Shown here in pieces: positions 1 through 64,000 of a stretch of DNA of 64,000 bases. The stretch covers positions 2,232,001-2,296,000 of the forward strand of contig NZ_AP019632.1 of the NCBI RefSeq assembly GCF_007035645.1, read 5' to 3'. The notes beneath the pieces are model-generated. The model was not told the DNA's origin, did no database searches, and saw only the letters and a program-made list of their open reading frames with translations. Both the position numbers and the translations under genes were made by a program. Origin of the DNA: Enterobacter asburiae (GTDB lineage: Bacteria; Pseudomonadota; Gammaproteobacteria; Enterobacterales; Enterobacteriaceae). Every line of letters starts with the position of its first letter. Position 1 is the stretch's first letter.

Positions 1-593
1 AGGGCGCAGTAATGGAAGTAGTTTTGCAGCACGGTCGCCACGTCGTTGTGGAAATTACCGAAGGATTTCATCAGCCATGCGATAGCCGCGTTACGGGCGG
101 AGTGTTCAAACTCCGAGCGTGCCACCACCGCATCATAGGCAATATCGTCAACGCCCGAGAGCTGGCGAACAATCTCCAGCATTCGCTGGCGCGGTGCGCT
201 GAGGCGACTTTGCAGCATATCGCAGACCACCAGCGCCCCGGCATTGATAAAGGGATTTCGCGGTTTACCCTGTTCAATCTCGAGCTGAAGCAGCGAGTTA
301 AAAGGCTGGCCGGAAGGATCTTTACCGACACGCTGCCAGATCTCTTCTTCTTCATACTGGCGCATCGCCGCAACCAGACTCAGCACTTTCGAAATGGACT
401 GAATGGAAAAACGCTCAGCCGCATCGCCTGCCTGGTATCGCTGTCCGTCAATGGTACAGATAGCAATCCCCAGCTTGTTCCCGCTCACCGAGGCAAGGGC
501 CGGAATATAGTCGGCAACCTTCCCCTTTCCAATTAACGGACGAACCTGCGCCAGAATCTCGTCCAACATCTCATTATGGATGACCGCAGCCAC
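1..593 (-). CDS. glsB: Glutaminase GlsB, 3' end beyond window
   Basis: Cytoplasmic glutaminase that hydrolyses L-glutamine to glutamate and ammonia (E. coli GlsB/YneH type, beta-lactamase-like fold). The visible N-terminal part, about 197 residues, carries the family motifs [12 protein letters not shown] (Ser-Xaa-Xaa-Lys nucleophile region), [10 protein letters not shown] and [20 protein letters not shown]. The C-terminal third lies past the left edge. I chose the GTG at 593 because AAGGAG sits 6 bases upstream and the extra residues match the E. coli N-terminus; an internal ATG at 569 lacks such a site. In E. coli it is next to sad; here a chemoreceptor gene lies between. Identity is firm; the missing C-terminus cannot be checked. 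Confidence 0.93.
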
Positions 594-655
594 ACTTTGC
601 TCCTTGCCCTCAGGCTAAAACGGGCTGCGAGTATAACAGAGGCTTATGTATTGCG

Positions 656-2245
656 TCAGGCGCTAAGACGAAAACGCGAAACGGCCTGCAATAAAAGATC
701 GGATTGCTTTTGCAGCCGCTCAGAGGCATCCGAGGCGTCAGAGACCAGCAGGTCCGTCTGCCGGGAGACCTGATTCAGCGCCTGAAGCTGGCGCGTCATC
801 TGGTGAATACTGTCTCCCTGGCTGAGCGTGGCGGTTGAGATCTCATTAAGCAAACTGCTTAAATTGCCCACCAGGCCGGTGACCTGCTGCAGATTCTCTT
901 CCATCAGGGTAACGGCGCGGGAACCGTCTTCAATGCCCCGCAGCGAACGGTTGATCAGCTCCTGAATGGTCTGCGTCGAGTGGCTGCTTTTTCTGGCCAG
1001 AAGCCCGACTTCCCTGGCGACGACGGCAAAACCGCGCCCCTGATTTCCGGCATGGGCCGCCTCGATGGCCGCATTCAGCGCCAGGATGTTGGTCTGAAAC
1101 GCCACGCTGTCGATCATCGCCACGATCCCGCGCATCTCAGAAGATCGGTCGACGATCGCCTGCATGGACGCATTCACGGTAGACATCATCCGGTCGCCCC
1201 CCACGGCGGCCTGACGCGCTTCATCGGCCCGCGAGCTGGCGAGCCTGGCATAGCCGGTATTCCCTTCCACATGGCTTTCCAGCGACGCGATATGCGCCGT
1301 CACATCCTCAAGCTCTTTCGCCTGGCGCGCTGACTGCTGATACAGCTTCTGGTTACCCTGCGCAAGGGAGCCAATATTCTCCACCATGGTGGCAGTGGCA
1401 TGGCTGACCTGCGTCACCAGCTGCTGCAGACCGTGCTGCATCGTCGCAATACTGTCGCTAAGCTGACCTATCTCCCGGTTGAAGCGCATGACGTCCGGCG
1501 GCGTGCCGGAGAGATCCCCTGCCGCCAGCCGGTTAATATGCGCAATCAACCGACGCAGCGGCGTAATCACCCATCTGGACATGCCGAACCAGACGACAAC
1601 CGCGATGGCAAGCAGCAGCACCGGCGCAAACAGGAACAACGTTTGCAGGCCGGAGAGCTGCGCCATTAAGCTCTGACGCCCCTGCATGGCCTGCTTCTCG
1701 CTTGCCTGCTGATAGCGCGCATAGTTGTCGTTAAAATCAGACTGAAACGCCTGAGCCGGTACGGCAAAAAACGCGTCGATGGTGTTGGTCTTAATCAAAC
1801 CTTCAGCCTGCTCGTTGATCGCGCCGTAGAAAAGCTGATAGCTGTTCACCAGGGCATCGTCTTTCGGCGGATTCAGCGCCAGCCAGGCCTTCCACGCCTG
1901 CTGAGAAACCGCCAGCGCCTTTTGCGCATCATCCATCAGGCTGTGCCAGCTCCCGTCGGAGCCGGTCTCTTTATCCTGCATAAACCAGACGCCGGAGCGG
2001 TTAAGCAGGTCGCTTGCCGCCAGCAGGGAGACGCGGGCCAGATCCAGCTTGCTCTGCTGCTGCCAGGCCAGCAGGTTTTGCTGCTCGTTGCGCTGGGCGT
2101 CGTTCAGGGAGGCGTTAAGCAGAAATGAGGAGGAGAGCTGCAGCGCGGAGAAAAGGCCAATAATGCAAAAGATACCCGTCAGCAGGCCAAAGTGACGAGG
2201 GGTGAGACGCTGCGCAATACGGCGAAAAATTTGCGTTAGGTTCAT
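656..2245 (-). CDS. Methyl-accepting chemotaxis protein without pentapeptide tail
   Basis: Inner-membrane chemoreceptor of about 529 residues. Order: TM1 (roughly residues 15-38), a periplasmic four-helix-type sensing domain of about 150 residues, TM2 (FAPVLLLAIAVVVWFGMS), HAMP (ITPLRRLIAHINRLAAGDL), then the long cytoplasmic signalling hairpin with the tip sequence [20 protein letters not shown]. The C-terminus ends SRFRLSA, so there is no NWETF-type CheR/CheB tether. Several in-frame ATGs lie upstream; 2245 is preferred because GAAGA is about 6 bases before it and the length fits the family. It is co-directional with glsB and sad but placed between them, unlike in E. coli. The ligand is unknown. 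Confidence 0.88.
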   Translation of the reverse strand: MNLTQIFRRIAQRLTPRHFGLLTGIFCIIGLFSALQLSSSFLLNASLNDAQRNEQQNLLAWQQQSKLDLARVSLLAASDLLNRSGVWFMQDKETGSDGSWHSLMDDAQKALAVSQQAWKAWLALNPPKDDALVNSYQLFYGAINEQAEGLIKTNTIDAFFAVPAQAFQSDFNDNYARYQQASEKQAMQGRQSLMAQLSGLQTLFLFAPVLLLAIAVVVWFGMSRWVITPLRRLIAHINRLAAGDLSGTPPDVMRFNREIGQLSDSIATMQHGLQQLVTQVSHATATMVENIGSLAQGNQKLYQQSARQAKELEDVTAHIASLESHVEGNTGYARLASSRADEARQAAVGGDRMMSTVNASMQAIVDRSSEMRGIVAMIDSVAFQTNILALNAAIEAAHAGNQGRGFAVVAREVGLLARKSSHSTQTIQELINRSLRGIEDGSRAVTLMEENLQQVTGLVGNLSSLLNEISTATLSQGDSIHQMTRQLQALNQVSRQTDLLVSDASDASERLQKQSDLLLQAVSRFRLSA

Positions 2246-2324
2246 AATTATCTTCATTAACAATGCGTTAGACGCGAGCGAGTCTACGAAATGAAAATGA
2301 CAGAACCATTGCAGATAAATGACA

Positions 2325-2347
2325 ACGGCCCTCGTGATGAGGGCCGT
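2325..2347 (-). terminator. Stem-loop after sad
   Basis: A 9-bp perfect stem (ACGGCCCTC / GAGGGCCGT) with a 5-base loop starts about 20 bases after the sad stop codon. The T-run that follows on the minus strand is poor, so it may be a weak terminator or an mRNA-stabilising hairpin. Confidence 0.55.
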
Positions 2348-2367
2348 AATCACAGGCGGGCAATAAA

Positions 2368-3756
2368 TTACACCCGATCCTTCCACACCGTCTGCACGTT
2401 GCAGAACTCGTGCAAACCAAAGTGGGAAAGCTCCCGGCCAAAGCCGCTTTTCTTAACGCCGCCGAAGGCCACGCGCGCGTCGCTGGCGCTAAAGCCGTTG
2501 ATAAACACGCCGCCGCACTCCAGTTCGCGGGAGAATTTATCCGCAAGCGCCGCGTCAGCGGTAAAGACGGTGGCGGACAGGCCAAAGTCGCTGTCGTTGG
2601 CAAGCGCCAGGGCGTGCTCCGCGTCTTTTGCGACAGTCACGGCCGCGACCGGACCAAACAGTTCCTGGCGAAACGCCGTCATCGACGGGGTGACGTTGGC
2701 CAGCACGGTTGGCGCGTAGTAATTGCCCTCTCCGCTGATTTTCTCTCCGCCCAGCAGCAGCGTTGCCCCTTCGGCCAGGGTGGCCTGCACCTGCTGATGC
2801 AGCTCATCGCGCAGGTCATAACGCGCCATCGGGCCAATAAAGTTCTCTTCCCGATCCGGTGCGCCGACTTTCAGCGCAGAGACGGCCTCGACAAAACGCC
2901 GGGTAAAGGTCTCTGCGATACCCTCCTCGACGATAAAACGTTTCGCCGCCGCGCACACCTGCCCGGTATTCTGGTAGCGACCCGCCACCGCCGCCTTCAC
3001 GGCGAGATCCAGATCGGCATCGTTAAGGACGATAAACGGGTCGGAGCCGCCCAGCTCAAGAACGCATTTTTTCAGCGCGGCTCCTGCCTGCGCGCCAATG
3101 GCCGCACCGGCACGCACGCTGCCGGTGACGGTCACCGCCGCAATACGGCGATCGTTAATCGCCTGGCTTACGCCGTCATTGGTGGCGTTCACCCAGCCGA
3201 ATACGCCTTCAGGGAAACCGGCATCCGCAAAGATCTGCCCAATAAGTTCCGCAGAGCCGAGCACGTTTGGCGCATGCTTAAGCAAATAGCTGTTACCTGC
3301 CAGCAGAATGGGCACCGCGCCGCGCAGCACCTGCCAGAGCGGGAAGTTCCAGGGCATCACCGCGAGAATCGGCCCCAGAGGACGATATTCAATAACCGCG
3401 CTGTGGTTTTCCACCAGCGTGGGTTCCGCACGCAGCATCGCCGGGCCGTGCCCGGCATACCAGTCGCACAGACCGGCGGATTTTGCCACTTCCGCCCGCG
3501 CCTGCAGGATGGGTTTCCCCATTTCACGGGAGATCGTCTGCGCCATCTCTTCCGCGCGGTTTCGCAGCGCGGCGCCGAGATCCCGGAGCTTCTGCGCCCG
3601 GTGGGACACGCTTTCGCGTCGCCACTGGCGATACCCCGCGTCAGACTGAGCAATCGCGCGGTCAACCTCTTCCGGCGTCGCCCAGGGATAAGCAGCAAGA
3701 GTTTCCCCCGTTGCCGGGTTAACGGACAGGGCATGTGTAGCAGATGAATATTTCAT
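2368..3756 (-). CDS. sad: NAD(P)+-dependent succinate semialdehyde dehydrogenase Sad
   Basis: Aldehyde dehydrogenase oxidising succinate semialdehyde to succinate, the last step of putrescine/GABA catabolism (E. coli Sad/YneI). With the start at 3756 the protein is 462 residues, as in E. coli. Motifs seen: MPWNFPLWQV, the Rossmann segment VTVTGSVRAGAAIG, catalytic Glu in LELGGSDPF, catalytic Cys in NTGQVCAAAKRF, and the C-terminal KSGFGRELSHFGLHEF. GGAG lies 7 bases upstream of this ATG; an ATG at 3786 would add ten residues with a weaker site. It is divergent from the LysR gene at 3855, its probable regulator. Assignment is strong from near-identity over the whole length. Confidence 0.95.
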   Translation of the reverse strand: MKYSSATHALSVNPATGETLAAYPWATPEEVDRAIAQSDAGYRQWRRESVSHRAQKLRDLGAALRNRAEEMAQTISREMGKPILQARAEVAKSAGLCDWYAGHGPAMLRAEPTLVENHSAVIEYRPLGPILAVMPWNFPLWQVLRGAVPILLAGNSYLLKHAPNVLGSAELIGQIFADAGFPEGVFGWVNATNDGVSQAINDRRIAAVTVTGSVRAGAAIGAQAGAALKKCVLELGGSDPFIVLNDADLDLAVKAAVAGRYQNTGQVCAAAKRFIVEEGIAETFTRRFVEAVSALKVGAPDREENFIGPMARYDLRDELHQQVQATLAEGATLLLGGEKISGEGNYYAPTVLANVTPSMTAFRQELFGPVAAVTVAKDAEHALALANDSDFGLSATVFTADAALADKFSRELECGGVFINGFSASDARVAFGGVKKSGFGRELSHFGLHEFCNVQTVWKDRV

Positions 3757-3814
3757 GATGTTCTCCACGCATTTCGGTTGATTCATTGTGGCTCACTCTG
3801 CTATTTCTTAAAAA

Positions 3815-3839
3815 TGAATAATACTAACCACCTTATTCA
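3815..3839. promoter_or_regulatory. Candidate LysR-type operator between sad and ptrR
   Basis: TGAATAA, eleven bases, TTATTCA: a perfect 7-bp dyad with the T-N11-A geometry typical of LysR-type regulators, 16 bases before the regulator's ATG and 58 bases before the sad start. This is the likely PtrR site; binding itself is inferred. Confidence 0.6.
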
Positions 3840-3854
3840 CGAAACGAGAATGCC

Positions 3855-4733
3855 ATGGACTTAACCCAGCTTGAAATGTTTAACGCCGTCGCGCTGACGG
3901 GCAGCATCACCCAGGCGGCGCAGAAGGTGCATCGCGTGCCGTCTAACCTGACGACCCGCATCCGCCAGCTGGAAGCCGATCTTGGCGTTGAGCTGTTTAT
4001 TCGTGAGAACCAGCGTTTGCGCCTATCTCCCGCCGGACATAACTTCCTGCGCTACAGCAGGCAGATCCTCGCCCTGGTGGATGAGGCGCGCATGGTCGTC
4101 GCGGGTGATGAGCCGCAGGGGCTATTTGCCCTCGGCGCGCTGGAAAGCACCGCCGCGGTGCGCATTCCCGAAACGCTGGCGCAGTTTAACCAGCGCTATC
4201 CGCGCATCCAGTTTGCCCTTTCTACCGGGCCATCCGGGACGATGATTGATGGCGTGCTGGAGGGAACCCTCAGCGCCGCCTTTGTCGACGGGCCGCTGTC
4301 GCACCCGGAGCTGGAGGGGATGCCGGTCTACCGGGAAGAGATGATGCTGGTCACGCCAGCCGGGCACGCGGAGGTCGCCCGCGCCACGCAGGTTAGCGGC
4401 AGCGACGTTTACGCTTTTCGCGCGAACTGCTCGTACCGTCGACATCTGGAAAGCTGGTTTCATGCGGACAGAGCCACCCCCGGCCGCATTCATGAGATGG
4501 AGTCCTATCACGGCATGCTCGCCTGCGTCATTGCGGGCGCGGGCATCGCGCTGATGCCGCGCTCGATGCTGGAGAGTATGCCGGGACATCATCAGGTTGA
4601 AGCCTGGCCGCTGGCGGAAAACTGGCGCTGGCTCACTACCTGGCTGGTGTGGCGGCGCGGGGCGATGACCCGCCAGCTGGAAGCCTTTATAGCGCTGCTA
4701 AACGAACGTCTTCAACCAGCGCCTTCTCCATAA
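3855..4733 (+). CDS. ptrR: LysR-family regulator PtrR (YneJ)
   Basis: LysR-type transcription factor of 292 residues (E. coli YneJ, 293). The N-terminal winged helix-turn-helix ([39 protein letters not shown]) is followed by a periplasmic-binding-protein-like effector domain from about residue 90. In E. coli the orthologue was renamed PtrR and controls sad in putrescine utilisation; divergence from sad and the dyad between the two genes support the same role here. The final 47 bases overlap the convergent acetyltransferase gene. Effector identity cannot be read from sequence. Confidence 0.9.
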
Positions 4734-5169
4734 ACAGGCTGAGCGGATCGTCAGCGTACGGGGCAAACGCCGGACGCAAATCGTACCCGCACTGCTCGTA
4801 CAGGCGAACCGCAGCGCGCTGTTTGATGCCCGTCTCCAGCCTTACCGTGTGGCAATGGCGGCTCAGGGCCTCATCTTCCAGGGCGGCCAGCAGCGTCTCG
4901 CCGAGATGCTGCCCGCGATGGGCCGGATCGATATAGACCCGCTTCATCTCCCCCGTTCCGTCGCCGTTGAGCACGATGGCTCCGCAGCCTACGGCGTGCA
5001 GCTGCTGGTCACGAATGACCATCAGGATCAGCGAGGCTTCCGGCAGCGCGGACAGGTCGAGAAGATGATTGCTTTCGGCGGGATAGAGTTCGCTCTGGTA
5101 GCGGTCAAGCGCCGCGATCAGCGTGAGAATGTCCGGATGACGTGCAGATTCAGAGGTAATGGAATACAT
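4687..5169 (-). CDS. GNAT-family N-acetyltransferase
   Basis: Acetyl-CoA-dependent acetyltransferase of 160 residues. The acetyl-CoA loop is visible in [27 protein letters not shown] (R-G-x-H-L-G form of the Q/RxxGxG/A motif A), followed by [21 protein letters not shown], where the [12 protein letters not shown] segment is the typical motif B. AAGGAG lies upstream of the ATG at 5169. The 3' end overlaps the end of ptrR by 47 bases tail to tail. The substrate is unknown; small molecules such as amino acids, polyamines or antibiotics are all possible for this subfamily. Confidence 0.85.
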
Positions 5170-5253
5170 GGCAGGCTCCTTGCTGTTTTTATATCAACAT
5201 AGCTCAGGCCTGCCGGAGTGGTTCATAGTATTAACTTATAGCGCGTCACTCAG

Positions 5254-6045
5254 CTAGCGCAGGAAGATTCGCCCTTTCAGGTACAGCGTAGCCTGGCCGC
5301 CAATCAGCACGCGGTCGCCCTTCAGCTCGCAGCGCAGATCCCCGCCACGGTATGACACCTGGCGGGCATTGAGTGACGTTTTGCCCAGCTTTTCGCTCCA
5401 GTAAGGGATCAGCATGCTGTGGGCGGATCCGGTGACGGGATCTTCCGGCACCCCTTCGCCAGGGCAGAAGAAGCGGCTGACGAAGTCATATTCTTCTCCC
5501 GGCGCCGTCACGCAGACCATTTTATCCAGCGGAAGCATGGCCCCAATATCCGGCGTTAACGCTTCCACCTGCTGCTGGCTCTCCAGCACCACCATGTAAT
5601 CGCGTCCGACGCGCACCTCTTTCGCCTCCGTGATGCCCAGCGCGCTAAACAGCACCTCAGGTGGGTTTTCGACGACTTCCGTCGACCACGCGGGGAAGTT
5701 CAGCGTCAGCCAGTCGCCGCTGCGCTTGACGGTCAGCTCGCCCACGAAGCGCGTGGTGAAGGTGATTTCGGTATGCGGATAATCAAGGTATTCGAAAATG
5801 ACGTGCGATGCGGCAAGCGTAGCGTGACCGCACAGGTTAATTTCATCCAGCGTGGTGAACCAGCGCAGCTCAAACCCGCCGTCGGTGCGCACGAAAAAGG
5901 CGGTCTCAGACTGGTTATGCTGTTGCGCCATTTTGAGCAGCGTTTCGTCCGGCAGCCACTCTTCCAGAGGACATACCGCTGCGGCGTTGCCGCCAAAGGT
6001 TTTATCGCTGAAGGCATCCACCAGATAAAAATCAATTTCCTGCAT
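5254..6045 (-). CDS. PhzF-family isomerase (downstream copy of tandem pair)
   Basis: PhzF/YddE-family enzyme of 263 residues with the two-fold diaminopimelate-epimerase-like fold. Characteristic features are the N-terminal VDAFSDKTFGGNAAAVCPL, the general-acid/base glutamate in HNQSETAFFV, INLCGHATLAASH, and the C-terminal PEDPVTGSAHSML loop. Family members isomerise small acidic metabolites, PhzF in phenazine synthesis being the model; the substrate here is unknown. The upstream neighbour (6073-6861) is a paralogue with an almost identical N-terminus; the gap is 27 bases, so the two are probably one transcript. AGGAAGAG precedes the ATG at 6045. Confidence 0.9.
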   Translation of the reverse strand: MQEIDFYLVDAFSDKTFGGNAAAVCPLEEWLPDETLLKMAQQHNQSETAFFVRTDGGFELRWFTTLDEINLCGHATLAASHVIFEYLDYPHTEITFTTRFVGELTVKRSGDWLTLNFPAWSTEVVENPPEVLFSALGITEAKEVRVGRDYMVVLESQQQVEALTPDIGAMLPLDKMVCVTAPGEEYDFVSRFFCPGEGVPEDPVTGSAHSMLIPYWSEKLGKTSLNARQVSYRGGDLRCELKGDRVLIGGQATLYLKGRIFLR

Positions 6046-6072
6046 TGTCTCTTCCTCTCTTGTTATGGGTTT

Positions 6073-6861
6073 TTAGCGCAGAAAAACTGTGCCTTTCAGA
6101 TAAAGCGTGGCCTGCCCGCTCATCAGCACGCGCGAACCTTTCAGCTCACAGCGTACATCGCCGCCGCGCGCTGATACCTGACGGGCGAACATCGTGGTTT
6201 TGCCCAGCTTTTCGCTCCAGTATGGGATCAGCATGGTGTGCGCGGAGCCGGTGACCGGGTCTTCCGGGACGGAAACGCCCGGTGAGAAAAAGCGGCTGAC
6301 AAAATCATATTTCCCCTCACCGCGCGCCGTAACGCTCACCTTATGCTCGCCCGGCGTCATCACCGAGAAGCGCGGCGCAAGCGCTTCAACCTGCTGGCGA
6401 TTTTCCAGAACGATCAGCCATGCGCGCCCTTTACGGGCTTCAACGTAGCGGCTGATACCCAGCGCCGAGAGCATCTCCGGCGGGGGTGTCTCCTGATGGG
6501 TTGGGCATGCAGGAAAGTCCAGCGTCATCCACTCCCCCTCCCGGCTGACGGTGAGGCGGCCAGAGGCGGTATCAAAGTGGATCCGCGAATCCGGGTAATC
6601 CAGCTCGGTAAACAGCACGTGCGCGGCCGCCAGCGTAGCGTGGCCGCAGAGATTGACTTCGGTAAGCGTGGTAAACCAGCGTAGCTCAATGCCCCCTTTA
6701 CTGCAGACGAAAAAAGCCGTTTCCGACTGATTATGCTGCTGCGCCATTTTCAGCAAGGTCTCATCGGGTAACCATTCCTTGAGCGGGCAAACGGCGGCCG
6801 GATTGCCGCCAAACGAGGTGTCGCTGAACGCATCTACCAGATAAAAATCAATCTCCTGCAT
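6073..6861 (-). CDS. PhzF-family isomerase (upstream copy of tandem pair)
   Basis: Second PhzF-like protein, 262 residues, same architecture as the downstream copy: VDAFSDTSFGGNPAAVCPL, HNQSETAFFV, NLCGHATLAAAH and VPEDPVTGSAHTML are all present, so both copies keep the active-site glutamate and glycine-rich loops. The first 55 residues of the two copies differ at only a few positions, while the middle (about residues 110-190) has diverged clearly. This looks like a tandem duplication followed by partial divergence or by gene conversion at the ends. Product and substrate are unknown. It is divergent from sotB. Confidence 0.9.
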   Translation of the reverse strand: MQEIDFYLVDAFSDTSFGGNPAAVCPLKEWLPDETLLKMAQQHNQSETAFFVCSKGGIELRWFTTLTEVNLCGHATLAAAHVLFTELDYPDSRIHFDTASGRLTVSREGEWMTLDFPACPTHQETPPPEMLSALGISRYVEARKGRAWLIVLENRQQVEALAPRFSVMTPGEHKVSVTARGEGKYDFVSRFFSPGVSVPEDPVTGSAHTMLIPYWSEKLGKTTMFARQVSARGGDVRCELKGSRVLMSGQATLYLKGTVFLR

Positions 6862-7038
6862 TGTCTTACCGCCTGTTTTTATTGTGTTGTTCTTTTATAT
6901 TCAATGAAAACGGCGTTCCCGGCTACCGCTTTCATAAGGTAAATATTGAGATCTGCGTCACATAATGGTTGAGTTTTCGCCGTTCGACGTTTTAAGATCG
7001 TCTCCTCTTCTTTTCAGCAACGAATCTCCGACACCCCT

Positions 7039-8235
7039 ATGACAACGAACACAGTTTCCCGCAGGGTTGCGTGGCTACGCGTGGTCACGCTGGCCATTGC
7101 CGCGTTTATTTTTAACACCACAGAATTTGTTCCGGTTGGGCTGTTGTCTGACATCGCTGAAAGTTTCCAGATGGAAACGGCGCAGGTGGGCATTATGTTG
7201 ACCATCTACGCCTGGGTTGTGGCGCTGATGTCCTTGCCGTTTATGCTGCTGACCAGCCAGATGGAGCGGCGCAGGCTGCTGATCGGCCTGTTTGTGCTGT
7301 TCATCGCCAGCCATGTCCTGTCGTTTATGGCGTGGAATTTTACGGTGCTGGTCATTAGCCGCATCGGTATTGCCTTTGCCCATGCGGTGTTCTGGTCGAT
7401 CACCGCGTCGCTGGCTATTCGACTCGCGCCAGCGGGTAAACGCGCCCAGGCGCTGAGCCTGATTGCCACCGGTACCGCACTGGCGATGGTGCTGGGTCTG
7501 CCGATTGGCCGCATCGTAGGGCAATACTTCGGCTGGCGTACGACGTTCTTCGCCATTGGTATGGGCGCGCTGGTTACGCTGGTATGCCTGATTAAGCTGC
7601 TGCCCGCGCTGCCGAGCGAACATTCCGGCTCGCTGAAAAGCCTGCCGCTGCTGATGCGTCGCCCGGCGCTGCTGGGTATCTACCTGCTTACCGTCATTGT
7701 GGTGACGGCCCATTACACGGCGTACAGCTACATTGAACCCTTTGTGCAGGTGGTGGCGGGCTTTAGCGCCAACTTTGCCACCGTCCTGCTGTTGATCCTC
7801 GGCGGAGCGGGCATTATTGGCAGCGTGCTGTTCGGTAAGCTGGGTAACCGGCATGCGTCAACGCTGGTGAGCTGCGCTATCGGTCTGCTGCTGGCCTGCC
7901 TGCTGCTGCTGATGCCTGCCGCAGGCAGTGAAAGCCATCTGGCGATCCTCAGCCTGTGCTGGGGCGTGGCGATCATGATTATTGGTCTGGGCATGCAGGT
8001 GAAGGTCCTGGCCCTGGCGCCGGATGCAACGGACGTCGCCATGTCGCTGTTCTCAGGGATTTTCAATCTGGGGATTGGCGCGGGCGCGCTGGTGGGAAAT
8101 CAGGTAATACTGCACGTATCGATGTCGGCGATTGGCTATCTGGGCGCCATTCCGGCCCTGGTGGCGCTGGTCTGGTCAGTGCTCATCTTCCGTAAATGGC
8201 CGGTGGCGCTGGAGGAACAGGGTCAGCACGGGTAA
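7039..8235 (+). CDS. sotB: Sugar efflux MFS transporter SotB
   Basis: Twelve-TM major facilitator exporter of 398 residues, nearly colinear with E. coli SotB (YdeA), which effluxes arabinose and other sugars and related compounds. Seen: [24 protein letters not shown] TM1, the MFS loop after TM2 ([13 protein letters not shown]), [21 protein letters not shown] in TM4-TM5 and [15 protein letters not shown] in the second half. It sits immediately before the mar locus as in E. coli. A REP-like palindrome follows the stop codon. Confidence 0.94.
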
Positions 8236-8241
8236 GCCTTC

Positions 8242-8273
8242 TTGCCGGGTGGCGGCTTCGCCTTACCCGGCAA
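8242..8273. repeat. REP-like palindrome
   Basis: TTGCCGGGTggc...ttACCCGGCAA forms a 9-bp stem between the convergent ends of sotB and marC. A related palindrome with the same GCCGGGTG/CACCCGGC arms occurs at 12623-12650. Typical of enterobacterial REP units. Confidence 0.75.
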
Positions 8274-8278
8274 TCACA

Positions 8279-8944
8279 TCAATGATAGGTCTTAATAATT
8301 TCCAGCACGCCGTTAATAATAAACTGCACGCCCATACAGACCAGTAAGAAGCCCATCAGACGGGAAATCGCCTCGATACCGCCCTTGCCTACCCAGCGCA
8401 TAATGGCCCCAGAACTGCGCAGCGACGCCCACACGATAACCCCGATAATCGCAAAAATCAGCGGTGGCGCAAGCGTCAGCACCCAGTCCGGGAAGGTTGC
8501 GCTGTCACGCACCGTTGATGCGGAGCTGATGATCATCGCGATGGTACCCGGCCCCGCCGTGCTCGGCATGGCAATCGGCACAAAGGCGATATTCGCACTC
8601 GGCTCGGTTTCCAGCTCTTCCGATTTACTGGTCGCTTCCGGCGACTCATGCGCTTTTTGCGCCGGGAACAGCATGCGGAAACCGATAAAGGCCACAATCA
8701 GCCCCCCGGCGATACGCAGGCCGGGGATGGAAATCCCGAAGGTGTTCATCACCACCTGTCCGGCATAGTAAGCCACCATCATGATGGCAAACACATACAC
8801 CGAGGCCATCATCGACTGATGGTTGCGCTCGGCGCTGTTCATGTTCCCTGCCAGCCCGAGGAACAGCGCCACCGTCGTTAACGGGTTAGCCAACGGCAGC
8901 AAGACCACCAGCCCAAGGCTGATTGCTTTTATTAAATCCAACAT
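8279..8944 (-). CDS. marC: MarC-family inner membrane protein
   Basis: Inner-membrane protein of 221 residues with about six TM segments, matching E. coli MarC almost throughout ([68 protein letters not shown]). It is divergent from marRAB, as in E. coli, and shares the marO intergenic region. Despite the name, E. coli MarC has been reported not to contribute to multidrug resistance; its function is unknown. Confidence 0.94.
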
Positions 8945-9103
8945 AGTGCGTTGTTGTCCTTATCCATATTTAACACAGCAATTATAGGGTGAAAGTGTGA
9001 CATTGAGCCATGGGTGCAACGCAACGATTATTTCCGTCCTGGAAAGATAGCTGACAGTTATCTATATGATTTGAAAGACCTCAAAAAAAGTTCATGAAAC
9101 GTT

Positions 9104-9123
9104 TTAGCAATTCGTGGCATCGG
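9104..9123 (+). promoter_or_regulatory. marbox upstream of marRAB
   Basis: The segment TTAGCAATTCGTGGCATCGG resembles the E. coli marbox (binding site for MarA, SoxS and Rob) and lies just upstream of the marRAB -35 element, allowing autoactivation of the operon. Confidence 0.75.
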
Positions 9124-9136
9124 CTGACTCATTCAG

Positions 9137-9197
9137 TTGACTTATACTTGCCTGAGCAATAATATCTGCCGTGACTAACTACTTGCCAGGGCAACCA
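9137..9197 (+). promoter_or_regulatory. marO: marRAB promoter with two MarR operators
   Basis: The -35 TTGACT (9137-9142) and -10 TAATAT (9160-9165) are 17 bases apart. The two MarR half-palindromic operators are visible: site I TACTTGCCTGAGCAATA (9145-9161), lying inside the promoter spacer, and site II TACTTGCCAGGGCAACCA (9180-9197), ending three bases before the marR GTG. Arrangement is as in E. coli marO. Confidence 0.9.
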
Positions 9198-9199
9198 TT

Positions 9200-9634
9200 G
9201 TGAAAAGCACCAGTGATATCTTTAACGACGTTGTTCCGCTGGGTCGTCTTATTCATATGGTAAATCAGAAAAAAGATCGCCTGCTCAATGACTATCTGTC
9301 ACCGCTGGATATCACCGCAACACAGTTCAAAGTGCTGTGTTCCATTCGCTGCGAAGTGTGTATTACACCGGTTGAGCTTAAAAAGGTGCTCTCTGTCGAT
9401 CTGGGCGCGTTAACCCGCATGCTGGATCGTCTCGTCTGCAAAGGATGGATAGAACGAAGCCCTAACCCGAATGACAAACGCGGCGTACTGGTGAAGCTGA
9501 CCAGCGATGGCGCGGCCATGTGCGAGCAATGTCATCAATTAGTAGGACAAACACTGCATCAGGAACTAACAAAAAACTTAACGGCAGATGAAGTGGCAAC
9601 CCTTGAGCTTCTGCTCAAAAAAATACTGCCGTAA
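9200..9634 (+). CDS. marR: Multiple-antibiotic-resistance repressor MarR
   Basis: Dimeric winged-helix repressor of 144 residues, E. coli length, beginning with GTG. The DNA-binding core [44 protein letters not shown] is intact, including the redox-sensitive Cys of CKGW (Cys80 in E. coli). It represses its own operon from marO; phenolic ligands such as salicylate, or copper-driven oxidation, relieve repression in E. coli. No disrupting changes are visible, so the regulon is presumably inducible rather than constitutively open. Confidence 0.97.
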
Positions 9635-9654
9635 ACAGAAAAAGAGGTATGACG

Positions 9655-10035
9655 ATGTCCAGACGCAATACTGACGCTATCACCATTCATAGCATTTTGG
9701 ACTGGATCGAAGATAACCTGGAATCGCCGCTCTCCCTTGAAAAAGTGTCAGAGCGTTCAGGTTACTCCAAATGGCACCTGCAACGGATGTTCAAAAAAGA
9801 GACCGGTCATTCATTAGGTCAATACATTCGCAGCCGCAAGCTGACGGAAATTGCCCAGAAACTGAAAGAAAGCAATGAGCCGATCCTTTATCTGGCGGAG
9901 CGTTACGGATTTGAATCGCAACAGACCCTGACGCGTACGTTCAAGAACTATTTTGACGTGCCGCCTCATAAGTATCGAATCACCAGCGTGCCGGGCGAAT
10001 CCCGATACCTGTATCCGTTAAAACACTGTAGTTAA
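9655..10035 (+). CDS. marA: AraC-type activator MarA
   Basis: Stand-alone AraC/XylS DNA-binding domain with two helix-turn-helix units ([23 protein letters not shown] and [25 protein letters not shown]). It activates marbox-containing genes such as acrAB, tolC and micF. Two in-frame ATGs exist: at 9649 the purine-rich GAGGT directly abuts the codon, while 9655 (MSRRNTDA) has proper spacing and matches the E. coli 127-residue form, so I use 9655. Compared with E. coli only the last ~15 residues diverge. Confidence 0.96.
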
Positions 10036-10068
10036 TCATCGCCTGTAACAGACGTAACCGAGGAAATC

Positions 10069-10287
10069 ATGAAAGTTACCGCCTCCGCCGCCCTCGCCTT
10101 GCTGGTGCTGTTCTCCAGCCAGACCTTCGCGGAGCAAACCCCTCGTGCAACGCAGCAAAATAATCCTGATACGATGATTTTGCCGTCAGCACATGACCAG
10201 TCGCATTATGATTTCAACCATATGGGTGCTGGTAGCGACAAATCCGACGAATTAGGCGTGCCTTATTATAATCAGCACGGCCTCTGA
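10069..10287 (+). CDS. marB: MarB periplasmic small protein
   Basis: Third gene of marRAB, 72 residues. It has a cleavable signal peptide (hydrophobic residues about 5-20, AFA/E-like cleavage) and the conserved C-terminal block FNHMGAGSDKSDELGVPYYNQHG. In E. coli MarB lowers marRAB transcription by an unresolved route. It is followed directly by a strong terminator. Confidence 0.93.
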   Translation: MKVTASAALALLVLFSSQTFAEQTPRATQQNNPDTMILPSAHDQSHYDFNHMGAGSDKSDELGVPYYNQHGL

Positions 10288-10296
10288 TTCGTTTTT

Positions 10297-10322
10297 GCCC
10301 CGCAGACGCGGGGCTTTTTTTA
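10297..10322 (+). terminator. Rho-independent terminator of marRAB
   Basis: GCCCCGC AGAC GCGGGGC followed by eight T residues, ending the mar operon; its T-tract overlaps the stop codon of the convergent eamA. Confidence 0.92.
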
Positions 10323-11225
10323 TGCCTTTTCGCTTACCCGCGTCGCCCGACGAACCCGCAGACCAAACACGTTAATGTACAGCCCGGCCATGATCAGCAC
10401 GGCGCCAAACAGCTGCAGCGCGCTCAGCGTTTCATCCAGCAAGAGTGCCGCACTGGCAAGCCCCACCACCGGCACCAGCAGGGATAACGGCGCCACGCGC
10501 CAGGTTTCATAACGCCCCAGCAGCGATCCCCAAATCCCGTAGCCCACAATGGTGGCGACAAAGGCCAGATAGACAAGAGACAGGATTGTGGTCAGATCGA
10601 TTTCGACCAGACTGTTCAGCATTACATCCGGACCATCCAGAATAAACGACGCCGCCAGAAACGGGATTATCGGGATCAGCGCGCTCCAGACAACCAGGGA
10701 CATCACCGCCGGGCGCGCCTCGTGCTGCATAATCAGCTTGTTGAAGATATTCCCGCAGGCCCAGCTCAGCCCCGCCGCCAGCGTCAGCATAAAGCCGAGC
10801 AGCGCCACATCCTGGCCGTTCAGGCTGGCTTCAATAAGCACCAGCACGCCAAACACCGCCAGCGTGATCCCCGCCAGCTGTTTTCCCTGTAAACGTTCGC
10901 CAAACACGAAGGCGCCGAGAATAATGGTAAAGAACGCCTGCGCCTGCAGCACCAGCGAGGCCAGACCGGCCGGCATCCCGAACTTGATGGCGCAGAAGAG
11001 AAACGCGAACTGGCCAAAGCTGATGGTCAGGCCATAGCCCAGCAGCAGCTTTAACGGGATCTTCGGACGGGCGACGAAAAAGAGCGCCGGGAACGCGACC
11101 AGCAAAAAACGTAAACCGGCCAGCATCAGCGGCGGCATGTTGTGCAACCCCAGCTTGATGACCACAAAATTGAGCCCCCATACTACGACCACCAGCAACG
11201 CCAGCAGCCCGTCTTTACGCGTCAT
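10320..11225 (-). CDS. eamA: O-acetylserine/cysteine exporter EamA
   Basis: Ten-TM drug/metabolite transporter family protein of 301 residues, closely matching E. coli EamA (YdeD), which exports cysteine-pathway metabolites. Two EamA repeats are visible (about residues 1-140 and 150-290), with GLNFVVIKLGLHNMPPLMLAGLRF at the start and YGIWGSLLGRYETWRVAPLSLLVPVVGLASAALLLDE in the second half. Convergent with marB, whose terminator touches its stop codon. Gene order matches E. coli. Confidence 0.94.
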   Translation of the reverse strand: MTRKDGLLALLVVVVWGLNFVVIKLGLHNMPPLMLAGLRFLLVAFPALFFVARPKIPLKLLLGYGLTISFGQFAFLFCAIKFGMPAGLASLVLQAQAFFTIILGAFVFGERLQGKQLAGITLAVFGVLVLIEASLNGQDVALLGFMLTLAAGLSWACGNIFNKLIMQHEARPAVMSLVVWSALIPIIPFLAASFILDGPDVMLNSLVEIDLTTILSLVYLAFVATIVGYGIWGSLLGRYETWRVAPLSLLVPVVGLASAALLLDETLSALQLFGAVLIMAGLYINVFGLRVRRATRVSEKA

Positions 11226-11419
11226 ACCCTGCCCCTGAATTATTAATTATTTGTTAACAGTTCAAGGTAACAGAAAAAAGCGCGCGGCGAGAAGATCATT
11301 AATTATGGCAGTCAGGCGAAGCACTTACGGATAAATTAGGTGCTATACAAGCCCCTTATGTCATGGTAATCCTGTTAACACACGTCTAAAAAAAGCATAA
11401 GCAACTGTCGGGCAGGAAT

Positions 11420-12613
11420 ATGAAACCATCTCTCAGGCGCTCAACCGCAGCGCTGCTGGCGTCGTCATTGTTATTAACCATCGGTCGGGGGGCAACGCTG
11501 CCGTTCATGACCATTTATCTCACGCGCGTCTACAGCATGAGCGTCGAGAATATTGGTTATGCCCTGACGATTGCGCTGACTATCGGCGTGGTGTTCAGCC
11601 TGGGATTTGGCATTCTGGCCGATAAGTTTGATAAAAAGCGCTACATGCTGATTGCGATCGTGGCCTTTATCGCGGGGTTTGTCGCGATCCCGCTGGTCGA
11701 TAACGTCACGCTGGTGGTGCTGTTCTTTGCGCTGATCAACTGCGCCTATTCCGTCTTTTCGACGGTGCTGAAGGCCTGGTTCTCCGACGTGCTCACCGCA
11801 AGCCAGAAAGCGCGCGTTTTCTCGCTTAACTACAGCTTTCTGAACATTGGCTGGACGATCGGGCCGCCGATTGGCACCCTGCTGGTGATGTACAGCCTGC
11901 AGCTGCCGTTCTGGCTGGCAGCCTTCTGCGCCGCGCTGCCGCTCGGATTCATCCATTTCTTCGTGCAGAAAAGCGTTGCGCTGGATACCGCCGAGGAGAA
12001 GATGCCCTGGCAGCCGTCGGTATTGCTGAAAGACCGCGCGCTGTTCTGGTACACGCTCTCTGGCCTGCTGGCGTCATACGTCGGAGGATCGTTCGCGACC
12101 TGTATTTCGCAATACGTTCTGGCCGCGCATGCAGACAGTAATTTCGCCGAAAAGGTGGTCGCCGTGGTATTGCCCGTCAACGCCGCCGTGGTGGTGACGT
12201 TGCAATATGCGCTGGGCCGCAAGATCTCTGCCAGCAATATTCGCCCGCTGATGACCCTCGCCACCCTGTTTTTTATCGTGGGGCTGGGTGGCTTTATGCT
12301 CTCCGGGGAAAACCTGGTTTACTGGGGCATCGCTGCCGCCATCTTTACCCTGGGTGAGATTATCTATGCACCGGGCGAATACATGCTGATCGACAACATT
12401 GCCCCGCCGGGGATGAAGGCAAGCTATTTCTCTGCGCAGGCGCTGGGCTGGCTCGGCGCGGCGGCAAACCCGATGATCACCGGTATTATCCTGACCAACC
12501 TGCCGCACTGGTCGCTATTTGTCATCATGATGGTTGCCATCGTCATGGCGTGGCTGATGGTTTTGCGTGGGATGAGCGTGAAGGCGTGGTGTGAAACGCC
12601 CAACGTGGCGTAG
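11420..12613 (+). CDS. ydeE: MFS efflux transporter YdeE
   Basis: Twelve-TM MFS transporter of 397 residues, colinear with E. coli YdeE, a dipeptide exporter. Shared blocks include LLLTIGRGATLPFMTIYL, LADKFDKKRYMLIAI, LNIGWTIGPPIGTLLVMYSLQLPFWLAA and GEIIYAPGEYMLIDNIAPPGMKASYFSAQALGWLGAA. AGGAAT upstream of the ATG is a weak ribosome site. In E. coli the mgtS-mgrR region follows; here a REP-like palindrome and then zinT follow, marking the end of that syntenic block. Confidence 0.93.
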   Translation: MKPSLRRSTAALLASSLLLTIGRGATLPFMTIYLTRVYSMSVENIGYALTIALTIGVVFSLGFGILADKFDKKRYMLIAIVAFIAGFVAIPLVDNVTLVVLFFALINCAYSVFSTVLKAWFSDVLTASQKARVFSLNYSFLNIGWTIGPPIGTLLVMYSLQLPFWLAAFCAALPLGFIHFFVQKSVALDTAEEKMPWQPSVLLKDRALFWYTLSGLLASYVGGSFATCISQYVLAAHADSNFAEKVVAVVLPVNAAVVVTLQYALGRKISASNIRPLMTLATLFFIVGLGGFMLSGENLVYWGIAAAIFTLGEIIYAPGEYMLIDNIAPPGMKASYFSAQALGWLGAAANPMITGIILTNLPHWSLFVIMMVAIVMAWLMVLRGMSVKAWCETPNVA

Positions 12614-12622
12614 CGCTTCCAG

Positions 12623-12650
12623 GCCGGGTGAGGCGTAGCCGCCACCCGGC
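12623..12650. repeat. REP-like palindrome
   Basis: GCCGGGTG aggcgtagccgc CACCCGGC between the convergent ends of ydeE and zinT; same family as the palindrome at 8242-8273. Confidence 0.75.
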
Positions 12651-12659
12651 AATAAAGCA

Positions 12660-13304
12660 TCAGTGGTGCAGCATTTCCTCTACCACCTGCTCTTTGTACA
12701 TCTCATTCGGATAATAGGTCGGCCAGTTATCCATCTCTTTCAGCAGCGCCTCGTGGGAGGTGTTGCCCATGAAAATGTGGAAGTGCGAAGAGGCCTTCGG
12801 GGCGATGGTGTGGTCGCTGAACTGAACAAACTTCGGTGCCTTGCTGCCGGCATCCTTACACTCAAACAGGTAGCGAACGCCTTTTTTGCCCGATGCGTAG
12901 GTCAGTATTTTGTAGCCGCTGTAATCATACTGACAGCGGCTGACCGCTTTGCCCTTATGAAATTCCATCACGTTGTTTTCGATGCCGATAGCATCCACGT
13001 CCGTCGCATAGCCCTTGCGGTAGTATGCTTTCACCTCGTCAAAGGTTTTGCTTTTGTCTTTCTGCGCTTTCTGTTTAAAAACCGGATCCAGCGAGCCGTC
13101 CATCAGGAACGGATAGACCGACTGCCAGGTCCCGTCCCAGTCAGACAGCGCTCTGTCCTTCACGTCCTTATCCTCAAACACGCCGTTCGCCGCCCTCTGT
13201 TCCGCTTCGGTCATCTGATGGCCGTGCGAGTGAGCAAACAGCTGGCCGCTGACCAGCAGCGCCCCCAGAGTCATGGCAAATTTCCCAAAATGTGCAGCCA
13301 ACAT
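12660..13304 (-). CDS. zinT: Periplasmic zinc/cadmium-binding protein ZinT
   Basis: Secreted lipocalin-like metal-binding protein of 214 residues (E. coli ZinT/YodA), which buffers zinc in the periplasm and cooperates with ZnuABC under zinc starvation. Signal peptide residues 1-24 (ending LFAHS), then the His-rich HSHGHQ, and the core with [37 protein letters not shown] and [19 protein letters not shown], which carries the metal-binding histidines. The dyad at 13336-13352 upstream is a near-consensus Zur operator, so repression by Zur in zinc-replete cells is expected. Confidence 0.95.
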
Positions 13305-13335
13305 AACACCCTCATTCCGTTTTATAAGAATGCGG

Positions 13336-13352
13336 ATGTTATATTATAACAT
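13336..13352 (-). promoter_or_regulatory. Zur operator of zinT
   Basis: ATGTTATATTATAACAT is a perfect 8+1+8 dyad matching the core of the enterobacterial Zur box (GAAATGTTATAnTATAACATTTC). It lies 32 bases before the zinT ATG and directly after the urtE stop codon. Confidence 0.88.
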
Positions 13353-13353
13353 T

Positions 13354-14052
13354 TCAAATCGCAACCAATCCGCGAACGCCCTCCTGCTCCATGTTTTCAC
13401 CCCGGCCGCGCTGGATAATGGTGCCGCGCGACATCAGCAGATAGCTGTCGGCCAGCTCGGCGGCAAAGTCGTAAAACTGTTCGACCAGCAGGATCGCCAT
13501 GTCGCCTCGGTTCGCCAGGGTGCGGATCACCTGTCCAATCTCTTTAATCACCGATGGCTGTATGCCTTCGGTCGGCTCATCGAGAATCAACAGCTGCGGA
13601 CGGCTCGCCAGCGCGCGACCAATCGCCAGCTGCTGCTGCTGTCCACCGGAAAGATCGCCCCCGCGACGATGCCTCATCTCTTTAAGCACCGGAAACAGCT
13701 GCCAGATCTCATCCGGAACCTGCTTCGCCTCGCGGGCGGAAAAACGCGACAGCCCGAGCAGAAGATTCTCTTCCACGGTCAGGCGCGGGAAAATCTCGCG
13801 GCCCTGCGGGACGTACGCCACGCCAGAGTGCACCCGCTGGTGCGGCTTGCTGTGGGTGATTTTTTTACCCTGCCAGATAACCTCCCCGGTTTTCGCCGGG
13901 ATCAGCCCCATCAGACACTTCAGCAGCGTGGTTTTCCCGACGCCGTTGCGCCCCAGCAGGCAGGTGACCTCTCCGGTGACGGCCTCAAAACTCACGCCGC
14001 GCAGGATATGGCTGCCGCCGTAATACTGATTCAGTTCGTTAACCTGTAACAT
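13354..14052 (-). CDS. urtE: Urea ABC transporter ATPase UrtE
   Basis: LivF-type ATPase, last gene of urtABCDE. Walker A GRNGVGKTTLL, Q-loop near YVPQGREIFP, signature LSGGQQQQLAIGRAL and Walker B LLILDEPTEGIQPS are intact. With UrtD it powers urea uptake through UrtBC. Two adjacent ATGs exist: 14052 is 5 bases from AAGGAG and is preferred; 14055 would be only 2 bases away. The gap to urtD is 9 bases. The Zur operator of zinT begins immediately after its stop codon. Confidence 0.92.
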   Translation of the reverse strand: MLQVNELNQYYGGSHILRGVSFEAVTGEVTCLLGRNGVGKTTLLKCLMGLIPAKTGEVIWQGKKITHSKPHQRVHSGVAYVPQGREIFPRLTVEENLLLGLSRFSAREAKQVPDEIWQLFPVLKEMRHRRGGDLSGGQQQQLAIGRALASRPQLLILDEPTEGIQPSVIKEIGQVIRTLANRGDMAILLVEQFYDFAAELADSYLLMSRGTIIQRGRGENMEQEGVRGLVAI

Positions 14053-14061
14053 CATCGCTCC

Positions 14062-14859
14062 TTAGCGCCCCAGATAGACCTCAATCACCTGCTCGTTAGC
14101 CTGCACCTCGCGAAGCGAACCTTCCGCCAGCACGCGGCCCTGATGCAGCACCGTGACGTGGTCGGCGATAGTCTCAACAAAGCCCATATCGTGCTCCACC
14201 ACCATCAGGGAGTGCTTACCCGCCAGCGTTTTGAACAGCTCGGCGGTGTATTCGGTTTCCGCGTCGGTCATCCCGGCGGCCGGTTCATCCAGCAGCAGCA
14301 GGTGCGGGTCCTGCACCAGAAGCATACCGATTTCCAGAAACTGTTTTTGCCCGTGAGAAAGCAGCCCGGCGCGTCGGTCGCGCTCGCAGCTAAGGCGCAG
14401 CAAAACCAGCATCTCATCGATGCGGTCGCGCTGTTCACCGTTGAGTTTTGCCCGCAGGCTCGCCCAGACGGATTTATCGGTTTTCATGGCGATCTCCAGG
14501 TTTTCCCACACCGTCAGCGCTTCAAAAACCGTGGGCTTCTGGAATTTACGGCCGATCCCCTGGCGGGCAATGGCCGCGGGCTCCAGCGCGGTCAGGTCGA
14601 TAGACTGATCGTAAATCGCCCTGCCGCTATTTGGCCGCGTTTTGCCGGTGATGACGTCCATCAGCGTGGTTTTACCGGCGCCGTTAGGGCCAATCACGCA
14701 GCGCAGCTCGCCCACGCCGATATTCAGCGACAGATCGGTCAGGGCCTGAAATCCGTCAAAATTGACGTTAATGGCCTCAAGCTGCAGCACCGGGTCGGTC
14801 TGTTCACGGTAACGATCGCCCGGCAACTGGCGGGTAAATAACCCTTCGGCTGGCTGCAT
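14062..14859 (-). CDS. urtD: Urea ABC transporter ATPase UrtD
   Basis: LivG-type ATPase of 265 residues with Walker A GPNGAGKTTLMD, signature LSHGQKQFLEIGMLL and Walker B LLLDEPAAGMTD. The N-terminal 25 residues precede the domain, as in other UrtD proteins. Its ATG overlaps the urtC stop by one base (TAATG), indicating translational coupling. Functions with UrtE at the inner membrane. Confidence 0.92.
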   Translation of the reverse strand: MQPAEGLFTRQLPGDRYREQTDPVLQLEAINVNFDGFQALTDLSLNIGVGELRCVIGPNGAGKTTLMDVITGKTRPNSGRAIYDQSIDLTALEPAAIARQGIGRKFQKPTVFEALTVWENLEIAMKTDKSVWASLRAKLNGEQRDRIDEMLVLLRLSCERDRRAGLLSHGQKQFLEIGMLLVQDPHLLLLDEPAAGMTDAETEYTAELFKTLAGKHSLMVVEHDMGFVETIADHVTVLHQGRVLAEGSLREVQANEQVIEVYLGR

Positions 14860-15932
14860 TATTTATCTCCCTTTCGAAACAGACCGTAGACGCCGCGCGG
14901 TAAAAACAGCGTGACGGCGATGAAAATCAGCCCCAGGAACAGCTGCCAGTATTCCGGCATCGCGACGGTGAAGAAGCTCTTGGCGCCGTTCACCAGCGCC
15001 GCGCCAATCACTGGCCCGACCAGCGTGCCGCGCCCGCCCAGCGCCACCCAGATCGCGGCTTCAATCGAGTTGGTCGGCGACATTTCGCCGGGGTTAATTA
15101 TGCCCACCTGCGGGACGTACAGCGCCCCCGCCAGGCCGCACAGCACGGCGGAAAGCGTCCATACCAGCAGCTTGAACCCGCGCGGATCGTAGCCGCAAAA
15201 CGTCAGGCGGTTTTCGGCGTCGCGAACGGCGGTCAGGATGCGGCCAAACTTGCTCTTCGCCAGGGCAAATCCGGTGCCTAACGCCAGAAGCAGCAACAGC
15301 ACGGTCGCCAGAAACAGCGCGATACGGGTGGTCGTTTCCGTTACCGAAAACCCGAGCAGCGTGGTGAAGCCGGTAAAGCCGTTATTGCCGCCAAAACCGG
15401 TTTCGTTGCGAAAGAACAGCAGCATCCCGGCATAGGTCAGCGCCTGGGTCATAATCGAGAAATAGACCCCTTTGATCTTTGAACGGAAGGCGAACCAGCC
15501 GAACACCAGTGCCAGCAGGCCCGGCACCATCACAATCAGCACCAGCGCCCAGGCAAAATGCTGGGTTCCCCACCAGAACCACGGCAGCTCGCTCCAGGAG
15601 AGAAACGACATAAACGCAGGAAGACCGTCACCCGCAGCCTGACGCATCAGGTACATGCCCATCGCGTAGCCGCCCAGGGCGAAGAAGATGCCGTGCCCAA
15701 GAGAGAGCATCCCGGCGTAGCCCCACACCAGATCCAGCGCCACCGCAACGATGGCATAGCAGAGGATCTTGCCAATCAACGTCAGCATCCAGGTCGACAG
15801 CGCCAGCGGATGCGTCGCAGGCAGTAAGGCGAAAAACGGTAATATCAGCAGACACACCACCATCAGGCTACCTGCAAGTTGCGTTGTGCGCGGCGCTTTG
15901 CGCGCCAGCGTTAAGGTCAGCGGCTGGCTCAT
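14859..15932 (-). CDS. urtC: Urea ABC transporter permease UrtC
   Basis: LivM-family permease of 357 residues with about ten TM segments. Typical motifs include LDLVWGYAGMLSLGHGIFFALGGYAMGMYLMR and the cytoplasmic EAA-like loop AVRDAENRLTFCGYDPRGFKLLVW. It pairs with UrtB to form the channel. Start and stop codons each overlap the neighbouring urt gene by one base, so urtBCD is tightly coupled. Confidence 0.92.
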   Translation of the reverse strand: MSQPLTLTLARKAPRTTQLAGSLMVVCLLILPFFALLPATHPLALSTWMLTLIGKILCYAIVAVALDLVWGYAGMLSLGHGIFFALGGYAMGMYLMRQAAGDGLPAFMSFLSWSELPWFWWGTQHFAWALVLIVMVPGLLALVFGWFAFRSKIKGVYFSIMTQALTYAGMLLFFRNETGFGGNNGFTGFTTLLGFSVTETTTRIALFLATVLLLLLALGTGFALAKSKFGRILTAVRDAENRLTFCGYDPRGFKLLVWTLSAVLCGLAGALYVPQVGIINPGEMSPTNSIEAAIWVALGGRGTLVGPVIGAALVNGAKSFFTVAMPEYWQLFLGLIFIAVTLFLPRGVYGLFRKGDK

Positions 15933-17506
15933 CAGTCAATCACCCTCCCTTTCAGCGCAAACAGCCCCTGAGGGCGTTTTTGAATAAACAGCACGATCGC
16001 CACCAGAATCACGATCTTGCCCAGCACCGCCCCCATCTGCGGTTCAAGAATTTTATTGAAAATACCCAGACCAAACGCCGCGGCCACGCTGCCTGCCAGC
16101 TGGCCTACGCCACCGAGAACGACCACGAGGAAAGAGTCGATGATGTAGCCCTGACCCAGCTCCGGCCCGACGTTACCGAGCTGCGATAGCGCCACGCCGC
16201 CTAACCCCGCAATTCCTGAGCCAAGCCCAAACGCCAGCATATCGACGCGGCCTGTCGGTACCCCGCAGCAGGCGGCCATGCTGCGGTTCTGCGTCACCGC
16301 ACGCACGTTGAGCCCCAGACGGGTTTTATTCAGAATGAGCCAGGTAAAGAACAGCACCAGCAGCACGAAGCCCAGCACCACGATGCGGTTCCACGGCAGC
16401 GTCAGGTTGGCAAAAACCTGCACCCCGCCGGACAGCCATGCCGGGTTGGCCACCTCCAGGTTCTGGGCGCCAAACGTCATGCGCACCAGCTGGATGAGCA
16501 TCAGGCTAATCCCCCACGTTGCCAGCAGCGTTTCCAGCGGACGACCGTACAGATGGCGGATCACGGTGCGCTCCAGCACCATCCCGATGCCCGCCGTCAG
16601 GCAGAACGCGACTGGAAGCGCGATAACGGGATAGAGCGCCAGCCACTGGGGCGCAAGCCCGGCCATTGCCTGCTGCACCATCCAGGTGGCATACGCTCCC
16701 AGCATCAGCATCTCACCGTGCGCCATATTGATGACGCCCAGCAGGCCGTAGGTGATGGCAAGCCCCAGCGCCGCCAGCAGCAGCACCGACCCCAGAGAGA
16801 GCCCCATAAACGCCTGGCCCAGCAGATCGCCCCACATCAGTCGATGCTGGATCTGGCTCAGGCTCTCCTGCGCGGCGGCGCGCACCCCGGCATCCGGCTC
16901 TGTCTGTGCCTGGGTAAACGGGGTAAGTCTGGACTCCACGTCAGGATCGTCGGACTGCCCTAATAACTCGACGGCCTTGCGGCGCACCTCTGCCTGCGGG
17001 CTGGCTAGCTGGAGATTCGCTACCGCCAGTAAAAGCGCCTGACGTGCCACCGCGTCCGTTTCATCGTTTACCCGCTTTTCCAGAAAAGCGAGCATTCCAG
17101 GCTGGGCATCCCGCTGAAGCTGACGGGCCGCCGCCCGCCTTTCTGTGACACTGTCACTCACCAGCTGATGCGTAGCGATGGCCGTGGCGGCCAGCACGCG
17201 CAGCCGGTTGGTCAGACGAACGGCTTTGGCTGCCCCTTCGGTCGACTTAGCGTCACCGAGCGAAACCATTTGACCGTTGCGCTGCGCAAAGGCGTGCTTT
17301 TGACTGTCGGTATACAGGTTTTCTTTTTGCAGTGCCTGCAGCAGCGGCAGCCTCGCGGCGTCCGGCGCGGCGGCCCACTGCGTCAGCAACTCCGCCTGCT
17401 GGCTGCGGCTGGCGGCAACAAAACGATCGGCATCCGATGCCTGCGCCATCCCTGGCAGCAGTCCGGAAAGCCATACAAGAGCGATGAACATGCGCATGGC
17501 GTTCAT
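15932..17506 (-). CDS. urtB: Urea ABC transporter permease UrtB with N-terminal extension
   Basis: Permease of 524 residues. The first ~220 residues begin with a signal peptide (LPGMAQASDA) and form a helical-repeat-like soluble region rich in Ala, Leu and Arg; the C-terminal ~290 residues are the LivH-type membrane domain (GLLGVINMAHGEMLMLGAYATWMVQQ, GLGSGIAGLGGVALSQLGNVGPELGQGYIIDSFLVVVLGGVGQLAGS). This long form is typical of UrtB and separates it from branched-chain amino-acid permeases of about 300 residues. The role of the extension is not known. Confidence 0.92.
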   Translation of the reverse strand: MNAMRMFIALVWLSGLLPGMAQASDADRFVAASRSQQAELLTQWAAAPDAARLPLLQALQKENLYTDSQKHAFAQRNGQMVSLGDAKSTEGAAKAVRLTNRLRVLAATAIATHQLVSDSVTERRAAARQLQRDAQPGMLAFLEKRVNDETDAVARQALLLAVANLQLASPQAEVRRKAVELLGQSDDPDVESRLTPFTQAQTEPDAGVRAAAQESLSQIQHRLMWGDLLGQAFMGLSLGSVLLLAALGLAITYGLLGVINMAHGEMLMLGAYATWMVQQAMAGLAPQWLALYPVIALPVAFCLTAGIGMVLERTVIRHLYGRPLETLLATWGISLMLIQLVRMTFGAQNLEVANPAWLSGGVQVFANLTLPWNRIVVLGFVLLVLFFTWLILNKTRLGLNVRAVTQNRSMAACCGVPTGRVDMLAFGLGSGIAGLGGVALSQLGNVGPELGQGYIIDSFLVVVLGGVGQLAGSVAAAFGLGIFNKILEPQMGAVLGKIVILVAIVLFIQKRPQGLFALKGRVID

Positions 17507-17528
17507 GACGTTTCTCCCTGGTGATGGC

Positions 17529-18800
17529 TTAGTTGCTGGCGGTTTTCATCGGCTGGTCGGGCTTTTTATCGTTACCGGCGATGAACGGGCTCCACGGCTG
17601 GGCGCGTACCGGCTGTTCTGTCTGCCACACCACGTTGAACTGACCGTTGCCTTCGATTTCACCGATCATGACCGGCTTATGCAGATGGTGGTTGGTGGCA
17701 TCCATGGTGAGCGTAAAGCCTGACGGCGCCTTAAAGGACTGACCGGCCATCGCCGCACGCACTTTATCCACGTCGGTTGTGCCCGCTTTTTCCACCGCCT
17801 GCGCCCACATATGGATCCCCACGTAAGTCGCTTCCATCGGGTCGTTGGTCACCACGGTATCGGCATTCGGCAGCTTGTGCGCCTTCGCATAGGCTTTGTA
17901 ATCCGCCACGAAGGCCTGGTTGGTCGGGTTATCCACGGATTCAAAGTAGTTCCACGCCGCGAGGTTGCCGACCAGCGGTTTGGTGTCGATCCCGCGCAGC
18001 TCTTCTTCACCCACGGAGAACGCCACCACCGGCACGTCGGTTGCCTTCAGACCCTGGTTAGCCAGCTCTTTGTAGAACGGAACGTTGGAATCGCCGTTGA
18101 TGGTCGACACCACGGCGGTTTTGCCGCCCGCGGAGAATTTCTTGATGTTGGCGACGATGGTCTGGTAGTCGCTGTGACCGAACGGGGTATAAACCTCCTC
18201 GATGTCCTTATCCTCCACCCCTTTCGAATGCAGGAACGCGCGCAGGATCTTGTTGGTGGTGCGCGGGTAAACATAGTCCGTGCCCAGCAGGAAGAAGCGC
18301 TTCGCCGCGCCGCCGTCTTCGCTCATCAGGTATTCCACCGCGGGGATGGCCTGCTGGTTCGGCGCGGCGCCGGTATAGAAGACGTTTGGCGACATCTCTT
18401 CGCCTTCATACTGCACCGGATAGAACAGCAGACCGTTCAGCTCCTCGAAGACCGGCAGCACGGATTTGCGCGATACCGACGTCCAGCAGCCGAATACCAC
18501 CGCCACTTTATCCTGACTTAACAGCTGGCGCGCCTTCTCGGCAAACAGCGGCCAGTTTGAGGCGGGATCCACCACCACCGGCTCCAGTTTTTTACCCAGC
18601 ACGCCGCCTTTCGCGTTGATCTCGTCGATGGTCATCAGCGCGACGTCTTTCAGCGGCGTTTCGGAGATGGCCATGGTGCCGGAAAGAGAATGCATGATCC
18701 CCACTTTGATGGTATCGGCCGCCTGCACGCCAAAACTCATTCCCATCGTCACGACGGATGCGGATAACGCAAAGGCTTTTAATAAGGTACGACGCTGCAT
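17529..18800 (-). CDS. urtA: Urea-binding protein UrtA
   Basis: Periplasmic binding protein of 423 residues, first gene of urtABCDE. The N-terminus MQRRTLLKAFALSAS carries a twin-arginine-like signal with cleavage near VQAADT. The mature part has the type I fold: GIMHSLSGTMAISETPLKDV, FGCWTSVSRKSVLPVFEELNGLLFYPVQYEGEE and AWNYFESVDNP, blocks seen in UrtA/amide-binding proteins rather than LivJ/K. No urease genes are in the window; the cell needs urease or a urea amidolyase elsewhere to use the urea. The -24/-12 promoter upstream points to nitrogen-limited expression. Confidence 0.93.
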   Translation of the reverse strand: MQRRTLLKAFALSASVVTMGMSFGVQAADTIKVGIMHSLSGTMAISETPLKDVALMTIDEINAKGGVLGKKLEPVVVDPASNWPLFAEKARQLLSQDKVAVVFGCWTSVSRKSVLPVFEELNGLLFYPVQYEGEEMSPNVFYTGAAPNQQAIPAVEYLMSEDGGAAKRFFLLGTDYVYPRTTNKILRAFLHSKGVEDKDIEEVYTPFGHSDYQTIVANIKKFSAGGKTAVVSTINGDSNVPFYKELANQGLKATDVPVVAFSVGEEELRGIDTKPLVGNLAAWNYFESVDNPTNQAFVADYKAYAKAHKLPNADTVVTNDPMEATYVGIHMWAQAVEKAGTTDVDKVRAAMAGQSFKAPSGFTLTMDATNHHLHKPVMIGEIEGNGQFNVVWQTEQPVRAQPWSPFIAGNDKKPDQPMKTASN

Positions 18801-18882
18801 ATTTTCACTCCTGAAAAAGAACGCTGTGCGAAAACGTCCGTTACGGCGTGGACGCGGAAAAAAAATGTGTCAGCGAAGCAGG

Positions 18883-18898
18883 AGCAAAAAGGATGCCA
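18883..18898 (-). promoter_or_regulatory. Sigma-54 (RpoN) -24/-12 promoter of urtABCDE
   Basis: On the minus strand TGGCATCCTTTTTGCT matches the sigma-54 consensus TGGCAYR-N4-TTGCW at all but one position with exact GG-to-GC spacing. Predicted transcription start is near 18872, about 70 bases before urtA. Confidence 0.82.
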
Positions 18899-18961
18899 GA
18901 ATGGAGGAAGCGCTATTTCAGGAAGGGGAACGCAGGATGTAAAGAGAACGTCTCAGAATGG

Positions 18962-18994
18962 CACAGCGCTGCACTTTTATAATGCAGCGCTGTG
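18962..18994. promoter_or_regulatory. 12-bp inverted repeat: NtrC-like enhancer site and end of metE-like gene
   Basis: CACAGCGCTGCA and TGCAGCGCTGTG form a perfect 12-bp stem around CTTTTATAA. The centre (18970-18986), read on the minus strand as TGCATTATAAAAGTGCA, agrees with the NtrC consensus TGCACY-N5-GGTGCA at 10 of 12 defined positions. Its centre lies about 106 bases upstream of the predicted sigma-54 start of urtA, the usual enhancer distance. It also begins 10 bases after the stop codon of the metE-like gene and may shape that 3' end, though no T-run follows. Confidence 0.6.
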
Positions 18995-19003
18995 GATGAG
19001 GCT

Positions 19004-20107
19004 TTACCAGACTTCGCTGGCGATCTGCGTAACCAGACGGACTTTGTCCCACTGCTGGGATTCGCTCAGGCTGTTGCCCTCTTCGGTAGAGGCAAAGCCG
19101 CACTGCGGGCTGAGGCAAATTTGCTCTTTTGCCACGTATTTCGCCGCCTCTTCCAGACGAGCTTTAATCCCCTCCGGGTTCTCCAGCTCGCCGTTTTTCG
19201 TGGTGATCAGGCCCAGCACCACCTGCTGCTTGCCCGGGCGAACGAAGCGCAATGGCGCGAAATCCCCGCTGCGGTCGTTGTCGTATTCCAGGAAGAACGC
19301 GTCAACGTTGACCGTCCCGAACAGCACTTCCGCCACCGGCTCATAGCCGCCTTCGGAAATCCAGGTTGAACGGAAGTTACCGCGGCAGACGTGCAGCCCG
19401 ATGGTCAGATCGTCCGGCTTGCCTTCCAGAGCCTTGTTCAGAACGCGGGCATAGATGCGTGCCAGCTCATCGGCATCGTCACCGCGCTCGCGGATCTGAC
19501 GGCGCTGATCGTCCGAACAGAGATAGGCCCAGACGGTATCGTCCAGCTGCAGGTAACGGCAGCCCGCGTCGTAAAATGCGCGGATGGCGTCGCGCCAGGT
19601 GGTCGCCAGATCGTCGAAATAGTCATTCAGATCCGGGTAGACCGTCGCATCGATGTCTTTACGGCCGCCGCGGAAATGGAGCACGCTCGGGCTGGGAATG
19701 GTCATCTTCGGCTGAGCATTGCCGCTGATGCTTTTCAGGTAACGGAAATCTTCGAGCATCGGGTGGTCGCCAAAGCCCAGCTTGCCGGTGACGCGCACGC
19801 CGTGGGCTTTGGTTTGTACCCCGTTGAACTGAATGCCCTGCTGCGAATCGTAACGCTCAACGCCCTGCAGACCGTCAAAGAAGTCGAAGTGCCACCAGGC
19901 ACGGCGAAATTCACCGTCGGTGACCACATGCAGGCCGCACGCACACTGCTGCTCAACGACGTGGCGAATGGCATCATCCTCTACCGCGCGAAGCTGTCCG
20001 GCGTCAATTTCGCCGCTGGCGAACTTCAGGCGAGCCTCTTTGATGGCATCCGGGCGTAAAAAACTGCCGACTACATCGGCGCGGTACGGGGCGTGCTGTC
20101 GTTGCAT
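19004..20107 (-). CDS. Cobalamin-independent methionine synthase C-terminal-domain-like protein (YxjG/YxjH type)
   Basis: TIM-barrel protein of 367 residues corresponding to the catalytic C-terminal half of MetE. Zinc-site features are visible: IGLHVCRGN (His-x-Cys), a Glu in FLEYDND, and LSPQCGFAST (the distal Cys). MetE's N-terminal half is absent, as in YxjG/YxjH and core MetE enzymes, which methylate homocysteine with other methyl donors. GAGGAG precedes the ATG. Tandem MetJ boxes 60-85 bases upstream show that the gene belongs to the methionine regulon, supporting a role in methionine synthesis or S-methyl salvage. Confidence 0.87.
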   Translation of the reverse strand: MQRQHAPYRADVVGSFLRPDAIKEARLKFASGEIDAGQLRAVEDDAIRHVVEQQCACGLHVVTDGEFRRAWWHFDFFDGLQGVERYDSQQGIQFNGVQTKAHGVRVTGKLGFGDHPMLEDFRYLKSISGNAQPKMTIPSPSVLHFRGGRKDIDATVYPDLNDYFDDLATTWRDAIRAFYDAGCRYLQLDDTVWAYLCSDDQRRQIRERGDDADELARIYARVLNKALEGKPDDLTIGLHVCRGNFRSTWISEGGYEPVAEVLFGTVNVDAFFLEYDNDRSGDFAPLRFVRPGKQQVVLGLITTKNGELENPEGIKARLEEAAKYVAKEQICLSPQCGFASTEEGNSLSESQQWDKVRLVTQIASEVW

Positions 20108-20169
20108 GGAAATCTCCTCAGTCTGCCGGCGATAATTGCCAGCAGTGATAATTCATCATTTGAAGCTTT

Positions 20170-20193
20170 AGACTTCTGGATGTCTAAATGTCC
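20170..20193. promoter_or_regulatory. Three tandem MetJ boxes
   Basis: AGACTTCT, GGATGTCT and AAATGTCC are contiguous 8-bp repeats of the MetJ consensus AGACGTCT (7, 6 and 4 matches). MetJ binds at least two adjacent boxes with S-adenosylmethionine as corepressor. Position fits control of the metE-like gene starting at 20107. Confidence 0.78.
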
Positions 20194-20263
20194 AAAAAAG
20201 ATGTCATACCTGTCCTGCTCCGGCAAACGAGAAAATTTCACGGGTGTTGAAAAAAATTCATCT

Positions 20264-20677
20264 TCACAGCGCGACGGCGGTTTCGCTGCTGGCAAAGGCG
20301 AACTTTTCATCCTCCCAGCCGGTGATCCCCCCGAGCATGATTTTGACCGGCAGCCCGAGGCGCGCCAGCTTCAGCGCGGCTCTGTCCGCGCCGTTACAGT
20401 GCGGCCCTGCGCAGTAAACGACGAACAGCGTGCCTTCAGGCCATTGGGCCATGCGCTCGGCGGTCATCTGGCTCCGCGGCAGGTGCAGTGCGCCGGGCAC
20501 GTGACGGCGGGCAAACTGCTCCGGGCTGCCCACCACGTGCAGCAACACAAAGTCCTGCTCATTATTGGCGATGGCGTGATGCACATCCGCGCAGTCGGTT
20601 TCAACACTCAGGCGGCGCAGAAAATGGGTAACGGCTTCCTGCGGCTCGGCAGCCGGAAATTCAGTAACATAGCTCAT
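20264..20677 (-). CDS. Rhodanese-like sulfurtransferase
   Basis: Single rhodanese domain of 137 residues. Seen: the CH2A-like HVVGSPEQFARRHVPGALHLPRSQM and the active-site loop VVYCAGPHCNGADRAALKLARLG with the persulfide-carrying Cys, plus a second Cys three residues on, which is unusual for the loop. The gene is divergent from the FtrA-type regulator 61 bases away, a pairing that suggests direct control. AGGAAGGATC precedes the ATG. The physiological sulfur acceptor is unknown. Confidence 0.88.
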   Translation of the reverse strand: MSYVTEFPAAEPQEAVTHFLRRLSVETDCADVHHAIANNEQDFVLLHVVGSPEQFARRHVPGALHLPRSQMTAERMAQWPEGTLFVVYCAGPHCNGADRAALKLARLGLPVKIMLGGITGWEDEKFAFASSETAVAL

Positions 20678-20738
20678 GATCCTTCCTCATCTTTGGCGTT
20701 TGTGTTAACACTACTCTATCCACAAATTCAGCCCGTGA

Positions 20739-21758
20739 ATGCGTTCGCTTATGCCAGAAAACAGCAAAAAGATGACAAACTTAAGACAAATTGCCCGCCC
20801 GCAGGTAGTCGTGCTGGCGTATGACGGTCTGTGTACCTTTGAGTTTGGCGTAGCGGTGGAGATCTTCGGCCTGCCGCGTCCCGAGCTTGGCGATGAATGG
20901 TATCGTTTTGCGGTGGCGAGCGTGGACAGCGGTGAACTTCGGGCAACTGGCGGGATCCGCATCGTTGCCGATGGTGATTTAAGCCTGCTTGCGTCTGCGG
21001 ACCTGATTGTGGTTCCCGGCTGGCGGGGGCTGGATTCACCGGTTCCGGACGCGCTCTGCGAGGCACTACGCCAGGCCAGCGCGCGAGGATGCCGGCTGCT
21101 CTCCATCTGTTCGGGGGTGTTTGTGCTGGCCGCTACGGGGCTGCTGAACGGCCGCAAAGCCACAACCCACTGGCGCTACATTGACGCGCTTAAAGCCCGC
21201 TACCCTGACATCGACGTGGTTGAGGATGTGCTCTACCAGGACGAAGGCGATATTCTGACGTCCGCCGGCAGCGCGGCGGGAATCGATCTCTGTCTGCACG
21301 TTGTGCGGCGGGATTATGGCATGGAAACCGCCAACAGCGTGGCGCGTCGGCTGGTCATTCCCCCTCACCGGGATGGTTCACAGCCACAACAGCTGAGCCG
21401 CCCGGTAGCCCAGCTGCGGGAAAGCCAGCGTCTCGGCCAGCTGTTTGACTTTCTGCACACGCATCTTATCGAGGCGCACAGCGTCGACTCCCTGGCGCGT
21501 CGGGTCGGAATGAGCCAGCGCACCTTCCTTCGTCGCTTCGAGGCGGCAACGGGGACGACGCCCGCACGCTGGTTAATCAATGAACGCCTGCTCAGGGCAA
21601 AAGATTATCTGGAAAGCAGTCGGTTAAGCATCGACAGCATCGCTGAACAGACCGGGTTTGGTCAGGCATCAACACTGCGTCATCATTTTCGCCAGCAGTT
21701 CGCGCTTTCCCCGGCTCAGTATCGCAAACAATTTTCACGTCCGGGTACTGCCCGCTAA
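20739..21758 (+). CDS. ftrA: FtrA-type AraC regulator with DJ-1/PfpI domain
   Basis: Transcription factor of up to 339 residues. The N-terminal ~190 residues are a DJ-1/PfpI (GATase1-like) domain with the nucleophile-elbow segment LLSICSGVFVLAATGLLNGRKATTHW; the C-terminal ~100 residues carry two AraC helix-turn-helix units (SVDSLARRVGMSQRTFLRRFEAATG and SIDSIAEQTGFGQASTLRHHF). In-frame ATGs at 20739, 20751 and 20772 all lack a clear ribosome site; 20772 fits homologues best, the longest frame is given. It probably regulates the divergent rhodanese gene. The ligand is unknown. Confidence 0.88.
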   Translation: MRSLMPENSKKMTNLRQIARPQVVVLAYDGLCTFEFGVAVEIFGLPRPELGDEWYRFAVASVDSGELRATGGIRIVADGDLSLLASADLIVVPGWRGLDSPVPDALCEALRQASARGCRLLSICSGVFVLAATGLLNGRKATTHWRYIDALKARYPDIDVVEDVLYQDEGDILTSAGSAAGIDLCLHVVRRDYGMETANSVARRLVIPPHRDGSQPQQLSRPVAQLRESQRLGQLFDFLHTHLIEAHSVDSLARRVGMSQRTFLRRFEAATGTTPARWLINERLLRAKDYLESSRLSIDSIAEQTGFGQASTLRHHFRQQFALSPAQYRKQFSRPGTAR

Positions 21759-21796
21759 CGGTTGAGGGTTCCCCACAAAATAATGCCTGCACGGAC

Positions 21797-22133
21797 GCCC
21801 CCCTCTCCCTTGAGGGAGAGGGCTGGGGTGAGGGGGAACATACGGCTCTGGTGGTCATTCCGTTCACTTTATGTTCCTTGCTATTCTTTAACGACATAAC
21901 CTGTGAACGTGCCAGGGTGGCTCAATCGCCACCACCCTGGCGACCCGGGCTCCCGGCGGTAAATCGCCGCTTCGCGGTGCCCTCAGCTTATTCCTTCAGG
22001 CTATCGGGTCGGGCATGAGCCTGCATCCCTGCAGGCCACGCCCTCTCGGCGCATCCCTGCGCCTCGCCCCGGCCTTATGGAAACGCTTCGGCGATTTACA
22101 GCCGGACCAGGGCATCGCTGTAAGTCTGTCATT
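21797..22133 (-). repeat. Dispersed structured repeat, copy A (shorter form)
   Basis: This 478-base gene-free stretch holds a long repeat that recurs inverted at 55654-56055. Read on the minus strand: an 11-bp stem (CGGCGATTTAC pairing with GTAAATCGCCG) encloses hairpins with arms GGCGCA/TGCGCC (22048-22063) and GCCTGCA/TGCAGGC (22019-22036), each with loop GGGA. A 10-bp hairpin follows (GCCAGGGTGG with CCACCCTGGC, 21910-21941), then a conserved linker and a terminal hairpin CCCTCTCCC/GGGAGAGGG (21801-21822). Relative to copy B an internal segment of roughly 90 bases is missing. It contains no plausible ORF. See findings. Confidence 0.85.
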
Positions 22134-22236
22134 ATTCTGAAGACAGTCTTATTGCTTCAGAATACACGTTTACAAAGGGGCCCCTCTCCGCTAAGAGGAA
22201 GATTCATTTTTTAATTTTCGTAATACGGAGCACCTG

Positions 22237-22773
22237 ATGGTCACCACACACGTTTTTATCGCGGTTAGTCTTGATGGCTACATCGCCCGACAGAATGACG
22301 ATATCGACTGGCTGCTGCAGCGCGACGATCCCACAGAAGATCATGGCTATGAGGCGTTCATCGCGGACAAAGAGTGGATCGTGATGGGCCGGGGTAGCTA
22401 TGAGAAGGTACTGACCTTTGACGCATGGCCTTATGAACGGCCCGTGCTGGTACTCTCCCGACAGCTGGGCGGTACGACCGTGCCGGAGGCGCTGAAGGGA
22501 AAAGTGCAGTTTTCATCCCGGACGCCAAAGGAGGTGCTGGACGATCTCGCTGCGCAGAACGTTCATCGGGTCTATCTCGATGGCGGACAGGTGATCCAGT
22601 CATTCCTGCGCGAAGGGCTGGTGGCCGATATGGTGATCACGACCGTTCCTGTCCTGCTCGGAGCGGGAAAACCGCTTTTCGGAACCCTTCCTCAGGATAT
22701 CGATTTAATTCTGGTATCCAGCCGCAGTTTCCCTTCGGGTCTGGTGCAGTCACATTATCGACTGAGGCCATAA
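22237..22773 (+). CDS. Dihydrofolate reductase-family protein (RibD C-terminal domain)
   Basis: Small NADPH-binding reductase-like protein of 178 residues of the RibD_C/DHFR superfamily (YwjB/YyaP type). Seen: N-terminal VFIAVSLDGYIARQNDDIDWL, WIVMGRGSYEKVLTF, VYLDGGQVIQSFLREGLVADMVITTVPVLLGAGKPLFG. Not the trimethoprim-target FolA. GGAG lies 6 bases before the ATG. The natural substrate is unknown. The gene stands alone between repeat copy A and a convergent small gene. Confidence 0.87.
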   Translation: MVTTHVFIAVSLDGYIARQNDDIDWLLQRDDPTEDHGYEAFIADKEWIVMGRGSYEKVLTFDAWPYERPVLVLSRQLGGTTVPEALKGKVQFSSRTPKEVLDDLAAQNVHRVYLDGGQVIQSFLREGLVADMVITTVPVLLGAGKPLFGTLPQDIDLILVSSRSFPSGLVQSHYRLRP

Positions 22774-22794
22774 CCCTATCGCGACGGCCTGCGC

Positions 22795-22820
22795 AAAAAA
22801 AAACCGCCAATAACTGGCGG
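22795..22820 (-). terminator. Rho-independent terminator for the gene at 22938-23300
   Basis: On the minus strand CCGCCA GTTAT TGGCGG is followed by a run of nine T. It ends the transcript of the 120-residue protein gene, leaving an unusually long (about 115 bases) 3' untranslated stretch. Confidence 0.8.
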
Positions 22821-22937
22821 TAAATGCTTGCATGGATAGATTTGTGTTTTGGTCTCTACGTCCCGACACTCCGTGGCCGGGCTGCGGATCCCTTACAACC
22901 TAACACCTGTTGTCTTAACGAACGCTAAACAACCTTA

Positions 22938-23300
22938 TTAACCTGCATGGGTATTGATCTGCAAATAACGCATAAGCCCCTGCTCAGCGCTCTGTTTTGC
23001 GTCGTCATTAAGGGCTTCAAGATAAAAGGAGCGAGCGACACCATAAGGTGCTTTTTCAGAGGGATACACCGCAAACTGGAATGTTTTTCCTCTTGCCTGA
23101 TGAGTACAATCTAATTCCCAGCGCCGATCGTTTATTTTTTTGCTTGAGCAGGCAACGCCACCATAATCGCTGGTTAAATAGGAACCCACGCGAATTTCCG
23201 CAGAACGAATATATTCTGGTTCATCATTAGCTGCATAACGAATCCCTGCAGCGGCCACAACAGCAACCGCCAGAAGCGCAAGCGCTATTATTTTTTTCAT
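22938..23300 (-). CDS. Hypothetical exported or membrane-anchored protein
   Basis: Not recognised. 120 residues: a basic, hydrophobic N-terminus (KKIIALALLAVAVVAAAGIRYA) acts as signal peptide or anchor, followed by a soluble domain of about 95 residues with two cysteines (GGVACSSKK and LDCTHQA) that could form a periplasmic disulfide. No lipobox cysteine is present. Isolated gene with its own terminator. Confidence 0.7.
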   Translation of the reverse strand: MKKIIALALLAVAVVAAAGIRYAANDEPEYIRSAEIRVGSYLTSDYGGVACSSKKINDRRWELDCTHQARGKTFQFAVYPSEKAPYGVARSFYLEALNDDAKQSAEQGLMRYLQINTHAG

Positions 23301-23545
23301 TTAGAAATGACCTGTTCCTTAGCCAGAGACTTACTATTATATAAGGTTTATCCTTAATGCAAATATCTAATTGAGGTCCAGAAATGGTACTTTACAAAGC
23401 GTCATGGTTTTTTTAGGAAATATCTTAACCGTAATTCCGAACCCACATTATTTGACATTTCCTTTTCGCTAATTTTAATTTTTGAATAATAACCCTAAAA
23501 AATAATCGACATGATTATCCCGCATTCTTTTTCAGCGGTGAATCC

Positions 23546-23776
23546 ATGATTAAAAAAGGGTTATCTTTCGTCATGCTTATCTGTGCGCTGTTTTCCGGCC
23601 AGCTTATGGCCGGGCACAAAGGACACGAGTATTTGTGGGTCAAGAATGTGGCGCATCAGCTTCGTCATGAAGCCGACAGCGATGAGTTGCGAAGCGCTGC
23701 GGAAGAGTCGGCGGAGGGTTTGCGCGAGCATCACCTGTGGCAGAAGTCGCGCAAACCGGACACGCACGTTCGGTAA
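23546..23776 (+). CDS. yncJ: DUF2554 family protein YncJ
   Basis: Small exported protein of 76 residues, matching E. coli YncJ through most of its length (LMAGHKGHEYLWVKNVAHQLRHEADSDELR, AEESAEGLREH). Signal peptide about residues 1-22. Function unknown. It is convergent with rlhA, whose stop codon lies directly after its own, as in E. coli. The 245-base upstream region is AT-rich and shows no site I can name. Confidence 0.9.
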   Translation: MIKKGLSFVMLICALFSGQLMAGHKGHEYLWVKNVAHQLRHEADSDELRSAAEESAEGLREHHLWQKSRKPDTHVR

Positions 23777-25741
23777 TTAGCTGCCCTTGCGTTTCGGCAG
23801 CGTTTTCATCAGATCGTCCGGACTGACGGACGCCACGATACTGCCGGGCTGCGGCATTTTGAAGATGTGGTTTTTCATCTTACCAATCACATGCATTTCA
23901 CAAGGACGGCAGTCGAACTTGAGGGTCAGAACCTCATCGCCGTTTACCAGCTGCATGGGGGTGGCCTTCCAGCTCTTAATGTTCCCTTTCGCCTGCTTAG
24001 GACACAGGTTAAACGCAAAGCGCAGGCAGTGCTTGGTGATCATCACCGGCACATCGCCCTTCTCTTCATGCGCTTCATAGGCTGCGTCGATCAGCTGCAC
24101 GCCGTGGCGATGATAGAATTCACGCGCTTTATGGTTGTAGACGTTGGCGAGGAAGGATAAATGGGTGTCCGGGTAGACTGGCGCAGGTACGGTTTCCGCT
24201 TTACGGCTTCCGCGCGGATACTGCGCCAGGCGCGCGGCATCCAGCATCTCTGCCGTTTCGCGGCGGAACTGGTTAAGCAGGCTGTTCGGCACGAACAGCG
24301 CGTCCGGCAGAGCCACGTCGATCGCGCGCGCGTAGTAGATCGTCTGGCCCAGCTTCGCCACGCCATCCTTCAGGCTGTTAAGCGCTTTTTCGGCATTGTT
24401 TGCCACCTCGAAATGACCATCGAGCGTATGCGTCACGCTGATGCCGTCTTCGCAGGTCATGGTCAGAATCAGCTGCTCTTCCCAGCCGCCCAGCTCAATA
24501 TCCACGGCGATACGGCGTTCGCTGGAGGTTTTCAGCAGCGCCTGCTGCCAGTTATGATCGAGATTACGGTTAAGCGCCGCGTTCGGCCGCGCCTTGTAGA
24601 GATCGGCGGGCATTTCATTCGGCCAGACGCGGTAGCGGTTCTCGCCGGTTTTCTCGACCGTATTGGCACGGAAGCCTACGACCTCACGCTTAATCATCAC
24701 GTTAAGGCCATCTCCGTTCGCCAGCGGTTCCGTCACTTCAACATCAAGGTGATCCTTCGCCACTTTCAGCACTTCGCCCACCGGTAAACCGATAAACTTC
24801 GGTGAGTCAAACGCGCCGATATCCCCTTTACGGGCATTCACAAAATAGTCCGTGCTGCCGCGGTGGAACGTTTTGTCCGTCGACGGAATAAAGAAATGTT
24901 CGGTGCGCCCGGCCGACGCGCGCGCCAGGTCGCCGCGATCTTCGATGATGGCGTCCAGCATCTGGCGATAGTGCGCGGTGATGTTCTTCACGTAGCTCAT
25001 ATCTTTGTAGCGCCCTTCAATCTTGAAGGAACGCACGCCCGCGTCGATCAGCGCGCCCAGGTTGGCCGTCTGATCGTTATCCTTCATGGAGAGCAGGTGT
25101 TTTTCGAACGCCACGACGCGGCCCCGATCGTCTTTCAGGGTATATGGCAGGCGGCAGGCCTGAGAACAGTCGCCGCGGTTGGCGCTGCGGCCCGTCTGCG
25201 CGTGGGAAATATTGCACTGACCGGAGTAAGCCACGCACAGCGCGCCGTGGATAAAGAATTCGATCGTCGCGTCTGTCGCCTGGTGAATATCGCGGATCTG
25301 ATTCAGGTTCAGCTCGCGCGCCAGAACGATCTGCGAAAAGCCGACGTCGGAGAGAAACTTCGCCTTCTCGACCGTGCGGATATCGCACTGGGTACTGGCA
25401 TGCAGTTCAATGGGCGGAATATCCAGCTCAAGCACGCCCATATCCTGGACGATCAGGGCATCAATGCCGGCCTGGTAGAGATCGGTAATCAGACGTTGCG
25501 CAGGCTCCAGCTCATCATCATGAAGAATGGTGTTCAGGGTCACGAACACTTTCGCCCCGAAGCGGTGGGCGAACGGCACCAGTTCAGCAATATCGCTCAG
25601 GCTGTTGCTGGCGTTATGGCGGGCACCGAAGCCCGGGCCGCCAATGTAGACGGCATCAGCGCCGTGAAGGATCGCTTCACGGGCAATGGCGGCGTCGCGG
25701 GCCGGGCTTAAAAGTTCAAGATGATGGGATTGCAGGCGCAT
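23777..25741 (-). CDS. rlhA: 23S rRNA C2501 hydroxylase RlhA (U32 family)
   Basis: Peptidase-U32-family protein of 654 residues (E. coli YdcP/RlhA), required to convert C2501 of 23S rRNA to 5-hydroxycytidine, probably using prephenate as in E. coli. The N-terminal TIM-like half has ELLSPARDAAIAREAILHGADAVYIGGPGFGARHNA and EFFIHGALCVAYSGQCNISHAQTGRSANRGDCSQACR, whose cysteines fit an iron-sulfur cluster with further Cys in the C-terminal CLRFAFNLCPKQ and CRPCEMHV. Full length, no disruption. Confidence 0.95.
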   Translation of the reverse strand: MRLQSHHLELLSPARDAAIAREAILHGADAVYIGGPGFGARHNASNSLSDIAELVPFAHRFGAKVFVTLNTILHDDELEPAQRLITDLYQAGIDALIVQDMGVLELDIPPIELHASTQCDIRTVEKAKFLSDVGFSQIVLARELNLNQIRDIHQATDATIEFFIHGALCVAYSGQCNISHAQTGRSANRGDCSQACRLPYTLKDDRGRVVAFEKHLLSMKDNDQTANLGALIDAGVRSFKIEGRYKDMSYVKNITAHYRQMLDAIIEDRGDLARASAGRTEHFFIPSTDKTFHRGSTDYFVNARKGDIGAFDSPKFIGLPVGEVLKVAKDHLDVEVTEPLANGDGLNVMIKREVVGFRANTVEKTGENRYRVWPNEMPADLYKARPNAALNRNLDHNWQQALLKTSSERRIAVDIELGGWEEQLILTMTCEDGISVTHTLDGHFEVANNAEKALNSLKDGVAKLGQTIYYARAIDVALPDALFVPNSLLNQFRRETAEMLDAARLAQYPRGSRKAETVPAPVYPDTHLSFLANVYNHKAREFYHRHGVQLIDAAYEAHEEKGDVPVMITKHCLRFAFNLCPKQAKGNIKSWKATPMQLVNGDEVLTLKFDCRPCEMHVIGKMKNHIFKMPQPGSIVASVSPDDLMKTLPKRKGS

Positions 25742-25821
25742 ACTTCGTCGTTATCCGTTATGGTCAAAATGGCGGCTATTGTAGTCAGAAGTATGCGTCA
25801 GCGAAACAGTTTTGCGTAGCG

Positions 25822-26349
25822 TCAGCGGGGATAATGAATCAGAGAGTGAAAATGCACCGTCCGGTCGCTGCTGTTGCGGTAGGCGTGCGGTTTATCGCCG
25901 GCGAAACGGACGCCCGAATCGGCAGAAATCGTCTGCCACGTGCCCTCAATCTTCATATCCAGCTCGCCGCTGACCACCACCACATGTTCAATCACCCCGG
26001 CCTCATGCGGCGTGGATTCACTCAGCGCGCCGGGTGCCAGCGTGATGGAGAAATAATCAAACCCGAGCGTCTCGTCCCACGGAAAAAGCGGTTTGACCAC
26101 CATCGCCTGCTGCTGCGGGTCAAACACCGCATGCCGGTCCGCCTCTGCCGTGATGAACGCGGAAAACGGCACGTTCAGCCCGGTGGCAATTTTCCACAGC
26201 GTCGACACCGTCGGGCTGGATTCATTGCGCTCGATTTGCCCCAGCATCGCTTTTGACACGCCGGTCTCGTCCGCGAGCTTCGATAAACTCCAGCCGCGCG
26301 CCTGGCGCAGCGTTTTCAGCGTTGTTGCAAGGTGTAGTGTGATGTCCAT
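25822..26349 (-). CDS. sutR: XRE-cupin regulator SutR (YdcN)
   Basis: Regulator of 175 residues: N-terminal Xre helix-turn-helix (LKTLRQARGWSLSKLADETGVSKAMLGQIERNESSPTVSTLWKIA) and C-terminal cupin (EAGVIEHVVVVSGELDM, RFAGDKPHAYRNSSDRTVHFHSLIHYP). E. coli SutR influences sulfur-utilisation genes. It is divergent from ydcO, and two identical-spacing palindromes lie between them. The cupin ligand is unknown. Confidence 0.93.
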   Translation of the reverse strand: MDITLHLATTLKTLRQARGWSLSKLADETGVSKAMLGQIERNESSPTVSTLWKIATGLNVPFSAFITAEADRHAVFDPQQQAMVVKPLFPWDETLGFDYFSITLAPGALSESTPHEAGVIEHVVVVSGELDMKIEGTWQTISADSGVRFAGDKPHAYRNSSDRTVHFHSLIHYPR

Positions 26350-26384
26350 AGTCCCTCCTGATGGCGATCAGCATACCACTTGTA

Positions 26385-26426
26385 CGCTATAGCGCACAGT
26401 GTTACCTTATATCGGACGTTATAACG
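26385..26426. promoter_or_regulatory. Paired palindromic operators between sutR and ydcO
   Basis: CGCTATAGCG (26385-26394) and CGTTATAACG (26417-26426) are both perfect 10-bp palindromes, each followed by CACA, with centres exactly 32 bases apart (three helical turns). They are the obvious SutR sites controlling both genes. Confidence 0.72.
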
Positions 26427-26441
26427 CACAACGGAGTTTTC

Positions 26442-27608
26442 ATGCGCCCTTCCTCTCACCTTGTTCCAGTCGCCCTGGCTGGTTTTGTCGCCGTGCTGGT
26501 CGGTTACGCCAGCTCGGCCGCCATCATCTGGCAGGCCGCCGCGGCGGCTGGTGCCAGCGCACAGCAGATCGCAGGCTGGATGACCGCGCTGGGGATTGGG
26601 ATGGGCGTCAGCACGCTGGCGCTTTCCTGGTGGTACAAAGCGCCGGTGCTGACCGCCTGGTCAACGCCCGGCGCGGCGCTGCTCGCCACCAGCCTGCACG
26701 GCGTAACGCTGCCGGAAACGATCGGCGTGTTCATCTTTGCTAACGCGCTCATTTTACTTTGCGGCATCACCGGGCTCTTCGCCCGTCTGATGAGGCTGAT
26801 CCCCCATTCGCTTGCTGCCGCCATGCTGGCAGGCGTGTTGCTGCAGTTTGGCCTGCACGCATTTGCGCATCTTGAGGGTCACTTTCTGCTGTGCGGCAGC
26901 ATGATTGCGGCGTGGCTGATCGCAAAAGCGCTGGCACCGCGCTACGCCATCGTGGTCACGCTGCTGGTCGGCGGTATCGTGGCATGGGCGGGCGGTGACG
27001 TTGTCACTGATAAGCTTACGCTCTCGCTTGTGATGCCTGAATTTATCGCCCCCACGTTCACCTTCACCAGCCTGGTGAGTATTGGCGTGCCCTTCTTCCT
27101 GGTAACCATGGCCTCACAAAACGCGCCGGGGTTCGCCACGATGAAAGCCTCCGGTTACCCGCTGGCGGTCTCGCCGCTTATCATCTTTACGGGAGCGCTG
27201 GCGCTGCTGTTTTCCCCTTTTGGTGTCTTTTCTATCTGTATCGCGGCCATTACTGCCGCCATTTGTCAAAGCCCGGATGCGCATCCGGATGCCGGTAAAC
27301 GCTGGCTGGCGGCCACCGCAGCCGGAGGATTTTATCTGCTGGCGGGGATTTTCGGCGGCTCGATTACCGGGCTGATGGCCGCTCTGCCGCTCAGCTGGAT
27401 CCAGACGCTCGCAGGTCTGGCGCTGCTGGGAACTATCAGCGGGAGTTTATATCAGGCACTGAGCCACGAGGCGGAGCGCGACGCGGCCATCGTCACATTT
27501 CTGATGACCGCAAGCGGCGTGACAATCCTGGGCATCGGTTCGGCATTCTGGGGGCTGGTGCTGGGCGGCGTGTGCTATGCCCTGTTTTCACGCGCTCGCC
27601 GCGCGTAG
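26442..27608 (+). CDS. ydcO: BenE-family transporter YdcO
   Basis: Inner-membrane transporter of 388 residues, BenE/benzoate:H+ symporter family, matching E. coli YdcO. About 12 TM segments; blocks include LVPVALAGFVAVLVGYASSAAIIWQAA, YKAPVLTAWSTPGAALLATS and FLVTMASQNAPGFATMKASGYPL, the family signature. Start at 26442 is chosen because GGAG lies 6 bases upstream; in-frame codons from 26361 run through the operator region. Substrate not established. The 3' end overlaps the convergent AraC gene by 21 bases. Confidence 0.92.
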   Translation: MRPSSHLVPVALAGFVAVLVGYASSAAIIWQAAAAAGASAQQIAGWMTALGIGMGVSTLALSWWYKAPVLTAWSTPGAALLATSLHGVTLPETIGVFIFANALILLCGITGLFARLMRLIPHSLAAAMLAGVLLQFGLHAFAHLEGHFLLCGSMIAAWLIAKALAPRYAIVVTLLVGGIVAWAGGDVVTDKLTLSLVMPEFIAPTFTFTSLVSIGVPFFLVTMASQNAPGFATMKASGYPLAVSPLIIFTGALALLFSPFGVFSICIAAITAAICQSPDAHPDAGKRWLAATAAGGFYLLAGIFGGSITGLMAALPLSWIQTLAGLALLGTISGSLYQALSHEAERDAAIVTFLMTASGVTILGIGSAFWGLVLGGVCYALFSRARRA

Positions 27609-28460
27609 CTGCGAAGGCGTCATGCCCGTCGCGCTGCGAAAGCGGTTGCTGAAGTGGCTGGCGGAGTTAAACCCGCAGGCAAGGGCGATGTCCGTTAGCG
27701 GCGTCGCCGTGTTCTGCACAAGGGCCTTCGCTTTTTCCATTCGCCTCTGCATCACGTACTGATGCGGCGCCAGCCCCGTCGACTGGCGGAACATGCGGGC
27801 AAAATGGTATTCGCTGAGGGCGGCCTGCGCCGCCAGTTCAGCCAGCGTCAGGGGTTGCCCGAGGTTCTCTTCGATAAAGGCCAGCACGTTACGCAGTACG
27901 AATGGCGATAGCCCGCCGGTGACGACCGGCAGCTTCCACTGAACGTTAGAGTAGTTTTGCAGCAGATGGGTCAGGAGCAGCGTAGAGGCCGTGCTCAGGG
28001 TGAGCTGGTTAGCGTGCTGCTGCCAGTCGCAGCCGAGCAAAAACTGGCGATACAGCGCGGTGATTTTCGGATCGCTACCAAAAATGCGCTCGTCGAGCGT
28101 CAGCGAAAGCGGGCGCTTGTCCCAGATCTTTTCCCCCACGTCGCGCAGGTGTTCATCGGTGCAGTAGAGATGCACAAACGACAGGTCATCACGGATATCC
28201 CACGTCGATTCGCTCTCTTTTGGCATCAAGCAGAAACGGTCCGGCCCCCCGCCGTTCTTCCAGCCGCCCGGCGTTTTTTGGTAGCTTTCGTAGCCGTCCG
28301 CCACGTACAGGCTCAGGGTATGGTGGTTACTTTTTACCGTTATCGTATCGTGCTTGTTGTACCACGCTGCCAGCTGAATGCCCGAATTCAGCGAGACGGT
28401 TTCCCGCAGGACCGCATTCTGTTGGCAAAGCGTTTCAAAGGTATCGTAAGCGTGAGACAT
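27588..28460 (-). CDS. AraC-family transcriptional regulator
   Basis: Regulator of 290 residues with an N-terminal sensor domain (about 1-175) and two C-terminal AraC helix-turn-helix units (LTLAELAAQAALSEYHFARMFRQSTG and LTDIALACGFNSASHFSNRFRSATG). It is divergent from a DMT-family exporter 173 bases away, which it probably controls. It does not correspond to a gene in the E. coli ydcO-ydcL interval, so the pair looks like an insertion into that syntenic block. Confidence 0.88.
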   Translation of the reverse strand: MSHAYDTFETLCQQNAVLRETVSLNSGIQLAAWYNKHDTITVKSNHHTLSLYVADGYESYQKTPGGWKNGGGPDRFCLMPKESESTWDIRDDLSFVHLYCTDEHLRDVGEKIWDKRPLSLTLDERIFGSDPKITALYRQFLLGCDWQQHANQLTLSTASTLLLTHLLQNYSNVQWKLPVVTGGLSPFVLRNVLAFIEENLGQPLTLAELAAQAALSEYHFARMFRQSTGLAPHQYVMQRRMEKAKALVQNTATPLTDIALACGFNSASHFSNRFRSATGMTPSQLRAASA

Positions 28461-28633
28461 GACCGTAAGCGCGTGATTGACTGGAATATCAGTCTAAGAA
28501 GAGTTGTCTCCCGTTGCCAGCCCCCGGGAAAGAAAAAAGCGCAAGATTTTGCAAGTCGACCGCAAGCCGGTGAAAGCCCCTGACCGATCTCAGCGGCATA
28601 CTGCGGGCTTCCGTGGTTTGAGAAGAGAAAAAT

Positions 28634-29530
28634 ATGAACGCATTATTATACGGACTGGTGGTGGTCATCTGGGGAACCACCTGGATTGCGATTTTCCTGC
28701 AGCAGGGTCCCGTAGCGGCGCCGGTCTCTATTTTCTGGCGTTTCGCCGTCGCCAGCCTCACGATGATGGTGGTGTTAATCGCCCTGCGCCGCCTGCGCAA
28801 GCTGGCGCTGCGGGATCACCTCTTTTGTATGCTCCAGGGATGCTGCGTTTTCTGCTTTAACTTCTGGTGTTTTTACGCCGCAGCCTCGCACATCAACACC
28901 GGGCTGGAATCGGTGATCTTTTCCATGGCCGTACTCTATAACGCCATTAACAGCTTTATTTTCTTCGGGCAGCGCCCGCCCGCGCGTTTCTGGACGGCGG
29001 CGGCACTGGGCCTGACTGGGATCGTAACCCTCTTCTGGGACGATCTGCTGGCCAGCGGCTGGAGCGCGTCGCTCCTGACCGGGATTGGTCTCTCCGCGCT
29101 CGGCACCTACGGCTTCTCGCTGGGCAATATGATCAGCATGCGTCACCAGCGCAAAGGCCTTGAAACCATGACCACCAACGCCTGGGCGATGCTCTACGGC
29201 ACGCTGGTGATGGGCTGCATTGCCCTGTTCAGAGGCGACAGCTTCGCGCCAGAGTGGACCGTCAGCTACATTGGCGCGCTGCTCTATCTGGCCGTGTTTG
29301 GTTCGGTGATTGCCTTTGGCGCCTACTTCACGCTGGTGGGACGTATCGGTCCGGGCAAAGCGGCCTACAGTACGCTGCTCTTCCCGCTGGTGGCGCTGAC
29401 CATCTCCACGGTGTATGAAGGCTACGTCTGGCATATCAACGGTATCGTGGGATTAGTGCTGATTCTGGGGGGAAATATGGTGATGTTTACCAAACCAGAA
29501 ACCTGGTGCAGACGCTTACGAATGGCGTAA
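28634..29530 (+). CDS. DMT-superfamily (EamA domain) exporter
   Basis: Ten-TM drug/metabolite transporter of 298 residues with two EamA repeats. Visible: LVVVIWGTTWIAIFLQQGPVAAPVSIFWRF at the start, FSMAVLYNAINSFIFFGQRPP, and YLAVFGSVIAFGAYFTLVGRIGPGKAAYSTLLFPLVALTIS in the second repeat. Export of an amino acid or small metabolite is likely but the substrate is unknown. Divergent from its probable AraC regulator; followed by a bidirectional terminator. Confidence 0.88.
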   Translation: MNALLYGLVVVIWGTTWIAIFLQQGPVAAPVSIFWRFAVASLTMMVVLIALRRLRKLALRDHLFCMLQGCCVFCFNFWCFYAAASHINTGLESVIFSMAVLYNAINSFIFFGQRPPARFWTAAALGLTGIVTLFWDDLLASGWSASLLTGIGLSALGTYGFSLGNMISMRHQRKGLETMTTNAWAMLYGTLVMGCIALFRGDSFAPEWTVSYIGALLYLAVFGSVIAFGAYFTLVGRIGPGKAAYSTLLFPLVALTISTVYEGYVWHINGIVGLVLILGGNMVMFTKPETWCRRLRMA

Positions 29531-29537
29531 ATAAAAA

Positions 29538-29562
29538 GGCCTGCATTACGCAGGCCGTTTTA
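29538..29562. terminator. Bidirectional terminator between DMT exporter and ydcL
   Basis: GGCCTGC ATTAC GCAGGCC with A-rich 5' and T-rich 3' flanks, able to end both convergent transcripts. Confidence 0.88.
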
Positions 29563-29564
29563 TT

Positions 29565-30239
29565 TTATTTCGCGGTCTTTTTCACATCAAACATGGTGGC
29601 GTCCGTCGCCATGTCATCAACAACCTGCTTCAGCGTCGCAAAGGTCATCGGCGTACTTTCGTTGTTCAGATCTTTACCTTCGCCTTTACGCACCACCTTC
29701 ATGACCGGTTTGTTGGTGGCCGCATCGATCAGTTCGCCTTCAAAGAAGAGATGCGTATCCATGGTGCGATGCCCGGTTGCCATCTGCGTACCGGCTACCA
29801 CCAGCGCGACCGGCACCACTTCATAGAACTGCAGACCTTCTTTCTGCGAACTCACCCCGGTAATTGCACCGCGGAAAATCAGGCTGTGTTTACCAGGCGT
29901 GGTCACAACTGGCTTACGGGTACCAATAGCGGTTTTCATTTTGTTATTGGTGTAATTCAACAGCTCATCAAGCGTTTTTTGACCAATTTGAGTGGTCGGT
30001 TTAGGCGCAGGATAATAAGTAATCGGCGTCCAGAGAATACTGTCGTAATTAGCTTCGTTATAAGAAGGATCCACCCAACGCAGCGTTGGTTTACCCGTCG
30101 CAGACGTCGTCTGCTGCAAGCCTGAATAGTCTTTTAAAAAGCCAGAATATTGTTCGGGAGCCGCGACTTTTGAAGAACAGCCCGCCAACGCCAACAGACC
30201 AGTAAGCACTGCAACTTTAAAAAAAGTTTGAGTACGCAT
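29565..30239 (-). CDS. ydcL: DUF3313 lipoprotein YdcL
   Basis: Lipoprotein of 224 residues (E. coli YdcL). Signal peptide with lipobox LALAGC-SS, so the mature protein begins at the acylated Cys near residue 20 and, with Ser at +2, should go to the outer membrane. Conserved blocks: TSATGKPTLRWVDPS, EGLQFYEVVPVALVVAGTQMATGHRTMDT and GEGKDLNNESTPM. The ATG at 30239 fits the signal peptide; a longer frame upstream lacks one. Function unknown. Confidence 0.9.
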   Translation of the reverse strand: MRTQTFFKVAVLTGLLALAGCSSKVAAPEQYSGFLKDYSGLQQTTSATGKPTLRWVDPSYNEANYDSILWTPITYYPAPKPTTQIGQKTLDELLNYTNNKMKTAIGTRKPVVTTPGKHSLIFRGAITGVSSQKEGLQFYEVVPVALVVAGTQMATGHRTMDTHLFFEGELIDAATNKPVMKVVRKGEGKDLNNESTPMTFATLKQVVDDMATDATMFDVKKTAK

Positions 30240-30343
30240 GATAGTTTTCCATGTTATCTGCAAGTATGCATTTGAAGTTATAGCAAAAGACCAGCGGGTT
30301 TGTTGTGACAAAAAATGATGCGGAGAGCACAAATTGCGAAAAG

Positions 30344-30368
30344 ACTGCCCGCAAGCGTGCCGGGCAGT
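30344..30368 (-). terminator. Terminator of the DppA-like gene
   Basis: ACTGCCCG / CGGGCAGT hairpin 6 bases after the stop codon on the minus strand, followed by CTTTTCG. Modest T-run. Confidence 0.65.
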
Positions 30369-30374
30369 GAAAAA

Positions 30375-31973
30375 TTACTGATTTATATCCAGTTGCCAGA
30401 ACAGATGTTTGCCAAACGGGTCAATTTCATAGCCCGTCACCTCCTTGCGCACCGGTTCGAAAATGGTTGAATGCGCAATCATCACCGCCGGCATTTGATC
30501 ATGCATCATTTGCTGAGCCTCTTTATACAGCGCCACGCGTTTATCGCGATCGGTCGTTGATTTTGCTTCCGCAATAATGTTATCGAAGGGCTTATAGCAC
30601 CATTTCGCCGAATTTGAGCCACCGTTTGCCGAGGTACAGGTAAATAGCGGACCAAAGAAGTTGTCGGGATCGCCCGTTGCGGTCGTCCAGCCCATCAGCG
30701 CGGCCTGATGTTCCCCGCCCTTCACGCGCTTAAGGTATTCGCCCCACTCGTAGGTGACGATTTTGGTCTGTACGCCGATTTTCGCCCAGTCGGACTGAAT
30801 CATCTCCGCCATGCGTTTCGCATTCGGATTGTACGGACGCTGCACCGGCATCGCCCACAGGTCGACGCTCACGCCGTTGGCAAAACCGGCCTCTTTCAGC
30901 AGCGCTTTCGCCTTTTGAGGATCGTAATCGTAATCCTTAAGCTCGCTGTCTGCGCTCCAGACGCCCGGCGGCAGCAGGTTCTTTGCCGCAGTGCCGGTGC
31001 CGTGGAAAACCGCATCAATAATGGCCGGTTTATTGATGGCCATCGCCAGCGCCTGACGGACTTTTACGTTATCCAGCGGCGGCTTTTGGGTATTGAACGC
31101 CAGAAAGCCGGTATTCAGTCCGGCTTTGCTCATCAGGTTGATGTCTTTGTTCGCCTTCATGCGCGGCAGGTCCGCCGGGTTCGGGAACGGCATCACCTGA
31201 CACTCGTTCTTCTCAATTTTGGCAAACCGCACGGAGGCATCCGGGGTGATGCTAAACACCAGCCGATCCAGCTTCGATTTCCCCTGCCAGTATTCGTCGA
31301 ACGCCGTAAACAGGATCCGCGAATCCTTCTGATACTGCGCAAGCTTAAACGGCCCGGTACCTATAGGCTCCATATCCACCTTTTCCGGCGTGCCCGCTTT
31401 GAGCATCGCGTCGGCATATTCCGCGGACAGGATCGAGGCAAAATACCATGCCAGATCGGCGACAAACGGCGCTTCCGGGTGCGCCAGGGTAAAGCGCACG
31501 GTGTGGTCATCAACCTTATCAATGCCGGTAATCAGGCTGCCAAACTCCAGACTTTCGAAGTTGGAGTAGCTACCGTTAGAGACGTTGTGATACGGATGAT
31601 TCACGTCTTTCTGGCGCATAAACGAGAAAATCACGTCGTCGGCGTTAAAGTCGCGGGTCGGCGTGAAGGATTTATTGCTCTGGAACTTGACGCCCTTACG
31701 CAGATGGAAGGTGTAAACCTTGCCGTCGTCGCTCACCTCCCAGCGCTCCGCCAGGCTTGGCACCAGCTCCGTGGTGCCGGGTTTGAAATCAACCAGCCGG
31801 TTATAGACCGGCACGGCGCTGGCGTCCACGCTGGTTCCCGAGGTGTATAGCTGAGGATTAAAGTTTTCCGGCGATCCCTCGGAGCAATACACCAGCGTTT
31901 TCGCGGCGACGGAGGAACTGACCGTGAGTACAGCAAGCGCCAGCGTTATAGTTGTGAGTTTGCTTTTCATCAT
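30375..31973 (-). CDS. DppA-like peptide-binding protein, orphan
   Basis: Periplasmic family 5 solute-binding protein of 532 residues with signal peptide (cleavage near SVAAKT). It is strikingly similar to E. coli DppA (KTLVYCSEGSPENFNPQLYTSGT, IGTGPFKLAQYQKDSRI, LWAMPVQRPYNPNAKRMAEMIQSDWAKIGVQ, IAHSTIFEPVRKEVTGYE), so dipeptides are the likely ligand. No permease or ATPase genes accompany it; it presumably feeds DppBCDF encoded elsewhere. It is divergent from a peptidase T-like gene, forming a peptide capture-and-cleavage pair. ATGs at 31973 and 31970 are both possible. Confidence 0.9.
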   Translation of the reverse strand: MMKSKLTTITLALAVLTVSSSVAAKTLVYCSEGSPENFNPQLYTSGTSVDASAVPVYNRLVDFKPGTTELVPSLAERWEVSDDGKVYTFHLRKGVKFQSNKSFTPTRDFNADDVIFSFMRQKDVNHPYHNVSNGSYSNFESLEFGSLITGIDKVDDHTVRFTLAHPEAPFVADLAWYFASILSAEYADAMLKAGTPEKVDMEPIGTGPFKLAQYQKDSRILFTAFDEYWQGKSKLDRLVFSITPDASVRFAKIEKNECQVMPFPNPADLPRMKANKDINLMSKAGLNTGFLAFNTQKPPLDNVKVRQALAMAINKPAIIDAVFHGTGTAAKNLLPPGVWSADSELKDYDYDPQKAKALLKEAGFANGVSVDLWAMPVQRPYNPNAKRMAEMIQSDWAKIGVQTKIVTYEWGEYLKRVKGGEHQAALMGWTTATGDPDNFFGPLFTCTSANGGSNSAKWCYKPFDNIIAEAKSTTDRDKRVALYKEAQQMMHDQMPAVMIAHSTIFEPVRKEVTGYEIDPFGKHLFWQLDINQ

Positions 31974-32081
31974 TTATTCCTGTCTTTTTAATTCGACGGC
32001 TAATTAATTCTTTTGCCATTTCATAAATAACATTAAAGTGATGTGGCAAACACCTGAAAAATAAATAAGGAATAAAACACT

Positions 32082-33311
32082 ATGGGCTCGCCGCTTTCCA
32101 GACAATTAACGCACCGTTTTTTCCGCTATCTCGCGATCACCAGCCAGAGCGACCCAAAGGTCAAAACCCTGCCCTCAACGCCGGGCCAGCACGACATGGC
32201 CCGGGAGCTGGCGCAGGAGCTGGCACAGCTGGGGTTAGACGATATTGTGATTGATGAATTCGCCACGGTAACGGCGGTCAAAAAAGGCAACGTGGCCGGT
32301 GCGCCGCGCATCGGCTTTATTACCCATATTGATACCGTGGACGTGGGATTATCACCGGATATTCATCCACAAATATTAACCTTTACCGGTGAAGATCTCT
32401 GTCTGAATAAAGAGAAAGACATCTGGCTGCGGGTTAACGAGCATCCTGAAATTCTGGCGTATCCGAATGAGGAGATTATTTTCAGCGACGGAACCAGCGT
32501 ATTGGGCGCGGATAATAAATCGGCGGTCACGGTGATCATGACGGTGCTGGAAAACCTGACGGCGGAACATCAGCACGGGGATATCGTCGTGGCGTTTGTG
32601 CCTGACGAAGAGATCGGCCTGAACGGTGCAAAAGCGCTGGACCTTAAGCGCTTTGACGTCGACTTCGCCTGGACCATCGACTGCTGCGAGCTGGGGGAAA
32701 TTGTCTACGAGAACTTTAATGCGGCAGCCGCTGAAATCCGCTTTACCGGCGTAACGGCGCACCCGATGTCCGCCAAAGGCGTGCTGGTGAATCCCCTGCT
32801 GATGGCGACTGACTACATCAACCATTTTGACCGCCAGCAAACGCCGGAGTGCACCGAGGGGCGTGAGGGCTATATCTGGTTTAACGGCATTCAGGCCGGC
32901 CAGAACGAGGCCATTCTTAAGGCCAATATCCGCGACTTTGACAAGGACAACTTTGCCGCCCGCAAGCAGCAGATTGCCGACGTAGCCGCGCTGATTGCCG
33001 CCCAGTATCCTACGGCCAGGGTGGACTATCGCATTGAAGATACCTACAGCAATATCAGCAATGCGATTGGTGAGGACAGACGCGCCATCGATCTGATGTT
33101 CGAGGCGATGGAATCGCTCGGCATCACGCCGAAGCCGACGCCCATGCGCGGCGGTACCGACGGCGCGGCGCTCTCGGCAAAAGGGCTGCTCACGCCGAAC
33201 TTCTTCACCGGCGCGCATAACTTCCACTCCAAGTTTGAATTCCTGCCGCTGTCGTCGTTCGAGGCGTCTTACAACACCGCCCTGCAGATCTGCCTGCTTG
33301 CTGCCCGCTAA
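32082..33311 (+). CDS. Peptidase T-like tripeptide aminopeptidase (M20B)
   Basis: Cytoplasmic zinc aminopeptidase of 409 residues, same length as PepT. Metal and catalytic motifs: GFITHIDTV (first His and catalytic Asp), [15 protein letters not shown] (bridging Asp), [17 protein letters not shown] (catalytic Glu and metal Glu), [19 protein letters not shown], and [11 protein letters not shown] (last His). Clearly diverged from E. coli PepT in the N-terminal third, so it may be a second PepT paralogue. Divergent from the DppA-like gene, 108 bases apart; its last 4 bases overlap tehB. Confidence 0.87.
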
Positions 33312-33901
33312 GCGGGCTTGCGCGCCAGCATCGTGGCAAAGCGCAGCTTGATGCGGTTGCCGTTTTCGTCGGTGCGGTGCAGTTCGCCAACGTCTTCGTT
33401 GTATTTGAGCAACTCCCAGCCTTTGTAGTAGTTGCTCAGCTCACCGCTTTTGAACGCAAACGGGAAGCCGACGGTGCACGGGTAATCCGCCGTGTCCATC
33501 GCGGCAACAATCAGGTTGTAGCCGCCGGGCCTGGTGCAGCGCTGCATGTTGGCGATAAGTCCCGGGATGGTTTTTGACTCCAGGAACATCAGCACCACGG
33601 TGGAGAGAATGAAATCGTACTCGCCGTCAAAACTCAGGTTGTTGAGATCTTTAATCGCCGTGTGGAGGTTATCGATCCCTTCTTCCGCCTTGATGCGCTC
33701 GATATTCTCGATGCTCATCGGGTTCTTATCCCACGCGGTCACCTCGTAACCGTTGGCCGCCAGATAAAGGCTGTTGCGGCCGTTGCCGCAGCCCAGATCC
33801 AGCGTTTTACCCGGTTTAATCTTTGCCGCACTGAACAGCACCTCTGAATGGGTGCGGGTTAAGCCATATTTCTCTGTGAAGTAATTCTCATCAACGGTCA
33901 T
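33308..33901 (-). CDS. tehB: Tellurite methyltransferase TehB
   Basis: SAM-dependent methyltransferase of 197 residues, E. coli TehB length and sequence ([22 protein letters not shown] motif [47 protein letters not shown]). It detoxifies tellurite/selenite by methylation. In E. coli tehB is coupled to the membrane protein gene tehA; no tehA is present here, and the peptidase/DppA-like pair takes the downstream position. ATG at 33901 has AGGA upstream; longer frames lack a site. Confidence 0.93.
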
Positions 33902-34036
33902 TATTTTTTCCTGAGCCTGCATAAGTTTAAAGTGCATCCTGAATGCCATTTTAAGGCGTTTACCGTCTGGTTGCCAGCCGTTCGAAAACCGAAAAATTTG
34001 CTACGTTTAGTTAAGACGCTTATCAGAGACCTAAAG

Positions 34037-35017
34037 ATGAACAAATATCGCCTTAGCGACGAAACCCGCCTCTGGCAATGGAAAAACGGTGACACTACCC
34101 GCTCTGTCACGCTGCGGCAGATTATCGCGACAGTGGATTTTAACGACGTGACGGTTGGTACGAAAGGCGGCTGGGTTGACGATGAGCGCGCCCTCGCGCA
34201 GGACGGCGACTGTTGGATCTACGACGAAAACAGCGTGGTGTTCGCCGGTGCCGTCGTGTCCGGCAACGCGCGCCTTACCCTGCCGTGCATCGTTAGTCAC
34301 GATGCGCATATCAGCGGCAGCTGCTGGCTGGACGGCGCGGAGGTCAGCCACGGGGCGCGCATAAGTGACAACGTCACCATTCAGCACTCCTGCGTGCGGG
34401 GCGAATGCCATCTCTACGGCGATGCCCGCATTCTGCACAACAGCGTTATCATCGCCGCCAAAGGTCTGACGCCGGACCATGACCAGATCCTGCAAATCTA
34501 CGATAAGGCGACCGTCAGCCAGTCGCGCATTGTGCATCAGGCGCAAATCTACGGCGAGGCGATGGTGAATTTTGCCTTTGTTGAGCACCGCGCCGAAATA
34601 TTCGACAACGCTATCCTCGAAGGTAACGACTTAAATAACGTCTGGGTCTGCGACTGCGCAAAGGTCTATGGCAACGCCCGCGTGATTGCCGGTTATGACG
34701 ACGATGCTATTCCGACGGTGCGCTACAGCTCTCAGATTGCGGAGAATGCCGTGGTGGAAGGAAACTGCGTCATCAAGCACCACGTTCTGATTGGCGGTCA
34801 GGCATGGCTGCGCGGCGGGCCGATCATGCTGGACGATAAGGTGGTGATCCAGGGACGCGCGCGGATCAGCGGAGATGTGCTCATTGAGCACCGGGTTGAA
34901 ATCACAGATGATGCGGTCATTGAAGCCTTTGCCGGGGAGAGCATTCACCTGCGCGGCGAAAAGGTGATTAACGGCGACCAGCGCATCACCCGCACCCCGC
35001 TGCTGGGAGCGTTATAG
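34037..35017 (+). CDS. ydcK: YdcK, left-handed beta-helix protein
   Basis: 326-residue protein matching E. coli YdcK in length and order. The central region (about 60-310) is built of imperfect hexapeptide repeats ([28 protein letters not shown] and similar), predicting a left-handed parallel beta-helix like acyltransferases of the LpxA class, although no transferase activity is established. Start at 34037 follows the E. coli length. Tail overlaps the convergent rimL by 6 bases. Confidence 0.9.
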
Positions 35018-35560
35018 GGCGTAGATCTTCCCGTAGATATTCACATCGTCAAAGCGACCGTTCAGGTATTCCGCTTCCCGCAGGCACCCTTCCAGCGTAA
35101 AACCGTTGCGTACGGCAACGCTGTTGCTGTGCTGATTCGCCACCCGACACTTGATCACAAAACGGCGGATCTCCCCACGTTCGACGTAGTAGCGCATAAA
35201 CGCCTGCAGTGACCGGGAGAGAATGCCCTGCCCCTGATGGCTTTCATCCAGCCAGTAGCCGATATAGCCGGTTTTGTTGGTCGGTTCAATCGTGTTGAAC
35301 GACAGCACGCCGACCAGTTCATCACTCTTGAATATCAAAAACATTTTGGCGTAGCCGCGCTGGTGCAGCATCTGGTTACTTTGCACGTTGCGGCGGGTAT
35401 CGTCCTCGCTGCCCACGTGCTGCGCCCAGTCAAAGGCGGTTTGCAGAAAGGTTTTGTTTTGGACGACGAGATTATGCAGATCGGCGGCGTAGCGCTCTTC
35501 GACGGCGCGAAGCTCGAGAGCGTCAGATACCGGGATAATTTCGGATTTTGCTGCGGTCAT
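35012..35560 (-). CDS. rimL: Ribosomal protein L12 serine N-acetyltransferase RimL
   Basis: GNAT acetyltransferase of 182 residues that converts ribosomal protein L12 to L7 by N-terminal acetylation (E. coli RimL). Seen: [32 protein letters not shown] at the N-terminus, [23 protein letters not shown] (acetyl-CoA loop) and [20 protein letters not shown]. The small gene ydcH found between rimL and opgD in E. coli is missing; only 45 bases separate them here. Confidence 0.92.
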
Positions 35561-35575
35561 TGCCCCTCACCCTAA

Positions 35576-35596
35576 CCCTCTCCCAAAGGGAGAGGG
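35576..35596. repeat. Short palindromic repeat (CCCTCTCCC family)
   Basis: CCCTCTCCC AAA GGGAGAGGG, preceded by CCCCTCACCCTAA. Related hairpins occur at 21801-21822, 55576-55598 and 56032-56053, the first and last forming the ends of the two long repeats. Common intergenic enterobacterial palindrome; may act as a terminator between rimL and opgD. Confidence 0.7.
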
Positions 35597-35605
35597 AATC
35601 GATCG

Positions 35606-37261
35606 TTAACGCATTATCCGGTCGTCAACGTAGTTACGTTTATCCGGCGCTGGCGGGAAATACTGGTACAGCCAGGTTTCACTGATGGCATCGCCCTGGC
35701 AGCGCAGGAACAGGCGCATATCCACCGGCTCCGTCGAATCCGAGGTTGGGTACCAGTCAAACAGGATTCGATAGCCGTCAAACGGCTCAACGTAGAGGAT
35801 CTCAACCTGCTTCGCTTCACCGCTGGAGAGCGTAATCACCGGCTCGATGCCTTTTGGCGCAGCGGCCTTGAGGTCGCCACCGACGAAGTCGATAGCAAAG
35901 CGACGGGCCCACACTTTCGGGTAATTTTCGCCCGGTGCCCAGCCTTCCGGGAAGCCGCCCATGCCGGTACGGGTGGCGAAGACGTTGGCCAGCGGAGAAC
36001 GCACCGGCGGCATGGCGCTCCAGTACAGACGATATTTAAAGTCCAGCTCGTCGCCCGCCTTCACCGCTTTTTCCGGCTGCCAGAAGCAGACCACGTTATC
36101 CAGCGTTTCGCCGGTGGTCGGGATCTCCATCAGGCCAACCGCGCCTTTACCCCAGTCGTTACGCGGTTCAACCCACAGGCTCGGGCGTTTGTTATACCAG
36201 CCCATCACGTCCTGATAGTGCGAGAAATCGCGGTCGAGCTGCAGCAGGCCGAACCCTTTCGGGTTTTTGTCCATATAGGCGTTAAACTGCAGCTTCTGCG
36301 GGTTGTTCAGCGGACGACAGATCCACTCCCCGTTGCCGCGCCACATTGCCAGGCGGTCGGAGTCATGAATTTGCGGGTGAATGGTGTCACACATGCGGCG
36401 TTCGTTATTGCCGCAGCTGAACATGCTGGTCATCGGCGCGATGCCGAGCTGCTTGATGTCCTTCCGCGCATAGAGATGGTTTTCCACCTCCATAATCACC
36501 TGGCTCTTCTCGCAGTGGATCACGAATTTATAGGCACCGGTGATGCTCGGGCTGTCCAGCAGCGTGTAGACGGTAAAAGTCGTGTCGCCGGGCTTGACGG
36601 TTTCAAACCAGAAGGCGGTAAAGTCCGGGAACTCTTCCGGCGTGTCGGTAAAGGTGTCTACCGCCAGACCGCGCGCGGAAAGGCCGTACTGGTAGGTGTC
36701 ATCCACCGCGCGGAAATAGCTCGCGCCCAGGAAAGAGACAATATCGCGACGCGCCAGCTCAGGCGCCTTAAAGGCGCGGAAGCCCGCAAAGCCGAGATCG
36801 CTTTGCCCTTCCAGCTGTTTGGTATCCACACCCGTTTCACCGTAGCTGAACAGCTCCGGACGGAAGTGGATCTCGCGCGCCATAGAGGTTGACTGGTCCA
36901 GCGAGAACATCCGCACGCGGCGACGGAACCCCATCCCCATATGGAAGAACTGCACGTCCAGCTGACGCCCTTCAATGTTGTTCCACAGTGACTGTTTTTC
37001 ATCGTAGCGGATGGCGTTGTACGCCTGCGGCGTCATGGTTGCCAGCGTGTCCGGCAGCGGACGCGGCGCGCCACCCCACGGGGTTTTCGCCAGGTCATGC
37101 GCCATGGATTGCAGTACGGAGAAGTCGAAACGACGGCTCTGGCCGTCAGCAATGTCAGAGTCGGCAGCGTATGCCGCTTTGGAAAACAGGGAAGCAAGGC
37201 CAGATGTGCCGCTCAGGGCTGCCACTGCCAGCGAGCCTTTTAGAAAACGTCTGCGATTCAT
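35606..37261 (-). CDS. opgD: Periplasmic glucan biosynthesis protein OpgD
   Basis: 551-residue periplasmic protein (E. coli OpgD/MdoD) that controls backbone length of osmoregulated periplasmic glucans. The N-terminus [18 protein letters not shown] is a classic Tat signal, with cleavage near AAYAAD. The mature protein keeps [45 protein letters not shown] and [16 protein letters not shown] blocks. The start at 37261 gives exactly the E. coli length; an upstream extension to 37345 would disrupt the Tat signal. Confidence 0.94.
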
Positions 37262-37462
37262 GCCTGGAAAAACGTCCTTATGGTCGTGTGAATGTGTTTC
37301 GCGCTCGGCGAAATGACGGCAAGAAAGAACGCACAGCCTAAACAAAAATGGTTAAGAATCCAATTGTTGGCCGGTGATTATATGAACAAAGTGAGAAATA
37401 TTTTCTGTCGACCAGAACGGCCCGAAAGTGGTGTAAAAAACAGTAAATACACAAAATCATTC

Positions 37463-37571
37463 ATGCTGGATCAAGGCGGCAAGTCTGAGAATCCCCAGGA
37501 GCTTACTTAAGTAAGTGACTGGGGTGAACAGACGTAGCCAACGCAGAGGCAGCGTGAAGGATGAAGTGTAT
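37463..37571. repeat. Intergenic enterobacterial repeat with 14-bp palindrome
   Basis: Within the 356-base gap between opgD and the binding-protein gene. A core hairpin is formed by CCCCAG (37493-37498), the perfect palindrome CTTACTTAAGTAAG (37502-37515) and CTGGGG (37519-37524). The surrounding sequence (aaggcggcaag..., tagccaacgca...) is one I recall as recurring between genes in many enterobacteria, but I cannot name the family. The remainder of the gap shows no gene. Confidence 0.65.
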
Positions 37572-37578
37572 TAAAAAT

Positions 37579-37606
37579 GCCCCGGCGCGACATCGTTCGC
37601 CGGGGC
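37579..37606 (-). terminator. Terminator of the aminotransferase/binding-protein operon
   Basis: GCCCCGGCG / CGCCGGGGC, 9-bp stem, followed on the minus strand by ATTTTTAAT; 11 bases after the stop codon. Confidence 0.82.
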
Positions 37607-37617
37607 TAATGAGGCGG

Positions 37618-38391
37618 TTATTTTACGCTGACATCGATACCCGGGAAGTACTTATCAGCGAGTTTAGCGATCGTGCCGTCGGCACGTACTTTATCAATCG
37701 CGGCATCAAGCTGCTTTTTGGTGGCCTCGTCACCCTTACGCAACCCAAAACCGATCCCACTGCCGAGGATAGTGTCGTCAGACACCGGTTTGCCGATGAA
37801 GCCAAACCCTTTCCCCTGCGGCTTGCTGAGGAAACCTGCCTGCCCGGCCGCGGACATGACCAGCGAGGCGTCGATACGGCCATTCAGCAGATCGCCCCAG
37901 GCCATATTCTGATCTTTATAAGACACCACGGTGACACCCTGCTTTTCCCAGTGCTCTTTGGCATAGGTTTCCTGGATGGATCCCTGCAGCACGCCGATGG
38001 TTTTCCCCTTCAGCCCTTCTGGGGTTGCCTCAACCGCCGTACCTGCCTTGCCGACCAGCTGCGACGGAATACGGTAGATCGGTTGGGTAAAATCAATGCT
38101 CTTGCGGCGCTGCTCGGTGATGTTCATCGCCGAGTTGATGGCGTCAAATTTCTTCGCCACCAGGCCCGGGATCAGCGCATCAAAGGAGGTTTCAACCCAG
38201 CTGCACTTCAGCGCTGCCGCTTTGCAGATGGCATTCCCCAGCTCAACGTCAAACCCTTCCAGTTCGCCCGCCGCATTGCGGCTCTCAAACGGCGGATATT
38301 CCGCTTCCAGACCGTAACGCAGCTCGGTGGCCGCGAAGGAAGAAAAAGTACACAGCAATCCCATGCCGACAACTAACGCGCGTAATTTCAT
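37618..38391 (-). CDS. Amino-acid ABC transporter binding protein (HisJ/ArgT type), orphan
   Basis: Periplasmic family 3 binding protein of 257 residues, signal peptide about 1-20 (FSSFAATE). Resembles the lysine/arginine/ornithine and histidine binders: YPPFESRNAAGELEGFDVELGNAICK, DFDALIPGLVAKKFDAINSAMNITEQRRKSIDFT, GVLQGSIQETYAKEHW. GAGGAG precedes the ATG. It lies 10 bases downstream of the aminotransferase gene, hence one operon, but there are no permease or ATPase genes. A cationic amino acid is the likely ligand, by family resemblance only. Confidence 0.88.
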   Translation of the reverse strand: MKLRALVVGMGLLCTFSSFAATELRYGLEAEYPPFESRNAAGELEGFDVELGNAICKAAALKCSWVETSFDALIPGLVAKKFDAINSAMNITEQRRKSIDFTQPIYRIPSQLVGKAGTAVEATPEGLKGKTIGVLQGSIQETYAKEHWEKQGVTVVSYKDQNMAWGDLLNGRIDASLVMSAAGQAGFLSKPQGKGFGFIGKPVSDDTILGSGIGFGLRKGDEATKKQLDAAIDKVRADGTIAKLADKYFPGIDVSVK

Positions 38392-38401
38392 CTCATACTC
38401 C

Positions 38402-39571
38402 TCAGCGTGGTTTAACCCGACACAGGGCCTGGGCACCTGCCCGTAACGTCGCCTCATCTTTCGCAAAAGAGAGACGAATCAATTTATTATCCGTACCGTC
38501 CGCATAAAACGCCGACAGCGGAATGGTGGCAACGCCGTACTCAACGATCAGCCGTTTCACCAGCTCGCTGTCGCGCTCGTCGCTGAACTGGCTGTAGTCC
38601 GCCAGCATGAAGAACGATCCGGCGCTCGGCAGCAGCGTAAACGGCGAATCGGCCAGCAGGCTGTGCAGGAGATCGCGCTTGCGCTGGTAAAACGCCGACA
38701 GCGACAGCCAGGTTTGCGGGTCGACCATATGCTCAGCAAACGCGTGCTGCATTGGCGTATCGGCAGAAAACATTAAAAATTGATGCACTTTACAAATCTC
38801 GTCCATCAGTACCGCCGGTGCAACACAGTAACCCACGCGCCACCCGGTGACGTGATAGGTTTTTCCGAAAGAGGAAATAATCACGCTGCGCTCCGCCAGC
38901 TGCGGGTGCGTGGCCATCCCGTGATGCGGCTCGCCGTCAAAAACGACGTGTTCGTACACTTCGTCAGACAAAATAATGATGTCGGTATTGCGCGTCAGCG
39001 CCACCAGCTGCTGCAGGTCACTGGCGGAGAAGACCTGACCGCTCGGGTTATGCGGCGTATTGATGATGATCATGCGCGTGCGCGGGGTGATCGCCGCGCG
39101 AACCTCATCCCAGTTGACGGCAAAATCCGGCACGGTGAGCTTGATGGCAATCGGGGTTGCCCCCTGAAGACGGACAATCGGCGCATAGCTGTCAAAGGAC
39201 GGCTCAAAGTAGATCACCTCATCGCCAGGGTGCACCAGCCCGCTAATCGCCGAATAGAGCCCTTCGCTGGCGCTGGCGGTCACCAGCACCTCGCTGGCAG
39301 GGTCGTACTGCGTGCCGTAGAGCGTGGCAATTTTATCGGCAATACGTTCCTTGAGCGGCTGCAGACCGGTCATCGACGCGTACTGGTTATGCCCCGCCTC
39401 CATTGCGCGGGTGACGCCCGCAATCAGCTTCGGGTCGCAGGAAAAATTCGGTGCGCCCTGAGAAAGGTTAATCGCGTTATGCTGCGCCGAGAGCTGGCCG
39501 ATAACGGTAAAAATAGTGGTTCCCACATCCGGCAGTTTGGATCGCGTTTGCACAGGCGTTCGTAAAGTCAT
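38402..39571 (-). CDS. PLP-dependent aminotransferase (YbdL-like)
   Basis: Class I/II aminotransferase of 389 residues, closest in recall to E. coli YbdL, a methionine aminotransferase. Cofactor motifs: AINLSQGAPNFSCDP, NQYASMTGLQPLKERIA, INTPHNPSGQVFSASDL, LSDEVYEHVVFDGEPH and the PLP lysine in SSFGKTYHVTGWRVGYCVAP. First gene of an operon with a cationic amino-acid-type binding protein, and divergent from a GcvA-type LysR gene that probably regulates it. The amino donor is not determined. Confidence 0.88.
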   Translation of the reverse strand: MTLRTPVQTRSKLPDVGTTIFTVIGQLSAQHNAINLSQGAPNFSCDPKLIAGVTRAMEAGHNQYASMTGLQPLKERIADKIATLYGTQYDPASEVLVTASASEGLYSAISGLVHPGDEVIYFEPSFDSYAPIVRLQGATPIAIKLTVPDFAVNWDEVRAAITPRTRMIIINTPHNPSGQVFSASDLQQLVALTRNTDIIILSDEVYEHVVFDGEPHHGMATHPQLAERSVIISSFGKTYHVTGWRVGYCVAPAVLMDEICKVHQFLMFSADTPMQHAFAEHMVDPQTWLSLSAFYQRKRDLLHSLLADSPFTLLPSAGSFFMLADYSQFSDERDSELVKRLIVEYGVATIPLSAFYADGTDNKLIRLSFAKDEATLRAGAQALCRVKPR

Positions 39572-39686
39572 CCTCTTTCCCTTCTCATGGACATTGCATA
39601 ACTATTCAAACAACATCTGTGCTGTCGGGACAATCGAATTGTTGTCATAATAGCCATGAGAAAAATGCATAGCTGAGGTGTTTTCT

Positions 39687-40529
39687 ATGTCACGCCGTTC
39701 GCTCCCCCTTAATGCCATCGACGCATTTTTAGTCACCGCGCGTCACCTCAATCTTACCCATGCCGCGGCGGAACTGTGTCTGACGCAGGGGGCCGTGAGC
39801 CGTAAGATTGCCTCCCTTGAGGCGTGGTTTGGCTTTCCGCTTTTTGAACGCCACGCGCGCGGGCTGCGCCTCTCACCGCAGGGTAGCGCCCTGCTTCCGG
39901 AGCTGCAGTCCGCTTTCGAGCAGCTGCTGTCCGTGGCCGACCAGGCCCGCAGCCAGCACACCGTGATCCGGCTGAAGGCCCCCACCTGCGCCATGCGCTG
40001 GCTGGTGCCGCGCCTGCTGGAGGTGGAGCGCGAGCATCCGGATCTGCAGATCGCGCTGACCACCACTACCGATCACAACGTCAATTTCAAAACTGAGTCT
40101 TACGACGCGGCCATCGTGTTCGGCACGCACATGAGCGCAGGCGATCTGCTGTTCGAAGAGGCGCTCACCCCGGTGATAAGCCCGGTGCGGGCGGGTGCAG
40201 CGCTGGGTTCGCTGACGTTTCTGCACCCGACAAGGGACAAGACAGACTGGTCGCTGTGGCTGACGAAACAGGAAGGTCCGGGCTTTGCCATGCATAAAAA
40301 TCAACACTTCGATACGATGGATCTCGCCATTACGGCCGCCATTCAGGGGCTCGGCGTCGCCATCGCCGACGAAACGCTGGTGGCAGAAGATATTCACGCT
40401 GGAAGGCTGGTACGGCCCTATGAGACAAGCATAAAAACCGGCGCAAGCTACCGGCTGGTGCTGCGCGAAACGCCAGGCGAGGAAAATGGACTGGCGGCGT
40501 TTCGCGCCTGTTTGCTTAATCGAGGCTGA
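39687..40529 (+). CDS. LysR-family regulator, GcvA-like
   Basis: LysR transcription factor of 280 residues, GcvA/AmpR subgroup: LNAIDAFLVTARHLNLTHAAAELCLTQGAVSRKIASLEAWFGFPLFERHARGLRLSPQG forms the DNA-binding head. ATG at 39687 with GAGGTG 6 bases upstream is preferred over a GTG at 39678. Divergent from the aminotransferase/binding-protein operon, its likely target; tail overlaps the convergent esterase by 14 bases. Confidence 0.88.
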   Translation: MSRRSLPLNAIDAFLVTARHLNLTHAAAELCLTQGAVSRKIASLEAWFGFPLFERHARGLRLSPQGSALLPELQSAFEQLLSVADQARSQHTVIRLKAPTCAMRWLVPRLLEVEREHPDLQIALTTTTDHNVNFKTESYDAAIVFGTHMSAGDLLFEEALTPVISPVRAGAALGSLTFLHPTRDKTDWSLWLTKQEGPGFAMHKNQHFDTMDLAITAAIQGLGVAIADETLVAEDIHAGRLVRPYETSIKTGASYRLVLRETPGEENGLAAFRACLLNRG

Positions 40530-42021
40530 CGTGGTGCTTCATCACCCGTTTGAAGAGGCTCATGCGGGCGCGCATAAAGCGGTTTTCAAGCCTGAAAGCT
40601 GCATGTTTATTCACACCAATGCGTAACAGAACGTCCCGCCCTTTACGGCACGCGGGCCAGTGCGTCGGCCCGGGCAGGATGTCGCGACGACCCGCGTCAC
40701 GCGCAAAGCTCACCCAGTAATCCGCCACCTGGGCAGCAAACTGCAGATCTCGCTCATTGACGTACTGACGTGAAGGCTCCACCTGACCGAGCGTATCGAA
40801 GACGTAGGGAACTTCGTTGCCGTGCCAGGCACCGTTGATGTACGTGGCATGTTCAGCCTCTGCGACATAGTCAAACCAGTAACGCCAGCACAATCCGCCG
40901 ACGCGCTGCTGGGCCTGCATCACCACGTAGCCCATCGTGGTAAACGCCATGTCGCGACACACCTGCCTGCCCAGCTCTTCATCGCCCTTCACGCCCGGGT
41001 AGAGCAGCTTAATCAGCCCCAGCCCGAAGCGGCGCTCCCTGCGAAGCTTCTGAATTTGTCCGGCGAGATCGATGCCAAACACCGCCATCACGCTGGCTTC
41101 ATCGCTGTTGGAGCCAATCATCACCGGCACCGGATGCTGACGCGCGGCGAAAAAGACGTCAAGCATGGCTTCCGGCAGAACACAGTCTCCTGCGATAGGC
41201 GCCGGAGCGACGTTCAGCGGCGCGGTGAGCGGCCAGAACGCCTCGGGCGGAATGGCGCGCAGCTGCCCGGCGGTCGCATTTTCCAGCCCGAAATGGGCGG
41301 CCAGCGCTTCCCCTTTTTGCAGCGCCTGCTCGCGCGGCGTGTCCGGTAAGGTGTATCCGCTTTGCACAATCGCCTTGTGGAATAATCCTGCTGCCAGCGG
41401 AGAGGCCAGCAGCGAGAGCACGCTGCGCGCGCCAGCGGATTCGCCAAACAGGGTCACATTGGCGGGATCGCCGCCAAACCCGGCGATGTTATCCCGCACC
41501 CATTCGAGCGCGGCGATCTGATCCAGCAGGGCAAAATTATGCACTACGCGCCCTTCCTCGCCTTCCAGCGCGGGATGGGCGAAAAAGCCAAGATGGCCGA
41601 GACGGTAGTTGATCGTGACCACAACCGCGCCACGCATGGCCAGCGCTTTGCCGTTATACGGCGGCAGGCCTCCGGCACCAATCGTAAACCCGCCTCCGTG
41701 CAGCCAGACCATAACCGGAAGCGGCTCGGCCCGCTCTGCGGGAGACCAGACGTTAAGGTAGAGGCAATCTTCGGAAAACTGGCCCGGATCGCCGCCGCCG
41801 AGCTCCTGACAATACTCGCTGCTTTGCCAGCTTGAGGGCGAGAATGCCGTGGCCTCGCGCAGCCCATCCCAGCGTTCAGGCGGCCGGGGCGAGCGCCAGC
41901 GCCACTCCCCCACGGGCGGCGCGGCGTAGGGAATACCGCACCAGACGTGGACGTTTTCATCGGTTAAACCAGACAGTGCGCCCTGGCGCGTTTCAACCAC
42001 AGGGGCGGAAGGATTTTGCAT
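40516..42021 (-). CDS. Type B carboxylesterase (para-nitrobenzyl esterase-like)
   Basis: Alpha/beta-hydrolase of 501 residues. Oxyanion hole VMVWLHGGGFTIGAG, nucleophile elbow TLFGESAGARSV, acidic residue region GSNSDEASVM and catalytic His in INGAWHGNEVPYVF are all present, so it should be active. SEDCLYLNVWSP is the type B signature. No signal peptide is seen with the start at 42021 (AAGGT upstream). Natural ester substrate unknown. It lies between ydcJ and the LysR/aminotransferase block and belongs to the segment inserted between ydcJ and opgD. Confidence 0.9.
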   Translation of the reverse strand: MQNPSAPVVETRQGALSGLTDENVHVWCGIPYAAPPVGEWRWRSPRPPERWDGLREATAFSPSSWQSSEYCQELGGGDPGQFSEDCLYLNVWSPAERAEPLPVMVWLHGGGFTIGAGGLPPYNGKALAMRGAVVVTINYRLGHLGFFAHPALEGEEGRVVHNFALLDQIAALEWVRDNIAGFGGDPANVTLFGESAGARSVLSLLASPLAAGLFHKAIVQSGYTLPDTPREQALQKGEALAAHFGLENATAGQLRAIPPEAFWPLTAPLNVAPAPIAGDCVLPEAMLDVFFAARQHPVPVMIGSNSDEASVMAVFGIDLAGQIQKLRRERRFGLGLIKLLYPGVKGDEELGRQVCRDMAFTTMGYVVMQAQQRVGGLCWRYWFDYVAEAEHATYINGAWHGNEVPYVFDTLGQVEPSRQYVNERDLQFAAQVADYWVSFARDAGRRDILPGPTHWPACRKGRDVLLRIGVNKHAAFRLENRFMRARMSLFKRVMKHHVSLD

Positions 42022-42064
42022 AACGACCTTAATTTTTCCATCACACCCCAGCAGAGTAACGATT

Positions 42065-43408
42065 TCAGAGCAAACCGCAACGCTGTTTACTGCGCGTTTC
42101 AGCCTCCTGGTAGAGCGTAAACTCGTCATACACCGGGCATCCCAGCGCGTCTTCAAACGCATCGCGGCTGGCGTTACCGTGGCTGCGGGCCTGGGTTTCG
42201 TTCCCGAGGTTGGACTGGAAAATCCCCGCGGCGCTGACCGGGAGGAAATCTTCGTAGGTGATCGGCTGGGCAACCACCCATCCGCGCTCGATCAGCGGCT
42301 GCGGATCGTCTCCGGGACGAAACGCATGACGATGCGCATCCCCGGCTGGCGTCAGGCGGTAGCGGAAATAAGCCAGCTCCTGACGGCGCATGAGCATTTC
42401 GCTGTCCGGGAAGGCGCTAAAGATCTCCCGCAGATGCAGCTGATGGGTCAGGTTATCTTTACCGGTACCGGCCTGGGCGAGGAGGCTATCGTACAGTTCA
42501 CGGCCTTTCGGGGTCAGCGCCACGCCGCGCTGTTCAATCTCACCGAAGCGCGCGGTGTGGGTGCCTTTATGTTCACCGGCAAACAGCACCGGCTCTTCCA
42601 GCGCCTTGAAGCTGGTTTGACGCAATAAGACGGGCACCTCGCGACGCGGCGGACCTTCGATCAGAATTTTTGGCTCGATGCCGTACTTCGGCATCAGCTC
42701 CTGCACCCGGTCAATGTCCAGCGTGCGCGGCGTGAGGTGGTTAATGTGGCAGCCCGGGAAGCAGACCACGTCGGCAATCAGACGGTGCTCGTTGTGCAGC
42801 GCCAGATAGGTTTCCTGATCGACCGTCGCATGGCGGTGCCAGCGGAAGGTTTCTAACGCTTCCTGCACAAATTTGTGCGCCTGTGCGTCAGTAAACTGCC
42901 CTTCCGACTCGTGGAGGTCGATCAGTTCCAGGCAGCGCGGGGTGAAGATGTTGCGGTGAGACAGGATCTCCGCGGCCCGCTCGCGCAGCGCGACGTTTTC
43001 AATCAGCTCAAGACGCAGCAGCGAGGTAAAAATACGAAACGGATTTCGGCACAGCGCCGCATCCTCTATCGGACGAAACGCCGTTGAGTGGACGGGCACC
43101 CCCGCCTGAGAGAGATCGTAATAGCTGACCGGGTACATACCCATAATGGCAAACATACGGCGCAGGGTTGAAAGTTCCTGTGCCGTGCCCACGCGGATCG
43201 CCCCGTGACGCTCCACGTTCAGGCGCGCAAGCTCATCGGCGTTAGCCAGTTGTTCATGTAATAGTGGATTATTTTCCAGAACCGCCAGGTTTACGTCCGC
43301 AACCAGTTCAAGCAAGGTGCCGTACTGCGGAACTTCCTGCTGGTACATCGCCGACATAGCCTGCGAAAAGTGTTCCCGAATGTCATCAGCCGTGATGGTG
43401 TTCGCCAT
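42065..43408 (-). CDS. ydcJ: 2-oxoadipate dioxygenase/decarboxylase-family protein YdcJ (HglS)
   Basis: DUF1338 protein of 447 residues, same length as E. coli YdcJ and very similar throughout (MSAMYQQEVPQYGTLLELVADVNLAVLE, GAIRVGTAQELSTLRRMFAIMGMYPVSYYDLSQAGVPVHSTAFRP, VVCFPGCHINHLTPRTLDIDRVQ). Members (HglS) are Fe(II)-dependent and convert 2-oxoadipate to D-2-hydroxyglutarate in D-lysine catabolism. GGAGG precedes the ATG. A cationic amino-acid binding protein and an aminotransferase nearby are consistent with lysine breakdown, but that link is only contextual. Confidence 0.92.
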   Translation of the reverse strand: MANTITADDIREHFSQAMSAMYQQEVPQYGTLLELVADVNLAVLENNPLLHEQLANADELARLNVERHGAIRVGTAQELSTLRRMFAIMGMYPVSYYDLSQAGVPVHSTAFRPIEDAALCRNPFRIFTSLLRLELIENVALRERAAEILSHRNIFTPRCLELIDLHESEGQFTDAQAHKFVQEALETFRWHRHATVDQETYLALHNEHRLIADVVCFPGCHINHLTPRTLDIDRVQELMPKYGIEPKILIEGPPRREVPVLLRQTSFKALEEPVLFAGEHKGTHTARFGEIEQRGVALTPKGRELYDSLLAQAGTGKDNLTHQLHLREIFSAFPDSEMLMRRQELAYFRYRLTPAGDAHRHAFRPGDDPQPLIERGWVVAQPITYEDFLPVSAAGIFQSNLGNETQARSHGNASRDAFEDALGCPVYDEFTLYQEAETRSKQRCGLL

Positions 43409-43832
43409 GATGTCATGCCTCCAGTGAATATTACCTGGAGTGTAGAGAAACCCGTTCCTTCCGGGGGGAAGAATTTCTGAATTGTGATCTTAAGACGACA
43501 GTGGTCAAACCGTGTGCTATCAGGCCCCTGAACAGCGCCGAACGGAACCGCCCTTTCAACCTGAACGCTTTTATCCAGGATTTTCCTTATAATTATTTAG
43601 GGTTCCGCTTTCTATCTATAAAGGAGTATTTTTTGGCTCTCTTCTGAGTGCAAATTAACCAATTCGAGTACGCCATTATTTTTATCCTCTTCTTTCAAAT
43701 TTTTAGCTCGAAGTTAGGATTAATCTGAATGGTTGTTTACAAGTCCTTCCTGTCTATCCATATTTCCATTTTAAGCGAAGCGCAAATTTACAAATATTTA
43801 AAAATAACGCAACCGCAAATAGCAAAACGCAT

Positions 43833-43860
43833 TTGACGGATGACGCACAGCGACTAGAGT
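43833..43860 (+). promoter_or_regulatory. Candidate promoter of the yciG stress operon
   Basis: TTGACG and cTAGAGT are 16 bases apart, 78 bases before yciG. The C preceding the -10 is a feature of sigma-S promoters, and yciGFE-katN is RpoS-controlled in Salmonella. The rest of the 529-base gap (43409-43937) is AT-rich and contains a GATACG/CGTATC hairpin near 43878-43898 but no gene I can support. Confidence 0.45.
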
Positions 43861-43937
43861 TATTACTCGAACGACGAGTGATACGGAATATTTTCGTATC
43901 GTACTGACATAACCAATATATGACTATGAGGTTTAAT

Positions 43938-44123
43938 ATGGCAGAGCATCGTGGTTGTTCCGGTAATTTCGCTGAAGACCGTGAAAAAGCATCAGAAGCT
44001 GGACGTAAAGGTGGCCAGCATAGCGGTGGGAACTTTAAAAACGATCCGCAACGCGCTTCTGAAGCGGGTAAGAAAGGAGGACAGAACAGTCACGGCGGAG
44101 GCCGTAAATCTGATAACTCCTGA
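43938..44123 (+). CDS. yciG: KGG-repeat stress protein YciG
   Basis: Small, basic, hydrophilic protein of 61 residues with two stress-induced KGG motifs (EAGRKGGQHSGGNF and EAGKKGGQNSHGG), nearly identical to E. coli YciG. GAGG lies 7 bases before the ATG. Members are induced in stationary phase and under stress; YciG affects motility and stress tolerance in E. coli. First gene of the yciGFE-katN group, co-directional with the following genes. Confidence 0.95.
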   Translation: MAEHRGCSGNFAEDREKASEAGRKGGQHSGGNFKNDPQRASEAGKKGGQNSHGGGRKSDNS

Positions 44124-44217
44124 TCTTATTTAATACTCTTTTAATAAAACCAGAGAGCATGCTGCGGGCTGAAAAGCTCGCAGTACCCTTTCCTTATTTT
44201 ACCGGAGCGTAATTATT

Positions 44218-44712
44218 ATGAATATGAAAAGCGTCGAGGATGTCTTTATTCATCTTCTCTCGGATACCTACAGCGCAGAAAAGCAGCTTACCCGTGCGTT
44301 AAGCAAACTTGCCCGCGCCGCCTCCAGCGAGAAGCTGAGCGCCGCTTTTACCGCACACCTTGAGGAGACGCAGGGTCAGATCGAACGTATCGACCAGATC
44401 GTCGAGCAGGAAGACGGTATCAAGCTTAAGCGCATGAAGTGCGTGGCGATGGAAGGCTTAATTGAAGAAGCCAACGAAGTCATCGAAAGCACGGAAAAAA
44501 ATGAAGTACGTGATGCCGCACTTATTGCCGCCGCGCAAAAAGTCGAACATTACGAAATTGCCAGCTACGGTACCCTTGCAACACTAGCTGAACAACTGGG
44601 CTATAAAAAAGCCGTTAAGCTTCTTGCCGAAACGCTGGAAGAAGAAAAAGAGACCGACCTTAAACTCACCGACCTGGCCGTAGGAAATATTAACCAAAAA
44701 GCGCAGAAATGA
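44218..44712 (+). CDS. yciF: Ferritin-like DUF892 protein YciF
   Basis: 164-residue ferritin-like four-helix-bundle protein (E. coli YciF, dimeric structure known). Metal-site type residues are in SDTYSAEKQL, HLEETQGQIERIDQ and QKVEHYEIASYGTLATLAEQLGY. GGAG lies 10 bases upstream of the ATG. Stress-induced; exact activity unknown. It shares the DUF892 family with yciE downstream, from which it is separated by a small membrane protein gene. Confidence 0.94.
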   Translation: MNMKSVEDVFIHLLSDTYSAEKQLTRALSKLARAASSEKLSAAFTAHLEETQGQIERIDQIVEQEDGIKLKRMKCVAMEGLIEEANEVIESTEKNEVRDAALIAAAQKVEHYEIASYGTLATLAEQLGYKKAVKLLAETLEEEKETDLKLTDLAVGNINQKAQK

Positions 44713-44735
44713 CGCAATAATACAGGTTAAATAAA

Positions 44736-44939
44736 ATGAGCATCAGTCCCAGGACAATTAAACGGTGCCATTTAGCGGCAGCCATAATATGGTTCATTCT
44801 CGCCATCCCTTCCGTAATATGGTGGAAGAACAGCGTGCTATGGGTCATTATCATCAGCATTTACGCCAATATTGTCGGCCATTTATCTGGCTACAGTGCC
44901 GCGCGTGCCGATCAGGCTGCTGAAAGTGAGACCAAATAA
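44736..44939 (+). CDS. Small two-TM membrane protein
   Basis: 67 residues, not recognised. Two hydrophobic segments (HLAAAIIWFILAIPSVIWW and SVLWVIIISIYANIVGHLSGY) joined by a short loop, with a charged C-terminus (ARADQAAESETK). It sits between yciF and yciE, 23 bases after yciF and 25 before yciE, so it is almost certainly in the same operon. E. coli yciGFE lacks this gene. A role in membrane adaptation under stress is only a guess. Confidence 0.75.
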   Translation: MSISPRTIKRCHLAAAIIWFILAIPSVIWWKNSVLWVIIISIYANIVGHLSGYSAARADQAAESETK

Positions 44940-44964
44940 GCGAACCCCTAATGAGGATACAATG

Positions 44965-45471
44965 ATGAATCACGTAGAACACTACCATGACTGGCTACGC
45001 GATGCCCATGCGATGGAAAAGCAAGCCGAATCTATGCTGGAATCCATGGCCAGCCGTATCGATAATTATCCTGATGTTCGCGCCCGAATTGAGCAGCATA
45101 TTAATGAGACAAAACGGCAAATTACATTGCTGGAAGAAATCCTCGACCGTAATGATATTTCTCGTTCGGTTTTAAAAGATTCGATGAGCAAAATGGCGGC
45201 GCTCGGCCAGTCCATCGGCGGCATGTTCCCGTCTGATGAGATCGTGAAGGGTTCGATCAGCGGCTATGTTTTCGAACAGTTTGAAATAGCCTGTTATACC
45301 TCCCTGCTCGCGGCGGCGAAGAAAGCAGGCGACACGGCCTCGGTACCTGCCATCGAGACGATTCTGGCGGAAGAACGAGAAATGGCCGACTGGCTGATTC
45401 GCCATATTCCGCAGACCACGGAACAGTTCCTGCTGCGTTCAGACGCATCGGGCGTCGAAGCAAAAAAATAA
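44965..45471 (+). CDS. yciE: Ferritin-like DUF892 protein YciE
   Basis: 168-residue ferritin-like protein matching E. coli YciE along its length (EHYHDWLRDAHAMEKQAESMLESMASRIDNYP, SMSKMAALGQSIGGMFPSDEIVKGSISGYVFEQFEIACYTSLLAAAKKAGD). Carboxylate and His residues typical of a diiron-like site are kept. Two tandem ATGs at 44962 and 44965; the second gives E. coli length and better spacing from GAGGA. katN begins 15 bases later. Confidence 0.93.
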   Translation: MNHVEHYHDWLRDAHAMEKQAESMLESMASRIDNYPDVRARIEQHINETKRQITLLEEILDRNDISRSVLKDSMSKMAALGQSIGGMFPSDEIVKGSISGYVFEQFEIACYTSLLAAAKKAGDTASVPAIETILAEEREMADWLIRHIPQTTEQFLLRSDASGVEAKK

Positions 45472-45486
45472 TCAGGGAGAATCGCC

Positions 45487-46359
45487 ATGTTCCGACACGT
45501 CAAACAGCTGCAATACACGGTTCGCGTTGCCGAACCGAACCCAGGCCTCGCCAACCTTTTACTGGAACAGTTCGGTGGGCCTCAGGGCGAACTGGCTGCC
45601 GCCTGCCGGTACTTTACGCAAGGATTGAGCGATGACGATCCGGGCCGTAAAGATATGCTGATGGATATCGCGACCGAGGAGCTAAGCCACCTCGAAATCA
45701 TCGGTACCCTAGTCGGCATGCTGAATAAAGGTGCCAAAGGCGCGCTGGCGGAAGGGGTGGAAAACGAGGCCGAGCTGTATCGCTCCATGACCGAAAACGG
45801 CAATGACAGCCACATCACCTCCCTGCTCTACGGTGGCGGCACCCCGCTCACTAACTCGGCGGGCGTGCCCTGGACGGCGGCCTACGTCGACACCATCGGC
45901 GAACCGACGGCGGACCTGCGCTCAAACGTGGCAGCAGAGGCCAGAGCGAAAATCATCTATGAACGGCTGATCAACGTGACCGACGATCCCGGCGTAAAGG
46001 ATGCGCTGGCGTTTCTGATGACGCGCGAGGCGGCGCACCAGCTCTCCTTTGAGAAGGCGCTGCAGTCCATCCGTAATAATTTCCCACCGGGAAAATTGCC
46101 GCCAATCGAGGAATTCACCAACAAGTACTACAATATGTCTGAAGGTGGAGAGGTTCGCGGAAGCTGGAACAGCGATAAACATTTCGATTACGTTGAGTCC
46201 CCCCAGCCTGCGGTTGACGGCGGCGATGGCAGCGCAAGCGTCACGCTCACGACCGAACAGGCAACCCTGCTCAAGGCGATGTCTGCCCGCACGAAGTCCG
46301 ATCCACATTCTGACCCGCTGACCGGTGCCGAGCTGGGTGCCGGTAAGACTAAACCGTAA
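45487..46359 (+). CDS. katN: Manganese catalase KatN
   Basis: Non-haem dimanganese catalase of 290 residues, closely resembling Salmonella KatN. Ligand motifs: GPQGELAAACRYF (Glu), DIATEELSHLEIIGTLVGML (Glu-x-x-His), AEARAKIIYERL (Glu) and TREAAHQLSFEKAL (Glu-x-x-His). The C-terminal ~50 residues are flexible and polar. In Salmonella, katN is the last gene of yciGFE-katN and depends on RpoS; the same order here supports that regulation. Removes hydrogen peroxide without haem. Confidence 0.95.
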   Translation: MFRHVKQLQYTVRVAEPNPGLANLLLEQFGGPQGELAAACRYFTQGLSDDDPGRKDMLMDIATEELSHLEIIGTLVGMLNKGAKGALAEGVENEAELYRSMTENGNDSHITSLLYGGGTPLTNSAGVPWTAAYVDTIGEPTADLRSNVAAEARAKIIYERLINVTDDPGVKDALAFLMTREAAHQLSFEKALQSIRNNFPPGKLPPIEEFTNKYYNMSEGGEVRGSWNSDKHFDYVESPQPAVDGGDGSASVTLTTEQATLLKAMSARTKSDPHSDPLTGAELGAGKTKP

Positions 46360-46365
46360 TCGGTT

Positions 46366-46394
46366 TTGCCGGGCAGCCATAAACTGCCCGGCAA
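46366..46394 (+). terminator. Stem-loop between katN and cioA
   Basis: TTGCCGGGCAG / CTGCCCGGCAA, 11-bp stem, 7-base loop, starting 7 bases after the katN stop. The downstream T content is low, so it may only attenuate read-through into cioAB or act as a REP-like element. Confidence 0.6.
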
Positions 46395-46427
46395 TTCTCG
46401 TGCCCCATCGTTTCAGAGGTACGGACC

Positions 46428-47831
46428 ATGTTCGAACTCGACGCGTTCCATCTGGCCAGAATTCAGTTCGCTTTTACCGTCTCGTTTCATATCCTTTTTC
46501 CTGCGATCACCATCGGCCTCGCCAGCTATCTGGTGGTGCTGGAGGGCATGTGGCTGCGTACAAAAAACGACGTCTGGCGATCGTTGTACCATTTCTGGCT
46601 CAAGATATTTGCCGTTAACTTCGGGATGGGTGTCGTTTCCGGCCTGGTCATGGCGTACCAGTTTGGCACCAACTGGAGCGGGTTCTCACAGTTCGCGGGC
46701 AGTATTACCGGCCCTCTTCTGACCTATGAAGTCTTAACCGCCTTCTTCCTTGAAGCCGGTTTCCTTGGCGTCATGATGTTCGGCTGGAATAAGGTCGGCC
46801 CGGGCCTGCACTTCTTTTCAACCTGCATGGTGGCGCTCGGCACGCTGATGTCGACCTTCTGGATCCTCGCGTCCAACAGCTGGATGCATACGCCGCAGGG
46901 CTTCACTATCGAGAACGGACAGGTTATTCCGCAGGACTGGCTGGCGATCGTCTTTAATCCCTCCTTCCCTTACCGCCTGATTCATATGGCTATCGCCGCG
47001 TTTCTGAGCAGCGCGCTGTTTGTCGGCGCGTCGGGCGCATGGCACCTGCTGCGCGGTAACGATACCCCCGCCGTCCGCACCATGTTTTCCATGGCGATGT
47101 GGATGGCGCTGCTGGTCGCTCCCATCCAGGCGGTCGTGGGCGATATGCACGGCCTGAACACGCTAGAGCATCAGCCGGCCAAAATTGCCGCCATTGAGGG
47201 ACACTGGGAAAATCCGCCGGGCGAGGCCACCCCGCTGCTGCTGTTTGGCCTGCCGGATATGGAGGAGGAGCGCACCAAATACGGTCTGGAGATCCCCGCG
47301 CTTGGCAGCCTTATCCTGACCCACAGTCTGGATAAGCAGGTCCCGGCGCTGAAGGATTTTCCGAAAGAAGATCGCCCTAATTCGACCATCGTCTTCTGGT
47401 CGTTCCGCGTCATGGTGGGGATGGGGCTGCTGATGATTACCCTCGGGCTGATTAGCGTCTGGCTGCGCTATCGTCATCGACTTTTCCACTCTCGCCCGTT
47501 CCACTGGTTTGCCCTCTGCATGGGGCCTGCCGGGCTGCTGGCGCTGCTCGCCGGCTGGGTCACCACCGAGGTGGGCCGTCAGCCGTGGGTGGTCTACGGC
47601 TATCTGCGCACCATCGACGCGGTATCGCTGCACAGCACCCTGCAGATGAGCATCAGCCTGCTGGCGTTCTTCGTCGTCTACTCGTCGGTGTTTGGGGTGG
47701 GCTATGTTTACCTCATCCGGCTGATTAAGAAAGGACCGCAGCCTGTCGATACGCTGACGTCAAACACCTCGGGCACACCCGCCCGTCCGCTGTCTGCCGC
47801 TGAGTCTGTTCCTGAACAGGAGAGAAACTGA
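46428..47831 (+). CDS. cioA: Cyanide-insensitive-type bd quinol oxidase subunit I
   Basis: Inner-membrane subunit of 467 residues holding haems b558, b595 and d. The haem ligand His near residue 21 (VSFHILFPAITIG), the second His in YRLIHMAIAAFL, the Met in FRVMVGMGLLMITLG and the family signature AGWVTTEVGRQPWVVYGYLRT are present. The Q-loop after about residue 240 is short, as in CioA/CyxA rather than E. coli CydA (522 residues). It reduces oxygen to water with quinol. Stop and start codons of cioA and cioB overlap by one base. Confidence 0.92.
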   Translation: MFELDAFHLARIQFAFTVSFHILFPAITIGLASYLVVLEGMWLRTKNDVWRSLYHFWLKIFAVNFGMGVVSGLVMAYQFGTNWSGFSQFAGSITGPLLTYEVLTAFFLEAGFLGVMMFGWNKVGPGLHFFSTCMVALGTLMSTFWILASNSWMHTPQGFTIENGQVIPQDWLAIVFNPSFPYRLIHMAIAAFLSSALFVGASGAWHLLRGNDTPAVRTMFSMAMWMALLVAPIQAVVGDMHGLNTLEHQPAKIAAIEGHWENPPGEATPLLLFGLPDMEEERTKYGLEIPALGSLILTHSLDKQVPALKDFPKEDRPNSTIVFWSFRVMVGMGLLMITLGLISVWLRYRHRLFHSRPFHWFALCMGPAGLLALLAGWVTTEVGRQPWVVYGYLRTIDAVSLHSTLQMSISLLAFFVVYSSVFGVGYVYLIRLIKKGPQPVDTLTSNTSGTPARPLSAAESVPEQERN

Positions 47832-48841
47832 TGGGCGTCGATATCTCAGTTATCTGGTTTGCCATCATCGTCTTTGCCACGCTGATGTACATCATCATGG
47901 ATGGCTTTGATTTGGGCATCGGCCTGCTGTTTAACTTCGTGGGCGATGCGAAGGAGCGCGATGTGATGGTCAACAGCGTGGCGCCGGTCTGGGACGGCAA
48001 CGAGACCTGGCTGGTGCTCGGTGGCGCAGGCCTGTTCGGCGCGTTTCCGCTGGCCTATGCGGTGATTATTGATGCGCTCACCATTCCTCTCACCGCGATG
48101 CTGATCGGCCTCATCTTCCGCGGCGTCGCCTTTGAGTTCCGCTTCAAAGCCACGCCGTCGCACCGCAAATTCTGGGACTACTCCTTTGCCGGCGGCTCTC
48201 TGCTCGCCACCTTCAGCCAGGGCGTGGTGGTGGGCGCCGTGATTAACGGCTTCGACGTTGAGGGGCGGCGTTTCGTCGGCTCCGCGCTTGACTGGCTCAC
48301 CCCCTTTAACCTCTTCTGCGGCATCGGGCTGGTTGTGGCCTACACGCTGCTGGGCACCACCTGGCTCATCATGAAAAGCGAAGGCGCGCTGCAGGCCCGC
48401 ATGCGCGAGCTGACCCGCCACGTGCTGCTGGCGCTGGTCGTGGTGATTGCGGTAGTGAGCATCTGGACGCCGCTCGGCTGGCAGTACGTGGCCGACCGCT
48501 GGTTTACCCTGCCCAACTTCTTCTGGTTCCTGCCGGTGCCTCTGCTGGTTGCGCTTTTCAGCGTGCTGATCTGGCGCCTGACCCGCAACCCGGCCAGCCA
48601 CGCTCGCCCCTTCCTGCTGACGCTGGGGCTTATTTTCCTCGGGTTTAGCGGGCTCGGCATCAGCCTCTGGCCGAACATTATTCCGCCGCGCATCACCCTG
48701 TGGGAAGCCGCGGCCCCGCCTGCCAGCCAGCTGTTTATGCTGGTAGGCACGTTGCTGATTATTCCGGTGATCCTGGTGTACACCGCCTGGAGCTACTACG
48801 TCTTCCGGGGCAAAGTGTCGGATACTGAAGGCTATCACTGA
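47831..48841 (+). CDS. cioB: Cyanide-insensitive-type bd quinol oxidase subunit II
   Basis: Eight- to nine-TM subunit of 336 residues, CydB superfamily. N-terminal VIWFAIIVFATLMYIIMDGFDLGIGLLF, then VWDGNETWLVLGGAGLFGAFPLAYA and GAVINGF are family hallmarks. No small cydX-like ORF is found after it; the TreS-like gene begins 8 bases downstream, indicating one transcript. This supports the Cio subtype. Confidence 0.92.
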   Translation: MGVDISVIWFAIIVFATLMYIIMDGFDLGIGLLFNFVGDAKERDVMVNSVAPVWDGNETWLVLGGAGLFGAFPLAYAVIIDALTIPLTAMLIGLIFRGVAFEFRFKATPSHRKFWDYSFAGGSLLATFSQGVVVGAVINGFDVEGRRFVGSALDWLTPFNLFCGIGLVVAYTLLGTTWLIMKSEGALQARMRELTRHVLLALVVVIAVVSIWTPLGWQYVADRWFTLPNFFWFLPVPLLVALFSVLIWRLTRNPASHARPFLLTLGLIFLGFSGLGISLWPNIIPPRITLWEAAAPPASQLFMLVGTLLIIPVILVYTAWSYYVFRGKVSDTEGYH

Positions 48842-48849
48842 GGAACGCT

Positions 48850-50475
48850 ATGACCGACTGGCATACACGAGCCATTATTTATCAGATTGATACCGCGCTA
48901 TTTTATGATTTGAACGGCGATGGCTGCGGGGACATCGCCGGGATCGCGGCCAAGCTGCGCTATATACGCCGCATGGGGGCGACGGTCATCTGGATCACCC
49001 CGTTTTACCTCACGCCCTTTCTCGATGAAGGCTACGACGTCAGCGACCACCTTCAGGTGGATCCCCGCTTCGGAAAGCTGGCCGATATCATCGCCTTTAT
49101 CGAGCAGGCCCGCGAGCTGGGCATGCAGGTCATTATCGAGCTGCTGATCCAGCACACGTCGGACGCGCATCCCTGGTTCCAGCAGGCCCGCCGCAACCCG
49201 GCGTCACCCTATCGTGATTACTACCTCTGGTCGGATAACGACGAGGACGATACGCCCCCCATGTTTCCCGGCGTGGAAAAGAGCATCTGGAGCTGGGACG
49301 ACGAGGCGGGACAATACTACCGGCACATGTTTTATCGCCACGAGCCGGATCTGAACCTCACCTCGCCCGCGGTGCTTAAAGAGATTGAAAACATCATCCT
49401 CTTCTGGCTCAAGCTGGGCGTGTCGGGATTTCGCCTCGATGCCGCGTCCCACCTCACCACCCAGGCAGGAAATGGTGATGAAAAAAAGGGTCTGTGGATC
49501 CTCGAACATATGCGGCGTCTTATCGAAGAGCGCAATCCGGACGCGATCCTGCTGGGCGAAGTTGACGTAGACGTTGAGGCCTATAAAGACTACTTCGGCA
49601 ATAACGACCGTCTGAATCTGGTGCTCAATTTCTGGCTCAACAAGTATTTCTACGTCAGCCTGGCCCGCAAAAGCGCCCGCCCGCTGCGCAATGCGGTGAA
49701 GAAGATGATCGTCCCGCCTGACTCCTGCTGTTTTGCCAACTGGCTGCGCAATCACGACGAGCTGGATCTGGAAGGCATCAGTCAGAAAGACAAACAGTTT
49801 GTCCTCGATACCTTCGCCCCTGATGAGGAGATGAACGTCTATCAGCGCGGGATCCGCCGCCGCCTGGCGCCGATGCTCAACGGCGATCGGAAGCGGCTGG
49901 CGTTCTGCCACGCGGTGCTGTTTTCCCTGCCGGGTGTCCCGGTGATGCGCTACGGCGACGAGATAGGCATGGGTGACGACCTGGATCTGGAGGAGCGCTA
50001 CGCCGTCCGCACCCCGATGCAGTGGGCAGGATCGCAAGGAGGTGGTTTCTCTGCAGCTGACCCGGAAAAGTTTATCGCGCCGATTATCGACCATGGCCCT
50101 TACCGCTATCAGAAAGTCAACGTCGCCGATTCGCTGCTTCACCACAACTCGCTCCTGCACCGGATCATCGATATTGCCACTACCCGCTCGGAGTTCCCCG
50201 AAATTGCCGTTGCGCCCTTTCGCATTATCACAATCGATGATGACGCGGTGCTGGGGCTTTATTACGAGACCGACGAGCGCAGCATCCTGACCTTCGTCAA
50301 CTTCAGCGACCAGCCGGTGCAGTTCACCGCCAAAGGGATCCGCAACGCCACCTGGACCGCCTGTCTCGAGGACAAGCGCTACGATGACGCGCTGATTTGC
50401 GGTAAAACCGTTCAGCTCAGCCTTGGCGGCTACGGCTATCGCTGGTTCTGGACGCACCGTAGCGCGCTGCGCTGA
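48850..50475 (+). CDS. GH13 alpha-amylase-family enzyme, trehalose synthase (TreS)-like
   Basis: Cytoplasmic (alpha/beta)8 glycoside hydrolase of 541 residues. Catalytic residues by family rule: nucleophile D197 in GFRLDAA, acid/base E237 in ILLGEVD, and D303 in LRNHDEL. The segment GIRRRLAPMLNGDRKRL and YGDEIGMGDDLDLEERYAVRTPMQW is diagnostic of TreS, which interconverts maltose and trehalose. Oddity: region I reads LLIQHTS, with Gln instead of the near-invariant Asn before His. It lies 8 bases after cioB, in an RpoS-type island, so osmolyte or glucan turnover under stress is plausible. Confidence 0.85.
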   Translation: MTDWHTRAIIYQIDTALFYDLNGDGCGDIAGIAAKLRYIRRMGATVIWITPFYLTPFLDEGYDVSDHLQVDPRFGKLADIIAFIEQARELGMQVIIELLIQHTSDAHPWFQQARRNPASPYRDYYLWSDNDEDDTPPMFPGVEKSIWSWDDEAGQYYRHMFYRHEPDLNLTSPAVLKEIENIILFWLKLGVSGFRLDAASHLTTQAGNGDEKKGLWILEHMRRLIEERNPDAILLGEVDVDVEAYKDYFGNNDRLNLVLNFWLNKYFYVSLARKSARPLRNAVKKMIVPPDSCCFANWLRNHDELDLEGISQKDKQFVLDTFAPDEEMNVYQRGIRRRLAPMLNGDRKRLAFCHAVLFSLPGVPVMRYGDEIGMGDDLDLEERYAVRTPMQWAGSQGGGFSAADPEKFIAPIIDHGPYRYQKVNVADSLLHHNSLLHRIIDIATTRSEFPEIAVAPFRIITIDDDAVLGLYYETDERSILTFVNFSDQPVQFTAKGIRNATWTACLEDKRYDDALICGKTVQLSLGGYGYRWFWTHRSALR

Positions 50476-51462
50476 CTACGGTTTCCGGCGAGTTATCAGA
50501 CGCGTCAGCACTATTCCCGCCACCGCGAGGGCGCCAAGGGCCACTTTCCCCGGCATGCCGGAGGTGACGGACGGCGCGCGGGTTTTCGCCTCGTCAGTAA
50601 AGCGGCCATGGATTTTATGCAGATCGTTAACCGGCTGGTCGAGGTAGTCCCGGCGATCCGGCGCGTTGAGATCGTCGGTCATCTGGCCTTCCCAGGCCTT
50701 TTTCACCATCAGCCGGTCAAGAAAACCGGGGAAGAAAAATTGCCCGACGATGGACTGGATGGTGCTGCTGCCAACCCACAGCTCGCGCACCGGCTTTTGC
50801 GCCACCCTGAAGATGGCGCTGGCGGCCACCTCAGGCTCAAAGACCGGCGGCACCGGGCGCATCGCCCAGGCGAACTTATTCCTCGCCCATTCGAACTGCG
50901 GGGTATTGAGCCCCGGCATCTGGACCATCGAAAGCTGAACCCGGCTGTTCTCATGCATCAGCTCGGTACGCACCGCATCGGTGAACCCACGGATCGCCGC
51001 TTTTGCCCCGCAGTAGGCTGACTGCAGCGGAATGGAACGGTAGGCCAGCGCGGAGCCCACCTGGATAATCACCCCCCTGTCGCGCGGAACCATTAGCTCG
51101 AGCGCGGCGCGAGTGCCGTTCACGTAGCCGAGGTACGTCACCTCAGTCACGCGCCGAAACTCGTCCGGCGTGAGGGTACGAAACGGCGCCAGAATGGCCC
51201 CCATCGCGTTGTTCACCCAGACATCAATCGCGCCGAGGCGATACTCAATTTCGTTAGCGGCATCCACCACCGCCTGGCTGTCGGCGACGTCCGCCTGCAC
51301 GGCGTGGGCATTAACGCCAAAGCGCCGTAGCTCCTCCTGGGTAGAGTGCAGGCTGGCCTCATCGCGGGCGATGAGCCCCACGTCGTAACCCGCCTTTGCA
51401 AAGTGCAGCGCCGTGGCTTTTCCCACGCCCGCCGTCCCGCCGGTAATCACTATGACAGCCAT
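50476..51462 (-). CDS. Short-chain dehydrogenase/reductase with C-terminal membrane anchor
   Basis: SDR of 328 residues. NAD(P) motif VITGGTAGVGKATALHFAKAGY, NNAMGAILAPF, catalytic Ser in IIQVGSALAYRS and YCGAK (Tyr-x-x-x-Lys). After the ~245-residue domain there is a linker and a hydrophobic C-terminal segment (GKVALGALAVAGIVLTRLI) followed by RRKP, predicting tail anchoring. Substrate unknown. Its stop codon directly abuts the TreS-like stop on the other strand. Confidence 0.87.
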   Translation of the reverse strand: MAVIVITGGTAGVGKATALHFAKAGYDVGLIARDEASLHSTQEELRRFGVNAHAVQADVADSQAVVDAANEIEYRLGAIDVWVNNAMGAILAPFRTLTPDEFRRVTEVTYLGYVNGTRAALELMVPRDRGVIIQVGSALAYRSIPLQSAYCGAKAAIRGFTDAVRTELMHENSRVQLSMVQMPGLNTPQFEWARNKFAWAMRPVPPVFEPEVAASAIFRVAQKPVRELWVGSSTIQSIVGQFFFPGFLDRLMVKKAWEGQMTDDLNAPDRRDYLDQPVNDLHKIHGRFTDEAKTRAPSVTSGMPGKVALGALAVAGIVLTRLITRRKP

Positions 51463-51479
51463 AGAACCTCCACCTGAGT

Positions 51480-51998
51480 TTATCCGTTATTCCCGTCCGA
51501 CAAGGTTGTCACCAGTTCAGCCAGCGAGTAATGCACCGCTTTTTCGACCACATCCTGACAGTCACCGGAGAAAAGCACGGTGCGGGTCTTCGTCTCGCCG
51601 CGTATGTTCCACGCGAAGCAGACCGTCCCCGCCGCCGTGCCGTCGTCGCCCCCTTCCGGACCCGCGTAGCCGCTGATGGCGATGCTGATATCGGCCTGGG
51701 CGATGTCGCGGATACTGGCGGCCATTTCGGTTACCGTCTGCTCGCTCACGGCCGTAAACCGCTCAAGCGTCTCGGGACGCACGCCGAGGATCCGCGCTTT
51801 AGCTTCATCGCTGAACACGACCAGCCCAACATCATAAAATTCGGCGGTGTTTTCCTCTGCGCAAAGCGCCACCGAGAGTTTTCCGCCCGTGCAGGACTCC
51901 GCGGTGGTTAAGCGAAGCCCGAGATCGGTTAATTTGCTCGCCAGCTTTTTCGTCAGTTCACCCACGGTATTATTGCTGTCGTGAAAAAGATTGCTCAT
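51480..51998 (-). CDS. ydeJ: CinA/PncC-like nicotinamide-nucleotide amidohydrolase YdeJ
   Basis: CinA C-terminal-domain protein of 172 residues, resembling E. coli YdeJ. Seen: LRLTTAESCTGGKLSVALC, which carries the active Ser/Thr region, FYDVGLVVFSDEAKARILGV and AISGYAGPEGGDDGTAAGTVCFAW. Relatives (PncC) hydrolyse NMN to nicotinate mononucleotide; E. coli YdeJ itself has been reported as inactive in this reaction, so function is open. 17 bases downstream of it lies the SDR gene, hence co-transcription is likely. Confidence 0.82.
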   Translation of the reverse strand: MSNLFHDSNNTVGELTKKLASKLTDLGLRLTTAESCTGGKLSVALCAEENTAEFYDVGLVVFSDEAKARILGVRPETLERFTAVSEQTVTEMAASIRDIAQADISIAISGYAGPEGGDDGTAAGTVCFAWNIRGETKTRTVLFSGDCQDVVEKAVHYSLAELVTTLSDGNNG

Positions 51999-52009
51999 CT
52001 TGCCGCCTC

Positions 52010-52456
52010 TTATTTCTCGAAAGGAATGATTGAAATATGCCCATTGCGCTCAAGTATGGCATATTTAATGTCGCTTATTTCCGTAATGCCATTATTTTGG
52101 CGCGCTGACACCAGAATATCATCACAGGACACGTCAACTTTTTTCAGTTTATCGGCTAACGGCACGCCGTTCTCCACCAGAATAACAGGCGTGCCATCCA
52201 GAATATTCTCCACCGGAGAAAAATACTTCTTCATTAGCCCGAAAATAATATCTACTACCACCAGCGTGGTAATGGTAATCATCGCGCCGGTGACGGAAAA
52301 ATCCTGTCCGAGAAGCGCCTGCTGTGTGGCTTCACTAATTATCAGGAGCAGAATGAGATCGAAGCTGGTCATCTGCAGCAGCGCGCGACGCCCGGCCACT
52401 TTAAATACCACCACCAGAAACAGATAAATAGCCAGCGCGCGAAAGACCATATCCAT
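52010..52456 (-). CDS. DUF421 (YetF/YcaP-type) membrane protein
   Basis: 148 residues: about three TM segments in the first 80 residues (IYLFLVVVFKVAGRRALLQMTSFDLILLLIISEATQQALL) followed by a small soluble domain (VILVENGVPLADKLKKVDVSCDDILVSARQNNGITEISDIKYAILERNG) typical of DUF421/YetF. Bacillus members contribute to spore integrity; function here is unknown. GGAGG precedes the ATG. The gaps to its neighbours are 9 and 11 bases, so it is in one operon with them. Confidence 0.87.
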   Translation of the reverse strand: MDMVFRALAIYLFLVVVFKVAGRRALLQMTSFDLILLLIISEATQQALLGQDFSVTGAMITITTLVVVDIIFGLMKKYFSPVENILDGTPVILVENGVPLADKLKKVDVSCDDILVSARQNNGITEISDIKYAILERNGHISIIPFEK

Positions 52457-52465
52457 ATCAGCCTC

Positions 52466-52969
52466 CTACGGATAAATAAATTGCCAGATGTTAATTTCCG
52501 GCTCGCTGTTGACGCGGATGACGGTTTTCCATTTACCGGCTCTGGAAGGTGTCGTGAAGAGTAACACGGAGAAGCTGTCTGTTTTTTTCAGGTTGTTATA
52601 GACAAAATAGAGAGTCTTCCCGCGGCTGAACATAGCGTCCGGCTGCGGCCAGACGCTGCCGGGCTCATACGCATCGCTGCTCTCGCTGGTCATGCTGAGG
52701 ACATACTTCCCCTCGCTCTGCACCGGAAACGCGAGCGCCATCGGGGTCTCTGTCTCCCGTCGTCCAAAGCGTTCATAGTCTATGGTCAATGATTTAGAGG
52801 AATTCGTTTTGACCGTGTCGCTGACCATTCCGCTGGAAAACAGACCGGCAATCGCCGCGACGATAATACCCAGCAGAACAATAAAACCCACCTGACGAAA
52901 CGCGTATTCAAACGTCAGCAAACGGTAACTCTCATCTATCCCGGGTAACTTTTCATTTTCACGCTTCAT
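52466..52969 (-). CDS. Hypothetical single-TM protein
   Basis: Not recognised. About 167 residues: cytoplasmic N-terminus of roughly 25 residues, one TM helix (QVGFIVLLGIIVAAIAGLFSSG), then an exported domain of about 115 residues with no cysteine. First gene of a four-gene minus-strand operon (this gene, DUF421, ydeJ, SDR). The start is uncertain: ATGs at 52969 and 52975 both lack a strong ribosome site. The cytosolic tail plus periplasmic domain is compatible with a partner of the DUF421 protein. Confidence 0.72.
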   Translation of the reverse strand: MKRENEKLPGIDESYRLLTFEYAFRQVGFIVLLGIIVAAIAGLFSSGMVSDTVKTNSSKSLTIDYERFGRRETETPMALAFPVQSEGKYVLSMTSESSDAYEPGSVWPQPDAMFSRGKTLYFVYNNLKKTDSFSVLLFTTPSRAGKWKTVIRVNSEPEINIWQFIYP

Positions 52970-53107
52970 GGTCATCGTCACCGTTTCGCTTATTATCCGA
53001 TAATTTTGATTTCTAACGCGAATGTTTTTAGGACTTATCACATTTGCCACATAAAGGAATAGCAACAATACTTAATAAGTCAAGACACGCAAAATGAAGG
53101 ATATCGG

Positions 53108-53497
53108 ATGAAATTATCACTTATTTCCGCTTTATTGATATTTCTGGCTCCGGCCGCATGGGCAGATAATAACGGGGGTTTACAAAAAGGCGAAGCACCA
53201 CCGCCTCCCCACGCGCTTGATAGCGGATATCGCGGAACCGACGACGCGCGTATTATGACCATCAAGCAGGCAAAAGAATTGCACGATGGTGCGACAATTT
53301 CATTACGCGGTAATCTTATTGACGGTAGCGGCGATAAGTTTGTATTTCAGGATAAAACCGGAAAAATCGACGTTATTATTCCCCAGGCAGTCTTCGACGG
53401 CAGAACGGTAAAACCCGACCAGATGATCAGTATCAACGGTTCGCTTGATAAAAAATCATCTCCTGCCGTCGTCCGTGTAGATCGTTTGCAGAAATAA
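53108..53497 (+). CDS. ydeI: OB-fold periplasmic stress protein YdeI
   Basis: 129-residue exported BOF (bacterial OB-fold) protein, YgiW/YdeI family. Signal peptide about 1-19 (APAAWADN), then [35 protein letters not shown] and [20 protein letters not shown], matching E. coli and Salmonella YdeI, which aid resistance to hydrogen peroxide, polymyxin and antimicrobial peptides. Likely under RcsB/OmpR-type control in Salmonella; no site was assigned here. Confidence 0.92.
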
Positions 53498-53561
53498 TTC
53501 AGCGAAGCGTTAACGCTGCAGTTATCCATCAAATCTCACCCCTTGGCTTAAGGAGTCAGCT

Positions 53562-54446
53562 ATGAGTGATACTAAACAACGTACGAACGCTTACCCGCAG
53601 CCCCCGTTCCCGGAACAGCCGCAAACGCCGCCGGGACTGGCATCCGAAATGCAGCCCGTACCCGACCACGGGGAACAAAGCTATAAAGGGCATGGCCGCC
53701 TTGCCGGCAAAAAAGCGCTGATTACCGGCGGTGACTCCGGCATTGGTCGCGCGGTCGCTATCGCCTATGCGCGTGAAGGCGCTGACGTTGCCATTAACTA
53801 CCTGCCCGAAGAGGAAAAAGACGCCGCTGAGGTCATCGAGCTGATCGAAGCGGAAGGCCGCAAGGCCATCGCGTTGCCGGGTGACGTCCGGGACGAAACC
53901 TTCTGTCAGAATCTGGTCGAAGAAGCCGTGTCGAAACTGGGCGGGCTGGACATTCTGGTCAACAACGCCGGCCGTCAGCAGTTCCGTGAATCGCTTGAGG
54001 AACTGACCACGGAAGATTTTGACGCAACGTTTAAAACCAACGTTTACGCTCCGTTCTGGATCACCAAGGCGGCCCTGCGCCACCTGAAAGCGTCGTCCGT
54101 TATCATTAATACCTCCTCCGTTCAGGCGGTGAAGCCCAGCCCCGTGCTGCTGGACTACGCCCAGACGAAAGCCTGTCTGGCGGTGTTTACCAAATCCTTA
54201 GCCAAGCAGCTGGGTCCGAAAGGCATTCGCGTCAACGCGGTTGCTCCTGGCCCTTACTGGACGGTTCTGCAGTCCAGCGGCGGGCAGCCGATGGAAAAAG
54301 TGAAGGAGTTCGGTGGCGACACCCCGCTGGGACGTCCGGGCCAGCCCGTCGAGATTGCCCCGCTGTACGTCACGCTGGCCTCGGATGAATGTTCATTTAC
54401 GTCCGGCCAGGTGTGGTGCTCCGATGGCGGCGACGGCGTGATCTAA
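53562..54446 (+). CDS. SDR of the general stress protein 39 / YghA type
   Basis: Short-chain dehydrogenase of 294 residues with the extended N-terminus typical of glucose/ribitol-dehydrogenase-like general stress proteins (YPQPPFPEQPQTPPGLASEMQPVPDHGEQSYKGHGRL). NAD(P) motif ALITGGDSGIGRAVAIAYAREGADVA; catalytic Ser in IINTSSVQAVKPS and Tyr-x-x-x-Lys in LDYAQTK. Ends with SGQVWCSDGGDG. AAGGAG precedes the ATG. Physiological substrate unknown; E. coli YghA is a related aldehyde reductase. Confidence 0.9.
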   Translation: MSDTKQRTNAYPQPPFPEQPQTPPGLASEMQPVPDHGEQSYKGHGRLAGKKALITGGDSGIGRAVAIAYAREGADVAINYLPEEEKDAAEVIELIEAEGRKAIALPGDVRDETFCQNLVEEAVSKLGGLDILVNNAGRQQFRESLEELTTEDFDATFKTNVYAPFWITKAALRHLKASSVIINTSSVQAVKPSPVLLDYAQTKACLAVFTKSLAKQLGPKGIRVNAVAPGPYWTVLQSSGGQPMEKVKEFGGDTPLGRPGQPVEIAPLYVTLASDECSFTSGQVWCSDGGDGVI

Positions 54447-54482
54447 ACCGGTAGACGATACCCCTCCGCAGTGAGCAATAAA

Positions 54483-54506
54483 CGAACAAGGATGTTCGCT
54501 TTTATT
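54483..54506 (+). terminator. Terminator of the stress SDR gene
   Basis: CGAACA AGGA TGTTCG followed by CTTTTATT, about 37 bases after the stop codon. Confidence 0.7.
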
Positions 54507-54627
54507 CCCCCGCCAAAAAACATGTTGTAACTCAAACAGATCAAATGTTAAAAATATTTTGCTATCAGGTTATCAAAATTAAACAACTTAACTTGTCACC
54601 CGCATCGCTCTGTTTTTAACATCGCCT

Positions 54628-55551
54628 ATGGAAAAAAATGGTCTGTTCAGTCAGCGCATACGCTTGCGCCATTTGCATACATTTGTGGCCGTCGCTCAAC
54701 AGGGAACGCTGGGGCGTGCGGCTGAAACTCTCAACCTGAGCCAGCCTGCGCTCTCAAAAACCCTCAACGAGCTGGAACAGCTGACCGGTGCCCGTCTTTT
54801 TGACCGCGGCCGGCTGGGGGCGCAGCTTACCATTGTGGGCGAACAATTCCTCACGCACGCCGTGAAAGTGCTGGATGCGCTCAATACCGCAGGCCAGTCC
54901 CTGCACCGAAAAGAAGAGCAATCCAGTGAGGTGGTGCGCGTGGGCGCTCTGCCTACCGCGGCGCTGGGCATTCTTCCGCCCGTTATCGGCCAGTTCCACA
55001 AGCAGCAGCGGCATACCACGATTCAGGTCGCCACCATGAATAACACCATGCTGCTCGCGGGGCTGAAATCCGGCGAACTGGATCTCGGAATCGGCCGCAT
55101 GTCCGACCCTGAGCTGATGGGCGGTCTCAACTATGAACTGCTGTTCCTGGAGTCTCTGAAGCTGGTGGTTCGTCCCGATCACCCCCTGCTGCAGGACACG
55201 GTAACATTAAGCCGCGTGATGGAGTGGCCGGTAGTGGTCTGCCCAAAAGGGACCGTTCCCCGCCAGACCGCCGAAACCTTGCTGCAAATGCAGGGGTGTA
55301 CGCTGCCCTCAGGGTGTATCGAAACGCTATCGGCCTCGCTTTCACGGCAGCTTACGCTGGATTATGACTACGTCTGGTTCGTCCCCTCCGGTGCGGTGAA
55401 AGATGATTTACGTCAGGGAACGCTGATCGCCCTGCCGATTACCTCCCCCGGCCCCGGTGAACCTATCGGCATTTTGACCCGCGTAGACACGCCGCTTTCA
55501 ACGGGCGCGCAGACGCTGCTGAGCGCTATCCGTAAATCAATGCCGGTCTGA
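54628..55551 (+). CDS. LysR-family regulator, PcaQ-like
   Basis: LysR transcription factor of 307 residues. The head IRLRHLHTFVAVAQQGTLGRAAETLNLSQPALSKTLNELEQLTGARLFDRGRLGAQLT and the segment VRVGALPTAALGILPPVIGQFHKQQ are typical of the PcaQ/GbpR branch, which responds to protocatechuate-type intermediates or galactose. No pca genes are nearby. The next gene is a membrane PQQ dehydrogenase of the glucose/quinate/shikimate family, about 710 bases downstream beyond repeat copy B; quinate oxidation feeds protocatechuate, so regulation of that gene is a reasonable hypothesis. Confidence 0.85.
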   Translation: MEKNGLFSQRIRLRHLHTFVAVAQQGTLGRAAETLNLSQPALSKTLNELEQLTGARLFDRGRLGAQLTIVGEQFLTHAVKVLDALNTAGQSLHRKEEQSSEVVRVGALPTAALGILPPVIGQFHKQQRHTTIQVATMNNTMLLAGLKSGELDLGIGRMSDPELMGGLNYELLFLESLKLVVRPDHPLLQDTVTLSRVMEWPVVVCPKGTVPRQTAETLLQMQGCTLPSGCIETLSASLSRQLTLDYDYVWFVPSGAVKDDLRQGTLIALPITSPGPGEPIGILTRVDTPLSTGAQTLLSAIRKSMPV

Positions 55552-55575
55552 CAACTTTCGCCCTCCTCATCCTAA

Positions 55576-55598
55576 CCCTCTCCCCAACGGGGCGAGGG
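55576..55598. repeat. Short palindromic repeat after the LysR gene
   Basis: CCCTCTCCCC AAC GGGGCGAGGG with CCTCATCCTAA before it; a variant, with one mismatch, of the CCCTCTCCC hairpin family seen at 35576 and at the ends of both long repeats. Possibly the transcript end of the LysR gene. Confidence 0.65.
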
Positions 55599-55653
55599 TT
55601 CACCAGCCATTTTCCCACCCGAAGCGATAAATATTGCCTCAGGAAAATGAAGA

Positions 55654-56055
55654 ACTTACAGCGACGCTCTGGTCCGGCTGTAAATCGCCGAAGCGTTTCC
55701 GCAAGGCCGGGGCGAGGCGCAGGGATGCGCCGAGAGGGCGTGGCCTGCAGGGATGCAGGCTCATGCCCGACCCGATAGCCTGAAGGAATAAGCTGAGGAC
55801 AAAATTGCCGGGAGCAATTTTGGACAGCGCCTGCGCTGGCCCTGAAAGGGTGAGCCCCAGGGATGGGGCGAGCAATCCGCGAAGCGGCGATTTACCGCCG
55901 GGAGCCCGGGTTGCCAGGGCGGTGGCGATTGAGCCGCCCTGGCACGTTCACAGGCCATGTCGTTACAGAGTAGCAAGAAACATAAAGTGAACGGAATGAC
56001 CACCACAGCCGTATGTTCCCCCTCACCCCAGCCCTCTCCCTCAAGGGAGAGGGGC
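55654..56055 (+). repeat. Dispersed structured repeat, copy B (longer form)
   Basis: About 400 bases in the 712-base gap before the PQQ dehydrogenase; inverted relative to copy A and highly similar outside an extra internal segment of roughly 90 bases. Plus-strand hairpins: 55716-55731 (GGCGCA/TGCGCC), 55743-55760 (GCCTGCA/TGCAGGC) and 55854-55869 (GCCCCA/TGGGGC), all with loop GGGA and therefore all containing CAGGGATG. Also AAAATTGC/GCAATTTT around CGGGA (55801-55821), an 11-bp enclosing stem, the 10-bp stem GCCAGGGCGG/CCGCCCTGGC, and the terminal hairpin at 56032-56053. No ORF. The rest of the gap (56056-56263) is AT-rich and unremarkable. Confidence 0.85.
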
Positions 56056-56263
56056 CGTCTTGCGCGCTAATCAATTAATGCGAAATCATTCATTAACAAT
56101 TGCGTAAAACAATTTAACAGTTTTATCATAGCGACGAATTCACCAAATGGTTCGTAAATAATTTTACAACTCCGAATTCACCCGTATTAATCATTCTTCC
56201 CTCCGCATTTATTACCCAACTGGTACACACCCAGCACGACGGGGGGATCTTAAGGAGACAGAA

Positions 56264-58645
56264 ATGGCATTTGGCAGCGCGCCACGTGGGATACCGCGTA
56301 TCCTGCAGTGGCTCCTTGCCGGACTGATGTTGCTCATCGGTCTGGCAGTCGGCGGGCTGGGCTTTAAGCTCGTCACCGTAGGCGGAAGTGGATACTTCCT
56401 GATAATGGGCGTGGTGATGGTGATTGCCGCGATCCTGATTTTCCTCAATCGCAGCAGCGGGATCGTACTTTACGCCATCGCCTTTATTGCCTCGCTGTTC
56501 TGGGCGGTAGGCGATGCGGGCTGGGATTTCTGGCCGCTCTTCTCTCGCCTGTTTACCTTTGCCGTACTGGCCTTCCTCTGCGCCATCGTCTGGCCTTTCC
56601 TGCGCGCGGCAAACCACAGCGCCGCGAACAAGGCTCCCGCTTTTGGCGTCGCGGCCGTGCTCGCGGTGGCGCTGCTGGTCAGCCTGGGCTGGATGTTTAA
56701 GCCGCAGACCCTCGTGGCAGCGAACGAGCCCGTTCCGGTGAAACCCGTCGCCCCCGGCGAGCAGCAAAAGAACTGGGCGCACTGGGGCAATACCACCCAC
56801 GGCGACCGTTTTGCCGCGCTGGACCAGATTAACAAGCAAAACGTCCGCGATCTGAAAGTCGCGTGGGTTGCGCACACCGGCGATATTCCGCAGAGCAACG
56901 GCTCCGGCGCGGAAGATCAGAACACGCCATTGCAGATTGGCGACACGCTGTACGTCTGTACCCCGTACAGTAAAGTGCTGGCGCTGGACGTGGATTCCGG
57001 CAAAGAAAAATGGCGCTACGATTCCAAAGCCACGGCGCCTAACTGGCAGCGCTGCCGCGGTCTGGGCTATTTTGAAGACCATTCCAGCGTGACAACGTCA
57101 CAGGCAGAGACACAGCCTGCGGCATGCCCTCGCCGCCTGTTCCTGCCGACCACCGACGCCCGCCTGATTGCCATCAACGCGGATGACGGCAAGGTCTGCG
57201 AAGACTTCGGTGACCATGGCACCGTGGATCTGAGCGTCGGCATGGGCGAGATCAAGCCCGGGTATTATCAGCAGACCTCCACGCCGCTGGTCGCAGGCAA
57301 TGTTGTTGTCGTCGGCGGTCGCGTCGCGGATAACTACTCCACCGGCGAACCGCCGGGCGTGGTGCGCGCCTACGACGTTCACACCGGTAAACTGGCGTGG
57401 GCGTGGGATCCGGGTAATCCAAAACTGACCGGCCTGCCGCCGGAAGGCCAGACCTACACCCGCGGCACGCCGAACGTCTGGTCAGCAATGTCTTACGACG
57501 CTAAGCTGAACCTGATCTACCTGCCAACCGGCAACGCCACCCCGGACTTCTGGGCGGGCGAACGTACCGCGCTGGACGATAAGTACAGTTCCTCCATCGT
57601 CGCCGTCGACGCGACCACCGGTCAGGTGCGCTGGCATTTCCAGACGACCCACCACGACCTGTGGGACTTTGACCTGCCTTCCCAGCCGCTGCTGTACGAT
57701 CTGCCCGACGGTAAGGGCGGCACCACGCCCGTGCTGGTGCAGACCAGCAAGCAGGGCATGATCTTCATGCTTAACCGCGAAACCGGCAAGCCGGTGGCGA
57801 AGGTAGAAGAACGTCCCGTTCCGGCGGGTAACGTTGAGGGTGAACGCTACTCTCCGACCCAGCCGTATTCCGTGGGCATGCCGATGATTGGCAACCAGAC
57901 GCTGACCGAATCCGACATGTGGGGGGCGACGCCTGTCGACCTGCTGCTGTGCCGCATTCAGTTTAAAGAGATGCGTCATCAGGGCGTCTTCACTCCGCCG
58001 GGTCTCGACCGTTCCCTGCAGTTCCCTGGCTCACTCGGCGGGATGAACTGGGGCAGCGTCTCCGTTGACCCGAACAACAGCCTGATGTTCGTCAACGATA
58101 TGCGCCTGGGCCTGGCAAACTACATGGTGCCGCGCGCTAACGTGGCGAAAAACGCCAGCGGCATCGAGATGGGCATCGTACCGATGGACGGGACGCCGTT
58201 CGGCGCGATGCGCGAACGCTTCCTGTCGCCGCTGGGCATTCCGTGCCAGAAGCCGCCGTTTGGCACCATGTCGGCCGTTGACCTGAAAACCGGCAAGCTG
58301 GTGTGGCAGGTCCCTGTCGGCACGGTGGAAGATACCGGCCCGCTGGGCATTCGTATGCACATGCCAATCCCAATCGGCATGCCGACGCTGGGCGCATCGC
58401 TCTCTACCCAGTCCGGCCTGCTGTTCTTCGCCGGCACGCAGGATTTCTACCTGCGCGCGTTTGATACCGCCACCGGGAAAGAGATCTGGAAAGACCGTCT
58501 GCCGGTCGGCAGCCAGTCCGGCCCGATGACCTACGTGTCGCCGAAAACCGGTAAGCAGTATATCATCATCAACGCCGGGGGCGCCCGACAGTCACCGGAT
58601 CGCGGGGATTACGTTATCGCGTACGCGTTACCCGATAAGCAATAA
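56264..58645 (+). CDS. Membrane-bound PQQ-dependent glucose/quinate/shikimate-type dehydrogenase
   Basis: 793 residues: five N-terminal TM segments (about 1-140) followed by a periplasmic eight-bladed quinoprotein propeller. Typical blocks: WAHWGNTTHGDRFAALDQINKQNVRDLKVAWV, CPRRLFLPTTDARLIAINADDGKVCEDFG, QTTHHDLWDFDLPSQPLLYDL, VFTPPGLDRSLQFPGSLGGMNWGSVSVDP. Electrons go directly to ubiquinone. Resembles E. coli Gcd but is clearly distinct, so substrate may be glucose, quinate, shikimate or another polyol. No PQQ synthesis genes are in the window; E. coli-like hosts need external PQQ, many Enterobacter do not. Confidence 0.9.
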   Translation: MAFGSAPRGIPRILQWLLAGLMLLIGLAVGGLGFKLVTVGGSGYFLIMGVVMVIAAILIFLNRSSGIVLYAIAFIASLFWAVGDAGWDFWPLFSRLFTFAVLAFLCAIVWPFLRAANHSAANKAPAFGVAAVLAVALLVSLGWMFKPQTLVAANEPVPVKPVAPGEQQKNWAHWGNTTHGDRFAALDQINKQNVRDLKVAWVAHTGDIPQSNGSGAEDQNTPLQIGDTLYVCTPYSKVLALDVDSGKEKWRYDSKATAPNWQRCRGLGYFEDHSSVTTSQAETQPAACPRRLFLPTTDARLIAINADDGKVCEDFGDHGTVDLSVGMGEIKPGYYQQTSTPLVAGNVVVVGGRVADNYSTGEPPGVVRAYDVHTGKLAWAWDPGNPKLTGLPPEGQTYTRGTPNVWSAMSYDAKLNLIYLPTGNATPDFWAGERTALDDKYSSSIVAVDATTGQVRWHFQTTHHDLWDFDLPSQPLLYDLPDGKGGTTPVLVQTSKQGMIFMLNRETGKPVAKVEERPVPAGNVEGERYSPTQPYSVGMPMIGNQTLTESDMWGATPVDLLLCRIQFKEMRHQGVFTPPGLDRSLQFPGSLGGMNWGSVSVDPNNSLMFVNDMRLGLANYMVPRANVAKNASGIEMGIVPMDGTPFGAMRERFLSPLGIPCQKPPFGTMSAVDLKTGKLVWQVPVGTVEDTGPLGIRMHMPIPIGMPTLGASLSTQSGLLFFAGTQDFYLRAFDTATGKEIWKDRLPVGSQSGPMTYVSPKTGKQYIIINAGGARQSPDRGDYVIAYALPDKQ

Positions 58646-58656
58646 GATGTGAAAAA

Positions 58657-58680
58657 GGGACCGAAAGGTCCCTTTTTTTT
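58657..58680 (+). terminator. Strong terminator of the PQQ dehydrogenase gene
   Basis: GGGACC GAAA GGTCCC followed by eight T, preceded by five A, so it can also serve the opposite strand (end of trg). Confidence 0.92.
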
Positions 58681-58693
58681 GCCCGGTGGCGAC

Positions 58694-60385
58694 TCAGAAC
58701 GTCTCCCAGTTATCCCCGGAAACCGTCGCCGCCGGACGCAACGGCGCGTTCTTCGCCACTGGCGCAGACGTCACCACGCGGCCCGACTTTGCACCGCTCA
58801 GACGAAACGCCCCGACCGCCTCGGTCAGACGCGCGCCCTGTTCTTCCAGAGACGCGGCGGCCGCAGAGGCTTCTTCCACCAGCGAGGCGTTCTGCTGGGT
58901 CACTTTATCCATCTCAGAAATCGCCTGGCTCACCTGCACGATACCGCGGCTCTGCTCATCGGACGCGGCGGCAATCTCCAGCATGATGTCGGTCACGCGT
59001 TTAACCGCTTCGACGATTTCATTCATGGTGTTACCGGCAGCCACGACCTCGCCGGAGCCCTGGTCGATCAGCGAGACCGATTCGTTAATCAGGCTTTCGA
59101 TCTCTTTTGCGGCATTCGCACTGCGGCTTGCAAGGGTTCGGACTTCGCTTGCCACCACGGCAAAACCGCGCCCCTGCTCGCCCGCCCGCGCCGCTTCTAC
59201 CGCCGCGTTAAGCGCCAGGATATTGGTCTGGAACGCAATGCTGTTGATGACGGCGGTGATCTCGGAGATTTTTTTCGAACTGGTGGAGATATTGCCCATG
59301 GTTTTGACCACGCCGGAGACCATCTGTCCGCCGCGGCTGGCTTTCCCGGAGGCATCTTCCGCAAGCTTGCTGGCATGATGGGCGTTATCGGCGTTCTGTT
59401 TCACCGTCGCGGTCAGCTGTTCCATGCTTGCGGCGGTTTGCTCAATGGCGGCGGCCTGCTGCTCGGTGCGCGAAGAGAGATCGGTGTTACCGGCAGAAAT
59501 CTCGCTCGTGCCGCGGTAGATCTCCTCCGCCCCCTGACGTACGGTGCCCACCGTGTTTTCAAGCGAGTGCTGCATGGTTTGCAGATCGCGCGTCAGGCGG
59601 CCAATTTCGCTGCGCCCGGCCACGTCGTCCGGCATCGTCAGGTCGCCTTTGGCAATATTCTCGATACGTTTCGCTGCACGCTGCAAAGGATTGATTACCG
59701 TGCGGCGCAGCACGACAAAGGTCATCGCCGTCAGCACCAGCGCCAGCGCAAACGCGCCCACCATAAACATCAGGCCCAGCTGCGTGCGGCTGTGCGCCTG
59801 CGCCGTCAGCGCATTGGCACGCTCGGTGCGGATCTTAATCGCCTTCAGCAGCACGGCGTTATAAGCGTCATCCAGCGGCCGCGCCGTTTCGTTTTCGTGG
59901 TTGATAATCGCTTCGAACATGCCGTTTTTGGCGAATTTCACCATCGGCTGCATGCCCGCGATATAGGCGTCGTACCGCGCCTTGAGATCCTCATCCAGCG
60001 CTGCACCCTCAGCGGTACGCACGGCACGATTCATATAGGCGGTAAAGCTCTCCTGGGACTGCTTAATGCGCGTTTCCGCCTCGCTGATGTTCTGCTTCAT
60101 CGCATCCATCTCCGCGATACGGCTTGCCGCACCGGCGTGGATCAGATTGATACGCGCGGTACGCAGATGGTTTGAGCTGTTCGACAGCCCCATACGCACC
60201 TGAATTTCGGACGTGACATCCTGCTGATCGTTATCGGCCTGCAGCAGGAAATACCCCGCCAGACCCGAGCTCAAGGCGAACAGAAGAATAATGCCACCGA
60301 GAATGGAGGAAAACAGCGGAACCAGCCTGATGTGATGCAAGAAGCTCAGCTTGCGCTGCGCCTGCATCGAAGTAGTGTTGTCCAT
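58694..60385 (-). CDS. trg: Ribose/galactose chemoreceptor Trg with NWETF tail
   Basis: Methyl-accepting chemotaxis protein of 563 residues, colinear with E. coli Trg from the N-terminus ([36 protein letters not shown]) through the periplasmic domain ([40 protein letters not shown]), HAMP and the signalling tip [24 protein letters not shown]. Trg senses ribose- and galactose-binding proteins. Unlike E. coli Trg, the protein ends VSGDNWETF, the CheR/CheB-binding pentapeptide. ATG at 60385 chosen by alignment with Trg; upstream codons to 60424 are less likely. Confidence 0.92.
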
Positions 60386-60545
60386 GACCGTCGACTCTCT
60401 TATAGGTAAGATGCGTAAAAACATGCGTGTTAAATAGTCATCGGCACGGTGGGGATTTAGATTACGGCTAAAAACGCCGCACTGGTCACACTTTAGAGAA
60501 GATTATTAAAGAAACGCCAGCGGTGAAAAACCGCTGGCAGAAGAG

Positions 60546-61971
<1,426 letters not shown>

Positions 61972-61982
61972 ACGCCCTCCTG

Positions 61983-62004
61983 ATACTATAGGGGGGTATG
62001 GTAT
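61983..62004 (-). promoter_or_regulatory. FrmR operator
   Basis: ATACTATA, six G, then TATGGTAT: the A/T-rich inverted repeat around a G-tract characteristic of CsoR/RcnR/FrmR operators, 12 bases before the frmR start codon. Confidence 0.85.
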
Positions 62005-62156
62005 TTTACTTACCTGGCGATGTAAACCTTCTATTTCCGTTGCAAAATCAGTGTATCTACCGCATATCATCAAGCAAGAGAATGAAACCTAAAAATATAT
62101 AACCATATGAAATATATAATTTTTTAATAACATTATTTGCCTAACCGAATTGAAGA

Positions 62157-62193
62157 TCCTGTTGTTTAGTGACGATTTCATATACAACAGGAG
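62157..62193 (+). promoter_or_regulatory. Hairpin covering the ribosome-binding site of the PLD-type gene
   Basis: TCCTGTTGT (62157-62165) pairs perfectly with ACAACAGGA (62184-62192), which contains most of the AGGAG Shine-Dalgarno (62189-62193), 7 bases before the ATG. Folding would hide the ribosome site; translational control of a potentially toxic product is inferred. Confidence 0.55.
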
Positions 62194-62200
62194 TTAACAC

Positions 62201-62824
62201 ATGGCATGGAACAAACACGCTGCGGCCCTGCATGCACGCCAGAGTGCCGGCATGTCATCGCAAAAACGCTGTGGTGAATTTACTCGCAAGGCAATACGAG
62301 CAGGTGGCGTGGATATTGGAAATGCACCCAGTGCAAAAGACTATGGCAGTAACCTTGAACGAGCAGGTTTTCGAGTTTTAGGGCAAGGTGAAACATTTTC
62401 TGCGTCTCAGAACGCGTTACAGCTCGTTTTGGGCACCATTAACAGCGCCAGGCGCAACATTGACGCTGCGGCTTACAGCTTCACCAGTAAGGCGGCGGCG
62501 CTCGTCGCCGCCAAAAAACGCGGAGTGGCCGTGCGGGTAGTTGCTGATGAAAAGAGTAACACCGGCAAATACACCGCCGTTACGTTCCTTGCAAACCAGG
62601 GCGTGCCGGTGCGGCTTAATGGCCGGTACGCAATCATGCACAATAAATTTATGGTTGTGGATGGCAACACGGTGCAAACCGGATCATTTAACTACACGGC
62701 CAGCGCCGTAAGCCGCAACGCCGAAAACATTCTGCTGATCAAGGAGGTTCCGGATCTGGCTGCAACGTACCAGGAGGAATTTAACAGGCTCTGGAACGAA
62801 TCTGAAAATATTATAAAACCTTAA
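62201..62824 (+). CDS. Phospholipase D-type nuclease fused to an amidase-like N-terminal fragment; putative antibacterial toxin
   Basis: 207 residues. Residues about 65-200 form a single-HKD phospholipase D domain of the Nuc type: HNKFMVVD (HxKx4D) and TGSFNYTASA near the C-terminus; such proteins work as dimers, usually as non-specific endonucleases. Residues 1-60 (KHAAALHARQSAG, KRCGEFTRKAIRAGG, PSAKDYGSNLERAGF) resemble the N-terminal, Cys-bearing part of NlpC/P60-like cell-wall amidases found among type VI effectors; the later His part is missing. No signal peptide. A small membrane protein gene follows 66 bases on. A toxin role is inferred from architecture and neighbour only. Confidence 0.8.
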   Translation: MAWNKHAAALHARQSAGMSSQKRCGEFTRKAIRAGGVDIGNAPSAKDYGSNLERAGFRVLGQGETFSASQNALQLVLGTINSARRNIDAAAYSFTSKAAALVAAKKRGVAVRVVADEKSNTGKYTAVTFLANQGVPVRLNGRYAIMHNKFMVVDGNTVQTGSFNYTASAVSRNAENILLIKEVPDLAATYQEEFNRLWNESENIIKP

Positions 62825-62890
62825 CCAGTTATCACTAAGGTGATAGTATTCAGACGCATAATTTCATGTCTATATAAAAAAGGATTTTTA

Positions 62891-63184
62891 ATGGAAATTC
62901 GATATGTATTTTACATTATTATAATAACCATTGGCACAATATATTATTTTAACAGTAAAAAGCAGATAGCAAAAATTGGCTTTCCGCTAGCAATCTTTCA
63001 CATTGCCTGTGTTTATATGGCAATGCTGTCAGGATTTAACATTTACATAGTTTCATTAATCTATTTGATAATCTGGATAGCTGGATTAGTTACCTATAAA
63101 ATCAATATAAACATAACATTAGCAATATATGCCTTATCCATTATTTCATTTTTTGGATGGACCATAGTTATGGTAACTCATTGA
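62891..63184 (+). CDS. Small four-TM membrane protein, possible immunity protein
   Basis: 97 residues, not recognised. Nearly all hydrophobic: about four TM segments (VFYIIIITIGTIYYF, FPLAIFHIACVYMAM, IVSLIYLIIWIAGLV, ITLAIYALSIISFFGW). AAGGA lies 6 bases upstream of the ATG at 62891. Base composition is far more AT-rich than the window. Position directly after the PLD-type gene, same strand, followed by a strong terminator, suggests a two-gene unit, with this protein as immunity partner; this is inference. Confidence 0.72.
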   Translation: MEIRYVFYIIIITIGTIYYFNSKKQIAKIGFPLAIFHIACVYMAMLSGFNIYIVSLIYLIIWIAGLVTYKININITLAIYALSIISFFGWTIVMVTH

Positions 63185-63200
63185 CAAACACATTACTGAA

Positions 63201-63229
63201 AGCCCCGTCTCCGGACGGGGCTTTTTTTT
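63201..63229 (+). terminator. Rho-independent terminator
   Basis: AGCCCCGTC TCCG GACGGGGCT followed by a run of T; ends the PLD/membrane-protein unit and touches the stop codon of the convergent gene. Confidence 0.92.
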
Positions 63230-63659
63230 ATCCGACTTCCAGCCAGGCTTTTATCCCCTGCCGGTGCAATCCTTTCAGGATTTCGATCACTTCAGCGGCA
63301 GTGTGGCCACTGTAATTCTGGCGTGTAATCCCCTCCTCCGATGCCGTCACAATGATGGTTTCCAGTGTTTCCGCAGCCAGTTCGCGCAGATCGCGTAACG
63401 TCATCCCTGTATCGCGTGAGTGCATGCAGCGAGTGATCTGGTTTGCTACCTCCTGACAAAGCTCCTCGACAGCCTCACGGTATGCCAGGCGATGGCAGCG
63501 GTTATTTTCGATATCGCTAATCAGTTTTGCGATAGCTGTTTTAACGGTTTTGACTTCTGGAAATTTCGTTTTTGTTAAGCCTGACTGCTCCAGCGGGGAT
63601 ACGCTGGTCGCCGGTGCGGCGTTAGGGGCGCTAGTCTGGGTGTGATGGGTCATAGTCAT
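63228..63659 (-). CDS. Icd/Ash-like phage-type protein of unknown function
   Basis: About 143 residues from the ATG at 63659 (a second at 63653). Polar N-terminal region (HHTQTSAPNAAPATSVS) then a helical domain (KTAIAKLISDIENNRCHRLAYREAVEELCQEVANQITRCM, LRELAAETLETIIVTASEEG). The frame stays open upstream to 63848, encoding SQPGQQGDMNAARPCWPGC across a 20-bp inverted repeat; in my recollection this leader sequence accompanies 'host cell division inhibitor Icd-like'/Ash proteins of P4-like satellites. The translated start is therefore uncertain. No integrase or other phage gene is in view. Confidence 0.62.
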   Translation of the reverse strand: MTMTHHTQTSAPNAAPATSVSPLEQSGLTKTKFPEVKTVKTAIAKLISDIENNRCHRLAYREAVEELCQEVANQITRCMHSRDTGMTLRDLRELAAETLETIIVTASEEGITRQNYSGHTAAEVIEILKGLHRQGIKAWLEVG

Positions 63660-63721
63660 GGGTTCTTTCTCCGTCAGTGTGAATTTCGTCTTCGTGTCGC
63701 CTGACGGTTCGGCCTCCCTGC

Positions 63722-63778
63722 CACAACCTGGCCAGCAAGGGCGCGCAGCGTTCATATCCCCTTGCTGGCCAGGTTGTG
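63722..63778. repeat. 20-bp perfect inverted repeat upstream of the Icd/Ash-like gene
   Basis: CACAACCTGGCCAGCAAGGG (63722-63741) and its exact complement (63759-63778) flank 17 bases. It lies in the leader or N-terminal coding part of the gene at 63228-63659. Because it is palindromic, both strands encode QPGQQG and PCWPGC peptides. The last 220 bases of the window show no further gene I can support. Confidence 0.85.
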
Positions 63779-64000
63779 AAGGGGAACGATTACCGGAAGC
63801 TGATACGAAGGGGAAAGGCATCACAGGAGAAAATGAAGGCCAGCACATCCGGACGTAGCGCCCCTTACGCGGCGGTGGTGAAATGTCTTTCGAAGAGGAT
63901 AGCGAAGCTACCCCTTTGGGGGCGGGGCAAATAGCCAGCTATTTGGGCGAGTCCGGCGCAGGGCGTGGCGGGGTTTCCTACCTCAGACGCTAGCGAGTAG

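Follow-up and report, generated by a model that had tools for sequence, protein, structure and literature searches.

The segment at 55.65–56.0 kb of the window (the whole stretch of 64 000 nucleotides that was analysed) is, judged by sequence comparison, a long copy, truncated in part, of an RNA element of the TRIP1 family that is dispersed and borne by transposons. The wider reading, to which slightly better than even weight was given, is that of a transposon-borne RNA of the TRIP1/TwoAYGGAY kind with a covarying fold and ANGGA loops, which would bind CsrA when it is read through. The element is probably a mobile CsrA-binding RNA module; binding of CsrA by its RNA is rated probable, and titration of CsrA only possible, because no promoter, terminator or sense bias was found for the GGA strand.

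The octamer CAGGGATG is present on the + strand at 55720–55727, 55748–55755 and 55858–55865, each time in its own hairpin with an unrelated stem, and the three identical-loop hairpins described in the first-pass annotation were thus recovered. Hairpin 1 (GGCGC-AGGGAU-GCGCC, 55716–55731, +), hairpin 2 (GGCCUGC-AGGGAU-GCAGGCU, 55742–55761, +) and hairpin 3 (GCCCC-AGGGAU-GGGGC, 55854–55869, +) form in the minimum-energy fold, in which their GGGA is unpaired at a probability of 0.93–1.0; the loop A is paired with the loop U by ViennaRNA in the window copy. The distance from GGA to GGA between hairpins 1 and 2 is 28 nt. ANGGA in a six-base hairpin loop closed by C-G, the form of a CsrA site according to the portions available of PMC7652899 and PMC9928087, is found in the window element. 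Two further GGGA hairpins had been proposed. The first is real (cassette hairpin AAAAUUGC-CGGGA-GCAAUUUU, 55801–55821, +) and shows GGA, but in a five-base loop without the A of ANGGA two bases 5′; the second, GGGA at 55900–55903, lies in no hairpin loop, its first two bases being paired with 55675 and 55674 and its last two falling in an internal loop (unpaired at 0.48 and 0.82).

The RNA core, a long TRIP1-type copy of about 344 nt, extends over 55654–55997 (+; profile match L001 1555–1898), and its start coincides with the element start that had been assigned earlier; the profile behind this boundary was trimmed by hand, and likeness to other copies extends further left. A closing helix is formed by 55674–55685 (+) and 55890–55901 (+) as partners in the minimum-energy fold, the 3′ arm including the first half of the GGGA at 55900–55903; in the consensus (helix 1), 95.9% of its cells are paired. 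A GC-rich stem-loop (GCCAGGGCGG...CCGCCCTGGC, 55913–55943, +) follows in the fold, with both arms changed in other aligned copies. The alignment of copies further gave a 3′ stem (55945–55993, +; CGTTCAC at 55945–55951 with GTGAACG at 55987–55993), both arms of which are replaced in E. coli TRIP1a (GCGCTCC/GGAGCGC). A hairpin cassette of 75 nt (55802–55876, +), to which hairpin 3 belongs, is inserted in the core.

The arrangement was compared with shuffled sequence. In the 64-kb window CAGGGATG occurs nine times against a shuffle mean of 1.86, and 0/100 shuffles reached nine; three ANGGAN hairpins with stems of at least 5 bp within 150 nt of the + strand were obtained in 0/100 Markov shuffles of the window. 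The + strand of the segment folds with z = −5.3 (0/100 shuffles equal it), and the − strand also folds well (z = −6.0). Genome-wide, 150 octamers were counted in the own genome (G000) against 17 for the pattern read backwards, a control that disagrees with the approximately 139 octamers expected from dinucleotide shuffles of the window.

A covariance model (R1) was built from 22 copies, and 77 sources were then searched with it, which gave 126 matches, 110 of them distinct (alignment A2); the sources for A2 included 19 of the R1 training loci and, in the form of the second window copy, one more. In the window element the R1 match covers 55682–55820 (128.6 bits), and the 3′ arm of the match falls in the insert. 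Among the 110 distinct copies 35 of the 39 model pairs are changed on both sides, with 611 doubly changed cells against a shuffle mean of 154.5, and 95.1% of the cells pair against 31–42% when the partner is slid; these pair counts lean towards the model because A2 was fitted to R1. Alignment without structure (A1) gave 13 of 39 pairs changed on both sides. As far as aligned sequences can tell, the fold of the element is held by covariation.

The loops were examined in subfamily A, defined as A2 rows ranked at 86 bits or more (88 distinct copies), by a search limited to six-base loops for hairpin 1 and giving GGA a bonus for hairpin 2. Hairpin 1 with a six-base loop is present in 86 of the 88 copies and keeps A-N-GGA in 85 of these 86 loops over 18 stem pairs, which supports the earlier proposal of selection on the loop. 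N is G in 51, T in 32, C in one and A in one (G or T in 83), and the entropies of A, N, G, G, A and the sixth base are 0, 1.12, 0, 0.09, 0 and 0.87 bits. A U is frequently missing from the sixth position, so what is conserved seems to be a loop of six bases and not GGGA closed by A-U. GGGA loops had been expected to persist over varying stems; the covariance-model survey bore this out for hairpin-1 ANGGA loops, which are kept while stems vary, and not for a constant GGGA, as N varies. The conserved loop supported by the alignment is accordingly ANGGA, sharper than the GGGA of the first-pass annotation and a motif that has been reported for CsrA/Rsm proteins in the accessible parts of PMC7652899 and PMC9928087. 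Outside hairpin 1 the constraint is looser. ANGGA is found in hairpin 2 in 72 of 88 copies, so that loops varying as freely as stems, which had been named as the observation that would speak against selection, are absent from hairpin 1 and partly present elsewhere: 16 of 88 hairpin-2 loops are not ANGGA, ANGGA is often lost in the partner halves of paired elements, and some cassettes are without any GGA. The stem of hairpin 1 has five contiguous pairs in the window and seven in many other copies; hairpin 2 has two contiguous pairs in 42 of 88 copies and none in five.

The strand on which the structure acts was assessed from wobble pairs in 73 distinct copies; 15 of the 88, all long copies, and the pseudo-pair of loop A and sixth base were left out. 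The cells comprised 2650 Watson–Crick, 41 G-U, 6 A-C and 70 others; they share ancestry and are not independent, and by column G-U stands to A-C as 12 to 3. Tolerance of G-U is expected only where the displayed strand is the one that folds; the strand that shows GGA thus probably works as RNA, and the asymmetry (41 to 6) supports the plus strand, as had been supposed. A first wobble count (47 G-U against 33 A-C) was dropped, as it counted the loop pseudo-pair and forced the 3′ arm of the long copies into the insert. A-G was met at two helix positions in 13 and 11 of 73 cells, which suggests sheared G-A pairs; tandem G-A is noted for TwoAYGGAY in the portion available of PMC4333381.

Further copies were identified at several levels. 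In the own genome 51 matches of the segment were obtained (40 of 108 candidates scored): 22 long, 28 short to the palindrome and one short to the left part. The 28 short matches are dispersed CCCTCACCC...CCCTCTCCC palindromes, of a kind that both receives insertions and occurs within the MITE itself. Thirteen copies in this genome match the core profile, and their flanking reading frames were determined; dispersed intergenic copies at several loci, as is characteristic of TRIP1, are thus found in the own genome. Thirteen other places were aligned with the window copy, giving three long copies (including that of the window), eight without the 75 nt of 55802–55876 and three partial ones. A second, short copy in the window, overlooked in the first reading, was located on the − strand at 21762–22187 through R1 and end matches (hairpin 1 at 22048–22063, hairpin 2 at 22019–22037); it has a MITE-like right end and is flanked on both sides by TTAGCGG. 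A match to the Hfq-binding sRNA STnc560 (22756–22924, −, 63.4 bits) lies about 570 bp from it.

A DNA query of the element gave matches in 63 of 99 relatives; the whole-segment matches, in relatives as in E. coli, include a common palindrome, and the half-queries used for E. coli are without it. The two-hairpin half (55670–55810) matches in 5343 of 5426 E. coli genomes, mostly at 60–80% identity, the 3′ part (55876–56010) in 4428 genomes, and at least 80% of the whole query is covered at one place in 17. With R1 (E ≤ 1e-4), matches were found in 54 of 198 family genomes and 44 of 154 genera, the sample of 198 being Enterobacteriaceae by inference. The plasmid records with element matches include chromosome-sized ones (4.9 Mb, for example NZ_CP134663.1), and the plasmid counts of the element are inflated because some records filed as plasmids are of this size. 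The TRIP1 repeats of E. coli reportedly go back to Rudd in 1999. Those E. coli matches that were opened lie between yegH and asmA, lysO and aqpZ, alx and sstT, proX and an MFS gene, and tauA and mmuM. The loci lysO(ybjE)–aqpZ and alx–sstT are TRIP1a and TRIP1d (Li et al. 2024, PMC10888264, in the part available), and on this ground the window element was assigned to the TRIP1 family. TRIP1a and TRIP1d can be aligned with the window family over the whole core, in agreement with homology to TRIP1; the R1 scores of the E. coli loci L073 and L074 are 153.0 and 151.5 bits (the copies used to train R1 included L073 and a sister of L074). E. coli MG1655 carries other sequence at alx–sstT and proX–ygaY, so no clean insertion sites could be defined there. 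In one E. coli strain a hypothetical protein (WP_001441093.1), probably not a real gene, is annotated over the TRIP1d copy (L077 1492–1794).

In the genus of the window complete copies of the element are carried by MITEs. The TIR word CTGAGGGATCCCCA occurs in 24 of 40 genus genomes, and the reversed pattern gave 0 matches. Thirty loci around it include 19 with a TRIP1 match; the other 11 are two IS copies, a 597-bp unit without TRIP1 (L244) and eight others that have no TRIP1 match and no partner end close by (L230, L239, L240, L247, L249, L250, L254, L255). These eight loci and L244 are perhaps other MITEs of the same transposase. Nine complete TRIP1 units in the genus measure 424–428 bp and are bounded by inverted CTGAGGGATCCCCA (up to two mismatches) in 14-bp ends. 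The 9-mers flanking these units are identical in four (one border set by hand) and agree in 8 of 9 bases in three more, and they are identical in both IS copies. For 11 units including the two IS copies the mean identity was 8.3/9 within against 6.0 between units, and 0/20000 permutations were as high; L244, with inverted flanks, was omitted from this test, and the left border of L231 was shifted by one base by hand. By eye, eight of the nine units sit in the loops of CCCTCTCCC...GGGAGAGGG palindromes.

The MITE ends recur on an element of 1279 bp in two relatives, G038 and G018 (L228 236–1514; L252 1501–2779); this element encodes a DDE transposase of 391 aa (PF01609; NCBIfam NF033591, IS4 family). 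At E ≤ 1e-60 this transposase was found with at least 94% identity in 2 of 60 genus genomes and with 46–49% in two more; there are five matches in G038, seven in G018 and none in the own genome. The same MITE ends occur on copies in a genome of another genus (G286). The family thus shows the TIRs in common with an autonomous IS and the target-site duplication of IS4/IS10-type MITEs. The window copy at 55.6 kb lacks the right TIR and has a degenerate left one. It spans from a host palindrome that forms its left border (55565–55598, placed by comparison with relatives) to the internal palindrome that the element itself carries near the right end of the MITE (CCCTC...GGGAGAGGGG, 56020–56054), the right end beyond being lost. 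At this site five relatives have a single palindrome without the element, and a sixth (G003) has a short copy.

Transcription of the element would have to come from its neighbours, and read-through is possible. A simple consensus scan of 55400–56300 gave 0 promoter-like sites (+) and 0 terminator-like sites. Nor was a promoter-like site seen in the complete MITE L236, the sole terminator-like hit of which (1948–1967) is beyond the MITE; the paired copy L144 has one promoter-like hit (715–743), which is not between the halves. Upstream of the 55.6-kb element a 307-aa frame in the same orientation (LysR-type by eye) points into it. Among 61 independent single loci 13 are sense, 10 antisense, 37 between converging genes and one between diverging genes, so that in tandem gene contexts there is no sense bias (13 to 10, p = 0.68); ten mixed clusters were given their commonest label, and reading frames were called by script, not taken from annotation. 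An apparent sense bias (52/66) was rejected as a product of converging genes, which disappeared in the joint count.

The first-pass annotation had proposed that a transcript of the segment could titrate CsrA in the manner of CsrB and CsrC. A dedicated sRNA of this type at the 55.6-kb locus is very improbable. It would account for three exact CAGGGATG hairpins in 150 nt, and read-through from the co-oriented upstream gene would be available to it; against this, the locus is an insertion, with an empty site in five relatives and a short copy in a sixth, no + strand promoter-like or terminator-like site and no sense bias were seen, and the locus offers only three good ANGGA sites, compared with the 22 GGA that CsrB carries according to the accessible part of PMC7652899. 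No Rfam family reached its gathering score in the element, and neither CsrB nor CsrC was matched by its covariance model at E ≤ 1 in 55540–56080. The stand-alone sRNA was rejected as the main reading on account of the missing Rfam match and the empty sites.

That the element is a neutral mobile repeat, whose hairpins would be relics or DNA-level transposition signals and whose 3′-end positions would reflect insertion tolerance, is improbable, less so than the dedicated sRNA. The MITE anatomy, the insertion into palindromes, the good folding of both strands and the preference for sites between converging genes (37 of 61, with one between diverging genes) are what such a repeat would show. Neither the wobble asymmetry nor the doubly changed cells would be expected for neutral DNA or for a strand-symmetric structure, and the MITE ends lie outside the RNA core; a hairpin acting as DNA only is made unlikely by the same asymmetry. 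The preferred reading is the transposon-borne RNA with CsrA-type loops.

In other genomes the RNA core stands in different surroundings, and no IS4-type ends were seen in E. coli TRIP1 or in the G250 copies. Among 35 distinct neighbours less than 500 bp apart, 26 are head-to-head, four tail-to-tail and five in tandem. The head-to-head pairs consist of two related halves with gaps of 56–138 bp in 24 of 26, and the four tail-to-tail neighbours lie between the pairs of arrays. Arrays of head-to-head TRIP1-like pairs or of single copies were observed at L143, L129 and L142, regularly spaced at about 640, 656 and 446 bp. The Rfam model of TwoAYGGAY (RF01731) was matched over its whole length by L073, L074, L076 and L144 with 26.6–35.7 bits; its gathering score of 43 was reached by none of the TRIP1-type loci tested, and no match was obtained in L011, L016 and L236 at E ≤ 5 or in either window copy at E ≤ 1. 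When L144 and L073 were aligned to this model, two adjacent hairpins inside an outer helix, as in TwoAYGGAY, were found in register; many TRIP1-type loops are AGGGAY rather than AYGGAY. Opposite-strand RF01731 matches less than 500 bp apart are head-to-head in nine of nine among the matches listed. At phylum level RF01731 (E ≤ 1e-4) was found in 31 of 398 genomes, every one of them listed within the same class or at a closer rank. In distant Gammaproteobacteria (G561, G451, G243, G734, G831, G798, G901) TwoAYGGAY occurs in several copies and in head-to-head pairs about 160–325 bp apart.

The 75-nt cassette is absent from eight short two-sided copies; ERIC elements and tandem arrays contain it as well. 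At E ≤ 0.001 it was detected in 59 of 198 family genomes and 43 of 154 genera, some matches being partial. Among 32 cassette loci 11 were flagged TRIP1-like and five ERIC (L275, L276, L301, L304, L305); among the remaining 16 are cassettes next to further GGA hairpins and some in head-to-tail arrays (L294, L296). The third hairpin shows ANGGA in 27 of the 32 loci by script and in two more by eye. Over 55790–55883 the cassette resembles RF02902 AaHKsRNA22 (31.3 bits, E 5.4e-4; gathering score 39.8). Internal insertions are known from ERIC elements. A word-based test for the ERIC core did not flag the long TRIP1 copy L277, which has only the cassette in common with ERIC. The cassette is also matched, at 75.6% in the matches listed, by 173 plasmid records (168 from Salmonella), of which 143 were typed conjugative.

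The head-to-head arrangement of 26 of the 35 neighbours is not predicted by CsrA binding, and it lends some weight to a rival in which the paired GGA hairpins are recognised by another factor (an RNA chaperone, a processing enzyme, the ribosome or a factor for spread) and in which the resemblance to CsrA sites would have arisen by convergence on a stable GGA loop. Such a factor would be compatible with a fold and loop conserved without known function and with an RNA core common to carriers whose ends differ (IS4-type MITEs, E. coli TRIP1 and G250 copies, head-to-head pairs). Against this rival, the loop of six bases and its variable N, in most cases G or T, agree with reported CsrA/Rsm sites, and recognition by a factor other than CsrA is held to be rather unlikely.

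For CsrA itself the comparison is with published binding data, each source being available in part. RsmE bound effectively only ATGGA and AGGGA, on ssDNA oligonucleotides (PMC9928087); 44 of 55 RNAs from SELEX had six-base loops with AC/GU pairing, and in most SELEX hairpins no more than four pairs were contiguous (PMC7652899). The hairpin-1 loops are constrained at the positions that CsrA requires and vary where it tolerates variation (PMC7652899, PMC9928087), and the stems of the element are strong where SELEX favoured short ones (PMC7652899). All 15 RF01731-positive class genomes have CsrA, against 234 of 274 overall, a co-occurrence that is not significant in this sample (chance 0.088). 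In the available main text of the E. coli CsrA CLIP-seq paper none of aqpZ, ybjE, dusC and putP is named. In the mechanism proposed for the CsrA reading, RNA of the element would be read through from neighbouring genes and would then fold, and a CsrA dimer could bind the two neighbouring ANGGA hairpins at their window spacing of 28 nt. A weaker extension is that many copies jointly might act as a mobile CsrA-binding sink, or mark the 3′ ends of mRNAs, and not as a dedicated CsrB/C-like sRNA.

TRIP1 and TwoAYGGAY have been published, as has the proposal of 2014 that CsrA binds TwoAYGGAY (PMC4333381, in the part available). In the open-access literature searched no link of TRIP1 to TwoAYGGAY or CsrA, no MITE/IS4 anatomy and no strand test of TRIP1 was found. 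TRIP1 is stated to occur in 96% of 6725 E. coli genomes, and its role is called unclear in the accessible part of PMC10888264. If TRIP1 RNA binds CsrA, a global regulator would have uncounted, mobile and strain-variable binding partners, and the role of these intergenic repeats would reduce to a simple binding assay. Loops that seem to keep the CsrA signal on changing stems make a little-studied repeat family testable as a mobile CsrA decoy. Plasmid-borne Rsm proteins that manipulate their hosts are known (PMC9928087, portion available), and mobile elements carrying the RNA ligand would mirror them. In a bolder proposal, which is considered unlikely as it stands, TRIP1, the ERIC hairpin cassette and dispersed TwoAYGGAY would all be carriers of one mobile CsrA-binding ANGGA hairpin that hops between elements and by transposition, the copies jointly forming a CsrA sponge, transposable and different from genome to genome, by which the Csr system would be rewired or buffered.

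Among known systems, CsrB, CsrC and RsmX/Y/Z display GGA in hairpin loops as the element does; they are single genes with their own promoters (csrB and csrC promoters are mentioned in the accessible part of PMC7652899), whereas the element is inserted at dispersed places and offers two or three sites. The consensus of RF02902 differs from the cassette in having no GGA in the third hairpin. The cassette in ERIC elements is homologous to the 75-nt insert of the window, while the ERIC core is unrelated. With IS10-like MITEs of the IS4 family the window family has in common the TIR CTGAGGGATCCCCA, the 9-bp flank repeats and an IS4 transposase partner; the element differs in its conserved, structured RNA cargo and in its position in the loops of CCCTCTCCC-type palindromes. 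The end CTGAGGGATCCCCA presumably resembles that of IS10. TwoAYGGAY (RF01731, clan CL00106) is like TRIP1 in having two neighbouring AYGGAY-type hairpins inside an outer helix, and it too is multi-copy (at least two in 11 of 15 and 24 of 31 positive genomes) and head-to-head paired; its stems and 3′ domain are different from those of the TRIP1-type loci. Closest is TRIP1 of E. coli, which is like the window family in core sequence, fold, intergenic sites, few copies and strong predicted RNA folding; the available part of PMC10888264 describes neither MITE ends nor GGA loops and contains CsrA 0 times, and the copies in the genus of the window differ from TRIP1 in being carried in IS4-type MITEs, the window copy in addition by its 75-nt cassette.
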